Source: a virus
IMG/VR virus record: IMGVR_UViG_3300027741_003638
Coordinates: 1 to 45,531 of that record
DNA: 45,531 bases
Strand: one strand, 5' to 3'
Each line of letters begins with the position of its first letter. Position 1 is the first letter of the stretch. The notes beneath the pieces were generated by a model that had not been told where the DNA came from, searched no databases, and worked only from the letters and a program-made list of their open reading frames with translations. Below are positions 1-45,531 of this stretch, one piece after another. A program made the position numbers and the translations under genes.

Positions 1-983
1 AAACCTGCAAAGCCTGGTCCGTTGGCCCCGCTGACATTCTCTGTGCCAACAGTCACAATGCTTGGTCCCCCAGAACCACAAGCTCCGCCTGTATAAGGTC
101 CAACAACGGTGATACCAACTCCACCGTTGCCAGCTGACAAGTTGATAGATGATGCTGCTATTGGGCCGCACGATCCACAGGGCCTACAGGTGGTCAACAC
201 CAAGGCTGCGGCATTTCTAGCATCGATACCACCACTATTGAGTTGAGTATTGCAGGGCATACTAACTGTGCCGCAACTGTTGAGTTTGAATATATAGCAG
301 CCATTTCGCAATAGACAACAGCCACCACCGCCGTAGCCTGCGCCCACAAATACTTCGCCTGTCTCAAAATTATAGCCAACTGGGAATAATATTACACAGC
401 CTGGATAGTAATTCAAAGGTGAAATGTATAGACCTGGTTGGCAGGTGGTAATAGGGCATCCAGTGGCATTGATAATGATGCTGTTGTCAGCCTGGCAAGT
501 GGTACCAGCGTTGGTTCCAATAGCAACTGCAAAATTTCCTTGATTAATACTGCCTGCAAATGAGCCAATGGCAACAGTATTGGTTGCCTGGTTGATATTA
601 CCGGCACACATTCCCAGTGCTATCTGTGTTGGACCGCAGGGACCATTTTTGCATGTTATGTCATACCATGAAACTTTTCCACCAGGATGGGGCCCGGGTC
701 CGCCACCAACTAATGCGTTGCTGCCGCAGTAGTAGTTTATGGTACCGCCCTGGGGCAGTACAAGGTTGCCAGTGGTGTTGAACTCCCATTGATGACAATT
801 TAAATCAATGTAGACATTGCCAAGATTGTTGGTACTGATGGTGTTGTTGTTGAAAGTTATGTTGCCAGTGGCACTTTTAGAAGCAACGTTCCACTTGGTA
901 CCATCCCAGGCGTAGGTCACCCCGTTTGGTGCATTATATTGCTGGCCAATATATGGGTTAGTGGGGAAGTTCAACGTCGACAT
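1..983 (-). CDS. Tail-fibre/virion protein with YadA-like repeats, 3' end cut off
   Basis: The reading frame is open from an ATG at 981-983 to the left edge, so the C-terminus lies outside the window (327 codons seen). The N-terminus (FPTNPYIGQQY ... WDGTKWN) is a short Trp-rich module also found at the start of the fibre protein at 24009. In the middle are repeats of the type AIGxxAGxxxQ (VAIGSFAGSINQG, VAIGTNAG), which resemble the beta-roll head repeats of trimeric YadA-like adhesins and occur in phage fibre proteins. The rest is Gly/Asn/Cys-rich. A GAGAGGA ribosome site precedes the ATG, and a late promoter core lies 27 nt upstream. Likely a trimeric virion surface protein; the receptor is unknown. 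Confidence 0.75.
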   Translation of the reverse strand, partial: MSTLNFPTNPYIGQQYNAPNGVTYAWDGTKWNVASKSATGNITFNNNTISTNNLGNVYIDLNCHQWEFNTTGNLVLPQGGTINYYCGSNALVGGGPGPHPGGKVSWYDITCKNGPCGPTQIALGMCAGNINQATNTVAIGSFAGSINQGNFAVAIGTNAGTTCQADNSIIINATGCPITTCQPGLYISPLNYYPGCVILFPVGYNFETGEVFVGAGYGGGGCCLLRNGCYIFKLNSCGTVSMPCNTQLNSGGIDARNAAALVLTTCRPCGSCGPIAASSINLSAGNGGVGITVVGPYTGGACGSGGPSIVTVGTENVSGANGPGFAG

Positions 984-1010
984 CAGATAGATCCTCTCAT
1001 ATGAGCATGC

Positions 1011-1018
1011 TATTTATT
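1011..1018 (-). promoter_or_regulatory. T4-like late promoter core
   Basis: The minus strand reads AATAAATA, ending 27 nt before the ATG of the YadA-like virion gene. It matches the T4 late -10 consensus TATAAATA at 7 of 8 positions and fits the conventional, leadered spacing class. Confidence 0.6.
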
Positions 1019-1020
1019 CG

Positions 1021-3018
1021 TTAATGAAGGCTTGCTGTTTTCCAACCAGTGTTTGTATACACATAGATATTGTTGTTGTCCCAGCAGATCTGTCCAATTA
1101 CACCTGGATCACGAGGAGCCTTGGTGGCCTGAGGAGCCTGCAGCAGTCCCGATAACGTCAACACACCGTTGGATTCCAGCACAGTGCTGTTGCTGCCGTT
1201 GTTCAAACTGTTTATTGGACCAATACCTCCACCAGCGCCCACAGCCGCTGGCACCCAAACGCCCTGATAGTTGAGATAAAGATTGCCATCTGTGGTGTTC
1301 CACCACATGGTACCAGTGCTGAAATCGTTCGGTGGATATTGGCCAACAAACACAGAATCTGCTGTGGTCTGTATACTACCATCAGGGTATTGGAAACCAC
1401 CAGAAGTGCTGGTAATAACACCATTGACTGTGAGTTTGGTTATGGGATTGCTGGTACCTATACCAACGTTACCACTGTGATTGATGCGCATGGTTTCAGC
1501 AAATATACCATTTTGTCGCGTGGCCCATACCATGTTGGTGTTGCTGTTGACATCTGCGCTTACGGTCAGGGTGGCATTGGGCAAACGAGTTGGTGAACCA
1601 ACATCATATCGCTGCTGCACAGCATCGCCAAGGGTGTTGGTTGGGTTACCAAGTGTTAAAACAGGTCCAACAGCGCCGGGAGTATATCTATAGACGTGTA
1701 GATCATACTGCGGGGCCACAAGGCCGATACCAACGTAGTTATTTGGTATATTGATTGTAACAGCATCAAAGCCTATGTTGACATTGCCGGGATTTTGAGT
1801 GGTGATGTTGAGACCACCATGAGTGGTAGTCAGTGTAGATTGACGACCAGCAGTGGCTATTCTCACAGTTGAATTGCTGAACCCATAGGCATCTAGTTGA
1901 TAAACAGGATTAGTAGTGCCTATACCCACAAATCCCTGCGAATTTATACGTACCGATTCTGCACGTTGCCCGTTGCCATCTGGAGATCCCGTGGCAAATA
2001 CAATCTGTCCACCTGTGTTGTAGTTGCCTGCACTCTGTAGCCATAGAGTATTGGTATTGTTACTGGGATTGGTTAAATTGGCAAAAAGCCTATTGCTGTT
2101 GTAACCAGGCACCATCCAAACAGTAGATGTTGCTGCGGCCACATTGGTGTTGATAGTCACCGCACTGGTACTGGCCGCAAAATAGGTTGGGGAACCTGCC
2201 CGCCCTGCTACCCTGAGAAGGTTGCCCACAGATGGATTGCCATCCTGTAGAGTAATCTGTCCAATCACTTGATTTAGGATCACTGTCCCATTGCCGCTGG
2301 CCAAGTAATCTGCTTGTAGACCAGCAGCCGGACCTGTTTGTCCCTGCAGCCCACGATAGCCCGTAGGACCAGTTACACCTGTGTATCCAGTGGCACCAGT
2401 TACTGAAAACCCCTGGAGACCAGTTGGGCCTTGAACTCCGCGAGGTCCGGTAAATCCCTGTCGACCCTGTACCCCAGTTGGTCCAGTGGCCCCTCTGGAC
2501 CCCACAGGACCCTGTATACCTTGTGCACCATAGCCTGTAGCGCCAGTGTGGCCAGCTGGACCAGTTCGACCAGTTGGTCCTGTTGTGGTTGATGCCGCAC
2601 CAGTATATCCAGTTGGACCTGTCACAACGCTGTTGGCACCAGTTGAGCCGGTTGGACCAATATATCCGGTTGGACCGGTGACATTTGATGCACTTCCAGT
2701 TGGACCAGTACCCAACGGCCCTGTATCACCAGTTAAACCTCGAGGACCTATCACACCTTGTGGGCCAATAGTGCCAGTTGGACCAGTAGAGCCTTGTGGG
2801 CCTTGTGAGCCAGTTGGTCCACCAGCAGATCCTGTTGGGCCCGCTGGACCAGTCACTCCGCTGGTGGCAATATACTGCAGATTTGAAATTTCTGTACTGG
2901 CTGTGTTCAGCGCCTGTACAATCGCATTGAAGTTGCTGCGGAATCCTTGGCCAGGATTGTTAAGCCCGCTAATGGGAAAATTGACATTGATCCCGGTCGT
3001 GGTGATGTTTGAAGCCAT
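1021..3018 (-). CDS. Collagen-like tail-fibre protein (665 aa)
   Basis: Residues from about 50 to 230 are Gly-X-Y repeats dominated by GPTG and GPQG, predicted to form a collagen-type triple helix. The C-terminal half carries several VGIGTTNP-type motifs ([20 protein letters not shown]) typical of phage fibre and tailspike beta-structures, and two short Trp-rich modules near the end ([26 protein letters not shown]). This is an elongated trimeric fibre architecture. It lies between two other virion-type genes on the same strand. A late promoter core ends 25 nt before the ATG; no clear Shine-Dalgarno is seen, only GGCGG. Function as a fibre is inferred from architecture, not from a named homologue. 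Confidence 0.8.
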
Positions 3019-3043
3019 TACATTTATACCGCCTAGTTCTAGT

Positions 3044-3051
3044 TATTTACC
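3044..3051 (-). promoter_or_regulatory. T4-like late promoter core
   Basis: The minus strand reads GGTAAATA, ending 25 nt before the ATG of the collagen-like fibre gene. Confidence 0.5.
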
Positions 3052-3093
3052 TGCGGCGAGCAGAAATCTATAACCGCCGACCTGATTGGTCAT

Positions 3094-5661
3094 TCACCAA
3101 ACAGCGTTGTTACCAGAGTAGATCTTGTTTTGTGTATTGACCCACTTCTGTAGTCGTGTATTACTAAAGGTACGCGGAGCCAAAGAGTCAAAGATAGTGC
3201 TGTAGAGATCAAACACAGTAGTACCAGCATCTATCAAAGTTGAACCCCAGACTTGAAATAGATCATAAGACAAGGGATCTTTATAGTCAAAAATAGTGCC
3301 CCCGCTGTCAAATATTTCATTATTCTTGTCAAATATGGTCTGTAATGGCGATTCTGTATCCTGAAATCTAGTGGTGTTGCCATCAAACGTGGTGGTTTCG
3401 TAGTCAAATGTTGTACTGCCAATCCATAAAATACCTTGGAATTGCAGTACCATGTAATTTGGCTGCCATACTGTGCCAAACAGCGTAGTTGGTTCAGTGT
3501 TGAGAATGTTGGTTGCTAAACCTGCAGAGACTAACGGTATATCACCCACCGCTACAGCCGGACTATAGACATTTTGCCAAGGTGGTAGAATCTCACCCCC
3601 ACCGAGATCGATGGTAATGCCGCATTGATAATTGGCACCGCCTTGAATTACTTCTACTGCCACTATACCCCAGGTAAGGATCAAAGCAGCAGTTGCAGTG
3701 CCTAGCATTACCTGAGTAGTGGGTGCAACACCAACATCTTTATAACTGCCAGACAGTGTGATTTCAAAAGACACTGCTTGACCAGCAGAGTTCACAGCAG
3801 TCACTGTGAGTTCGGCTGGTACAATTGCGTCATTGCCCAGCAAAGCAAAGGTATCACCTACTGACCAACCAGATCCACTGCTGGCTACACCAACTGCAAT
3901 TAATCCAAGAACCGCTTGCAAGACTGCGCCCGTACCAGCACCGCCGACTGTGATCTTAGGAGGCGAGAGATAACCGGCTCCTGTGTCGAGGACTGTTACA
4001 GTGGATATAGCTCCGGTGCTCCAATTGAGATTGGGCATCATAGCAAAACCACTGCCACTGCCTGTAGAAATATAGGGATATGCTGCTGTCAATGCAGATC
4101 GAATATTGTAGATGCTGATAGGATAGACTTTGCCTCCACGCACATGACTGTCAGCTATGACTGCGTTGCTGCCGCCCTGACTGTCATTGATATTTCTATA
4201 TACCGTACTCAACCCGTTGCTCAACACTGCTGTATTGGCAGCAGATCCTATCTGCAGATTCAATTCATGCCACCATGGCTGTATCACAGTCAGTATCTGA
4301 TCTGGCGTGCTATATCCAGTAACTAGACCATTTATGATGTTAAGACTGGGAGGATTTGGTATATTAACAAAACTGTCAAACGTCACAGTGCCCGGTTCTC
4401 TAACACGCAAATTGCTAGTATCAGCACTCCATCTATCACGCAGGGATCCTGTCAAAGGTATAAAGGCATTGAAATATTGATTGCTGTATACCTTGAGGAC
4501 CGATAGTGAAAATTTCTGTACCAAATATTCGTGTCCATCAAATGCAGTTATCTCAAAATACCAAACTTTGTTTACTGCTGTATACTCACAGAATCCTTCT
4601 ATCAATCCAGAAGTTGTGCCCAGCATGAGGTGTGGTGGCAACAGACCACCTGTGACATTATAAATCACAGTCTGATTTCTGTTACTTGTGGCAGTTACCT
4701 TAATAGCCGCATACACCCCCTCGGTGATCGAACCAAGATCACTGGGTGTTACCCAGTAAAAATCCGCTGCCAAAATAGCAGGTCGAACTATTATACTGAA
4801 GGTACGTTCACTGGTACCATTGATACTGGTAGCCGATACAGTGAAATAGAATATTTCGATAGACATGGTATTTGGCAATTGACCAAACAGCAGCCCCGAC
4901 TCAACTGGAGGCTGAGGTGTAGCCAATCGCAAGGTAAATCCCTGAGAATATGAAACCAATCGATATGCTATAGAATTTGCAAACGGATCTTCTGCCAAAA
5001 GCGTGTATTCTACAAAATCATTGCCATAGTAACTGCCAATCTCACCAGACTTGGTGATCCAACGTGGTGGTCCCGGGTTAGTCACTACACTTACACTGAC
5101 AATGATATTGCTGTCACCGCCTGTGCCGCTGTCTGTGGCACGCACTAGAGTATTCACCACGACATTGCTGGTCAAAGACAGAGCATTTAATGTGAAAATA
5201 CCACTGCGGTTTCCGATGGTGGCTAATGTGGGATTATTTGGCAAGTCATAGATTATATGATCGCCGGTGGATGTAGTTGCTGTTAAAGGATAACTGATAA
5301 TCTCAACGTTGCTCTGATAGCCGAGAAATATTGGTTGACCTTGCCAACTTGGTGCAACCACCAATGGCGTCAAGGTGATCATAAATGTACGATCGCTCAA
5401 ACCACCGTTGGTCTGTATGGCACGGAAGGTAAATTTGGCCGTGATCTCAAATGTTGATTCTGTTGCTGCCCCAAAAATATTAATAGTATTGTTGATCTGT
5501 AGCCATTGTAGACCCAAAGGCAAGGCTCCATTCAGCAGCAAAACTGTAGTATTGGAATTGGCCCCAAACACGATCTGTATGGGCGTGATATCAAAACTAT
5601 AATCCTGCGGAAACGTGCCTAGATCAGGCAGAGTAGTCCAAACTGGAAACTGATATGACAT
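3094..5661 (-). CDS. Large virion protein with Ig-like domains and a TxFD repeat tail (855 aa)
   Basis: The N-terminal half has at least three segments resembling putative Ig/cadherin-like folds (ALPLGLQW ... INIFGAATES; GLLFGQLP; GGLLPPHLML ... GLIEGF). The middle (about 520-720) is Gly/Ala-rich and beta-predicted. The last ~100 residues carry an unusual repeat of T-x-FD units (TTFDYETTTFD, TIFDKNNEIFD, TIFDYKD, TVFDLYSTIFD). There is no signal peptide. It is co-directional with the fibre genes and has a late promoter core 23 nt upstream plus a GGGA ribosome site. Likely a tail or baseplate-associated surface protein; the exact structural role cannot be assigned. Confidence 0.75.
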   Translation of the reverse strand: MSYQFPVWTTLPDLGTFPQDYSFDITPIQIVFGANSNTTVLLLNGALPLGLQWLQINNTINIFGAATESTFEITAKFTFRAIQTNGGLSDRTFMITLTPLVVAPSWQGQPIFLGYQSNVEIISYPLTATTSTGDHIIYDLPNNPTLATIGNRSGIFTLNALSLTSNVVVNTLVRATDSGTGGDSNIIVSVSVVTNPGPPRWITKSGEIGSYYGNDFVEYTLLAEDPFANSIAYRLVSYSQGFTLRLATPQPPVESGLLFGQLPNTMSIEIFYFTVSATSINGTSERTFSIIVRPAILAADFYWVTPSDLGSITEGVYAAIKVTATSNRNQTVIYNVTGGLLPPHLMLGTTSGLIEGFCEYTAVNKVWYFEITAFDGHEYLVQKFSLSVLKVYSNQYFNAFIPLTGSLRDRWSADTSNLRVREPGTVTFDSFVNIPNPPSLNIINGLVTGYSTPDQILTVIQPWWHELNLQIGSAANTAVLSNGLSTVYRNINDSQGGSNAVIADSHVRGGKVYPISIYNIRSALTAAYPYISTGSGSGFAMMPNLNWSTGAISTVTVLDTGAGYLSPPKITVGGAGTGAVLQAVLGLIAVGVASSGSGWSVGDTFALLGNDAIVPAELTVTAVNSAGQAVSFEITLSGSYKDVGVAPTTQVMLGTATAALILTWGIVAVEVIQGGANYQCGITIDLGGGEILPPWQNVYSPAVAVGDIPLVSAGLATNILNTEPTTLFGTVWQPNYMVLQFQGILWIGSTTFDYETTTFDGNTTRFQDTESPLQTIFDKNNEIFDSGGTIFDYKDPLSYDLFQVWGSTLIDAGTTVFDLYSTIFDSLAPRTFSNTRLQKWVNTQNKIYSGNNAVW

Positions 5662-5684
5662 AGAATAATCCCAACAATACCATG

Positions 5685-5692
5685 TATTTATG
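5685..5692 (-). promoter_or_regulatory. T4-like late promoter core
   Basis: The minus strand reads CATAAATA, ending 23 nt before the ATG of the Ig-like virion gene. Confidence 0.6.
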
Positions 5693-6311
5693 GACTGTTG
5701 GGTGCGCTTTCCAAATCATCAAAGGTGTAGATGATAGTGATGTTGGCTATCCTATCACTGTGCGTGAGTTTTACCAAAACAAGGTCGTTATCATCCCTGA
5801 GATATAACTTAGGTCTATAGTCAGAATGGTTGTATCTGGCCGATGAGGTTGCTAGCGGTGATAGAGTAAAGGTGTTGTTGATCCATTCTGTCAAGTCAGT
5901 TATGTCTTCGCGATATGCTCGACGGAAAGACACTACATAACGAAACTTGCGATAGATCAGTGTCTCACGTATGACAATTGATGTATTGTCAGTTAGGAAC
6001 TGCACATGTTCGTCACGGTACGGTGTTGTTATGCACTGCACATTATCTCGCCATTTGTCTAGGCAAAGATCAAAATCGGCACGTTTCTCAAGAAAGATGC
6101 TTGATGTTATGGTGATTTCATTGCTTTTTGCCCCTCTAACATGAGAATTGTACATGCGATTGGAAATTTGATTGTCAATGAAAAACTGTTTGGCATTATC
6201 AACGGTATAACCTTGGTAATAATTACGATCTCTCTTATCAATTAAACGCGAGATCAATAACTTATAGGGATATTTCTTATAGAATAATTTGCTGGTATAT
6301 TCACGTAACAT
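5688..6311 (-). CDS. Hypothetical protein (207 aa)
   Basis: No family recognised. The protein is rich in Arg, Tyr, Asp and Asn, without membrane segments or a signal peptide. The C-terminal third looks like alternating beta strands (RPKLYLRDDNDLVLVKL, NITIIYTFDD). The start is uncertain: no Shine-Dalgarno is visible, and a TATAAT box lies only 6 nt upstream of the ATG with a weak TTGCGG 17 nt before it, so the message may be nearly leaderless. The 3' end overlaps the late promoter of the downstream virion gene, and the length and position suggest an accessory virion or assembly protein; this is weak inference. Confidence 0.65.
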   Translation of the reverse strand: MLREYTSKLFYKKYPYKLLISRLIDKRDRNYYQGYTVDNAKQFFIDNQISNRMYNSHVRGAKSNEITITSSIFLEKRADFDLCLDKWRDNVQCITTPYRDEHVQFLTDNTSIVIRETLIYRKFRYVVSFRRAYREDITDLTEWINNTFTLSPLATSSARYNHSDYRPKLYLRDDNDLVLVKLTHSDRIANITIIYTFDDLESAPNSP

Positions 6312-6347
6312 ATAAGCATTATATCTTGCTGAGGTGGTTACCGCAAA

Positions 6348-6683
6348 TCATGCCTTGGCAAGAGCAAAACTAGTACCGCAACCACAGATATCCACTGCCT
6401 GAGGATTTATCCAAACTAGATAACTTTCTATGATTGTGGTCTTGAGATCCAACGTACTGCCAAGAACATGCATTACACTTTCTGCAGCAATGCAGATACC
6501 GCCGCCCGGCCAACGTATTACTTCATCCATTTTTTTCACCTTGTCAGCGGTGATTACTGAATATTCATAACTGTGTCCACTGCAGCCACGATTGTTGACT
6601 TTGATCGAAACCAACTGATCTTCACAACCGCATCTCTGGTTTAGATATTGTCTCGCTGATTCTGTGATAGTTACTACATCCAT
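6348..6683 (-). CDS. A-type Fe-S cluster carrier (IscA/ErpA/HesB-like)
   Basis: The 111-residue protein has the A-type carrier signature of three conserved cysteines: GCSGHSY in the middle and ICGCGTSF at the C-terminus, after the beta-rich core (SVKVNNRGCSG is the family pattern around the first Cys). Such proteins pass Fe-S clusters to apo-enzymes in the cytoplasm. The internal ATG at 6681-6683 was chosen because it begins MDVVTITESA, the usual start of the family, and is preceded by AGGGGA; a longer frame upstream would add a non-homologous hydrophobic stretch and overlap the WGR-like gene. Phage-encoded relatives are known from aquatic myoviruses. Possible clients here are the three radical SAM enzymes of the same genome (inference). 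Confidence 0.85.
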   Translation of the reverse strand: MDVVTITESARQYLNQRCGCEDQLVSIKVNNRGCSGHSYEYSVITADKVKKMDEVIRWPGGGICIAAESVMHVLGSTLDLKTTIIESYLVWINPQAVDICGCGTSFALAKA

Positions 6684-6687
6684 AATG

Positions 6688-7038
6688 TTAATCCCCTGCC
6701 AAATGAAAAAACACAAACTTAGTATCAAGGTCATCATAAAACGATGGCCAAATCGTCTGTAGTGCATGTGGGCTGATTTGATAGTATTTATGGTTTTTCT
6801 TCTCTCTCACCAGTTTTTTCATATGGAAAAAAGAATAGTGGTGGCGTTTGAAATGGCAAGTCTTTCCGGTCCTAGCCCAGAATGTATAAACCCACTTGTT
6901 TTCTTGTTTTTGTCTTATCAGAGCCTTGCGGTCAAGATTTTTTGGTACAGTATTTCCATAGATAAACCATCCCCAGATCTTGTCTGACTCATCAAATTTA
7001 CAGTGACCAACCCATTGAATGTCATAGCGATGGTTCAC
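6688..7038 (-). CDS. WGR-like domain protein (116 aa, GTG start)
   Basis: The sequence fits the WGR-domain pattern: a WxxFIYG strand, then WARTGKT at the place of the family's WGRIG, then a helix KKLVREKKNHKYY matching the KlvreKlkkGY end of the domain. WGR domains bind nucleic acid ends or partner proteins, for example in PARPs, and occur as stand-alone small bacterial proteins. The GTG at 7036-7038 was chosen over an upstream ATG because AGGAGT lies 6 nt before it. The stop is 4 nt upstream of the Fe-S carrier start, so the two are probably co-transcribed. The central Gly is replaced by Ala, so the assignment is probable rather than certain. Confidence 0.65.
   Translation of the reverse strand: MNHRYDIQWVGHCKFDESDKIWGWFIYGNTVPKNLDRKALIRQKQENKWVYTFWARTGKTCHFKRHHYSFFHMKKLVREKKNHKYYQISPHALQTIWPSFYDDLDTKFVFFHLAGD
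6785..6792 (-). promoter_or_regulatory. Possible late promoter core inside the WGR-like gene
   Basis: The minus strand reads CATAAATA, about 100 nt before the Fe-S carrier start. It lies inside coding sequence, so it may be chance. Confidence 0.25.
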
Positions 7039-7143
7039 TGTTGTACTCCTGAAAGATATCACAAGATAACATGTATGATAGACAGATGTCAAGGTCTCCC
7101 GCTGTCTAGTTCAACAAGTCATCCAATGACAGTTGCAAAATTA

Positions 7144-7545
7144 TCAAACAGGCATAATACCGCGCTTCTCAAGAGATATCTTTGTAGAATTTGGTTTGAA
7201 ATGTGCTTCAAACACAGGCACTGCTAGATATGGATCACAGTTACCGCACACAAATATGTCTAGAGAGACAAAGTTCTTTTCTGGCCACGAGTGGATAGAA
7301 CAGTGAGATTCGGCCAATATAAATGCACCACTCACTCCTCCACCGGTAAAAGGATGCAGGTATTGTTGTAGTATAGTAGCCCCAGTTGCCAAACATGCGT
7401 TGGTCATCACACTTTCAATTACATCTATATGGCCGTGTATGGCACAATCATAAAAGTCAATTAATAGGTGTCTACCGGCATAACAAAATTCACCATCCTG
7501 TATGAAAGAGCCAGCATCAGAGTCAACGCAGTAGTTTTGATCCAT
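7144..7545 (-). CDS. speD: S-adenosylmethionine decarboxylase proenzyme
   Basis: A bacterial-type SpeD of 133 residues. It carries GRHLLIDFYDC near the start and the processing motif AESHCSIHSWPE. Self-cleavage between Glu79 and Ser80 would create the pyruvoyl group; His85 and Cys100 (IFVCG) match the conserved processing and proton-donor residues. The enzyme makes decarboxylated SAM for spermidine synthesis. About 20 extra residues precede the usual start of the family. The ATG is preceded by GGAAGG, which is itself paired in a predicted leader structure (7546-7638). No spermidine synthase is seen in the window, so the product must feed host enzymes or a gene elsewhere. Such genes are known in marine phages. 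Confidence 0.93.
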   Translation of the reverse strand: MDQNYCVDSDAGSFIQDGEFCYAGRHLLIDFYDCAIHGHIDVIESVMTNACLATGATILQQYLHPFTGGGVSGAFILAESHCSIHSWPEKNFVSLDIFVCGNCDPYLAVPVFEAHFKPNSTKISLEKRGIMPV

Positions 7546-7638
7546 AATTTAAATCCTTCCAACTTGGAGGTTGTTAACCCACAGCGGGCCTCGCACCCTG
7601 TTGGAAGGCAATTTTTGTCGGGGAAACCTCTTGACCCG
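7546..7638 (-). promoter_or_regulatory. Structured 5' leader of speD, predicted H-type pseudoknot hiding the ribosome site
   Basis: Between a late promoter core and the speD ATG lies about 93 nt of leader. On the transcript, GAGGTT (7630-7625) can pair with AACCTC (7572-7567), and CCTTCCAAC (7608-7600) can pair perfectly with GTTGGAAGG (7563-7555). The order is a-b-a'-b', which is an H-type pseudoknot. The second helix contains the whole Shine-Dalgarno GGAAGG. A small internal hairpin (GGGT/GCCC) lies between, and a local hairpin CCTCCA/TGGAAGG offers an alternative way of masking the same site. Riboswitch function is inference. Confidence 0.55.
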
Positions 7639-7645
7639 TTTGGAC

Positions 7646-7653
7646 TATTTATT
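7646..7653 (-). promoter_or_regulatory. T4-like late promoter core for speD
   Basis: The minus strand reads AATAAATA just after the dps stop codon and 100 nt before the speD start. That is the longest promoter-to-start distance of the late promoters in this window and defines the structured leader. Confidence 0.6.
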
Positions 7654-7660
7654 ATTCTTA

Positions 7661-8101
7661 TCAAGAAACCCTGTCTAAGGTTGCTTTTAAAAACCATCTT
7701 TGCTTCTTGTGATAATCAAGTCGTTCTGCAATGTAATTCATAACTGCTTGGTCGTCAACCGACTCGGCTATATCAAATACACGATTTAACAGTCCTATCA
7801 TTCGATTTTGATCCATGTAGAGGCGATAAACGTAGTCCAACTCTTCCATCATTTCTACATGAGGATCTATTATACTATAGATCTGTTGAGTTTTAGGTGT
7901 AATAGCCACTGGTTCATCCAATTGCCTGATCTTTTCAGCAATGGTATCTACGTTCTCCCAGAGATTATTGTATTGTTGTTCGAACAACGTATGCAGTTCA
8001 AAAAACAATGGACCAGACACATTCCAATGATACGAGTGTGTTTTGGTATACAGCACAAAATTGCTGTTGAGATATACTGTTAAAGCCTGCACAAGATTCA
8101 C
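7661..8101 (-). CDS. Dps/ferritin-like protein (146 aa, GTG start)
   Basis: The protein matches the Dps family: THSYHWNVSGPLFFELH followed by FEQQY and DTIAEKIRQLDE. These contain the ferroxidase His, Asp and Glu residues of the dimer-interface iron site. Dps forms a dodecamer that oxidises and stores iron and can coat DNA. The GTG at 8099-8101 was chosen because GGAG lies 6 nt before it, a spacing that recurs in this genome; the upstream TTG would fall in that spacer. Late promoter core 23 nt upstream. It fits with the SOD, heme oxygenase and Fe-S carrier as an iron/redox set. The N-terminus lacks the basic DNA-binding tail of E. coli Dps. Confidence 0.88.
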   Translation of the reverse strand: MNLVQALTVYLNSNFVLYTKTHSYHWNVSGPLFFELHTLFEQQYNNLWENVDTIAEKIRQLDEPVAITPKTQQIYSIIDPHVEMMEELDYVYRLYMDQNRMIGLLNRVFDIAESVDDQAVMNYIAERLDYHKKQRWFLKATLDRVS

Positions 8102-8110
8102 GATCAACTC

Positions 8111-8131
8111 CTAAATAGACAGACTATTTAG
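8111..8131. repeat. Perfect 8-bp inverted repeat with two opposing TAAATA cores
   Basis: CTAAATAG (8111-8118) and CTATTTAG (8124-8131) are separated by 5 nt. The minus-strand copy is the late promoter of dps. The plus-strand copy would point antisense into the gene at 8124-8828. It may be a bidirectional promoter, an operator or a short hairpin at the end of that gene. Confidence 0.5.
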
Positions 8132-8828
8132 CTGGTGGCGCCTTCTTGCGTCCTGATTTGACCTTGCCATAGAGTTTTGCCATAGATTCGGCACTGTTGC
8201 GTTGCGTTAGATCTGCTATCTCTGGGGGAGTTGCATGACTGTCTATCGTAACTTTTTCAGCAGCAGTTTGAGTCACTGCATCGGTTTTTTTCTTGTTTTT
8301 TACCACAACTGACTTGCTCTTGGTAACTGGTGTGTCTTTAACCACAACTGGTGTATCGTTGACTACAGATTGTTTAGTAGTAACTGGTTGGTGTGTGGGC
8401 GACTGTGGCTTTGGCTCCTTAGGTAAAGTAGGCTCGTCCATTATAACCACACGAGCAAAACCGCGATCTACCATTTCCCTGGCAAGGTTATTACCAACGG
8501 TTAAGGTCAGTGTTTCTTTAAAATTTTGTTGTTTTTTGGCCCATATTAGATCATCAGCATGTTTAAGTTTTACTTCACGAAGGAGATCTGAGATGCCAGA
8601 CAATAGTCCAGGATCTCCAACCAAAGGTCCGTTCTTCTTTTCTGGCCATTCCCTGCTGCTGTATCGTACAAACAATTCGCCCCCATAGACTTTGGCCTTC
8701 TTTGCCCTTGGTGCACGATACCAAAACTCTCCTGGAAAAATCTTCAGGTAAAGACGTTTTTTGATTGCATTGCTGGCACTGGGATTACCAGTCCAAGCTT
8801 TGCCTGTGATGATACTGATTTCTAACAT
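8124..8828 (-). CDS. Hypothetical protein with disordered Lys-rich C-terminus (234 aa)
   Basis: No family recognised. Residues 1-130 look globular (starting MLEISIITGKAW, with REWPEKKNGPL and a helix SDLLREVKLKHADDL). Residues from about 130 to 234 are low-complexity, rich in Pro, Thr, Val, Lys and Ser, with VVVKDTPV and VVVKNKKK stretches and a basic end (SGRKKAPPAK). Such tails are common in DNA-binding or scaffold-type proteins. There is no signal peptide or membrane segment. No clear Shine-Dalgarno is visible before the ATG. Its stop overlaps the inverted repeat holding the dps promoter. Confidence 0.7.
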   Translation of the reverse strand: MLEISIITGKAWTGNPSASNAIKKRLYLKIFPGEFWYRAPRAKKAKVYGGELFVRYSSREWPEKKNGPLVGDPGLLSGISDLLREVKLKHADDLIWAKKQQNFKETLTLTVGNNLAREMVDRGFARVVIMDEPTLPKEPKPQSPTHQPVTTKQSVVNDTPVVVKDTPVTKSKSVVVKNKKKTDAVTQTAAEKVTIDSHATPPEIADLTQRNSAESMAKLYGKVKSGRKKAPPAK

Positions 8829-8873
8829 ATTTTGATGTTATGATCGGATCAACGGCAAAGTCAATAAATCCTG

Positions 8874-9038
8874 TCACCAATCACACCCAATATCCAACTC
8901 GAATCCGTTAATGCTGGTGTATCTATAAGGTGTATCATTTTTATGAATTTCTGTTATAAGCCAAACTTGATGCTCGCATAGTTGGTTGCTACATGCAGAC
9001 AACAGTGAGAAAATCACTAGGCTTGAGAAAGATCGCAA
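8874..9038 (-). CDS. Possible small lipoprotein (54 aa)
   Basis: A short frame missed by usual length cut-offs. From a TTG at 9036-9038 (GGA 6 nt upstream) it reads one Arg, a hydrophobic run and a lipobox LLSAC with Cys16, then about 38 residues including NDTPYRYTS and FELDIGCDW. A GTG overlapping the stop of the upstream gene (TAGTG) is an alternative start, which would shorten the hydrophobic run. It overlaps the end of the gene at 9017-9244 by 22 nt in another frame. The signal-sequence layout and biased composition suggest it is real. If made, it would be an outer-membrane-anchored or superinfection-exclusion-type lipoprotein (inference). Confidence 0.45.
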   Translation of the reverse strand: MRSFSSLVIFSLLSACSNQLCEHQVWLITEIHKNDTPYRYTSINGFELDIGCDW

Positions 9039-9244
9039 CGGAATTCCAACCCCCCGCTATTGCCAACATACAAACTGGGATTTCGTGTATGCTTGTAGAG
9101 ATTGAGACGCAGTCCACCTGGCAATTCAACTGTGATCATTTCAGCCGTGCTGCGAACCATCTCTGCTGTGACAGATTTCTCGTTGTTGGTGCAGATAACC
9201 GTTACCGTGCGATTTTTGTTGAGATTGCGGAATTTACTGGTCAT
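9017..9244 (-). CDS. Small beta-rich protein, paralogue of the gene at 14115 (75 aa)
   Basis: Function unknown. It aligns along its length with the protein at 14115-14336: both share KNR-x-VxVxCT, an Ala in a beta strand, VELPxGxxxxL, a basic K-x-x-R stretch and a final GxLEF-x-x-D. The pattern suggests a compact beta-barrel of about 70 residues, perhaps nucleic-acid binding, but no named family is recognised. The ATG at 9242-9244 was chosen over an upstream TTG because GGAG lies 6 nt before it. Confidence 0.7.
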   Translation of the reverse strand: MTSKFRNLNKNRTVTVICTNNEKSVTAEMVRSTAEMITVELPGGLRLNLYKHTRNPSLYVGNSGGLEFRCDLSQA

Positions 9245-9264
9245 GTGATTCTCCAATAGTCATA

Positions 9265-9687
9265 TCAACGACGTTTGCCAAAATCAGTAGGTTTAAGACT
9301 GCCTGCATACATAACTGGACCTTTGTTGTATGTTTGCGAGATATTCAACTTTTTAGATTCAGCCGCACGCAATGCCTCTGCTTCGCGCTCTGCCATGCAA
9401 GCGTCCTCTTCGTATGTACGCTGCCACTGACTGTCAAAGATGCTTTTCTTAGCACCCCCGGGAGCGAACCCATTATTGCATTGCGGACCACTACGGTCAA
9501 TAGTGAGGTAGGATTTAAGCATTTTTGTGCTTGCTGTCTTTCTAGACCTTTGCTCTGGGTGAACCCCGTTCTTGCGCTGCCATGCTTCGTGCTCTGCTTG
9601 TGCTTTGATCTGTCTTGCTGATGGTTTTCGCTTGTTCTTATCAGTATTCAATGTAGTCAAATACGGAGGTACCATATGCATTGTCAT
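9265..9687 (-). CDS. Hypothetical basic protein (140 aa)
   Basis: No family recognised. The protein is rich in Lys, Arg, Ala and Gln, with a predicted helix (KPSARQIKAQAEHEAWQRK), a central part with KSYLTIDRSGPQ, and a C-terminal helix EREAEALRAAESKK. It has no membrane segment. AAAGGA lies about 10 nt before the ATG. A TTGACA 17 nt before TAATGT upstream (9709-9737) may be a host-type promoter. Its gene neighbours are other small unknown phage genes. Confidence 0.65.
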   Translation of the reverse strand: MTMHMVPPYLTTLNTDKNKRKPSARQIKAQAEHEAWQRKNGVHPEQRSRKTASTKMLKSYLTIDRSGPQCNNGFAPGGAKKSIFDSQWQRTYEEDACMAEREAEALRAAESKKLNISQTYNKGPVMYAGSLKPTDFGKRR

Positions 9688-9708
9688 GTGAGCATGTTCC
9701 TTTGTTCA

Positions 9709-9737
9709 ACATTAACATGGGATCTAATGCCTGTCAA
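9709..9737 (-). promoter_or_regulatory. Possible sigma70 promoter
   Basis: On the minus strand, a perfect TTGACA (9737-9732) is followed 17 nt later by TAATGT (9714-9709), a weak -10. It would drive the gene at 9265-9687. Confidence 0.35.
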
Positions 9738-9786
9738 CAGCCGCAAATCCTATCTTTCCACAGTGGGGCGAAACTCAACCATAGCG

Positions 9787-10446
9787 TCACTTCGCACGGA
9801 GGTCTTTATGCCAAAAAACCGCTATTCCCATATCGTCCAGGTTGGTACACAGACGTTGTTTGTCAAACAGATCTTGGTCAACTGCTTGAAACAATGCAAC
9901 ACATCCCGGATGAGCATTGGTATCATGTAGGATAACTACACCATGAGGACTGAGAAGGTCAACATATCCCCAATCATTTACACAGGTGTGAACACTGTGC
10001 CAGCCATCAATCATCAAAAGATCTATTTTATGCATATTGATAGATCTCATTTTGCTTCTAACAGCAACTTTGTCATGACTATTGACTTGTAGTGTATAGA
10101 TATTGCGGCCAGCGTCGTCTACATAACTTTTATCTTCGATGTCTACTCCAAGATACCTGCACGATAGTGGTTTGCCCGTTAATAATACATCAGTAATACT
10201 GCGGTCACTGTTGCGATGAACACCTATTTCCAAAATTGATTGACATTGTTCTCCCAATTTATCCATCACATTTCTAACCACCTTTAGATTTTCATCACTG
10301 ATTTCAGTGCGACTATCTGGCCAACCCCAGTTGGGCGCATCTTGGTCATTGCTGCAATGGGGTTCAAGGTTGGGAAAAAATTTTAAGCCATACAACATAG
10401 TAGGCTGAGGAGTAATATGATTAGATGTAAGTTCAAACGGTGTCAT
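9787..10446 (-). CDS. SAM-dependent methyltransferase-fold protein (219 aa)
   Basis: The protein looks like a class I methyltransferase of the Methyltransf_24 type. SILEIGVHR is the SAM-binding motif I, YLGVDIED is motif II, IDLLMIDGWHS is the post-II region typical of this group, and GVVILHDTNAHPGC follows the last core strand. Targets may be sugars, small molecules or natural-product-like substrates; none can be assigned. The ATG at 10444-10446 was chosen because GGAG lies 6 nt upstream; a TTG 12 nt earlier would include the ribosome site. No catalytic residue can be named with confidence. Confidence 0.75.
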   Translation of the reverse strand: MTPFELTSNHITPQPTMLYGLKFFPNLEPHCSNDQDAPNWGWPDSRTEISDENLKVVRNVMDKLGEQCQSILEIGVHRNSDRSITDVLLTGKPLSCRYLGVDIEDKSYVDDAGRNIYTLQVNSHDKVAVRSKMRSINMHKIDLLMIDGWHSVHTCVNDWGYVDLLSPHGVVILHDTNAHPGCVALFQAVDQDLFDKQRLCTNLDDMGIAVFWHKDLRAK

Positions 10447-10487
10447 AGACATCTCCAAATTATAATAATTCCAGGTTTAATAACAAC

Positions 10488-11078
10488 TCAACTGCCAAAA
10501 GACTGCCAAAATTCCAAAAGTTTTTCTACAGTTGTTGTATCCAACATGATCTCTGCATGATTTGCAGGGATTTCATGCAGATCTCCAAATTTCACAGCGC
10601 GTTGGCTACGCAAGGTGACAACGCCGTCCGAGTCTTCCCACATGAAAGGATTGAAGCCTTTGGTACTGATCAAATGCTGCACAGGTTTATCTATGGTCTT
10701 TCGACGCAGATTTGATACAAATTCACCATGACTGGCTATATCTTTGATAAATTCACTGCGGCTCCAATAGGCCTGTATTAGGTTTACATCGACACCGCCA
10801 ATGGGAGTGGCAATAGTAGTTATGCTGCGTACCCACGGTTGTTCCGACAATGCTAATGCTATTAGTCCGCCCATGCTGTGTCCCACAACATGTGCATGAT
10901 CCGGTGGTTCAATAGAATTGATGATTTTTGCTAATCCAGCAGTTTCGTTCTCATAGTCGAGGAAATGCCAATAATAATCCTGCCCCGCTTGGTTCTTCAC
11001 ATAGTTAAATATTCTTGGCGATGAAAATGCGCCATGAATAGCAAATATATCTGTAAGTTTGGTATTATTCACCAACAT
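10488..11078 (-). CDS. Alpha/beta-hydrolase, lipase-like (196 aa)
   Basis: A compact alpha/beta-hydrolase. FAIHGAFSS gives the oxyanion-hole HG, VVGHSMGGL is the nucleophile elbow (GxSxG), a DGVVTLRSQ segment holds the likely acidic residue, and NHAEIM holds the likely catalytic His. The order and spacing match PGAP1/lipase-like serine hydrolases. There is no signal peptide, so it acts in the cytoplasm. The start ATG lies within the end of the upstream gene (10-nt overlap). The substrate is unknown; lipids, esters or peptides are all possible. Confidence 0.82.
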   Translation of the reverse strand: MLVNNTKLTDIFAIHGAFSSPRIFNYVKNQAGQDYYWHFLDYENETAGLAKIINSIEPPDHAHVVGHSMGGLIALALSEQPWVRSITTIATPIGGVDVNLIQAYWSRSEFIKDIASHGEFVSNLRRKTIDKPVQHLISTKGFNPFMWEDSDGVVTLRSQRAVKFGDLHEIPANHAEIMLDTTTVEKLLEFWQSFGS

Positions 11079-11302
11079 TCATATATGCCCCGCATATCCA
11101 TGGCCTCTAATTCCTCAGTGCTGCAGCCTCGAGATTTGGTCTTGCTATCTGGATCAAACCAAAGTCGGTCTATGTAAAAGGTATCATGCGGCCTTCCTAT
11201 GGTATACTTCTTATCTAGATTTTTGTATGAATAATCCATGAGATACTCAAATGCTGTGTCAGCGGAACAGTTGGTAACCCATCTCTTATACAAATAATCC
11301 AT
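11069..11302 (-). CDS. Hypothetical protein (77 aa)
   Basis: No family recognised. It is rich in Tyr, Asp, Cys and Trp, with a segment PHDTFYIDRLWFDPDSK and no membrane segment. The frame is open further upstream to an ATG at 11374, but that part runs through the end of the small membrane protein gene. The ATG at 11300-11302 was preferred because it lies 8 nt after that gene's stop. No good Shine-Dalgarno is visible, so translational coupling is likely. Its stop overlaps the hydrolase start. Confidence 0.55.
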   Translation of the reverse strand: MDYLYKRWVTNCSADTAFEYLMDYSYKNLDKKYTIGRPHDTFYIDRLWFDPDSKTKSRGCSTEELEAMDMRGIYECW

Positions 11303-11310
11303 ATTGGCTT

Positions 11311-11457
11311 TTAATTTTTTACCATCGTAGACAATGTTGCGCCAAACAACACACAAAATGCTACCATTGCCCATGATTGAGTTTCAATTGCAGTCAGCAT
11401 GATATGTACCAAATACATCAACGAAGAAAGATAGATGACTTTTCCAAACATTTTCAT
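11311..11457 (-). CDS. Small membrane protein (48 aa)
   Basis: The protein is short and mostly hydrophobic, with two predicted membrane segments (VIYLSSLMYLVHIML and MVAFCVLFGATLSTM) and a Lys at each end. The ATG at 11455-11457 was chosen because AAAGG lies 7 nt upstream. No family recognised. A holin-like, ion-channel-like or host-membrane role is possible, but nothing in the sequence decides. Confidence 0.5.
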   Translation of the reverse strand: MKMFGKVIYLSSLMYLVHIMLTAIETQSWAMVAFCVLFGATLSTMVKN

Positions 11458-11522
11458 TTGCATGCCTTTATGATATGTATAGACTAACTTTGTGCCAGTG
11501 GCGATGTCAACCGGCACAAGGC

Positions 11523-11530
11523 ACTAAATA
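11523..11530 (+). promoter_or_regulatory. Late promoter core, leaderless class
   Basis: ACTAAATA ends 5 nt before the peptidase ATG. No Shine-Dalgarno fits, so transcription should start at or next to the start codon. Confidence 0.55.
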
Positions 11531-11535
11531 ACTAC

Positions 11536-11913
11536 ATGCGAATGATGGAATTGATAAATGCTGCTGATCCAGCAGCAGTATTGGTAGATTTTATGGAATT
11601 TTCCTGCAAATCGCTTGGACTAGACACAGTTCCAAAAGTTATCTTGTTGAACAAACCAGTATCAAATAGCCCTTACAATAGTTTTGCTGCCTATCGACCT
11701 GGTACTGGCAAAATCATGCTGTATGCCAGCAACCGTCATATATTAGATGTTCTTCGAAGCCTCTGCCATGAAATGGTACATTTTCGCCAGGACTTAAACA
11801 ATGAGTTGAATGATGAGTCTGGTGTCACTGGCAGTGCGCATGAAAACGAGGCTAATGCCCTGGCAGGACAAATTATGCGTAATTACGGCCGTTTACATCC
11901 AGAATTGTTTTGA
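11536..11913 (+). CDS. Zinc metallopeptidase-like protein (125 aa)
   Basis: The zinc motif HEMVH (residues 78-82) is followed by FRQDL and, about 20 residues later, by GSAHENEANALAG, whose Glu is the likely third zinc ligand of a gluzincin-type site. Small proteins with this HExxH ... ENEAN pattern are recurrent in large aquatic phages and giant viruses, usually annotated as phage peptidases. It may process virion proteins or act during lysis; this is inference. It is the first gene of a plus-strand run of late genes and has a leaderless-type promoter. Confidence 0.78.
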   Translation: MRMMELINAADPAAVLVDFMEFSCKSLGLDTVPKVILLNKPVSNSPYNSFAAYRPGTGKIMLYASNRHILDVLRSLCHEMVHFRQDLNNELNDESGVTGSAHENEANALAGQIMRNYGRLHPELF

Positions 11914-11920
11914 TTTCAGC

Positions 11921-11928
11921 AATAAATA
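11921..11928 (+). promoter_or_regulatory. T4-like late promoter core
   Basis: AATAAATA ends 24 nt before the ATG at 11953, just after the peptidase stop codon. Confidence 0.6.
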
Positions 11929-11952
11929 GGCCAGACATTCAAGGACGAGCAC

Positions 11953-12297
11953 ATGGCCGATGGCAATTTTTCCACAGTAAATGCCAACATTGTAAATTCA
12001 AATCGTGTAAATGCTGATAGAATAGAAGCCAACAGTTTTGGTGGACGAGGCGGCGGCGGCGCAGTAATAACCGCTGACAGAATAATTCTAGGCGGCTGGA
12101 CATTTCAAGCCAAAGGAGACGGTGTTTATGTCACCACCCCCAGTGGTATTGAAACCAAGATGGAATTGATAGATTTTCGACAAACGCCTGTACCTGCTAC
12201 GGCTCCGCTGGCACTGCAAACAGCACAGGTTTCAGTTCCTGCATACAATATTGGACCCAGTAAAAATGCCACTGGCCCAACAGGCACCACTGTCTAA
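11953..12297 (+). CDS. Small virion-type protein (114 aa)
   Basis: The N-terminus is Asn/Ala-rich and repetitive (FSTVNANIVNSNRVNADRIEAN), as in beta-helical fibre stalks. A Gly-rich hinge GGRGGGGA follows, then ITADRIILGGWTF. The C-terminus ends with GPTGTT, echoing the collagen-like proteins of this genome. AAGGA lies before the ATG. Likely a short fibre or tail accessory; no named family is recognised. Confidence 0.65.
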   Translation: MADGNFSTVNANIVNSNRVNADRIEANSFGGRGGGGAVITADRIILGGWTFQAKGDGVYVTTPSGIETKMELIDFRQTPVPATAPLALQTAQVSVPAYNIGPSKNATGPTGTTV

Positions 12298-12302
12298 CGA
12301 GC

Positions 12303-12310
12303 CATAAATA
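12303..12310 (+). promoter_or_regulatory. Late promoter core, leaderless class
   Basis: CATAAATA ends 4 nt before the ATG at 12315, with no room for a ribosome site in the transcript. Confidence 0.6.
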
Positions 12311-12314
12311 ACAT

Positions 12315-12527
12315 ATGACTATAGCAATACCAAATACAGGCAGTTCCATCCGTATGGGTGCTGTATACAATGCCTATTACGTTCCAGCTGGCGGCGTTCC
12401 GTCGGCTGGCAGCAACATAGGACTGCGTGCTACTTTGGGCAGTAGAATAGGTATTACCTCAGGTCCAATCTCTCTGAGTTCAAGTTTTGGAGGCAGAACT
12501 GGCCCATACGACTATCAGGGCGGTTGA
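12315..12527 (+). CDS. Small virion-associated protein (70 aa)
   Basis: A short, Gly/Ser-rich protein with GSSIRMGAVYNAY near the start and ISLSSSFGGRTG at the end. This layout (SSIxMGxV near the N-terminus, ISLSSFxGG near the C-terminus) recurs in small tail-tip or fibre-associated proteins of aquatic phages. There is no signal peptide. Exact role unknown. Confidence 0.6.
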   Translation: MTIAIPNTGSSIRMGAVYNAYYVPAGGVPSAGSNIGLRATLGSRIGITSGPISLSSSFGGRTGPYDYQGG

Positions 12528-12578
12528 GATTGATTTCAAATCTGTATTTGTCTATAGTCAAAAAAAGGATCGATAGCC

Positions 12579-13124
12579 ATGAACATTTCAGAAATAACCG
12601 AGGCTCTTGACAATTTTGCAACAGTAGAGCAGTCTAATTTTGAATTTGAAAACTTTTTCCTTGACAACTATCCTACCAAGGCTAGGCAATTAATTGCAGT
12701 GATGCTAGACATGGAAAAAACACATGCAGAACTGTTAGATCTCAAAAATGAGCTAGCAATTGCGGATAAACCTGGTGTTAAAATTCTGTTGCATCGTGCT
12801 GTAGATAGCACTGATAAAAAATTATCTAGACTTTATGAATGGTATAGTGCTATTCCATCACAAGATCGCACGTCAATCTTGGAAAATTTTGAAAATGAAG
12901 AGCCCGAATATTGGTCACATGTTCTAGGTCGCAAGACAGCTTTGGAAATATTATCAAACCAGCGTACCAGCAATGCTACTATGGATGCTATGACCAAACT
13001 ACCGGTAGATGATTTTGAAGAAGCAGTGAGAGTCTGTATAAAATATACCGCATTGATTAGACATACATCAGAATCGGTGGAAAATTCAATGGAAATGAGT
13101 GTCCTGGGAAATCCGCAGGGATAA
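12579..13124 (+). CDS. Hypothetical helical protein (181 aa)
   Basis: No family recognised. It is acidic and mostly alpha-helical by composition (ITEALDNFATVEQ; MLDMEKTHAELLDLKNELA; DAMTKLPVDDFEEAVRV), without membrane segments or Cys motifs. AAAGGA lies about 11 nt before the ATG. Its stop is 6 nt from the next start, so it is probably co-expressed with the glycosyltransferase. Confidence 0.75.
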   Translation: MNISEITEALDNFATVEQSNFEFENFFLDNYPTKARQLIAVMLDMEKTHAELLDLKNELAIADKPGVKILLHRAVDSTDKKLSRLYEWYSAIPSQDRTSILENFENEEPEYWSHVLGRKTALEILSNQRTSNATMDAMTKLPVDDFEEAVRVCIKYTALIRHTSESVENSMEMSVLGNPQG

Positions 13125-13130
13125 TTCCAT

Positions 13131-13781
13131 ATGAAGATCAACCAAAGATTGGCTAAAAATACCAGTATAGCTATATGTGTACCCTGCAGGGATCAGGTAC
13201 AAACCCTGTTTACCTATAGCCTGGCACAACTTTTGCAATATTGCCACCAAATTAAACTGCCGGTTAACCTTTTTATGCAAACTGGCAGTTTAATTTCCAG
13301 ACAACGACAGGAATTGGCTTCAGCAGCCATAGAATCACAAGCAAGTCATATACTTTGGCTAGACAGCGACATGACATTCAGTTCAACTATGGCAGAAACT
13401 CTGTTGGAGCATGATCTAGATATTGTTGCCTGCAACTACAGCACAAGATCATTGCCTCTCAAAGGGGTTGCCTATGCCAAAATAGGTGACTGGAACAGTT
13501 GGATCAAACCAATAGAGACTAAACCTCGTTTGAGAGCAGTAGAAGGTGTTGGTATGGGCTGCATGCTTACTAAAACATCACTGTATTCTAAGATTGACAA
13601 GCCTTGGTTTGAAGTATCTTGGGTAGAGGAATATAATGATTTCATTGGCGAAGATTTTTATTTTTGCACGTTGGCTAGAAATGCTGGCTACAAAATTATG
13701 ATTGACACAGTGGCCAGCAAAAACCTTAGGCACATAGGCAACAATGAATTTGATCTAGCACGGGCCACGGGCTGGCCATAA
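13131..13781 (+). CDS. GT-A family glycosyltransferase (216 aa)
   Basis: A family 2-like GT-A fold: IAICVPCRD at the start, the metal/nucleotide-sugar motif LWLDSDM (Asp78-x-Asp80), GVGMGCMLTK, and GEDFYFC as the catalytic ED-containing segment. There are no membrane anchors, so it is cytoplasmic. It may glycosylate virion proteins or DNA, or modify host surface sugars; the flanking small virion genes favour a virion target (inference). AGGGA lies before the ATG. Confidence 0.8.
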   Translation: MKINQRLAKNTSIAICVPCRDQVQTLFTYSLAQLLQYCHQIKLPVNLFMQTGSLISRQRQELASAAIESQASHILWLDSDMTFSSTMAETLLEHDLDIVACNYSTRSLPLKGVAYAKIGDWNSWIKPIETKPRLRAVEGVGMGCMLTKTSLYSKIDKPWFEVSWVEEYNDFIGEDFYFCTLARNAGYKIMIDTVASKNLRHIGNNEFDLARATGWP

Positions 13782-13784
13782 ATA
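13777..13784 (+). promoter_or_regulatory. Late promoter core, leaderless class
   Basis: CATAAATA overlaps the stop codon of the glycosyltransferase and ends 4 nt before the ATG at 13789. Confidence 0.6.
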
Positions 13785-13788
13785 TCTC

Positions 13789-14118
13789 ATGCCCGACACT
13801 CCAATTCTTGTTGAAATCTACCCAGTGGCCAATGTTACCACACAGTTGTATACAGTTCCAAATCTTCATACCACATCGGGCACTGTGTTTGCAATGAATC
13901 AAGACAATATCAATGATCATGTCAGCATTGGTTTGGTACCAAACCAATTTGCCATATCGTCCAACAGTTGGATAGCCTACAATACTGAGATTTACCACGG
14001 GCAAAGCCTCTATCTTCAGCAGATTTTCCTTAATTCGGGCGATCAGATCTGGGTCAACAGTGTCAATGGTACTAGTAATTTCATCTTCAATGGCACATTG
14101 GATCCAACTACTATCTAG
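13789..14118 (+). CDS. Small beta-rich virion-type protein (109 aa)
   Basis: A beta-rich protein with no Cys: VTTQLYTVPNLHTTSGTVFA, VSIGLVPNQF, IAYNTEIYHGQSLYLQ and GDQIWVNSVNG. The layout resembles small immunoglobulin-like or decoration-type virion proteins of aquatic phages. There is no signal peptide. It is expressed from a leaderless-type late promoter and overlaps the convergent gene at 14115 by 4 nt. The assignment as a virion protein is inference. Confidence 0.65.
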   Translation: MPDTPILVEIYPVANVTTQLYTVPNLHTTSGTVFAMNQDNINDHVSIGLVPNQFAISSNSWIAYNTEIYHGQSLYLQQIFLNSGDQIWVNSVNGTSNFIFNGTLDPTTI

Positions 14119-14336
14119 ACTACAGGTTTTCCATCACTGACAAATTCTAACATGCCAAATTGCAAGCGATAGGTGCCGCGACGGTTTCTCTTTTCCAATT
14201 CCATAACAAAGCCAGTTGGCAGTTCAACCTTGATCTTGAATTCATCCTGTTTGATGATCTGAGCTTTTACTCGACGGTGTGCGTCCGTACATTCAACGTA
14301 GACTCGGTTTTTTTCAACAACGCTGCGTCGGCCCAT
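14115..14336 (-). CDS. Small beta-rich protein, paralogue of the gene at 9017 (73 aa)
   Basis: It shares with the 9017-9244 product the series KNRVYVECT, an Ala in the next strand, KVELPTGF, a basic KRNRR stretch and GMLEFVSD. Function unknown; a small nucleic-acid-binding barrel is possible. The ATG at 14334-14336 was chosen because TTTGGAG lies 9 nt upstream; the longer frame adds an unlikely hydrophobic leader. It stands alone on the minus strand between plus-strand genes. Confidence 0.7.
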   Translation of the reverse strand: MGRRSVVEKNRVYVECTDAHRRVKAQIIKQDEFKIKVELPTGFVMELEKRNRRGTYRLQFGMLEFVSDGKPVV

Positions 14337-14400
14337 GTTAAAATCTCCAAACTTATATACTAATATTATTATGCAGGTTTGTAACAAATTTGGTCAAATT

Positions 14401-14408
14401 GGTAAATA
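14401..14408 (+). promoter_or_regulatory. Late promoter core, leaderless class
   Basis: GGTAAATA ends 5 nt before the SOD ATG at 14414. It argues for that ATG over the upstream TTG at 14390. Confidence 0.55.
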
Positions 14409-14413
14409 ATATC

Positions 14414-14938
14414 ATGAGATTACATGCCCTAACAGAAGCACAAGACCATCTGACATTAGTCGACCTTCCGTATGCCTTAGATGCATTAGAACCAATAATG
14501 CATCGCAAGGTGGTCGAATTTCACTACAAGGTTCTCAGCAAAGGATATGTAGACCGTTACAACTCAGGTGAAGGTGATCCAGATTTCAATCGTGCTGGTG
14601 CACTGTTGCACAATTTATGGTGGCCGCAGCTGATGAAACCACGTGTAAACAATCTACCCAACGGTGAAAGCCGCAAGTTGATTGAAACAGTCCATGGCAG
14701 TTGGGATGAATTCAAAGACAAATTCACCGACACAGCCCTAGCCCTGCAGGGCAGCGGCTGGTGTTATCTAGCCAAAGACGGCAGCATCAAAACGCTGAAA
14801 AACCAAACTTGGCGAACAGATGTAGTACTACCAATAGATTTGTGGGAACATTCATACAGTCCCTTCACACTGCGCAAAGACTATCTCAAGACCATATGGC
14901 GTATTATCTCATGGGATGTTGTCAACCAACGTCTTTGA
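14414..14938 (+). CDS. Fe/Mn-type superoxide dismutase (174 aa)
   Basis: The protein aligns end to end with iron/manganese superoxide dismutases. LVDLPYALDALEP matches the family N-terminus. The four metal ligands are present: His37 (VEFHYKV), His66 (LLHNLWW), Asp142 and His146 (IDLWEHSY); the second-sphere Tyr45 is kept. Gly62 and Gln131 (KNQTW) sit where Mn enzymes have Gly77 and Gln146, suggesting a Mn or cambialistic enzyme. The second-sphere His30 position is Leu. It removes superoxide in the cytoplasm and fits with Dps and the heme pathway. A Pro-rich deviation after the last ligand (HSYSPFTLRK) replaces the usual HAYYLKY. Confidence 0.85.
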   Translation: MRLHALTEAQDHLTLVDLPYALDALEPIMHRKVVEFHYKVLSKGYVDRYNSGEGDPDFNRAGALLHNLWWPQLMKPRVNNLPNGESRKLIETVHGSWDEFKDKFTDTALALQGSGWCYLAKDGSIKTLKNQTWRTDVVLPIDLWEHSYSPFTLRKDYLKTIWRIISWDVVNQRL

Positions 14939-14943
14939 CGTTG
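14927..14943 (+). terminator. Perfect hairpin at the SOD stop codon
   Basis: CAACGTC-TTT-GACGTTG forms a 7-bp hairpin with a 3-nt loop across the SOD stop. A T-rich stretch follows, but there is no true U-run, so it may be a weak terminator or a 3'-end stabiliser. It lies at the convergent end of the SOD gene and the gene at 15097. Confidence 0.4.
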
Positions 14944-15096
14944 TTGAATGTCTTTGGTACAGGCATAGGTCTAACCTAGATGATTTGATGTCTCGTGTTG
15001 GATCATACGGCGATAATCCATCATTTTTTGATCTCAACCAGATCTCTTCATCGCCGCTGCCAACTCAATTATTGGTCTCATGTTGCAGGTACATTT

Positions 15097-15339
15097 CTAG
15101 ATGTCCCAAAACAATTTAAACCAAACCAAATTAGATTCTTCTATGAAACCAACAGCTACTCTGTTGTCAAAACTCCAACTAACATCCCAGTCCCAGTCAA
15201 CACCCTGCTGACCAACATGTTCTTCAAGCCACGGCAGCCACCAGATTAAATCATCTGGTGGCGCAATCATGCCGGAGAAACGCCAATTCCACTCAACTGG
15301 CCACGGTAGTGTCACAACATGTACAAATTTGTCATGCAT
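15097..15339 (-). CDS. Small Trp-rich protein, related to those at 33941 and 34234 (80 aa)
   Basis: A Trp-rich acidic protein (WPVEWNWRF, LIWWLPWLEEH, VDWDWDVSW) ending in FIEESNLVWFKLFWDI. This end matches the ends of the proteins at 33941-34213 and 34234-34557, with the shared pattern F-x-x-x-x-D/N-h-h-h-F-x-L-x-W. The start overlaps the sigma-factor stop by one base (TAATG), and CAGGGA is in the end of that gene, so translation is probably coupled. Function unknown. Confidence 0.6.
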   Translation of the reverse strand: MHDKFVHVVTLPWPVEWNWRFSGMIAPPDDLIWWLPWLEEHVGQQGVDWDWDVSWSFDNRVAVGFIEESNLVWFKLFWDI

Positions 15340-16787
15340 TATCCCTGCAGTGCCAATTCCAACTCTTTCATGTTTTCAGGACTTTTCAAACGACGTAGTG
15401 CCTTGTCTTCAATCTGCCTAATGCGCTCGCGAGTGACATTGAACCTCTTGCCAATCTCTTCCAAAGTATGCTCGTCCATAGTTCCAATACCAAATCGCAT
15501 GCGGATTACACGTTCTTCTCTGGTACTAAGCGTGCCCAGTGTTTCACCAATTACCTTGGTAATATCTTCACAGTTGATCTTTTCAATTGCGTCAACAGCA
15601 TTGGTGTCTTCAATATAAGCTCCGATGCTGCTGTCCTCGTCATCGCCAACTGGCGTCTGCAGGCTTATTGGATCTTTGGTCAACTGCAGCAGTCGACTGA
15701 TCTTCTGCGGATCCATGTCCAGCAATCTGCCCATTTCGATTTCGTTTGGCTCATAGCCGTGTGCCAACACATGATCCTTGATAGTTCGTTGTATACGTTT
15801 TACTGAATCTAACACATGGCTGGGCACACGGATGGTCTTGCTGTGTTCAGTTGTGGCCTTGATAATAGCCTGGCGAATCCACCAGGTAGCATAGGTACTG
15901 AACCTGTAGCCCAAACGCCATTTGAACTTTTCAACGGCTTTGATCAAACCAATGTTGCCTTCCTGCACAAGATCCAAAAGTGTAGCAGGGTTGTTTTGAT
16001 TATAGCGTTTGGCTACTGACACTACCAGTCGCAAATTGCTGGTCACCATACGCTGAATGGCTTCTTCTTTGATTTTAGCCTGTGCTCGCAGATCTCGCAC
16101 AGTTTCGCGCAGGTCCCTAAGGCTCATTCCAGTCGCAGATGTGATGTTGACAACCTGCTCATGAAATTTTTCCATCTTTGCCGCATGACTTGCCACCATG
16201 GTAGCGTGGTTTTTACCGGTTTTCTTGAAAATCCAATCAATGCCATCTGCGGCCATATATTCACGTAGCCATTCATCGCGTTTGATACCGCAGATTTCTG
16301 CCAGTCGCAGCATCTCCCCATCGATGCTGACCACTTGCTTGTTATAGACTATGACTTGTTCCATGAGATGGCTCAAACTTGCTGGATTTAATGATAATTC
16401 ATTAAATTGTTCAACCAGTTGCGCTCGCAACTCCTTGTCATTATTCTTTGTTTGGTATTGAGTGCAGAGCAGTTTAATCTTATTGAGTTGGGACAAGAAT
16501 GCCGGGCCTATTTCATCATTTGCATCCAGTTCAATGTCAAAAACTTCAATAGCATCCTGTCCGTTGACTATAGCCGCATCAATCCATGATGTAATAGTAG
16601 CAATAGTCAGTGGAATTCCCAGTAGTCTATCTGTGATTGCCTGCTTGCTCTCCTCAATTGCCTGGCTGATTTCAATTTCCTGCTTGTGAGTAAGCAATGG
16701 TGCCTTGCCAACGTCCCGAAGATACAGTTTGATTGGATCCTGATAGCCGTCATTGGTTGGCTTTGAACGCAGAGTGTTTTGTTTCAT
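15339..16787 (-). CDS. RpoD-type sigma70 factor (482 aa)
   Basis: A nearly complete primary-type sigma factor. Region 1.2 is at about 17-60 ([16 protein letters not shown]), followed by a ~200-residue non-conserved region. Region 2 has [30 protein letters not shown] and the -10-recognising [13 protein letters not shown]. Region 3 follows, and region 4 ends in [20 protein letters not shown]. Region 1.1 is missing. It is far closer to bacterial RpoD than to T4 gp55, and should direct core polymerase to TTGACA/TATAAT promoters. The ATG at 16785-16787 was chosen because AGGAG precedes it; the longer upstream frame is not homologous. It is driven by its own sigma70-type promoter. Confidence 0.93.
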
Positions 16788-16819
16788 GTTTAGGCTTCTC
16801 CTAGTTGAGGCAATATGCC

Positions 16820-16847
16820 AACATAACATGCGATGGGTTCTTGTCAA
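16820..16847 (-). promoter_or_regulatory. Sigma70-type promoter of the phage sigma factor
   Basis: On the minus strand, TTGACA (16847-16842) is followed 16 nt later by TATGTT (16825-16820). The position, 33 nt before the sigma-factor ATG, fits an early promoter. If the phage sigma recognises the same sequence, it could be autoregulatory. Confidence 0.6.
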
Positions 16848-16875
16848 GCAATCTTTTGATTTTTCACAACATCGA

Positions 16876-17397
16876 TTAATTTCTTGATTTGAGTTGAGCT
16901 GCAACTTCTTCAATATGCACAGGCGTAAATGCCACTTGTTCGCAACTGACATTAAAATACCTAGGATCTGGCAGGAGATTCTGATGGATATGTCCGTGAA
17001 CGTTCCACTGCAGTTGGAATTCAAGATTGCTGGTATGCAGAGGCACGTGAGTTAGCACCATATTGAATTCTCGAAATTGTCTCCAAACCGTAATTTTTTC
17101 AAAGTGCTTTTGTAGATGTTGATCTTTAGCATTGTCATGATTACCCAGGATCAGTCGCTTGTGACCTTTAAGTCTAGGCAATAGTTGATGTCCTTGACCA
17201 AAATAAACATCACCTAGATTGTACACCTTATCAGAGTCTTTTACCACACTGTTCCAGCAATCAACCATGTGCTGATCCATTTCTTCAAGACAGGAAAACC
17301 TAGACCCTCGGATCAAATTGCCATTGGTATCAACAAACTTGAGTATATTTGCATGTCCAAAATGACAATCGCTGATTAACCAAATATTTCCTGCCAC
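16876..17397 (-). CDS. Calcineurin-like metallophosphoesterase (173 aa, GTG start)
   Basis: All signature blocks of the small metallophosphoesterase family are present in order: SDCHFGH (D-x-H), LGDVYF (GD), LGNHDN (GNHD), THVPLH (H) and VHGHIHQ (GHxH). It should bind two metal ions and hydrolyse a phosphodiester or phosphomonoester; the substrate is unknown (nucleotides or RNA ends are possible). The GTG start has AAGGAG 7 nt upstream. Its promoter is a consensus TTGACA-16-TATAAT embedded in a long palindrome (17429-17461), so it is probably an early, repressible gene next to the sigma factor. Confidence 0.88.
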
Positions 17398-17428
17398 TTG
17401 CTCACTCCTTGGTTAGCGGAAATTTACT

Positions 17429-17461
17429 ACCTAGACCATAAAAAAATTATATGGTCTAGGT
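17429..17461. promoter_or_regulatory. 12-bp perfect palindrome over the -10 box (operator candidate)
   Basis: ACCTAGACCATA (17429-17440) and TATGGTCTAGGT (17450-17461) are perfect inverted copies with a 9-nt A/T-rich centre. The -10 box TATAAT of the metallophosphoesterase promoter lies inside it on the minus strand. Because transcription would start within the promoter-proximal arm, it cannot form a complete hairpin in that RNA, so a DNA-binding repressor site is the better reading. Confidence 0.6.
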
Positions 17462-17473
17462 ATAAACTGTCAA
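17446..17473 (-). promoter_or_regulatory. Consensus sigma70 promoter
   Basis: On the minus strand, a perfect TTGACA (17473-17468) and a perfect TATAAT (17451-17446) are 16 nt apart. It drives the metallophosphoesterase gene. Confidence 0.7.
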
Positions 17474-17486
17474 GCAATTTGATTGA

Positions 17487-17672
17487 TCAGGGCTCGGCAG
17501 CGGCATTCTTGCTGGTTTGGATTTCAGCGCGGCGTGTTTTGGCCAGTTTGCCAATCTCGCCCAATGCCTTGCGAGCACGAGCAGCCGATGCTTTGATACC
17601 CTTTTCTTCAAATTTTGCATGTTCAACCATATATGCATTGAATTTCTCAACGATTTGATCATGTGTTGCCAT
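17487..17672 (-). CDS. Hc1-like (histone H1-like) DNA-binding protein (61 aa)
   Basis: A short, basic, helical protein whose core (FEEKGIKASAARARKALGEIGKLAKTRRAE, here split in two: EEKGIKASAARARKA and LGEIGKLAKTRRAE) follows the pattern of chlamydial Hc1 and its small bacterial relatives. Such proteins bind and compact DNA. The ATG at 17670-17672 has a strong AAGGAGG 8 nt upstream, suggesting high expression. It stands next to the sigma-factor and phosphoesterase genes on the same strand. It may help take over or condense host DNA, or act on phage DNA packaging (inference). Confidence 0.75.
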   Translation of the reverse strand: MATHDQIVEKFNAYMVEHAKFEEKGIKASAARARKALGEIGKLAKTRRAEIQTSKNAAAEP

Positions 17673-17752
17673 AATAATGTCCTCCTTAAGTGACAGGATT
17701 ACTTATCTTGGTTATAGCCACAAAATTCTGTATTCATAGCAAAAAACCCACT

Positions 17753-17788
17753 GTGAACTACCTATATGACAGGTCAGTTGAAGTTCAC
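17753..17788. repeat. Inverted repeat in the divergent control region
   Basis: GTGAACT (17753-17759) and AGTTCAC (17782-17788) are perfect 7-nt inverted copies in the 256-bp region between the divergent Hc1-like gene and the radical SAM operon. Probably a regulator site or leader hairpin; no U-run supports a terminator. Confidence 0.4.
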
Positions 17789-17820
17789 CTCAATATCAGT
17801 CAATATGAGACCTTGGTGAT

Positions 17821-17835
17821 CGTGATATTATCACG
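17821..17835. promoter_or_regulatory. 15-bp palindrome, candidate operator of the radical SAM operon
   Basis: CGTGATATTATCACG is a perfect palindrome with 7-nt arms around one central base. It abuts a possible -35 (TCAACA, 17836-17841), which is 17 nt before TATAAT (17859-17864). The position suits a repressor or activator site. Confidence 0.5.
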
Positions 17836-17882
17836 TCAACAGTGCATGATTATTAGGATATAATTCTGCCGACTGTTATAAT
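17836..17882 (+). promoter_or_regulatory. Sigma70-like promoter(s) of the radical SAM operon
   Basis: Two TATAAT boxes lie at 17859-17864 and 17877-17882. The first has a weak TCAACA -35 at the correct 17-nt spacing. No late core is present, so the operon is probably early or middle. Confidence 0.45.
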
Positions 17883-17928
17883 AGATTCAAATATCGAATG
17901 CAAAATCACAACAACTCTGGATATTAAA

Positions 17929-18948
17929 ATGGCAACTTTGATACCTGAAAAAAATAAACCCAATTCATTTATAGATAAAAACCTGTATGATTATGAACGC
18001 CTAGAACATCTAAACCCCAAAAATAAAAACTGGTTTGTTGTCAACTGGTGCCTTGGCAGTATCTGCAATTTTAGTTGCAGTTATTGCCCAACTACCCTGC
18101 ACGACGGTATGCACAAATGGCATAACACCAACAGTGTCAAAAGTTTTGTGCAAAAGATCAAAATGGTGCATCCAGATAAGAACATCTATTTTGAATTTAC
18201 CGGAGGTGAAGTGACCCTCAACAAAGATTTTATCGAAATCTGTCAACACTGCACAGAATCTGATGTCAAAGTTGGATTCATCAGCAATGGCAGCCGAACA
18301 CTGCGTTGGTGGGAAGAAAACAAAGGTTACTTTGACACTGTGTTATTGAGTTATCACAGCGAATTTGCAGATTTTGATCATTTCTCAAAGGTGGTAGAAA
18401 CCCTACATAACGATGTTAGAGTACATGTAAACGTTATGATGAAGGCTGAAAATTGGGATCGATGTATGGATCTAGCACATCGGATAAAAACATTAGGCAA
18501 CTGCAGCATAGCATTACAACCGTTGGCACACGACCTCAATGGCGAATTATATCCTTATTCGGAAGGTCAACTGGCCATATTACACAATCAGCATGCATTG
18601 ATTGGCACACACGTCAAATACACTAAAAGTTTTGAGGTCTACAGGGGAGCAATGAAAACTGTTGATATCAACGGTGTAGAATCTCCTAGAACAGCTCATA
18701 GTTTCATCAGCAAGAATACCAACAACTGGCAAGGTTGGGACTGTTATGCGGGAGTAGAACAACTGATAGTCGACATGGACGGTGGCATCTGGAGAGGTTG
18801 GTGCCGGGCTGGGGGGCGCATAGGCTCAATTGATGATCAGAATCTACAATTACCTATCAATCCAATCACATGTGACAAAAACAGATGCCATTGCAATTAT
18901 GACATAATGAGTACCAAGGTATACAAGAGCGACATTCAACATGGATGA
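17929..18948 (+). CDS. Radical SAM enzyme 1, with C-terminal SPASM-like domain (339 aa)
   Basis: The radical SAM cluster motif CxxxCxxC is at Cys46, Cys50 and Cys53 (CNFSCSYC), with FTGGEVTL as the GGE motif that binds SAM. The last ~100 residues contain a SPASM/twitch-like auxiliary cluster region: NWQGWDCYAGVEQLIVDMDGG, then GWCRAGG, and CDKNRCHCNYD. SPASM enzymes often modify peptides or proteins. The gene opens a three-gene operon and overlaps the next gene by 8 nt. TGGA lies 7 nt before the ATG. No precursor peptide is visible beside it. The substrate is unknown. Confidence 0.9.
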   Translation: MATLIPEKNKPNSFIDKNLYDYERLEHLNPKNKNWFVVNWCLGSICNFSCSYCPTTLHDGMHKWHNTNSVKSFVQKIKMVHPDKNIYFEFTGGEVTLNKDFIEICQHCTESDVKVGFISNGSRTLRWWEENKGYFDTVLLSYHSEFADFDHFSKVVETLHNDVRVHVNVMMKAENWDRCMDLAHRIKTLGNCSIALQPLAHDLNGELYPYSEGQLAILHNQHALIGTHVKYTKSFEVYRGAMKTVDINGVESPRTAHSFISKNTNNWQGWDCYAGVEQLIVDMDGGIWRGWCRAGGRIGSIDDQNLQLPINPITCDKNRCHCNYDIMSTKVYKSDIQHG

Positions 18949-20167
18949 TGTTAATACCAACAAGCAGTTTAGGATTTACGATCATAATGGCAAGTATATG
19001 CGCTTGTCAGTTGATGAAGTAATTGCACGAAATCTAAACAAATGGCAAAACTGGAAATGCTCAGCTGGAGCAAAGGGTCTTTATATCGACTATGACGGTA
19101 ATTTATGGGTATGTAACACAGCAAGTTCTAACTTCGGCAGATTTAACCTAAAAGGTTGGTTGGATCTGCTGCAGAAAGAAGGTAGAGGTGTTGAGGAGTG
19201 GTGGCCGGGACGGCCGTCACTTGTCGAAGAATATAGAAAAGGTCCCGATGCCTATGTTCGTAAATTGCCAATTAGTAGAATAGGTGATCCAGAATTGCAG
19301 GGATTTATTGGTAATATAGACGAAGGATTTCAATTGCCAACCAGTTGGTATGACTGCGCATGGAAGTCCTGTGCCTGTGGGGCTGATGTAATACTGTCAA
19401 AACATCAAAAACCAGAGCATCAACATCTGCTAGCTGTGACAAATCAAGGTTGGCACGGACGTGATTCGACCAAACAGAATCTCCTTGACACTATTGACGA
19501 GCCTGTGGCAGTTGAAATGAATTTTCAAATCCCATATCAAATTCTATGGGATCTAGGAAGAAGATGCAATTACGATTGCTCATATTGCTGGAGTTATGTT
19601 CACAACAGGACTGACCCGCACAAGGACTATCATGTATTGATCCAAACTGTGGACAAAATAATCAATGAATGGTCCAAGGGGGAAACCATAAGATGGAATT
19701 TTGGCGGCGGCGAGCCAACCTTGCATCCACAGTTTTTGGACTTGCTAAAGCATCTCAAAACCAAAAATCAATGGACTATGGTCACCAGCAATGGTACCAG
19801 AGATCATAGATATTGGGCAGAGGCTGTGAAAAACCTCAACAGTATCAATCTCAGTGCGCATTTTGACGGTTTGCGAGATGGAGATGATGAAGATAGGTTT
19901 GTAAAAAATATCAACGTCATATGTCAGCATTTTGACGAACATGATGATGATCATTGGTTAGAAATCAAACTGATGTCACCTCCTCAATACTTTGATAGAG
20001 CACTTGGTCTCAAAAAGAAGATCTTGGATCTTGGTACCATGGATAAATTTGGAGCCAACAACAGAATTAAAGGCGTAGTAAGCATGGTACCTATTCGCAG
20101 TCTCGGTGACAGCGGTCAGTTAGTGGAGTATACCAACAAACAATTGGAAATTTTCAGCAATCAATGA
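18941..20167 (+). CDS. Radical SAM enzyme 2, with N-terminal SPASM-like domain (408 aa)
   Basis: The domain order is unusual. Residues 1-160 resemble the C-terminal auxiliary domain of enzyme 1 (NKWQNWKCSAGAKGLYIDYDG, with Cys40, Cys58, Cys139, Cys144 and Cys146), and the radical SAM core follows, with CNYDCSYC at Cys209, Cys213 and Cys216 and FGGGEPTL. There is little after the core. It looks like a permuted SPASM-radical SAM protein, possibly from a duplication and shift of gene boundaries. It overlaps enzyme 1 by 8 nt and enzyme 3 by 4 nt, so the three are translationally coupled and may form a complex. Confidence 0.9.
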   Translation: MDDVNTNKQFRIYDHNGKYMRLSVDEVIARNLNKWQNWKCSAGAKGLYIDYDGNLWVCNTASSNFGRFNLKGWLDLLQKEGRGVEEWWPGRPSLVEEYRKGPDAYVRKLPISRIGDPELQGFIGNIDEGFQLPTSWYDCAWKSCACGADVILSKHQKPEHQHLLAVTNQGWHGRDSTKQNLLDTIDEPVAVEMNFQIPYQILWDLGRRCNYDCSYCWSYVHNRTDPHKDYHVLIQTVDKIINEWSKGETIRWNFGGGEPTLHPQFLDLLKHLKTKNQWTMVTSNGTRDHRYWAEAVKNLNSINLSAHFDGLRDGDDEDRFVKNINVICQHFDEHDDDHWLEIKLMSPPQYFDRALGLKKKILDLGTMDKFGANNRIKGVVSMVPIRSLGDSGQLVEYTNKQLEIFSNQ

Positions 20168-21471
20168 CAAAAACATTCTGTCCAATACCTTGGAACCATC
20201 TAGCCATACAACAAAATGGCAATCTACGGCAGTGTTGCCAAATGACAAACGCACCGTTTGGCCACTTCATGGATGGCGATCAGGCCATACGATTTGATGC
20301 GGACAACATTGACACCATACGCAACCACCACAGCATTAAAAACATTAGATCGGCCATGCTCAAAGGTCAAAGGCCAACGGCTTGCAATTTGTGTTGGGCC
20401 GAAGAAGATTCGGGTATTGTCAGCAAGCGTATGTCAATGAATGAAATTTATCCTGCCGATCAATATCTTGCAGCAACCAAATCTGACGGCACTATTGATA
20501 TAACAGCGTCCCCATTAGCGTATCTTGATCTAAGACTGGGTAATCTCTGCAATTTGAAATGTCGCAGTTGCGGCCCAACTGACAGTAGTCTCTGGGTGGA
20601 AGATCATGGGAATCTATTAACAGAACAGGACTCACCAACGTTTAACTTCTATGGTGCAAATACCTACAAAATTCAAAAAAATGGTTCATCCTGGAAAATT
20701 GACTCTGATGACTTCAACTGGCATCAAAGTGATGAATTCCATGAATGGTTAAATGGACAGATAGTGAAAAATGTTACGCGCATATATTTTACAGGTGGTG
20801 AACCAACTGTAAACAAATATCATGTACAAATTCTTGAGGAAATAATAGCACTTGGAAAATCTCATTCTATAACACTTGAATACAACAGCAACATGGTAGC
20901 CATCCCCCAGTCTCTGCTGAAACTGTGGAAGAACTTTTACGCTGTCAACATAGGGGCCAGTATTGATGCTATCGGCAGTCTTGCATCATATATACGTCAC
21001 CCAGGAAGGTGGCCAGACGTTGAAAAGAATTGTGATTCTATAGGCTATGGACAGATTCCCCAGATAAGCTGCGGAATAGCCACAACCGTCAGCGTTATGA
21101 ACATACGGCATTTCATAGATTTGACAAAATGGGCTATCTCAAAGCAGTTCACAAGCATACGCAGCATTCCGTCCTGGCATGTCCTGCATGGCCCAAAATA
21201 CTTTTCCATTCAAGTATTACCAAAAGAAATTAAATCTTCTATTGAACAAGAATATCACCAATTCTATAATTGGGTGTCTGAAAATTTTGGAGAAAATGAC
21301 AGAAAAAACATAGAGCAATACTATTCCGGTATAATAAGATTCATGTGGCAGGAGGATCTTACCAAATATCTTCCACAGTTGAAGAAAACTCTACACAAGG
21401 TAGACAAACTAAGAGGCGAAAACTTAGCTGACCAAATACCTTGGCTAGATGAAATACTTAAAAAAGTCTAA
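20164..21471 (+). CDS. Radical SAM enzyme 3, twitch-type (435 aa)
   Basis: The N-terminal ~100 residues hold a twitch/SPASM-like cysteine set (FCPIPWNHLAIQQNG, CC at 24-25, and CNLCWAEE at 74-80). The radical SAM motif is CNLKCRSC at Cys129, Cys133 and Cys136, and FTGGEPTVNK is the GGE motif. It matches the twitch-domain radical SAM group found in uncultured phages and in some peptide-modifying clusters. The start ATGA overlaps the stop of enzyme 2. It ends 10 nt from the convergent holin gene. Substrate unknown. Confidence 0.9.
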   Translation: MTKTFCPIPWNHLAIQQNGNLRQCCQMTNAPFGHFMDGDQAIRFDADNIDTIRNHHSIKNIRSAMLKGQRPTACNLCWAEEDSGIVSKRMSMNEIYPADQYLAATKSDGTIDITASPLAYLDLRLGNLCNLKCRSCGPTDSSLWVEDHGNLLTEQDSPTFNFYGANTYKIQKNGSSWKIDSDDFNWHQSDEFHEWLNGQIVKNVTRIYFTGGEPTVNKYHVQILEEIIALGKSHSITLEYNSNMVAIPQSLLKLWKNFYAVNIGASIDAIGSLASYIRHPGRWPDVEKNCDSIGYGQIPQISCGIATTVSVMNIRHFIDLTKWAISKQFTSIRSIPSWHVLHGPKYFSIQVLPKEIKSSIEQEYHQFYNWVSENFGENDRKNIEQYYSGIIRFMWQEDLTKYLPQLKKTLHKVDKLRGENLADQIPWLDEILKKV

Positions 21472-21481
21472 AACAAGCAGT

Positions 21482-22141
21482 TCACCTAAGTGTAGCTATT
21501 TTTTCCTTGCCCTGCGACCAAGCAGCTACGCCCAGTATTGCCCCAAATGCCAAATGTATAATACCTCCATTTGACAGCGTTAGGCTTTGCCACGCAATAT
21601 AATTAGTGACAATTCCATCTTTTTTGTAAAAAACTGGTAGAATCATGCTTAAGAATGGAAATCCTATGAAATCCATAAAACACATCAACATATACAACCA
21701 ACCCATGGCCGGACGCCAATAGGCTTTAACCCAGTGTTCTTCTTCCTTTTTTATTTGATCAGCTACAATTTCTTGATCAATACCAGTTTGTGCCAACCCC
21801 ACACTGGCCTGCGCCTGTGCAGCGGCTGTTATAGAGCTCATCTGCAGATTCTGTTGATTAATCATTGCAGAACCTATGCTGCTACAACCTGTAAAGGCCT
21901 GAGGTGATGTCTGTTGAGGCATTTGTGGCGGCATTTGTGGCGGCATTTGTGGCGGAGATAGTGGCGGTTGTTGAGGCATTTGTGGCGGCAGTGTCGGCCA
22001 CGGCACTGATGTCTGTTGAGATGTTGGTATAGATGACATTGGTTGTGGTGTAATAGGTAGTGGTGTAATAGGTAGTGGTGATCCAATTTCATCCAATGCA
22101 GCCCGACGGCGAGGCAATGGTTCGTTATCGTCGGGAAGCAT
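21482..22141 (-). CDS. Holin-like membrane protein (219 aa)
   Basis: The C-terminal ~90 residues have two to three membrane segments (AYWRPAMGWLYMLMCFMDF; FPFLSMILPVFY; GGIIHLAFGAILGVAAW) and end in SQGKEKI. This fits the 3-TM holin family of gene-transfer agents and related phages (W-RP ... GAILGVAAWxxGKEK). The first ~95 residues are a Pro/Gln/Met-rich repeat (PPQMPPQMPQQ), probably disordered. It lies next to spanin-like genes, as in a lysis cassette. A strong GGAGGAG precedes the ATG. The long Pro-rich domain is not typical and may regulate timing (inference). Confidence 0.82.
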   Translation of the reverse strand: MLPDDNEPLPRRRAALDEIGSPLPITPLPITPQPMSSIPTSQQTSVPWPTLPPQMPQQPPLSPPQMPPQMPPQMPQQTSPQAFTGCSSIGSAMINQQNLQMSSITAAAQAQASVGLAQTGIDQEIVADQIKKEEEHWVKAYWRPAMGWLYMLMCFMDFIGFPFLSMILPVFYKKDGIVTNYIAWQSLTLSNGGIIHLAFGAILGVAAWSQGKEKIATLR

Positions 22142-22175
22142 GTGCGATCTCCTCCAGTAGTTTAAACTATATGTT

Positions 22176-22183
22176 TATTTAGA
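22176..22183 (-). promoter_or_regulatory. T4-like late promoter core
   Basis: The minus strand reads TCTAAATA, ending 34 nt before the holin ATG. Confidence 0.45.
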
Positions 22184-22220
22184 TGGACAATCGCACAATA
22201 ATATGGTTTGTTAATCCATC

Positions 22221-22598
22221 TCATTGAGCATCTGTATGCGTTGTGAGATTTTTATAATATACGATGACTGCCTGTTGTTCTTGAATATATCTACGAAGAT
22301 CTGCTAGATTCAAACTGAGATTTTCATAATCGGTAGTGGTGATTGCAATAAACACCGGATTGATATTGCCTTGTGATTTAGATATAGATTGCAGAAAACT
22401 GTCTAAATTATCTTTGTTGACCACTTTAAAGGTTACTGTGTTGAATCTCACCGGAGCGGGGTCAATAGGTTGAGCGATCATGATATCTATTGGTTTTGAA
22501 ACAACATTTATAGTCGAAGGTGTTGAACCAAATGGCCAAACGGCGCAGGCTGATACCAACATACACATGCTGAAGATTGCAATCAGTCTATGAATCAT
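22221..22598 (-). CDS. Lipoprotein, o-spanin candidate (125 aa)
   Basis: The N-terminus is a lipoprotein signal: MIHRL, a hydrophobic run, and the lipobox LVSAC with Cys18. The mature part is small and includes VRFNTVTFKVV and a helix LNLADLRRYIQEQQAV. It starts within the end of the next gene upstream (ATGA, 4-nt overlap), which encodes an i-spanin-like protein, and the holin follows. This arrangement supports an outer-membrane spanin subunit. It is longer than most Rz1 proteins and is not Pro-rich, so the call is from context. Confidence 0.7.
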   Translation of the reverse strand: MIHRLIAIFSMCMLVSACAVWPFGSTPSTINVVSKPIDIMIAQPIDPAPVRFNTVTFKVVNKDNLDSFLQSISKSQGNINPVFIAITTTDYENLSLNLADLRRYIQEQQAVIVYYKNLTTHTDAQ

Positions 22599-23059
22599 TT
22601 TTCATGGCCTTTGGCAGTCACCGGCGGATGTGGCGGCGGTTGATAATTCAAAGGTTTACTGGGAGCAGTTGTTGATGATTGGTCAGTAGCCCTTGTTAGT
22701 TTAGAAATGTCGTCAAATGCACGAGAAGTTGCGTGATTGATGCGTTGTTCAAGATCTGCAGCATTGGCACGAGCCATGGCTGCTAGATCCTTTTGTCGTA
22801 GTAGATCCTGTAGATTTCTGCGTTGAGTTTCGGCATCAGCAACGCTCTTCTGCAGTACAGTGAATTGTTGAACCTGTGCTTTGGCTGCTGCCTGTTGTGC
22901 TTCAATTGTGCTTTTTTGTTCAGCAGCTACCAATTCTAACTTGATATTATTAGCGTTTAAAGTGTTGATAATATTTTGATTATAATCAAAATAAAAGTAG
23001 CCACCAATTGCTCCAATTAGTAGCAAAAAAAATTCAAATACCGCGATCTTTCCAAACAT
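22595..23059 (-). CDS. i-spanin (Rz-like) candidate (154 aa)
   Basis: One N-terminal membrane segment (FEFFLLLIGAIGGYFYF) is followed by a long coiled-coil region rich in Gln, Ala and Glu (residues 30-110; KSTIEAQQAAAKAQVQ, RRNLQDLLRQKDLA) and a Pro-rich end (PPPHPP). This is the layout of inner-membrane spanins that span the periplasm and bind the o-spanin. It has no Shine-Dalgarno, and a late promoter core ends 4 nt before the ATG, so the message is predicted to be leaderless. The 3' end overlaps the lipoprotein gene by 4 nt. Confidence 0.72.
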   Translation of the reverse strand: MFGKIAVFEFFLLLIGAIGGYFYFDYNQNIINTLNANNIKLELVAAEQKSTIEAQQAAAKAQVQQFTVLQKSVADAETQRRNLQDLLRQKDLAAMARANAADLEQRINHATSRAFDDISKLTRATDQSSTTAPSKPLNYQPPPHPPVTAKGHEK

Positions 23060-23063
23060 AATA

Positions 23064-23071
23064 TATTTATC
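23064..23071 (-). promoter_or_regulatory. Late promoter core, leaderless class
   Basis: The minus strand reads GATAAATA, ending 4 nt before the i-spanin ATG. Confidence 0.6.
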
Positions 23072-23111
23072 TTAAATGTCAACGACAAATTAGGTCAATT
23101 TCAAAATATAA

Positions 23112-23933
23112 TCACTCAACAGACGTGCCGCATTTGACTTTTTTACTTTTTGTTAAAACACCAAAATCCACTGACCATTCGTGGCCAACGGCCAATTCGC
23201 TAGCATCAGATGGCAGACCAAAAACAATCCCGGTGATCTGTTGGACCTGAGCAAATGGCATGCGAAATTTGGTGAGATCATTGCCAAGATTTGGGTAAGG
23301 GGTAATATGTGGAATAACCCAGGCTGCTATCTGTTTGGTGTTGTCGTCTATTACAATTTTGTACATGGCATGTGGGACAACCACACCGTGTCCTATGGTC
23401 CTGTCCCCTGGCCCATATATGTTGCCCACATATATCGTGAATGTGTGCCCAGTTTCAACAGCCCAACCACGCACTGAAGTTTCTAGGAGTTTCCAAATGC
23501 CCCGGTTGAATGACGGTGCCTGTGGCGACATGTTGGTCATTAAGAAACTTTCTGTTTCAGCCTGTTGATCAAAACTCATATCTCCGTCGCTGACATTATG
23601 TCCTTGGTCAAAACCAGATCCTGCATAGTCTTGTGGTGTAGCACTGCCAGGCATGCTTTGGTCTGCGGCAAATGCATTTGAACGAGGCAAACAGCCCAGA
23701 GCATGCTCAGGTGTTAAAGTATAAACGACCCACAGAGGTATTTTAGCTATTGGATCAACAAACACAGCATAGGCATGACGGCATAGAGTCACCCCATTGT
23801 GCGCAATCTGCGGAAAACCCCACGGAGCCTGTGACGAACAAGCAGCAATTGGCTGTGCAGGGGCTTGTTGGTTTGCCAAGGCTGGATATATGGCTAGAAA
23901 CATCAACGCAGCAATGGCAAAGATTTTTTTCAT
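23112..23933 (-). CDS. Secreted DNA/RNA non-specific endonuclease, NUC1 family (273 aa)
   Basis: The first 20 residues are a Sec signal peptide (MKKIF, a hydrophobic run, then ALA before NQQ). The catalytic block reads GFDQGH (109-112 being DQGH, where the family has DRGH; the general base is His112), and [19 protein letters not shown] carries the metal-binding Asn143 and Glu151. Several Cys residues could form disulfides in the periplasm. It would cut DNA or RNA outside the cytoplasm. The ATG at 23931-23933 has GAGG upstream, and a late promoter core lies 26 nt before it. Arg to Gln in DRGH may lower activity. Confidence 0.87.
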
Positions 23934-23959
23934 CAAGTGGCCTCAGTCTTTCATTTAAC

Positions 23960-23967
23960 TATTTATC
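23960..23967 (-). promoter_or_regulatory. T4-like late promoter core (divergent pair, minus)
   Basis: The minus strand reads GATAAATA, ending 26 nt before the nuclease ATG. With the plus-strand core at 23994-24001 it forms a divergent pair 26 nt apart. Confidence 0.6.
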
Positions 23968-23993
23968 TTCGAATCATCACTAGATATAGCAGT

Positions 23994-24001
23994 AATAAAT
24001 A
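23994..24001 (+). promoter_or_regulatory. Late promoter core, leaderless class (divergent pair, plus)
   Basis: AATAAATA ends 7 nt before the fibre ATG at 24009; no ribosome site fits in between. Confidence 0.55.
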
Positions 24002-24008
24002 CACTATA

Positions 24009-26834
24009 ATGTCAGCATTTCCCGCAAATCCATTTGATGGCCAAATCTACAGCATAGGCCCAAGATCCTGGACATGGTCGTCAATACAACAGGGTTGGTT
24101 ATTGAACAACAACGCCGCAACAGGCCCAACCGGAGTAACTGGCCCGCAGGGTGTACCAGGTGTGTTGTTGACTACACTGGTCGTTAATAGTTTTATAGGT
24201 GACGGTAATACCGTTGTATACACACTGACAACCCCTCCCCAAAGTGTCTATAACACCATATTGAACGTTGACGGGTTGGTACAGACACCAAATATCAATT
24301 ATACTATTAGTGGCACAACTTTGACATTGGCGGCGCCCCCTGTAACCAATGCCACGATAGATATTACAATATTTCTAACAGGCGCGCCTGTGACAGGACC
24401 AGCGGGCGGAATAGGCCCCACTGGCTACACAGGACCAACAGGCAGTAGAGGACAAGCATCAACTATAACCGGTCCAACTGGTTGGACTGGACCATCTGGT
24501 GGCCCCACAGGCAACACAGGGCCAACTGGTCCTCTGGGCGGACCATCTGGTGCTACCGGCTCAACGGGTGCCACTGGACCATACGGCTGCAGCGGGTACA
24601 GTGGGTTTTCAGGATTCAGTGGCTTAATCGGCTGTTCTGGTTTGAGCGGCTTCAGTGGGTTTTCAGGATTCAGTGGCCTAATCGGCTGTTCTGGTTTGAG
24701 CGGCTTTAGTGGGTTTTCAGGATTCAGTGGCTTTGGTGGGTGTAGTGGTTACAGCGGCTACAGTGGGTGCAGTGGTTACAGTGGTTACAGCGGCTACAGC
24801 GGCTACAGTGGGTGCAGTGGTTACAGCGGCTACAGTGGGTGCAGTGGTTTTAGTGGGCATTCGGGATACAGTGGCTATGGAGCAACTGGTGCCACCGGAG
24901 CAGCCAGTACAGTAACAGGTCCAACAGGCCCTACAGGTCCAAGCGGTACTGCTGGATCAACTGGAGCGACTGGTTCTACAGGTGCAGGTGCCACAGGCCC
25001 TACGGGACCTATACCAAATAGTCCTCCAGTGAGTGGCAGTGCTTATCAAGCAGTCGGTACGATCTCAATACCAGGTAATACACCAGTTATAGTAGTAACG
25101 TTTACATTACCAAGTGCGGGTACCTGGGATGTGAGTTATTGGATGCGTGCACAAAGCACAAACGCTGCATTTGCAGGTGAGTTTGCGCTGTATGATCCAA
25201 CTGGTACACTTGTTCCCAACAGCGCAATACTCAGTTATTATAACACTACTGTGGCTTCGCAAAGCAGTACAGGCACCGGCCGCATAATACTTACTACTAC
25301 CGGTAGCGCAACCTATACCATGCGAGCATTTGCAAGTACAGGCAGTTATAGCAGCTTTATTGACGCCAATGGAACTACCGGTGTCACTTGGGTTCAACTT
25401 ACTGGAGGCTACGTAGGGGCCACCGGACCAACTGGCACAGGCGTTACTGGACCAACAGGGGTAAACGGTTTATCAGGTGCAACAGGATCAACTGGTCCAA
25501 CTGGGCCAGCAGGCGGCGGTGGCACGGGCAACTACAGCAACACCAACGTGGCCAGCTATCTCAGCGGCCCAGTGGTCATAGGCAATCTCAGCATAACCAA
25601 CACAACGCCGGCTACAAGCAGCACAAGCGGTGCGCTCACAGTAGCAGGTGGTGTGGGTATAGTTGGAAACCTCTACGTTGGCAGCAACATAGTTGTATCA
25701 GGCAACATCACAGCTGCAAACATCAACGGCAACATCAACATCACAGGCAATGTTACAGGTACTAGTAATAATGTACAGCTAGTTGCTGGATCATACAGTT
25801 GGACGTTTGACAACACTGGCAACCTAACACTGACCAACACAGGTGTGATCGCCACTACTGGCAACACCAACATCAGTTTGGATCCAGCCGGCAGCGGACA
25901 GGTAAATGTGTTAGGTAATCTGAGTACACTTGGTTATGGACTATTTACTGGAACATTTAATGAAACGGCCAATGTAGCCGGTGTCTACGTTGGTAATACA
26001 GGCACTGGCGGATCTCAAACTCCAAGAGTGTTGTTTGCCAATGGCAATGTCACACAAAACTGGGAAATAGATAATTCAAATGGAGTGTTCCGGTGGTATC
26101 AGCCAGGCGTGACCAAGATGACTCTGGATGGCAATGCTAACCTTGCAGTCACCGGCACTCTAGCAGTAACCGGAGCTATAACCACACCCAGCACTATAAC
26201 CACTCAGAGCACCATAATAGGCAATGCTTCAGTGGCATTCACCGCAGGTTTGGCAGCAGCAGGTAACGTAGCACTGTTGATGAACAGCAACATGGCCGTG
26301 CGCGACAACAGCGTCAACTACACAACCATGTACATGGATCTAGGCACTGGTGGATCAGCAGGAGGTGCATTCCAGTTCAGAGGTACAAGCAGTTATACTC
26401 AATGGGCAGTGATAGGATCTAATGGTATTACGCTGCCAACTCGTCCAGCAGTGAGAATTACCGCCAGCACCAGCAACAATTTTACTGCTACTACAACAAT
26501 AACCAACCAGTTGGTGGACTACAACCAAGGTGGATATTACAACAACAGCACAGGAGTGTTCACTGCCCCCATTGCCGGATTGTATCAGGCGTTTATGAAC
26601 CTGCGCATATCAGGTGGCTCTGGATCTGCTGCTGCTGCTATGAAGAAAAACGGAACTGGCGGCACACAGGTACTGTATTGGGAGACCAGTGCAGGCAATC
26701 TCAGCGGGCCCACGCACTGGGGGGTAAGCGGAATACTCAAACTCAATACTAATGATACCCTGCAGGTAGTTGTTACCAACGGTACTATTACCTTTGACAG
26801 CAACGACAGTTGGGGTGTTGCCTACATAGGATAA
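24009..26834 (+). CDS. Collagen-like fibre with GxS repeats and C1q-like head (941 aa)
   Basis: The N-terminus ([20 protein letters not shown]) is the Trp-rich module shared with the gene at 1-983. Gly-X-Y repeats follow at about 30-45 and 135-345, including a long stretch of SGF/SGY/SGC triplets with many Cys. After the first collagen block there is a beta-rich region; from about 520 come the [20 protein letters not shown]-type (short module) fibre repeats. The last ~130 residues fit a C1q/TNF-like head ([22 protein letters not shown] ... WGVAYIG, motif ends only). The protein should form a trimeric stalk with a globular tip. The upstream in-frame GTG is rejected because the promoter leaves only 7 nt before this ATG. 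Confidence 0.85.
24603..24850 (+). repeat. 54-bp tandem repeat and shorter GxS repeats
   Basis: GGGTTTTCAGGATTCAGTGG starts at 24603, 24657 and 24711, exactly 54 bp apart, with nearly identical sequence in the first two units. Shorter repeats of AGTGGTTACAGCGGCTAC type follow to about 24850. All stay in frame (multiples of 9) and encode SGF/SGY/SGC triplets. Confidence 0.85.
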
Positions 26835-26837
26835 AAG

Positions 26838-27566
26838 ATGATAATCAAAGGTGCAACGTTGAGAAATCTCACTGTTTATGATCAACAGTTTGTTTCAAAT
26901 GGTCTACAGTTGTACTACAATCCGTCTGTCAGTTATCCAGGTTCAGGTACGTCCCTTAACGATCTGTCAAACAATGGATTCAATGGTACACTGACCAACA
27001 GTCCAACCTTCAATGCAACAGGGAATTATTTTACATATAATGGATCTAACACCTACATTTTAACTCCCAGCATGACTAGTGCTTTTATTGGCAGCACTGC
27101 TGTCAGCATAGAAATGTGGTTGTATCCAACGGCGGCGGGTTGTGCCATGTTGGAAAATGGCAATACCATACCGGGTACAGGCTGGACTGACAACAATATA
27201 GAAATGGGCAACAGTGTTTTGCCTCGAGTGGGGTTTTGGAATGGTGCTGTGGCTGCGGTCACTGCTGGCACTACTACCACTGGTTTAAACAATTGGTATC
27301 AGATTGTATTGACCTACAACGGCAGCACCCTACAGGGCTACAACAATGCAGTTGCTGGAACTGGTGGGGCCACAGGCAGACAAGTGCCGTGGCTGTATGG
27401 CAATCAGTATTATTTGATAATTGGAGCAGCATCAAATACTAACCTAGGCATATCTAACGCCTTTTGGTCTGGCAGAATTGGTATAGTGCGAGTGTATAAT
27501 CGAGGCCTCACCGCCCAAGAGGTAGACATAAACTTTCAGACTACGCGCAGTATCTACAAAATTTGA
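26838..27566 (+). CDS. LamG-like/concanavalin-fold lectin protein (242 aa)
   Basis: The protein fits the Laminin G-like (jelly-roll) family found in phage fibres: GLQLYYNPSVSYPGSGTSLNDLS at the start (short motif DLSNNGFNGT), FTYNGSNTY, VSIEMWLYP, GLNNWYQIVLTYNG and GRIGIVRVYNRGLTAQEV. Such domains bind sugars or proteins at the cell surface. It begins 3 nt after the fibre stop with AGGAT as ribosome site, so it is co-transcribed with the fibre. Likely a receptor-binding tip or accessory. Confidence 0.83.
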   Translation: MIIKGATLRNLTVYDQQFVSNGLQLYYNPSVSYPGSGTSLNDLSNNGFNGTLTNSPTFNATGNYFTYNGSNTYILTPSMTSAFIGSTAVSIEMWLYPTAAGCAMLENGNTIPGTGWTDNNIEMGNSVLPRVGFWNGAVAAVTAGTTTTGLNNWYQIVLTYNGSTLQGYNNAVAGTGGATGRQVPWLYGNQYYLIIGAASNTNLGISNAFWSGRIGIVRVYNRGLTAQEVDINFQTTRSIYKI

Positions 27567-27599
27567 CCTGTCAATCTAACATCCTCTGCCAATGCCGCC

Positions 27600-27607
27600 G
27601 GTAAATA
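27600..27607 (+). promoter_or_regulatory. T4-like late promoter core
   Basis: GGTAAATA ends 18 nt before the ATG at 27626, leaving room for the AAAGGAG ribosome site. Confidence 0.5.
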
Positions 27608-27625
27608 TCAGAAAGGAGCAATACC

Positions 27626-28306
27626 ATGGCCGTTACAAACAGCACAGGCACTACGGGACCAACCGGACCAACCGGACGTGCCGGATCGCAAGGGAACATA
27701 GGCAGCACAGGACCAACTGGTACAGCTGGTCCTACAGGGCCAACAGGTAGATCCAACACAGGACCTACTGGCGTGCAGGGATCTCAAGGATCTCAAGGCA
27801 ATCAAGGTGTTACTGGCCCTACAGGCAGCATCGGCCCACAGGGTGCAACTGGTGCAACGGGTGTAGCCGGTGCGGCCGGTGCGGCTACTATGACAGGAGC
27901 AACTGGCCCTGCTGGTGCAGGCACACTGTCTGCTCGTACCACAATCACTGCGACCACTCCAACAATGTTGGTAAACAACTCCAGTATCATTAGTACCACA
28001 GCCTATCATGGTTTCAACATCTATTCTATACAAACCAGTAGTGCTGCTTGGGTTACGGTATATAACACCAGCACTGCTGCAACAGCCGATACCGGCAGGT
28101 CAATTTCTATCGATCCTGTCCCAGGTAGCGGTGTAATTGCCGAAGCCATAACAACGGGAGCACAAACTGTCAACTTCACACCCTGTGTTGGCGGTTACCT
28201 TAATAATTCTCCGCCAAACACCACTCTTTCAATGAAGGTTGTCAACACTGGTAATAGTGCTGCTGCAATCACAGTCACGTTGACCGTCCTACAGACTGAG
28301 GTCTAA
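27626..28306 (+). CDS. Short collagen-like virion protein (226 aa)
   Basis: Residues 5-95 are Gly-X-Y repeats ([20 protein letters not shown]), and the last ~125 residues form a beta-rich domain ([26 protein letters not shown], here only its start [11 protein letters not shown]; later [17 protein letters not shown] at the end). AAAGGAG precedes the ATG. It ends one base before the protease gene. A short trimeric fibre or a fibre anchor is likely. Confidence 0.8.
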
Positions 28307-28307
28307 T

Positions 28308-30017
28308 ATGAATACCAACAAGCGAGTGCTGCTGACCAACAGCAGCAACACCGTACCAAAGGACTCTACCACTGTACCAGCAGATCTTGGCCAGATCGCC
28401 ACGGCAGTTATGCTGTTGCGTCGGCAGCAGTTTGATGGCCTATCAATGCAACAGCATGCAGATGCCATCATAGCAGGTAAACGCAGTGACACACTCTCTT
28501 ATTCAGAGTTTGCACAACGTTACAGCAGCAGTGCAGAAGATCTAGAACATGCTGTTGGTTTTGCTAGATATTTTGGCCTTACTGTGATTGAAAGCAGTGC
28601 CGCTGCTGCCATGGTAAAGGTCCGCGGTACGGTGAAACAATTAAATACAGCATTTCAAACACAATTGTTGACCATAGAATCCAACGGCAAGACCTGGATG
28701 GGCTATGATGGCATCTTGACTATCCCCGAATCACTTTATCAGGTGGTTGAATATGTCATCGGACTCAACAATCCAGCAACCATGCGGCATCTCTTGACCA
28801 AACCAAAACAACCAACTGCCGCAGTGTCTGCATCTGCTGGCCTTGCAAGTTTGACTCCAATTCAAGTAGCTGCTGCATATAATTTTCCAGCCAGCAGTGG
28901 CTACGGCCAATGCATAGGTCTGATCGAATACGGTGGAGGCTATACTGCTCAAAATATAACCAGCAGTTTTTCGGCCATAGGCCTGTCAAATCCACAGGTG
29001 GTTTCTATTCCTGTTGACACAGGCACAAATGACCCATCAGATGCTGACAGTTCTGGTGAGGTCATGCTGGATATTTTCATTGCAGGAGCAGTGGTTCCAC
29101 ATGCAAAGATTGCAGTGTACTTTGGTGCAGGGGCAGGTAATCCACTGCCAGGTCCCAACTGGTATGACCCCATTAACACAGCTATACACGACCGTGTTAA
29201 TGCACCCTGTGTGCTCAGCATCAGTTGGGGAGAATCAGAAGCGGCCTTTGGCCGTGTCAACATGCAGGCCATGGACATGGTGTTGTCACAGGCTGCGTTA
29301 TTGGGCATTACAGTATGCGCAGCATCAGGCGACAGCGGTTCAACATGGGATGGTCTAGGTGTTGAAGTCCTATATCCGGCATCTAGCCCCTATGTACTGT
29401 CATGCGGTGGAACTTCATTGTTGTTGAATGGCTCGGCCATAGCCAGTGAAGTGGTTTGGAACCAATCACGCGCTCAAGCAGGTGCTACTGGTGGAGGAAT
29501 CAGCATTTATGAATCCAAACCTCCATATCAAACTGGTTTGACCTACAAACTGTATCCCAGCAATACTGTGACTAGCCTAGCAACACGCGGTGTCCCAGAT
29601 GTGGCTGGTAATGCAGACCCGTTCAGCGGCTATAGTTTTTACTACAGCAACAGAAATCTAGCAGCATCACAAGTGGGAGGTACCAGTGCTGTGGCACCAT
29701 TATGGGCTGGTTTGATCGCAAGATTAGTCTGCTTAACTGGCAAAAACCTAGGACTGGTCAACACACTGCTCTACAGTTCTCCTGCGGTGTTTAACGATGT
29801 CATCAGTGGCCAAAATGTCTATACTCCCAGCAGTGTCACCACAGGTTACAGTGCCACTACTGGTTGGGATGCCTGCACCGGCCTTGGCAGTCCAAATGGC
29901 ACTAAGATTCTGCTGTTGATCAGGAAAGGTCCCGTGTGGCCCAAGAACAATTATGGTTTCCGTCCCAGCAGTGGCGCAGTTTGGCCTCGTACCAACACAG
30001 GTGTTAGACAAGTCTAG
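28308..30017 (+). CDS. Sedolisin (peptidase S53), kumamolisin-like (569 aa)
   Basis: Residues 1-165 match the activation prodomain of kumamolisin-type proteases. The catalytic domain has Glu251 and Asp255 (GEVMLDIFIAGAVVPHA), SISWG, ASGDSGS and the nucleophile Ser460 in GGTSAVAP. The C-terminal calcium-binding segment (NDVISGQN ... GWDACTGLGSP) is present. The position of the oxyanion Asp (kumamolisin Asp164) appears to be Ala312 by my alignment. There is no signal peptide. It directly follows the fibre genes in the same transcription unit, with GAGGT before the ATG. It may mature fibre proteins or digest host surface proteins (inference). Confidence 0.88.
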   Translation: MNTNKRVLLTNSSNTVPKDSTTVPADLGQIATAVMLLRRQQFDGLSMQQHADAIIAGKRSDTLSYSEFAQRYSSSAEDLEHAVGFARYFGLTVIESSAAAAMVKVRGTVKQLNTAFQTQLLTIESNGKTWMGYDGILTIPESLYQVVEYVIGLNNPATMRHLLTKPKQPTAAVSASAGLASLTPIQVAAAYNFPASSGYGQCIGLIEYGGGYTAQNITSSFSAIGLSNPQVVSIPVDTGTNDPSDADSSGEVMLDIFIAGAVVPHAKIAVYFGAGAGNPLPGPNWYDPINTAIHDRVNAPCVLSISWGESEAAFGRVNMQAMDMVLSQAALLGITVCAASGDSGSTWDGLGVEVLYPASSPYVLSCGGTSLLLNGSAIASEVVWNQSRAQAGATGGGISIYESKPPYQTGLTYKLYPSNTVTSLATRGVPDVAGNADPFSGYSFYYSNRNLAASQVGGTSAVAPLWAGLIARLVCLTGKNLGLVNTLLYSSPAVFNDVISGQNVYTPSSVTTGYSATTGWDACTGLGSPNGTKILLLIRKGPVWPKNNYGFRPSSGAVWPRTNTGVRQV

Positions 30018-30022
30018 CAAAA

Positions 30023-30030
30023 GATAAATA
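30023..30030 (+). promoter_or_regulatory. Late promoter core, leaderless class
   Basis: GATAAATA ends 4 nt before the ATG at 30035. Confidence 0.6.
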
Positions 30031-30034
30031 ACAC

Positions 30035-30604
30035 ATGTTCAACCATCCCTATATCTGTCTCAGTACCAAAGACGATCTCAGCGACGACAGCATCAAATCA
30101 TGGTTTAAGTCAGTGGATGAAGCTGGGCCGTCTGGTATAATCACTGCTACAGAACTAACAGCCAACAACAAACCTCAGAGATTTTATCGTAGAAAAATCA
30201 ACGGTATGAATAGATACTGCGTAGTACTCTGCAGAGATCTTGAGGGCGAAGAAGTGCGCAATATAGCATTGGCAGTTGACAGTAGCATACCCAGCGGTGA
30301 TTTTGAAATCTCATGGAGCCAACACCCCCAAAGTGATGATCGCTATGCTGTCGTTCAGGAAGATCTGTTAAAGGCCATTGCACTAGAAGCGTCTAAACGC
30401 AATCATGGAAAATGGTTAAACAAAAAAATCAACGAAGGTTGGAGATTTGGACAGAATTTCAACAGCAGAGGCAAAGTCAGTCCCATGTGCAGAGAATGGC
30501 ATGCGTTGAATGAAAGATACCAAGCAGCCGAGTACCATAGGATGATCAGCCTCATACAGGTGTTAGAGGAAATGAATTTGAGTTTGATGGCCAAAAAATC
30601 ATAA
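30035..30604 (+). CDS. RyR-domain-like protein (189 aa)
   Basis: The C-terminal ~65 residues fit the RyR domain: HGKWLNKKINEGWRFGQ matches its H-x-x-W ... GWxYG core, and MCREWHALNERYQAAEYHR matches the second half (P-x-LxxYxeL, then helix). RyR domains occur in bacteria and phages as possible ligand-binding modules of unknown function. The N-terminal ~115 residues are not recognised. No membrane segments. A 9-nt gap separates it from the heme oxygenase gene, so the two may be co-transcribed. Confidence 0.65.
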   Translation: MFNHPYICLSTKDDLSDDSIKSWFKSVDEAGPSGIITATELTANNKPQRFYRRKINGMNRYCVVLCRDLEGEEVRNIALAVDSSIPSGDFEISWSQHPQSDDRYAVVQEDLLKAIALEASKRNHGKWLNKKINEGWRFGQNFNSRGKVSPMCREWHALNERYQAAEYHRMISLIQVLEEMNLSLMAKKS

Positions 30605-30613
30605 ACTTAGATC

Positions 30614-31147
30614 ATGAGCAATATCAATCAATCCGAACTTAGGCAATCTGTTCAAAAACTTCATAAACTGGCTGAAAACACACGATTCTCACAGTCCTTG
30701 ATTACAGATGATGTCGATCAAGATATCTATCGCAACATGTGCTACCAGATGTGGCTGATAACCGATGCAATTGAGCACAAAATTGACCTACCACCAGACC
30801 TAGAGCGTCGGTCAACATTTGTACAGGATATTGCAGAATCTCGCCAAGGTTTGGTAAGAATTTTGCCTGCCACACAGCAATATCTCAATCACATCAAGTG
30901 CACGGAACCTAGAAATCTAGCAGGTATAATCTACTGCTTTTATCTTGGTTGGCTATATGGTGGACAAATAATTGCAAAAAAACTGTCCTTGCCTAAAAAC
31001 CACATGACCTTTAGCAATGCCCAGCGCAGTATCGACTGGATAAGACAAACCCTACTGGTTGATCTTAACGAAACTGATATTGCCGAAGCACAGGCTGCAT
31101 TTATTGTCATAATTGAGATCTATCAAGAACTTTATGAACTGCATTGA
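30614..31147 (+). CDS. Heme oxygenase-like protein (177 aa)
   Basis: It aligns with the heme oxygenase family. HKLAENTRFSQSL carries the proximal heme ligand His17 (family H-x-x-AEN-x-x-F). LPATQQYLNHI and FYLGWLYGGQIIAKKL match the distal helix, where the classical sequence is RYLGDLSGGQ. The Asp140 equivalent is Trp113 and the preceding Arg is Phe, both unusual changes at the oxygen-activating site. The enzyme would cleave heme to biliverdin IX-alpha, iron and CO. It overlaps the bilin reductase gene by 14 nt, which supports the pathway. Known in marine phages as ho1 or hemO. Confidence 0.85.
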   Translation: MSNINQSELRQSVQKLHKLAENTRFSQSLITDDVDQDIYRNMCYQMWLITDAIEHKIDLPPDLERRSTFVQDIAESRQGLVRILPATQQYLNHIKCTEPRNLAGIIYCFYLGWLYGGQIIAKKLSLPKNHMTFSNAQRSIDWIRQTLLVDLNETDIAEAQAAFIVIIEIYQELYELH

Positions 31148-31766
31148 ACAGATCACAGGTATTGCACGCAGGTTGCAATATATTATAGCAGATGATTTGC
31201 TGGCCTATAGCATACCCACAGATGAATATGGCTGGGAAAATCACAGATATGTCAGTCCAAAATTCCGTCTTGGCCATGTGGAACTGTTCCTGCAGGAAAA
31301 TTTTGCTGTGGTACATGTGTGCGTTTTTCCGCATGAGACTGATCCAAGTCCCATATTTGGTTTTGATGTAATAGCAGGACGAGACAAAATCACCGGAGTA
31401 TTTTTGGATCTCAGTCCTGTGCAAGAACCAGTAGTGCCTTTCATTAAAATTGCTGTCGCCAGCAACAGAGAGCGTCCAGAATGGGGCGATATATTCAGTG
31501 ACCATTGGTTAGCCTGCAGGCCCACAGCAGATGACATGACCAAAATAGGTCTCGAGTCTGAACGGCTGTTGACTGAATATCTCAAAGCACTGGGCAAAAA
31601 CGGCAATAGAGATTTGATTATTGCCAGACAGAATCGCTATTGTACACAGCAACAGAAGAACCCACACACCAGGCGAGCTTTGGTGAAACTACTGGGAGAC
31701 GCTGGGGCTGAACACTTCATGAGCACAATATTATTTCCCGAGATACCCACAACAGCACACAAATAA
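31134..31766 (+). CDS. Ferredoxin-dependent bilin reductase, PcyA/PcyX type (210 aa)
   Basis: The protein aligns with ferredoxin-dependent bilin reductases. VVHVCVFPHE carries His61 (PcyA His88), FGFDVIAG carries the catalytic Asp78 (PcyA Asp105), LDLSPV and PEWGDIFSDHW are family landmarks, and YCTQQQKNPHTRRAL is the C-terminal signature. The Asp of that signature (KND in PcyA) is Pro177 here. Such enzymes reduce biliverdin to phycobilins. PcyX-type enzymes were described from oceanic viruses of probably non-cyanobacterial hosts. The ATG at 31134 lies inside the heme oxygenase gene. No ferredoxin gene is seen nearby. Confidence 0.88.
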   Translation: MNCIEQITGIARRLQYIIADDLLAYSIPTDEYGWENHRYVSPKFRLGHVELFLQENFAVVHVCVFPHETDPSPIFGFDVIAGRDKITGVFLDLSPVQEPVVPFIKIAVASNRERPEWGDIFSDHWLACRPTADDMTKIGLESERLLTEYLKALGKNGNRDLIIARQNRYCTQQQKNPHTRRALVKLLGDAGAEHFMSTILFPEIPTTAHK

Positions 31767-32310
31767 ACGGCACCTCACTCACATTTATTGCTCATTATAT
31801 TCTCACAAAACAGCACAATCACACAAGATGACAGGATATCGCAGTATAGTGTCTGCGCGGGGAAGGGACGGTCGCCGTCAGGAACCCGAATAAACAGGTG
31901 CATCATCCGCCTGACCGGGAAGTATCGGCTGTCCTCGTGGTGAAAATATCTCCAGCCCGATCCCGGAATACTCAATCAAGATCAGGAATAGATTGTAAAA
32001 TCATCGCCCCATGTGCTGCATGGGCTACAAATGGATCGCTCTATCTACCATTGATAACGATCAAGAACGGCTGAGGTTGATCAGTATTCCTCTGCTGTTT
32101 TCCGCTGCTGGACTCTGTCCAGGATGTGCATGTAATGTTGGTACCGGGCAACCGCCAACGATCGACAACGATCAAGCATGAAAACTGGTCTGTGGGGACT
32201 GCCTGTACGCAGAATTTTCTCACATACATTCTCCCTCGTTTAAACGCGGGGGAGATATGGTCTATGGACCCAACCAACCGCAAATGTGTAGGGAAAGCAA
32301 AATTAAGCCA
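31767..32310 (+). ncRNA. Hairpin-rich gene-free segment, candidate structured RNA
   Basis: This is the only stretch over 300 bases without a convincing gene. It is richer in G+C than its flanks and holds several hairpins: GACGG-TCG-CCGTC (31868-31880), CCGGG ... CCCGG with further paired blocks (31915-31965), CCCATG-TGCTG-CATGGG (32008-32024), CTGGAC-TCT-GTCCAG (32109-32123) and CCCTCG-TTTAAA-CGCGGG (32233-32250). ATATCTCC (31946-31953) and GGAGATAT (32251-32258) can pair over 300 nt. AACGATC occurs three times (32056, 32158, 32168). The strand is assumed from the neighbours. An ORF of 66 codons on the minus strand (31775-31975) is not convincing. Identity unknown; large phage RNAs such as GOLLD or ROOL are comparisons to test. 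Confidence 0.4.
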
Positions 32311-32338
32311 TTGACTAGGGATAAAAACATGCTAAATT
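32311..32338 (+). promoter_or_regulatory. Sigma70-type promoter of the DNA ligase gene
   Basis: TTGACT (32311-32316) and TAAATT (32333-32338) are 16 nt apart, upstream of the ligase start. AAGGA lies before the ATG. Confidence 0.5.
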
Positions 32339-32364
32339 AAATGTAGTTTATAAGGACCTCTGAG

Positions 32365-33711
32365 ATGAAATCTGCAGCAGATGTTGTTATGGCCCTAGAG
32401 GCCAATAACAGCCGCATAGAAAAAGAACGCATCATCCAAACCGCTTGGGATAATCAGATATTGGAATTCTTTGAAGGGGCACAAATGGCCTATGATGCGC
32501 TGCGCACATACGGCGTTAAAAAAGTACCCCTGATAGATGCCCCTGAGGACAGCGACAATACTGATACTAGTTTTACTTGGTCACGCTTTAAATCAATCGC
32601 TGAGAAATTGGAAAATCGCACGCTCACCGGCAATCAAGCCAGAGAAGTACTGCGTGCTGCTGCTAACATTGCTCCGGTAAAAGAATGGAATTGCTTTTAC
32701 CGCCGCGTGCTGTTGAAAGATCTCAAATGCGGCATTACAGAAACCACCATCAACAAAATTTTGACCAAAAATAGTGATGCAGCAAATCGCTTTGCCATTC
32801 CGGTTTTTTCCTGCCAGTTGGCCAAGAACGGTGAAGATCATCCAAAAAAGATGAAAGGCCCAAAACTGCTGGACATCAAATTGGATGGAGTGAGGATTAT
32901 TTCTGTTCTGGACAAGATCAAAAATACAGTCACCCAGTACAGCAGGGATGGACGTGTCAACGATAACTTCCCACAGATTGCAGAGTATTTGGCTAGGCTG
33001 CTGCCTGTAATCACTACCAGCATGGTGTTTGATGGTGAAATGGTCAGTAGAAATTTTCAAGCACTGATGAAACAGCTGAATCGCAAGGAAGATGTGGATA
33101 CCAATGATGCCAAATTGGCACTGTTTGACTGCTTGCCTTTGACAGATTTCATCGCAGGGGAGTGCAGTTTAACGCAGACCCAACGTCATGCGGCCTTGGC
33201 TGAATTCATGCCTTGGCTGCGGGATAGTCATGGTAGTGTCTATGTAGTACCAAAACAACAGGTTGATCTCAACACTACGCAAGGGCAGGCTGAATTCCAG
33301 CAGTTCAACCGTGATGCGATTTCTGCAGGTTATGAAGGGGTTATGATCAAGGACCCCGGTGCACCCTACAAGACCAAACGCACTGATGCATGGCTCAAGA
33401 TCAAACCTTTTGTCACAGTTGATTTGGCCGTTGTTGCAGTTGAGTCCGGCAAACCAGAAAGCAAATTTGCTCATACCCTGGGAGGTTTGGTGTGTCAGGG
33501 TGAAGACCAAGGCAAGATCATCACAGTAACAGTGGGAGGCGGCTATACAGAAGAACTGCGTGACCAAATCTGGGCTGAGAAAGACACAGTCATTGGCAGG
33601 ATTGTTGAAATCAAAGGAGATGCAGTTACACAGAATCAAGATGGCACTTACAGCCTGAGATTTCCTGTATTCATGGGATTCCGCGGCACAACACCTGGAG
33701 AAAAATTATGA
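32365..33711 (+). CDS. ATP-dependent DNA ligase (448 aa)
   Basis: The adenylation motif is DIKLDGVRI with Lys172 as the AMP-linked residue (KxDG). FDGEMVSR is motif III, EGVMIKD is motif IV, and WLKIKPF is motif V. It has the layout and size of T4 gp30-type ligases, with an N-terminal helical domain (about 1-145). It seals nicks during phage DNA replication and repair. AAGGA is 8 nt before the ATG. Its end overlaps the next gene by 4 nt (ATGA). Confidence 0.93.
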   Translation: MKSAADVVMALEANNSRIEKERIIQTAWDNQILEFFEGAQMAYDALRTYGVKKVPLIDAPEDSDNTDTSFTWSRFKSIAEKLENRTLTGNQAREVLRAAANIAPVKEWNCFYRRVLLKDLKCGITETTINKILTKNSDAANRFAIPVFSCQLAKNGEDHPKKMKGPKLLDIKLDGVRIISVLDKIKNTVTQYSRDGRVNDNFPQIAEYLARLLPVITTSMVFDGEMVSRNFQALMKQLNRKEDVDTNDAKLALFDCLPLTDFIAGECSLTQTQRHAALAEFMPWLRDSHGSVYVVPKQQVDLNTTQGQAEFQQFNRDAISAGYEGVMIKDPGAPYKTKRTDAWLKIKPFVTVDLAVVAVESGKPESKFAHTLGGLVCQGEDQGKIITVTVGGGYTEELRDQIWAEKDTVIGRIVEIKGDAVTQNQDGTYSLRFPVFMGFRGTTPGEKL

Positions 33712-33917
33712 GTGACACTGCTGCATGGGTCAATCAATTCACAGTTGATGAGCAAAAACTGGCGTTCACCTGCATTTATGACAGTTGTCTTGCCACCAGC
33801 AACATGGAGAATCAACTCTGTGCTGCAGCCATCTTGGATTCTAAGGTGCAGACCTATCTGCACCTTTTGGCCGAGTGTGGTTGGGATCCAGTCTGGGCTC
33901 AGTTGAAATCCGTATAA
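33708..33917 (+). CDS. Small hypothetical protein (69 aa)
   Basis: It starts in the ATGA overlap with the ligase stop, so it is translationally coupled. Helical, with several Cys (FTCIYDSCLATSNMENQLCAAA, shown only as the pattern C-x4-C and C-AAA) and a C-terminal LAECGWDPVW. No family recognised; possibly a ligase-associated accessory, from context only. Confidence 0.65.
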   Translation: MSDTAAWVNQFTVDEQKLAFTCIYDSCLATSNMENQLCAAAILDSKVQTYLHLLAECGWDPVWAQLKSV

Positions 33918-33940
33918 AGTTTTGATGTCTGATCAATTAT

Positions 33941-34213
33941 ATGAACAGGACCAAACATAGTCTCAATGTTGCTAGATACATCATGGACTACTCTGTCGTG
34001 GTACCTGAAGAAAAACAGCAATATCTAGACAGGATGGTGTTTTGGCTTGTGGAAACCTTTGGCGAGCCTAGGCCAACTTGGGCTTTTGATGAATTTGAAA
34101 CTAGATACCTAGATCATTTTGAGGGAGTGTGGGGACTATCTCACGTACCACAACCTATATTTTGGTTTATTAAAAGACATGACTATGTTTTATTCACCTT
34201 GACATGGATGTGA
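33941..34213 (+). CDS. Small Trp/Phe-rich protein, family of 15097 and 34234 (90 aa)
   Basis: Function unknown. The C-terminus IFWFIKRHDYVLFTLTWM matches the ends of the proteins at 15097 and 34234 (h-x-F/W-x-x-x-x-D-h-h-h-x-x-L-T/F-W). A middle part VVVPEEKQQYLDRMVFW parallels the MIAPPDDLIWW part of the 15097 product. No clear ribosome site precedes the ATG. It is directly upstream of its probable paralogue. Confidence 0.6.
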   Translation: MNRTKHSLNVARYIMDYSVVVPEEKQQYLDRMVFWLVETFGEPRPTWAFDEFETRYLDHFEGVWGLSHVPQPIFWFIKRHDYVLFTLTWM

Positions 34214-34233
34214 AACTCTGCTAGGATAAGATC

Positions 34234-34557
34234 ATGGGAAAATTTTTCTTGCTTGACAGTGACAGACTATCAGAATACGACATACCCAAGAGATTGATAA
34301 AGTATGATAGGAGATTTGGCACTCCATGGCCAAATCAACTGTTTCCATTCAGTTTGGGTTTTGACTATTGGCATTGCTTGTCAGCTGATACTGACATGCT
34401 GGTCAAATTGCGTAGATTTGTCGAACAGCGGTGTCTAGGCGATGTTGCTGTTGAAATTGTTGACCGTGGTTACGTAAACCAAACCCAGCTGTGGTTTGAA
34501 CATGAAAACGACATGCTGTTGACTCAACTAACTTGGAATGAATGGATTGTGATTTGA
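34234..34557 (+). CDS. Small protein, family of 15097 and 33941 (107 aa)
   Basis: Function unknown. It ends in LWFEHENDMLLTQLTWNEW, which parallels the C-terminal pattern of the two related proteins. AGGA lies 7 nt before the ATG. The tandem position with 33941 suggests local duplication. It overlaps the UV-damage endonuclease start by 16 nt. Confidence 0.6.
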   Translation: MGKFFLLDSDRLSEYDIPKRLIKYDRRFGTPWPNQLFPFSLGFDYWHCLSADTDMLVKLRRFVEQRCLGDVAVEIVDRGYVNQTQLWFEHENDMLLTQLTWNEWIVI

Positions 34558-35588
34558 CACACAAGCGTTTGGGTTTTTGTTGCAAATGGCTGGATGATCC
34601 CAGCGAAACCATCAACATGAAGGTTAATGCGCGAAACAGGGAGTTGAACACCAGTACCACAACTGTGGCCTGGTTGAATCGACAGGTTCGTGCAGTAGCT
34701 GAACAGAGACTTTGGGATCTCATGGAACACAACATACGCTCTGCGCAGTTGTTGGTTGCTAAAGTTGGCCAACTGCCTGCAGAACAGCGCATGTGTCGAT
34801 TGAGCAGTGATATTTTACCCGTTTATACTGAAGCCACCTGGAGATATTTTTGGCAACGTGCAGATGTTCGTGATTATTGTGCACGAGAATTTGCCAAGGT
34901 TGGTGCCACTGCTCGTAATTTAGACGTGCGACTGAGCATGCATCCGGGTCAGTTTGTCTGTTTGGCTAGTGAAAATCCAGATATTGTACAGCGTTCTATA
35001 GAAGAATTTGAATATCATGTTGATATGGCTCGGTGGGCTGGTTTTGGTAAAACAAAGAATGATTTCAAAATCAACGTGCATATTGCCGGAAGGCAAGGAC
35101 CGGATGGAATCCGCAAAGCACTACGGAGATTATCCCCGGAAGCACGCAACTGCATTACTATTGAAAATGACGAAAATTCATGGGGCTTAGAAGATGTTTT
35201 GTATCTGGAAAAGGATTGTTCACTAGTATTAGATTTACATCATCATTTTATCAAAACAGGCGAATACATCAAACCAACTGATGATAGATACCAGAGAGTA
35301 ATTGCAAGTTGGCCAGGGGCGCGGCCAGTTATACATTACTCTTATAGTCGCAACGAGCATTTACCAAGTGGTTTCTCCCACACAAGTATGCCAGACATGA
35401 CAAAATTGCTCGCCGGTGGATGTAAAAAACAGAAACTCAGAGCTCACAGCGATTTTTATCCAAACCGTGTTGTGAATGAATGGGCGTTGTCTTTTCTCAA
35501 AACTGCCGATATCATGTGCGAATCTAAATCAAAGAACCTTGCCAGTTTTGCACTGGCCGAACAAGCAAAGATCCTTGGGTTAGTTTAG
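34542..35588 (+). CDS. uvdE: UV damage endonuclease (UvdE/UVDE family, 348 aa)
   Basis: A TIM-barrel UVDE protein: RLGFCCKW at the start, RLSMHPGQFV with the metal-binding His, KINVHIAG, TIENDENSWG with metal-binding Glu/Asp, and VLDLHHHF with the His cluster. The family nicks DNA 5' of UV photoproducts and starts a repair path independent of UvrABC. Suitable for phages in sunlit water. The ATG lies in the end of the preceding small gene. The length is normal for the family. Confidence 0.92.
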   Translation: MDCDLTHKRLGFCCKWLDDPSETINMKVNARNRELNTSTTTVAWLNRQVRAVAEQRLWDLMEHNIRSAQLLVAKVGQLPAEQRMCRLSSDILPVYTEATWRYFWQRADVRDYCAREFAKVGATARNLDVRLSMHPGQFVCLASENPDIVQRSIEEFEYHVDMARWAGFGKTKNDFKINVHIAGRQGPDGIRKALRRLSPEARNCITIENDENSWGLEDVLYLEKDCSLVLDLHHHFIKTGEYIKPTDDRYQRVIASWPGARPVIHYSYSRNEHLPSGFSHTSMPDMTKLLAGGCKKQKLRAHSDFYPNRVVNEWALSFLKTADIMCESKSKNLASFALAEQAKILGLV

Positions 35589-35618
35589 GACGGTTGTAGC
35601 TAGGGATTTAACCAATGT

Positions 35619-35679
35619 CAGAGTGTATGCAAATGCTTGTAGAACTGCAGGCCACTCTGTCATTCTGACTTTTTGTCAG
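35619..35679 (+). terminator. Possible terminator hairpins after uvdE
   Basis: CAGAGTG (35619-35625) can pair with CACTCTG (35653-35659), and CTGAC-TTTTT-GTCAG (35665-35679) forms a second small hairpin; GTCA-TTC-TGAC followed by TTTTT is an alternative. They fill the 136-nt gap before the late promoter at 35694. Confidence 0.4.
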
Positions 35680-35693
35680 CAGCTGCCGCAGCC

Positions 35694-35701
35694 GCTAAAT
35701 A
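35694..35701 (+). promoter_or_regulatory. T4-like late promoter core
   Basis: GCTAAATA ends 23 nt before the ATG at 35725, with GGAG in between. Confidence 0.5.
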
Positions 35702-35724
35702 CATGGTAGTTTACGGAGCAGGCA

Positions 35725-36672
35725 ATGAATGTCAATCATCTAAATCCAAAAATGATAGCCATATTAACACCTAATCATGGTGTAGACATGGATGCAACAA
35801 TTCAAGTTGGACCTAAGATAGCTCAGCATCTCAATGCACTGTCGCAACTTTGTTCACACATTGCCAACAGCGATAATCTTCAACATCAGATTGAGGAATT
35901 GAAAAACCTTGCAGCCACCTATGTACCTATCAACAACATGTTGGAACGCAGTCCAGTGGCGGAGGATGTTGTCTATCGCAGAGATCGTCAAGATCCCATG
36001 AACAACAGTGAGATACTGATTCTTGGGGGCGCCGAACGATACACCATGTCTGCACTGCGTACAAAAGCAGCACGGGAATCTGCCAATCTTGCAGATATGC
36101 TGAGTAATGATCCAGTCGACTATCACAGTGCGGCTGATTCAGTCAAGCAATTGGCCAACACAGTCAATACTATGGTAGCAGCACTTAAAGAATTGTCTAG
36201 AAAGAGTCGTATTAGCCGAGCTGACCTAGATGAACAACAGGTCGAACATGAAGCGTTGAAAGCAGTTGGAGATCTACGCAGTGCACTGATAAAATATGGA
36301 CGAACTGGTAAGAAGATATCAGACGAGGTTGTCAACAAAATCATGCATGACATATTGGCCAAAACACGTCGCACTGATATGAACAGTCTTATGCAGGCAT
36401 GGAAAAGCAGCCAAGGTGGTTTGACGCCGCTGCAGTGGGCACAACAAAGCACAGATATACATGATCGCAACATTCGAAACACCGCAACAACTGCTGCGAT
36501 TGATGAAAGTCTCACGGCCTTGCATGTTTTAGAGATGTACGAAACTATGAGAGTTGGTATGGGAGATCGCTCTTGGGTGGCCATTTCCAAACGACTGCGT
36601 GCAGAAGGCTATGATCTCCAATTGATAGAAGATGTAATTGATCGTGCGATAATTCTATCACAAGATGTTTGA
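35725..36672 (+). CDS. Hypothetical helical protein (315 aa)
   Basis: No family recognised. Mostly alpha-helical by composition (IAQHLNALSQLCSHIA, VKQLANTVNTMVAALKEL, EALKAVGDLRSALIKYGRTG), with no membrane segments. GGAG lies before the ATG, behind a late promoter. It may be a virion-internal or scaffold-type protein; context only. The next two genes carry pol-beta-type nucleotidyltransferase motifs or are linked to them. Confidence 0.72.
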   Translation: MNVNHLNPKMIAILTPNHGVDMDATIQVGPKIAQHLNALSQLCSHIANSDNLQHQIEELKNLAATYVPINNMLERSPVAEDVVYRRDRQDPMNNSEILILGGAERYTMSALRTKAARESANLADMLSNDPVDYHSAADSVKQLANTVNTMVAALKELSRKSRISRADLDEQQVEHEALKAVGDLRSALIKYGRTGKKISDEVVNKIMHDILAKTRRTDMNSLMQAWKSSQGGLTPLQWAQQSTDIHDRNIRNTATTAAIDESLTALHVLEMYETMRVGMGDRSWVAISKRLRAEGYDLQLIEDVIDRAIILSQDV

Positions 36673-36704
36673 TGATCTAAATGACCACTGCAAATGGGGA
36701 ATAA

Positions 36705-36712
36705 GATAAATA
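36705..36712 (+). promoter_or_regulatory. T4-like late promoter core
   Basis: GATAAATA ends 30 nt before the GTG at 36743. Confidence 0.5.
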
Positions 36713-36742
36713 ACATTTGTAATTACTGCAAAGGTTAATATC

Positions 36743-37090
36743 GTGCGAGCAAGAGAAATCTTTGAACATCGTGGTGATGCTGACGTGCCGGATACCAGTA
36801 GAGAAGCCATGCCAAATGGCACACTGGTCCCCGACCTTGACAGCGACTACGAATTCTATCGGCTGTTGACCGCTCTGGCTGGTGTTCCAGAAAATCCCAA
36901 TATTCCTCTTAACAGCGTGATGAAAGACAAACCTCTGGTAGTTCCCTATACTGAGATCGAACATCAGCAGGTTTTAAAAATGCTGAAAAGAATGAAACGC
37001 AACAATGATACATTGACCAAAGCCCCTAGCGGTGAGGCAGATTGGGTACATAAAATCAGTCCAGTAAGAAAATTCAAGGATCACCACTGA
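36743..37090 (+). CDS. Small hypothetical protein (115 aa, GTG start)
   Basis: No named family. A central segment LVPDLDSDYEFYRLLTALAG and a C-terminal basic helix (VLKMLKRMKRNND) are visible; similar small proteins with PDLDSxYxFYR are known in aquatic T4-like phages, function unknown. AAAGG lies before the GTG. Its stop overlaps the next start by one base (TGATG), so it is translationally coupled with the nucleotidyltransferase gene. Confidence 0.68.
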   Translation: MRAREIFEHRGDADVPDTSREAMPNGTLVPDLDSDYEFYRLLTALAGVPENPNIPLNSVMKDKPLVVPYTEIEHQQVLKMLKRMKRNNDTLTKAPSGEADWVHKISPVRKFKDHH

Positions 37091-38085
37091 TGAAAATAAT
37101 AGACCTATTAGAAAAAAATACCAATCCAATTGAACTGCGCAGACTCAGAGAAGGCGGTAATGTGTTTGCTGGCCGTACTGCTGCTATCAAATTGGATGAT
37201 ATTACTCCTACTCTTGACGCGTATTTTGCTGAGTTACAGCGGGTATTTCCCAACAAGGCAGATATCTTCAATGAGGAACATTTTAATCCTGTTGGTAGTG
37301 TTCGAAAAAAGCTAGAATCGGGTGACATTGACCTAGCAGTAAGTGCACTTGACATACTTGATGAAAAAATGAGCGATGCGAGTATTGCAGAGTGGGGTCT
37401 AGATCCAACAGCAGTTGCTACAGAAGCAGCAGCATTGCAAAAACGTGCTAGAACCAGCACACCAGAACAGAGCAGGATGAAAGCTTTTCTCAAATTGCTA
37501 GCAGTTTATATCAATAGTCATGCGCCAAAACTGCATTGTGATGAGAAAAAAGTCACAGACGGCAACTTGTTTGGCCTATATCCTCAAATCAACACCGATG
37601 GTGAAGAAGTTGGCGTAGGTGTACAGATAGATTGGATGGTAGGCAACCTCAAATGGTTGAAATTTTCCTATTATTCGTCAGCGACCCCTGCTGGTTCAAA
37701 CGTCAAAGGACTTCATCGTACACAATTGATGTTGGCTGCTTTTCAAGTTGCCGACCTTTCTTTCAACCATATCAATGGTGTCAAAGACAAGGCCACTGGG
37801 GAAATTATCAGCAGAGATCCAGATGAAGCATTGACTATACTAGGAGACAGACTGGGCTTCCGTATCACTCCCAGCGATGCTGAAAACTATTTTAAACTTC
37901 TCGATCTATTCAAGAACAAGATGAGGCCAGATGACTATAATCAGTTATTGGATGTTTATTTCAAGATTTTAGACAGCACGCGAGCAGATATTCCAGATAA
38001 CCTTCAGGATCAATGGCGTGATCGCAGGGATAGACTAGGGCTAACAGGCAAATTTCTGCCAGACACCTCCAAACTCAAGGACTAG
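37090..38085 (+). CDS. Pol-beta-fold nucleotidyltransferase-like protein (331 aa)
   Basis: PVGSVRKKLESGDIDLAV contains the GS and D-x-D motifs of the pol-beta nucleotidyltransferase superfamily (Gly69-Ser70, Asp79, Asp81), and GVQIDWMV supplies the third acidic residue (Asp181), followed by FSYYSSATPAGSNVKGLHRT, a block seen in viral members (motif SNVKGLHRT). All catalytic residues appear intact. It would transfer a nucleotide to a protein, RNA or small molecule; the target is unknown. Only 2 nt separate its stop from the next gene, which starts with another such domain. Confidence 0.78.
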   Translation: MKIIDLLEKNTNPIELRRLREGGNVFAGRTAAIKLDDITPTLDAYFAELQRVFPNKADIFNEEHFNPVGSVRKKLESGDIDLAVSALDILDEKMSDASIAEWGLDPTAVATEAAALQKRARTSTPEQSRMKAFLKLLAVYINSHAPKLHCDEKKVTDGNLFGLYPQINTDGEEVGVGVQIDWMVGNLKWLKFSYYSSATPAGSNVKGLHRTQLMLAAFQVADLSFNHINGVKDKATGEIISRDPDEALTILGDRLGFRITPSDAENYFKLLDLFKNKMRPDDYNQLLDVYFKILDSTRADIPDNLQDQWRDRRDRLGLTGKFLPDTSKLKD

Positions 38086-38087
38086 TT

Positions 38088-39632
38088 ATGATAGACGAAA
38101 GCGGTGTAGCAGGTGCAGATCGCATCAAAAGTCGAGCAGATTTTGCACACTTCATGGAGGATTATCGCAAGCTGATCAGCCAATACCCTGGGTTTGTCAG
38201 CATGCAGCCCAGCGGCAGTTATAACAGCGATCCCAGCAAGCAGGATTTTGGTGACATTGATCTCATTGTGCATATCGAATCATCCAAAACTAAACCTGAA
38301 CTCAAAAAAGATCTAGTGAATTGGTTTACAAAACAGCCTGACACAGTTATAGTACCGTTTTCAAATCCCAAATATGTTGGCAAGCGCACCTACAACAGCG
38401 GTGAGATTGTGTCTGTGCGTTATCACGATGCAGATCTCGGCTATTCTGCACAGATCGACAACATTATAGCACTGGATTCAACTGAAGCAGAGTTCAAACA
38501 GGGCTTTCTAGATTATCCGGCAGCCACTCAAGGATTGATACTGGGTTTGGTCAAGATTGCTGCCATAGAAACTGAACCTGCAGACTTGTTTAAATCTCTA
38601 GGAATTGACATCAAACGACTTGATCCCCAAGGTCTTGGTCCAGATCAAGAGTATGAATTCAATCTCAGCAGTAATGAATTGCAACTACGCAAGGTCACTT
38701 ATCAGCCGGGTACATTTACCACTGCTGATAAGATAGTTTTGTGGAGTTCTCGCAATATAAAAGATCTCCAGACCCTGTTGTGGCAGTATGATCTTAAAGA
38801 CAATTTTCCTGGACTTTTGAAACAGGCCAAAAGCAAGATACGTAATCCTCGCAGTAATCGCAGGATGGAAGGTGTATTTTCCAGCATGGTCAGTGTGAAA
38901 TCTGGTGAAGTTGGCACTGCAAAAGGTCAGCAAAAGACCTCCGCACTTGATGCGGTAAAGTCAGCATTTGCCGAACACAAGATACCTACCCTCAAAGAAT
39001 ACTTTGATTTTATTACTGCGGGACAAAAACTTCTAATAGAAGCAGAACAGGGCAAGACTATAGTTATCTTTTCTGGCAGATTCCAACCTTTTCATCAGGG
39101 ACATGCAGAAACCTACAGGGAACTACAGCAGAAATGGCCAGATGCCGACGTTTGGATCGCTACCACTGGCAAGACAGGTCCTGACAGCCCGTTCAATTTT
39201 GCTGAACGCAAAAGTCTTGCTGAACTGCAGGGGATTCCTGCCAACAGAATTGCCGAAGTAAAAAGCCCATATCAGGCCACAGAAATACTAGCCCATTACG
39301 ATCCCACAGTTGATCATGTGATTTATGCTGTAAGTGCCAAAGATGCAGATAGATTAAAAGGTGGGTTGAAGAAGGACGGCACTCCTGCTTATCTACAGCC
39401 CTATCATCCGGGCGAACCAATGGCACCATTTGACTTAAAATCTGGACATGCATATGTTACCATAACACCTGTGGTGCAGTTCACTGTTGCTGGACAAGAC
39501 ATCATCAGTGCTACCGACATACGCAACATGCTGTCGCATAATGACGCACAATTGCAACGTCAAGTTCTGCAGGATCTCTATGGAAAAAATGCCGCTGCTG
39601 CGGCAAAGATAGTTTTGCCACACTTCAAGTGA
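38088..39632 (+). CDS. Fusion: pol-beta nucleotidyltransferase and HxGH adenylyltransferase-like (514 aa)
   Basis: The N-terminal domain (1-200) carries SGSYNSDPSKQDFGDIDLI (motif GSYN ... GDIDLI, Gly43-Ser44, Asp56, Asp58) and a third acidic residue in AQIDNIIA, a pol-beta nucleotidyltransferase. The C-terminal domain (about 325-514) starts FSGRFQPFHQGH, the HxGH signature, and has ISATDIRNM, matching ISxTxIR of nucleotidylyltransferases such as NMN adenylyltransferase or phosphopantetheine adenylyltransferase. A linker with RSNRRMEGVFSS lies between. Two different nucleotidyl-transfer folds in one chain is unusual. NAD metabolism is possible for the second domain. Confidence 0.82.
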   Translation: MIDESGVAGADRIKSRADFAHFMEDYRKLISQYPGFVSMQPSGSYNSDPSKQDFGDIDLIVHIESSKTKPELKKDLVNWFTKQPDTVIVPFSNPKYVGKRTYNSGEIVSVRYHDADLGYSAQIDNIIALDSTEAEFKQGFLDYPAATQGLILGLVKIAAIETEPADLFKSLGIDIKRLDPQGLGPDQEYEFNLSSNELQLRKVTYQPGTFTTADKIVLWSSRNIKDLQTLLWQYDLKDNFPGLLKQAKSKIRNPRSNRRMEGVFSSMVSVKSGEVGTAKGQQKTSALDAVKSAFAEHKIPTLKEYFDFITAGQKLLIEAEQGKTIVIFSGRFQPFHQGHAETYRELQQKWPDADVWIATTGKTGPDSPFNFAERKSLAELQGIPANRIAEVKSPYQATEILAHYDPTVDHVIYAVSAKDADRLKGGLKKDGTPAYLQPYHPGEPMAPFDLKSGHAYVTITPVVQFTVAGQDIISATDIRNMLSHNDAQLQRQVLQDLYGKNAAAAAKIVLPHFK

Positions 39633-39644
39633 GATTGCTGTTGC

Positions 39645-40709
39645 CTATGTTGTTTTTGGTTTTGTCTGACGCGATGTTTTTTGTAGATAATCGGCCTGCT
39701 GTTGTTGATTATCTAGCCAGGTAATATTACGTTGCGTGTTCCAAGCAGTTTCGCCGCGAGCATGCAAAATGCCACTGTCTTGGCGATCACCGATATATCT
39801 CATCAGTAGAAATGGTTCATATTCACCTTGAGGAATTTGGCCATTTATCCATTTTTTATCAGCGTCTAAGGTATAGATATCGTTTTTTTCATGTTTGATA
39901 AACGGTATACCGTATAATATCATGTTGACATTTGAAACTCCGTAGTTTTGTCCAAAGTTTTTGCCAAACAATATCTTTTCTTTGATCTCATAGGGTACTG
40001 CTGCAGTGCTTAAACCAAACGATTGACCAGGAGACAAGGTGGGTTTACCTGTTGATGCTGAAGTTGTAACATCTTTTATCCTGTTTATCCATGCTGTTAT
40101 GTCTGGGTTGCCTGATAGATGCTGCCAGCCTCCCCATTTAAAATCTTTACCTGCTTTGAGACTGATCCAACCGACTGGCTGTTGGTACTCGTCTAAAATA
40201 GTCATATCGCTTTTCATAACTCCGGGTGTCTTTATGACCGATGCTGCGTGTACCATTACAGGATCGGCTGTGGTACCAAGATTGAGCCAAATGTAATCTC
40301 TATCATTTAACAAGGTCTTCAACTGTAATTCTACACTGGCCTTTTGCATTTGCTCTAGTTTTTCTCTGGATCCAGATTCTTCTCCGCCGAATTCGGCTGT
40401 TTTGACGATGTCACTGAGTTTAATACGAGATGGTGTAGATTGGTTATCATCTGTCTCAAGGTTGATCCAAATGGTTTTGCTGTCAGAAGGTTCATTGAAT
40501 TCCTTTTCCAGCCGATCTGCTTCGTTGGGATCTATAATCACCTGTTGCTGACCTTGATGAGTCTTGATGGTAAATGGAGATCGGTTGCGAACCTTGTCCA
40601 AAAATATTGTTATTCTATCTTTGGGCGTGCCGATATATTTGCGCATGCCCGCAATATTCATCTGTTTTTCATCGATCTTGCGATGGATTAAGATTTCACC
40701 TATTTTCAT
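39645..40709 (-). CDS. Hypothetical protein, possible nuclease fold (354 aa)
   Basis: No certain family. A central block VGWISLKAGKDFKWGGWQH resembles the ISxKxG ... FQQWGG stretch of phage proteins that have been compared with PD-(D/E)xK nucleases; the expected acidic residue upstream could be in MTILDEYQQ. The N-terminus begins MKIGEILIHRK, and the C-terminus is Gln/Lys-rich. It is convergent with the fusion gene. A late promoter core ends 5 nt before the ATG and no ribosome site is seen, so a leaderless message is predicted. Confidence 0.7.
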   Translation of the reverse strand: MKIGEILIHRKIDEKQMNIAGMRKYIGTPKDRITIFLDKVRNRSPFTIKTHQGQQQVIIDPNEADRLEKEFNEPSDSKTIWINLETDDNQSTPSRIKLSDIVKTAEFGGEESGSREKLEQMQKASVELQLKTLLNDRDYIWLNLGTTADPVMVHAASVIKTPGVMKSDMTILDEYQQPVGWISLKAGKDFKWGGWQHLSGNPDITAWINRIKDVTTSASTGKPTLSPGQSFGLSTAAVPYEIKEKILFGKNFGQNYGVSNVNMILYGIPFIKHEKNDIYTLDADKKWINGQIPQGEYEPFLLMRYIGDRQDSGILHARGETAWNTQRNITWLDNQQQQADYLQKTSRQTKPKTT

Positions 40710-40714
40710 ACTGT

Positions 40715-40722
40715 TATTTATT
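40715..40722 (-). promoter_or_regulatory. Late promoter core, leaderless class
   Basis: The minus strand reads AATAAATA, ending 5 nt before the ATG of the gene at 39645-40709. Confidence 0.6.
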
Positions 40723-40776
40723 CTTCGTGCGGAGATGACTGCAACAGCTTGTTCCGCGGTAGTTCACCAACACTCT

Positions 40777-40784
40777 GTTAAATA
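40777..40784 (+). promoter_or_regulatory. T4-like late promoter core
   Basis: GTTAAATA ends 24 nt before the ATG at 40809, with AGGA in between. It is divergent from the core at 40715-40722. Confidence 0.5.
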
Positions 40785-40808
40785 AGAGATAGATACAGGA
40801 TCAATCAC

Positions 40809-41684
40809 ATGAAGTTTGTAGAATTTCTAGAAAAACCAAAGAATATGTCTGCTGCTGACGGCGGCTCACAGAGTGAATCTGTTATTAGCGAAAAAGATGA
40901 CAATGAAAAAACACATGCACCCTACCCTGGGCAGAGTTCGGGCAGACTGAAAAACTACATCAAACGTAACTATGGTGGCAAAATTTCCTGTAGAAAAGCC
41001 GGTTCGGTTCTAAATGATCCCAATGCAGGCAATTTCTATAAAAAACGAGCCAAATGGTACAAGAGCCTGCACTGTCTTGGTCGCAAACAGGTGAGAGAAG
41101 ATGACGAAGGTGCTGTTTTGACCATTTTTGACATAGATGACACGCTGATGAAAACCACTGCAACTGTTTTGATCCGCAGGCCAGACGGGTCAAAACAAGA
41201 ACTAACTTCTGCTGAATTCAACCATTATAAGTTAAAGCCGGGTGAAGAATTTGATTTTGGTCGGTTTAAAGATGCGGAACTTTTTCGCGCCACCAGTAGA
41301 CCCATCAAAGATCTCTGGAGAACTGCACAGCAAACAGTGAATACAGTAGGTCGTCGTCCAGGTTCGCGTGTAGTTATAGTTACAGCGCGCAGTGACCTTG
41401 ACGACAAGAGCAAGTTTCTCAAAACTTTTGAAGATCATGGCCTAGATATGAGCAAGGTGCATGTGTTCCGTGCAGGCAATCTTGGTTCTGGCAGTTCGGC
41501 TGAAAACAAGAAAATTATCATAGAAAAATTACTGAGAACTGGTAGATTTACTGAAACTCGGCTATTTGATGATCATATGGCCAATCTTCAAGCATTTCTA
41601 TCTTTGAAAACACAGTTTCCACATGTGGTATTCAAGGCCTATCCTGTGGTCAATGGCAAAATGGGCAGACCAATTATTGTTTAA
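40809..41684 (+). CDS. HAD-superfamily phosphatase with N-terminal phage domain (291 aa)
   Basis: The first ~100 residues are a separate domain (GKISCRKAGSVLNDPNAGNF, then KKRAKWYKSLHC) seen in other aquatic phage proteins. The C-terminal part is a HAD phosphatase: FDIDDTL (Asp108, Asp110, Thr112), VIVTARSD (motif II) and RLFDDHMANL (motif IV acidic pair). The layout is close to polynucleotide 3'-phosphatases and viral HAD enzymes. It may repair DNA or RNA ends next to the ligase and nucleotidyltransferases (inference). AGGA lies before the ATG. Confidence 0.82.
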   Translation: MKFVEFLEKPKNMSAADGGSQSESVISEKDDNEKTHAPYPGQSSGRLKNYIKRNYGGKISCRKAGSVLNDPNAGNFYKKRAKWYKSLHCLGRKQVREDDEGAVLTIFDIDDTLMKTTATVLIRRPDGSKQELTSAEFNHYKLKPGEEFDFGRFKDAELFRATSRPIKDLWRTAQQTVNTVGRRPGSRVVIVTARSDLDDKSKFLKTFEDHGLDMSKVHVFRAGNLGSGSSAENKKIIIEKLLRTGRFTETRLFDDHMANLQAFLSLKTQFPHVVFKAYPVVNGKMGRPIIV

Positions 41685-41729
41685 GAGACGTAATCTCTGC
41701 TATGTTTATGCACAGAATTGGAGATAATC

Positions 41730-42221
41730 GTGACTGTTTTGATTGCACATCGTGGATTGACTCGGGGTCCAGACCCCCATATTGAAAATACACATTCAGC
41801 CATTACGCAGGCTAGACAACAGGGCTATGATGTTGAGATAGATGTTTGGTACTGTGATGGTTCATGGTGGTTGGGTCATGATCAGCCACAATATGCACTA
41901 GATCTTGCCTGGCTGAGAACCATGGATCGACAAGATAATCTTGACATGCACCACGTATGGATACATGCCAAAGACATAAAAACTCTCTATCAACTGAGAC
42001 TGTGTCGCTGGGGCGGCCATGTGTTTTTCCATGAAAATGATCCTGTGACTTTGACCACAAGTGGATATATTTGGACATTTCCGGGGCAGTCACTGACACC
42101 CTTGAGTGTGTGCGTTATGCCAGAATCGGCAGGCATGCTTGACACCATAGCCCAAGTTGATGTCTGGGGAATCTGTAGTGATTATATAGACAGTATTGCT
42201 TTGCAAGTAAACCAAAAATAA
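41730..42221 (+). CDS. GDPD-like protein, short (163 aa, GTG start)
   Basis: The N-terminus matches glycerophosphodiester phosphodiesterases: LIAHRGLTRG with the catalytic His-Arg, IENTHSAI with the metal-binding Glu, DVEIDVWYCDG and WLGHDQPQY with the second catalytic His. It is shorter than normal GDPD enzymes (about 240 residues) and lacks part of the C-terminal barrel, so activity is uncertain. Such short versions occur in phages. The GTG at 41730 was chosen because GGAG lies 6 nt upstream. It may act on lipid head groups or surface polymers. Confidence 0.78.
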   Translation: MTVLIAHRGLTRGPDPHIENTHSAITQARQQGYDVEIDVWYCDGSWWLGHDQPQYALDLAWLRTMDRQDNLDMHHVWIHAKDIKTLYQLRLCRWGGHVFFHENDPVTLTTSGYIWTFPGQSLTPLSVCVMPESAGMLDTIAQVDVWGICSDYIDSIALQVNQK

Positions 42222-42226
42222 CCGCC

Positions 42227-42234
42227 GATAAATA
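42227..42234 (+). promoter_or_regulatory. T4-like late promoter core
   Basis: GATAAATA ends 24 nt before the ATG at 42259. Confidence 0.6.
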
Positions 42235-42258
42235 TCCTACACAGCGTTGGGAATCATC

Positions 42259-43254
42259 ATGCAGACTATTCTGGTAGCCGGAGTTTTAAATCAGCCCTAT
42301 GGTAGTTGGCCAGCGGCCAGCCAAAGCGATGACGGCATAACTTGGAGCGACATCACTAGACCATTTGACGTTGGTGATTTCTGTACTGCTTTGGCCACAA
42401 ATGGTGGTGTGGTCGCAGTGGCTAATCAGCGAGGTTATCTAGCCACCACAACTGACATGGTCACATGGAGCCATACTGAGATCAATGATGGATTTGGCAC
42501 AGTTGGCCTTGGTCATGCCCGGGATCACAACGGTCATGATCATTGGTTGGCTGTGGGCAGTTACAATTACATCAATGGATACGGTCCCTATCCTGCCTTT
42601 TCAGAAGTGGCACAAATATATAGATCCAACCGCGCTGATCTTGGCTGGGCTATGGTTTGGACCAGCAACAACAACAGCCTCTTGTATCAAGTGGCATATT
42701 TTAAATCCGCACCAATAAGCAACAGCGAGACTGCTGATGTCTGGGTTGCTGTGGGCAATAATGGCAGCAACCGTGGTGAAATAATCTATAGCCTCGACTA
42801 TGGTCTATCATGGGCAGCAGCAGCAGTACCACAGGGTGTTGAAATTATCTACAGCACAGCGCTGTATCAAAGAGCAGGACAACTGGTGTGGTATTGGGGT
42901 TGCAAAGGCCGCTTGTTTATTACCAATTCGCTGCATGACACGGTCTGGGAAGAAGTGAGTTTGGATGCTGAAGATACTGCTGTGTCCATCACAGTCAACA
43001 GCACCGGTGCTATGGTGGTCACTGGGGTGAATAGGCTTTATATCACTCTAAACGGTTTGGTTTTTTCCAAATTCAGTGTATCTGGTTATGTTTTCAACGG
43101 TGTAACGGTGTTTGACTATGACAATGGTTCAAGATGGTTGGCCTGGGCACGCAGCGGGCTCAATCAATGGACCATGTGGTACACAGACAATCTCTTGTCC
43201 TGGGAACCCTGGAACAACGGTATTGAAGTACAGGGGTCAACTGTCAATGCTTGA
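42259..43254 (+). CDS. Asp-box (BNR-like) beta-propeller protein (331 aa)
   Basis: Several Asp-box-like turns S-x-D-x-G-x-T/S-W occur: SQSDDGITWSD, TTTDMVTWS, YSLDYGLSWA and YTDNLLSWEPW. With the even spacing of Trp-rich strands they suggest a beta-propeller, as in sialidase-like or photosynthesis-assembly-like folds. No signal peptide. The ATG at 42259 was chosen because GGGA lies upstream and the longer TTG start would include it. A late promoter suggests a virion or adhesion role. No catalytic sialidase arginine triad can be recognised. Confidence 0.72.
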   Translation: MQTILVAGVLNQPYGSWPAASQSDDGITWSDITRPFDVGDFCTALATNGGVVAVANQRGYLATTTDMVTWSHTEINDGFGTVGLGHARDHNGHDHWLAVGSYNYINGYGPYPAFSEVAQIYRSNRADLGWAMVWTSNNNSLLYQVAYFKSAPISNSETADVWVAVGNNGSNRGEIIYSLDYGLSWAAAAVPQGVEIIYSTALYQRAGQLVWYWGCKGRLFITNSLHDTVWEEVSLDAEDTAVSITVNSTGAMVVTGVNRLYITLNGLVFSKFSVSGYVFNGVTVFDYDNGSRWLAWARSGLNQWTMWYTDNLLSWEPWNNGIEVQGSTVNA

Positions 43255-43310
43255 TTGACCACCAGTTGCAGATAACCATATGCTTGATATACTGCAATAA
43301 GGAGTATAAA

Positions 43311-43583
43311 ATGAGTATAGGTTCACTTTCCGCTGGTGACAAGGCACGACTACAGGGTCTGATCAACGAAGGCGTGCAGGCCATGATTGATATTGCATCT
43401 ATGCGAGATGGCCTCAAGGAAACCATTGAAAACATCGCAGAAGAACTGGACATCAAAAAGACTGTGCTGAACAAGGCCATCACCATTGCCTTTAAAAACA
43501 ACCAAAACAAGGACAAACTGACCGAAAGCCGTGAAGAGTTGGACGAGGTTGAACAGGTGTTGATGGCAGCAGGTCGAGCATAA
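43311..43583 (+). CDS. T4 DsbA-like double-stranded DNA-binding protein (90 aa)
   Basis: A small, fully helical protein. Its second half (LKETIENIAEELDIKKTVLNKAIT, shown by the pattern AEELDIKKTVLNK; then REELDEVEQVL) follows the T4 DsbA pattern (AKDELGVDGKMFNKLL ... VELYDTVF). In T4, DsbA binds double-stranded DNA near late promoters. AAGGAG is 6 nt before the ATG. This would fit the many T4-like late promoters in the window. It is next to the epimerase gene (2-nt gap). Confidence 0.75.
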   Translation: MSIGSLSAGDKARLQGLINEGVQAMIDIASMRDGLKETIENIAEELDIKKTVLNKAITIAFKNNQNKDKLTESREELDEVEQVLMAAGRA

Positions 43584-43585
43584 AA

Positions 43586-44587
43586 ATGAAAAAATGGATC
43601 TTCATCACCGGAGGATGCGGCTACATAGGCAGCCATGTAGCAGCTGAAATCAAAGACAAGACTGACTATTCGGTGCTGTTGATCGATCGACGTGCTAAAG
43701 AATTAGTACACACTACTAAATTCTGCGATATGGTAGCCGATGAGGATTTTGCCAGCAAGGTCAGCCAGGAAGCCATTCGCGAATATCGACCAGAAACTGT
43801 GATACATCTGGCTGCCAACAGCACGATTGGTTCCAGTATGACCAATCCTGCTGGCACCTGGGAAAACAACGTGACCAAAATGCAGCAGTTGCTGTCATGC
43901 TGTGTGCAGAATCAAATTCGCAATGTAATTTTTGCCAGCAGCAGTTCGGTTTATGCAGATCAACATGTGGCCATTGATGAATCGCATGCATTGTCCCCCT
44001 ACAGTCCATATGCTACTACAAAGATGGTTGGCGAAATGATGCTGAGAGATTGGTACGGGGCGCATGGTATACGCAGCCTAAGCCTGCGTTTTTTCAACGT
44101 AGCAGGAGCACATACCAAATACGATCTTGGAGAGTTGCAGGGCAGCAGCCATTTGATGGCCAAGATTATGGAAAGTGTAGTAGATGGCCGTGATTTCACT
44201 GTATGGGGCAGGGACTGGCCTACTCCGGACAAGACTGCCATACGTGACTATACGCATGTCTTAGACATTACCGATGCAGTCTTATTGGCAATAAAATGGC
44301 TGCCAAACAATCACGGCGCGCATGTGATGAATCTTGGCGGTGGCCAAGGTCGCAGTGTACAGCAAATGATCAACACTACCGAACTGTTGTTGAGCAAACA
44401 ACTGCCATATCGATACGGCAATCGTTTGGATGGAGATAGTGCCATGAGATTTTCCAACAATGCTTGTGCATTAAAACTACTGGGTTGGCAACCCAGTCGT
44501 GGATTAAATGACATCATTTTGGACAGTTTCAAATGGTACAACAGTGACATGTATCGTTCATTAACGCAAGCAAAAATTGTCTATTGA
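43586..44587 (+). CDS. NAD-dependent epimerase, UDP-glucose 4-epimerase-like (333 aa)
   Basis: An extended short-chain dehydrogenase. GGCGYIGSH (residues 9-17) is the NAD-binding loop, SSSSVYAD contains the catalytic Ser/Thr position, and YATTK gives Tyr142 and Lys146. RFFNVAGA and the C-terminal segment are as in GalE. It would interconvert UDP-sugars for sugar modification, perhaps with the glycosyltransferase at 13131 (inference). It has almost no gap to the DsbA-like gene. Confidence 0.88.
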   Translation: MKKWIFITGGCGYIGSHVAAEIKDKTDYSVLLIDRRAKELVHTTKFCDMVADEDFASKVSQEAIREYRPETVIHLAANSTIGSSMTNPAGTWENNVTKMQQLLSCCVQNQIRNVIFASSSSVYADQHVAIDESHALSPYSPYATTKMVGEMMLRDWYGAHGIRSLSLRFFNVAGAHTKYDLGELQGSSHLMAKIMESVVDGRDFTVWGRDWPTPDKTAIRDYTHVLDITDAVLLAIKWLPNNHGAHVMNLGGGQGRSVQQMINTTELLLSKQLPYRYGNRLDGDSAMRFSNNACALKLLGWQPSRGLNDIILDSFKWYNSDMYRSLTQAKIVY

Positions 44588-44612
44588 ATGTCTCTGATAG
44601 AGAGATTATAAC
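44584..44612 (+). promoter_or_regulatory. Sigma70-type promoter of the DNA polymerase gene
   Basis: TTGAAT (44584-44589) and TATAAC (44607-44612) are 17 nt apart. The spacer holds the palindrome TCTCT-GATAG-AGAGA (44591-44605), a possible operator. The -35 overlaps the epimerase stop. Confidence 0.5.
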
Positions 44613-44631
44613 TGAGTTAGGAGGTACAGAC

Positions 44632-45531
44632 ATGTATGTTGATGCATTCTATGAACGTGATAAAAATCAAATATTAGTAGTAGAGCGCAACCGCGCTGGC
44701 AAACGCATCTACAACCAATTTCCTACCAAATACTGTGTGTATTGGCCCAGCGCTCGTGGCAAGTTTAAGAATATCTACGGTACTGCCTGTGAAAAGTATC
44801 AAACTACTAAACTGAAAGAATTTACACGAGAAATTAATATCATTCCCAAGTTGACTCAGCATGAATCGGATATCAATCCAGTGTTCCGCTGCTTCTATGA
44901 CAACTACAAGGGTGTACCGGGACCAGACCTGCATGTGGCTTTTTTTGACATTGAAACTGACTTTGATCCTTTACGTGGGTTTTCCAGCACAGATGATGCA
45001 TTTTCGCCAATAACTGCCATCTCAATCTATCTCAAATGGTTGGAAAGAAACTTTACCATGGTGATCAAACCCAAAGACATGGATCAAACCACTGCTGAAG
45101 AAATTGTAGCCAAATTTGCCGATACAGTTCTGTGTGAAAGCGAAAAAGAACTGCTAGAACTGTTTCTGGGCATCATAGATGATGCTGATGTGCTGAGTGG
45201 TTGGAATTCCGAAGGCTATGATATTCCCTATATACACAATCGCATAGTACAGGTCTTGGGCAAGGAAGAAACACGCAAGTTGTGTCTCTGGGGAAAATAT
45301 CCCAAGCGGCGTGAATACGAAGCCTATGGACGTCAGACTGTGACGTATGATCTAGTGGGTAGGATACACCTAGATTATCTACAACTGTATCGCAAAAATA
45401 CCTATCATGAAATGCACAGTTATCGTTTGGACTTTGTGGGAGAATATGAAGTTGGTGATAAGAAAACACATTACGAGGGCAGTTTAGATAGTCTCTACAA
45501 CAACGATTTTGAAAGATTCATAGAATATAAT
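44632..45531 (+). CDS. Family B DNA polymerase (T4 gp43-like), N-terminal part
   Basis: The first 300 codons, open at the window end. After an N-terminal domain, AFFDIETDF is exonuclease motif Exo I (Asp/Glu pair), and SGWNSEGYDIPYIHNR is Exo II (the N-x-x-x-Y/F-D motif). The sequence is most like T4-type replicative polymerases with proofreading; the polymerase domain lies beyond the window. GGAGG is 7 nt before the ATG. The position after a sigma70-type promoter suggests early or middle expression. Confidence 0.92.
   Translation, partial: MYVDAFYERDKNQILVVERNRAGKRIYNQFPTKYCVYWPSARGKFKNIYGTACEKYQTTKLKEFTREINIIPKLTQHESDINPVFRCFYDNYKGVPGPDLHVAFFDIETDFDPLRGFSSTDDAFSPITAISIYLKWLERNFTMVIKPKDMDQTTAEEIVAKFADTVLCESEKELLELFLGIIDDADVLSGWNSEGYDIPYIHNRIVQVLGKEETRKLCLWGKYPKRREYEAYGRQTVTYDLVGRIHLDYLQLYRKNTYHEMHSYRLDFVGEYEVGDKKTHYEGSLDSLYNNDFERFIEYN

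Follow-up and report, generated by a model that had tools for sequence, protein, structure and literature searches.

Four kinds of described system come closest to the leader analyzed here, which precedes a phage polyamine gene. The spermidine riboswitches, which are rare SAM-I variants, occupy the leaders of polyamine genes, speD among them, in Gram-positive bacteria; in them a conserved RNA is coupled to an expression platform, the architecture is the four-stem one of SAM-I, and regulation is through transcription termination (Salvail et al. 2023, PMC10853860). SAM-II and SAM-V are small riboswitches of aquatic bacteria, built as H-type pseudoknots that can involve the Shine–Dalgarno (SD) sequence. 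The operators of T4 genes 32 and 43 are structured leaders near the ribosome site that control translation in cis by binding the product of their own gene (PMC3014915). The mobE gene of phage Aeh1 has its ribosome binding site sequestered in an RNA hairpin. To our knowledge, no conserved sensor-like domain has been described for that hairpin. S-adenosylmethionine decarboxylase (AdoMetDC, encoded by speD) is the commonest polyamine gene in phages (PMC9992855), and the literature cited here contains no description of the control of speD by phages.

We analyzed a 45,531-nt stretch of viral DNA, referred to below as the window (IMG/VR record IMGVR_UViG_3300027741_003638), from a tailed phage with a match to T4-type DNA polymerase. 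Its speD leader resembles the spermidine riboswitch in its place before a polyamine gene and in pairing a conserved RNA with an apparent expression platform, but differs from it in having no SAM-I match and no terminator, a core of only 55 nt and an SD that is masked directly. The likeness to SAM-II and SAM-V is limited by the lack of an Rfam match and by the position of the SD strand outside the conserved sequence. With the T4 operators the leader shares its structure near the ribosome site and, as we propose, translational control in cis; whereas those leaders bind their own gene product, the core in the window is far more conserved than SpeD itself. As in mobE, a hairpin can cover the ribosome site of the gene that follows, but the late promoter of the window precedes the entire hairpin. 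A first-pass annotation had read this leader as a pseudoknot that buries the ribosome site and may sense SAM or a polyamine. That observation is right as regards the long leader behind a late promoter and the helix that buries the SD, and a core of the leader is conserved in a relative; it is wrong about the 6-bp helix, and the ligand that it suggests is conjectural. If the leader does gate translation, it would be a concrete and cheap test case for RNA sensing of host metabolites by lytic phages, and it would add a leader RNA that matches nothing in Rfam.

The speD locus and the interleaved helices

The speD gene (7144–7545, minus strand, as are the other elements of the locus described here) encodes a class 1b S-adenosylmethionine decarboxylase homologue of 133 aa, identified by Pfam PF02675 (E = 3e-28) and by alignment to PDB 1tlu. 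Upstream lies a ferritin/Dps-like gene (7661–8107; PF00210, E = 1e-20). Within 8099–8107, the TTG at 8107 is probably not its start; a GTG just downstream, preceded by AGGAG, is likelier, and the Dps of the relatives described below begins with ATG at a nearly matching place. The 115-nt gap between the two genes contains a T4-type late promoter core, AATAAATA (7653–7646), and a 100-nt leader. Counterparts of this promoter, GATAAATA or AATAAATA, occur at a similar place in the relatives. Its 3′ end is 100 nt from the speD ATG (7545), compared with 2–34 nt for most other TATAAATA-like sites 5′ of genes, so the promoter is indeed unusually far from its gene, as had been noted. From T4 late-promoter geometry we place the start of the speD transcript at about the 5′-most nucleotide of the conserved core described below; this core lies 20 nt beyond the Dps-like stop codon.

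The first-pass annotation described two interleaved perfect helices of 6 and 9 bp, the longer of which holds the complete SD, and every named element can be located on the minus strand. Helix a–a′ joins GAGGTT (7630–7625) to AACCTC (7572–7567) over 6 bp, and helix b–b′ joins CCTTCCAAC (7608–7600) to GTTGGAAGG (7563–7555) over 9 bp, with the whole SD inside b′. All four strands are perfect and follow the order a-b-a′-b′. Mononucleotide shuffling of the 108-nt leader yields a helix of 6 bp or more in 57% of cases, one of 9 bp or more in 1.1%, and an interleaved 6 + 9 arrangement in 0.2%; by these frequencies the 9-bp helix stands out, whereas the 6-bp helix alone does not. The stability of the whole leader is not exceptional (z = –1.4). 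Its predicted minimum-energy fold is a nested hairpin that includes the same 9-bp helix, so the SD would be masked with or without the pseudoknot.

A 55-nt core conserved in two related phages

A scan with the Dps protein of the window retrieved two IMG/VR phages that are nearly identical to each other (loci L020 and L022, records G001 and G002) and have the same dps–leader–speD order. Between these phages and the window, identity is 78% for Dps and only 52% for SpeD; the SpeD of the window is 62% identical to that of a further locus, L008. Within the leader, a 55-nt segment (AACGGGTCAAGAGG...GGTGCGAGGCCC; 7586–7640), which we propose as the binding or sensor domain, is identical at 53 of 55 positions in both relatives. 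Between the window and G002, where 12.4 kb can be aligned at a mean identity of 70%, it is the best conserved of all 11,444 alignable 55-nt windows; against G001 it ties for the top score. The core is nevertheless a non-coding segment; none of the reading frames that cross it has a conserved start. A conserved small peptide or upstream ORF was considered and rejected: the start is not conserved, and a 12-codon ORF of the relatives is absent in the window. This conservation, seen in the aligned sequences, is strong evidence that the segment matters. Compared with the claims made at first pass, this core, which hardly varies between two phage lineages and matches no known family, is the new and firmer fact. 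It is also a conserved leader domain 5′ of a metabolic gene, one of the marks of a riboswitch.

Comparison with the relatives separates the two helices. The a′ strand AACCTC (7567–7572) is missing in both relatives, and a–a′ was therefore rejected as a conserved structure; the pseudoknot first proposed is thus not the conserved one. Helix b–b′ is retained, with 9 bp in the window and 7 bp in the relatives. RNAfold of the core predicts two possible hairpins, H1 (7619–7638), in which CGGG (7638–7635) pairs with CCCG (7622–7619), and H2 (7588–7609), in which GCCUU (7609–7605) pairs with GAGGC (7592–7588). H2 also appears when the leader of the window is folded with the SD held open. Both substitutions in the core (7617 and 7614) fall in the predicted linker between H1 and H2 (7610–7618), a placement with a chance of 0.024, and the helices of the core are invariant across the two independent lineages compared. 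By itself, the core folds no more stably than its shuffles (P = 0.86), so its folds are hypotheses, and protein binding is as possible as metabolite binding. A suboptimal fold of the core (–10.7 vs –11.3 kcal/mol) pairs GGGUC with GGCCC.

Predicted Shine–Dalgarno masking and a possible switch

The anti-SD strand b, CCUUCCAAC (7600–7608), is an invariant part of the core. Its partner b′, GUUGGAAGG (7555–7563), which carries the SD, becomes GUUGGAGAA in the relatives, where 7 bp with b are kept as GUUGGAG and the SD is still inside. The whole strand between the core and the start codon (7546–7585, including GGGUU at 7580–7576 and ACCU at 7571–7568) has diverged almost beyond alignment, yet it remains complementary to the core. 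In the window, this putative expression platform can form GGCCC:GGGUU, GGGU:ACCU and CCUUCCAAC:GUUGGAAGG; on the same core segments, L022 can form GAG(g)CC:GGCUC, AGGGU:ACCCU and the SD helix. The changes in the SD strand between window and relatives comprise three one-sided compatible ones and no compensatory double change in these two lineages; of the 18 consensus pairs, 5 are disrupted in the window. When the pairing of the real strand with the core was compared with that of di- and mononucleotide shuffles of the strand, it was better than chance in the window (P = 0.047 and 0.011, respectively), in L020 (P = 0.012 and 0.004) and in L022 (P = 0.003 and 0.001). With the SD held fixed, the signal in the window is weak (P = 0.065). 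Platform pairing is thus clearly above chance in the relatives and marginally so in the window.

The speD SD is one of the two most buried among 37 genes of the window that were tested. Keeping it open at 37 °C costs a predicted 8.3 kcal/mol in the window and 3.5–6.0 kcal/mol in the relatives. As in SD-sequestering phage leaders, the SD is paired in the predicted default fold and this pairing is kept in the relatives. The claim that a leader helix buries the ribosome site is therefore supported at the level of predicted folds. Because its 55-nt core is nearly identical in a distant relative and is able to hide the SD, the leader is probably a genuine RNA regulatory element.

Based on these predicted folds, we propose that the leader of the late speD mRNA acts in cis, is OFF by default and is opened by a binder at the core, a reading to which we give an even chance. 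By default, CCUUCCAAC of the core would pair with GUUGGAAGG, leaving speD poorly translated. A candidate binder, metabolite or protein, would occupy the core, which would then retain CCUUCCAAC through H2 or another core fold; H2 and the SD-masking helix are mutually exclusive. The SD would be released and SpeD made. The assignment of the bound state to ON follows from the direct competition of the conserved domain with the variable SD strand, with no intermediate strand between them. The invariance of b suggests that it has a second role within the core, since masking a varying SD strand does not need an invariant b. An OFF switch is also possible in these models: GGGUC (7637–7633) and GGCCC (7590–7586) may enclose b at the same time as b is paired to the SD. 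Such an arrangement would be an H-type pseudoknot made of invariant strands, different from the one in the first-pass annotation.

Homology searches, the SpeD enzyme and rival explanations

Rfam cmscan of the window against all families at gathering scores gave no match. A permissive search of the leader against 4227 Rfam families, with E up to 10, returned chance-level non-riboswitch matches or none; SAM-II and SAM-V were not matched, and no riboswitch family appeared, in agreement with the initial impression that the leader follows no known consensus. The SAM-I, SAM-IV and SAM-I/IV models (RF00162, RF00634 and RF01725) likewise had no match with E up to 10 in the window, G001 or G002. A SAM-I-like three-way junction, suggested by eye from the strings UCAAGAG, CCCGAYAA and GGGUGC, was rejected: there is no P4, and we do not claim such a junction because no covariance model of the SAM-I clan matches. 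The leader has no P2 kink-turn with P2 pseudoknot and multi-stem junction of the kind that marks this clan, and no intrinsic terminator was found in it. A strict pattern of the core had no match in one genome each from 84,980 bacterial and archaeal species; a looser pattern had six in the same set, none extending into the rest of the core. In IMG/VR, the core patterns recovered the two known relatives only, plus matches amid unrelated sequence. The two loose matches that were examined, one in a genome (L055) and one viral (L054), both lie inside reading frames. The 9-bp helix pattern alone occurs in 13 IMG/VR stretches, none of which is a listed speD locus. Searches with blastn of INPHARED, PLSDB and E. 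coli gave chance-level matches or none. We also retrieved 46 IMG/VR speD loci and read their upstream sequences. A sequence model of the core, run on 33 sources that included 26 other speD-bearing loci and three phages, found the three known copies only. Most phage speD genes therefore lack the core, and among the loci examined only L020 and L022 share it with the window. Two other loci have different leaders at the same place before speD: in L015 (1400–1492) and L016 (1410–1489), an TATATAAATA late promoter is followed by a strong, unrelated hairpin ahead of the start codon.

Among the SpeD homologues of phages, some can decarboxylate ornithine or arginine rather than SAM, in freshwater myophages as well (PMC9992855, PMC10407285), and a conserved proline marks true SAM decarboxylases (PMC10407285). 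Aligned to 1tlu, the SpeD of the window retains the ESH...H.WPE...C pattern as ESHCSIHSWPE...C; its catalytic Ser, His and Cys are all kept, as is the Pro. We read the proline of WPE as that marker residue. All four residues expected of a bona fide AdoMetDC are present; the four ODC-diagnostic residues lie outside this comparison. Because the catalytic residues and the proline are kept, SAM is a plausible substrate of this SpeD. The SpeD homologues of L016 (1501–1854, WVEEGF) and L018 (1501–1827, WIDEGF) do not have this proline and are candidates, by sequence, for the ornithine or arginine decarboxylases described in PMC9992855. The ligand suggested at first pass has a precedent, since a spermidine riboswitch precedes speD in Gram-positive bacteria (PMC10853860); SAM or a polyamine as ligand of the present leader would be purely conjectural, by that analogy.

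The binder-opened leader proposed above has two special cases. The first is a metabolite riboswitch proper: the core may be an aptamer, of a class not yet described, that recognizes SAM, decarboxylated SAM, a polyamine or a related compound. Its position before speD speaks for this reading, as do the rare SAM-I variants in front of polyamine genes (PMC10853860), the riboswitches carried by some phages (PMC9004378), the SAM-decarboxylase proline in SpeD (PMC10407285) and the usual riboswitch layout of a conserved core with a variable SD strand. The intrinsic fold is weak, however, neither Rfam as a whole nor the SAM-I, SAM-IV and SAM-I/IV models detect a riboswitch, and absence by two patterns from the genomes of 84,980 species would be unusual for a metabolite class, and we regard the reading as somewhat unlikely. 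Its most specific form, a phage riboswitch of an undescribed class with a 55-nt aptamer that binds a metabolite of the SAM/polyamine pathway, releases the SD and turns on a late SAM decarboxylase, is unlikely. We consider equally improbable a translational operator, in which a protein of phage or host origin would bind the core and control speD translation as for T4 genes 32 and 43. Operators of this kind are known from T4-type phages (PMC3014915), a nearly invariant sequence that folds weakly on its own suits a protein target, and the core was found in phages of one group only. No candidate protein stands out, though, and autoregulation by SpeD is disfavored because SpeD is only 52% identical between window and L020 while the site is nearly invariant.

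Two further explanations dispense with a binder. A simple SD-masking hairpin could time expression without any sensor, as in late T4 genes or Aeh1 mobE. The T4 timing scheme places the late promoter within the hairpin, and late mRNA thereby avoids being masked. Here, the promoter at 7653–7646 is upstream of both arms and the late transcript keeps the 5′ arm; moreover, a hairpin alone would not explain why the first 31 nt on the 5′ side of the core, which are not part of it, are conserved. This makes a pure timing device quite unlikely, even though SD-sequestering hairpins are known from T4-type phages, such as that of mobE (Gibb and Edgell 2009, cited in PMC3014915). The identity of the core could also be due to a tract of recent recombination, or to a site that acts at the DNA level, such as a promoter-linked module boundary, rather than to RNA function. 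T4-type phages reportedly shuffle modules at promoter-stem-loop elements (PeSLs), and the SpeD of the window is nearer to L008 (62%) than to L020, which suggests that speD may have been exchanged here. The conserved tract, however, begins at the presumed transcript start and stops just short of the SD strand, the sequence past its end has diverged with complementarity kept, and an intrinsic terminator is lacking, all of which leaves this origin very unlikely.

Several other features of the phage were noted. A gene for Fe–S cluster biosynthesis (6348–6767; PF01521) is the second gene 3′ of speD, an order also kept in L020 and L022. Three consecutive genes at 17929–21471 have radical-SAM-like PHROGs matches and are presumably SAM users in the phage that carries speD. 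A tandem repeat array of 9/27/54 bp (24591–24849) lies within a 965-aa gene (23937–26834). A 514-aa protein (38088–39632) has a cytidyltransferase-like domain and is 35% identical to Flavobacterium phage proteins annotated as NMN adenylyltransferase.
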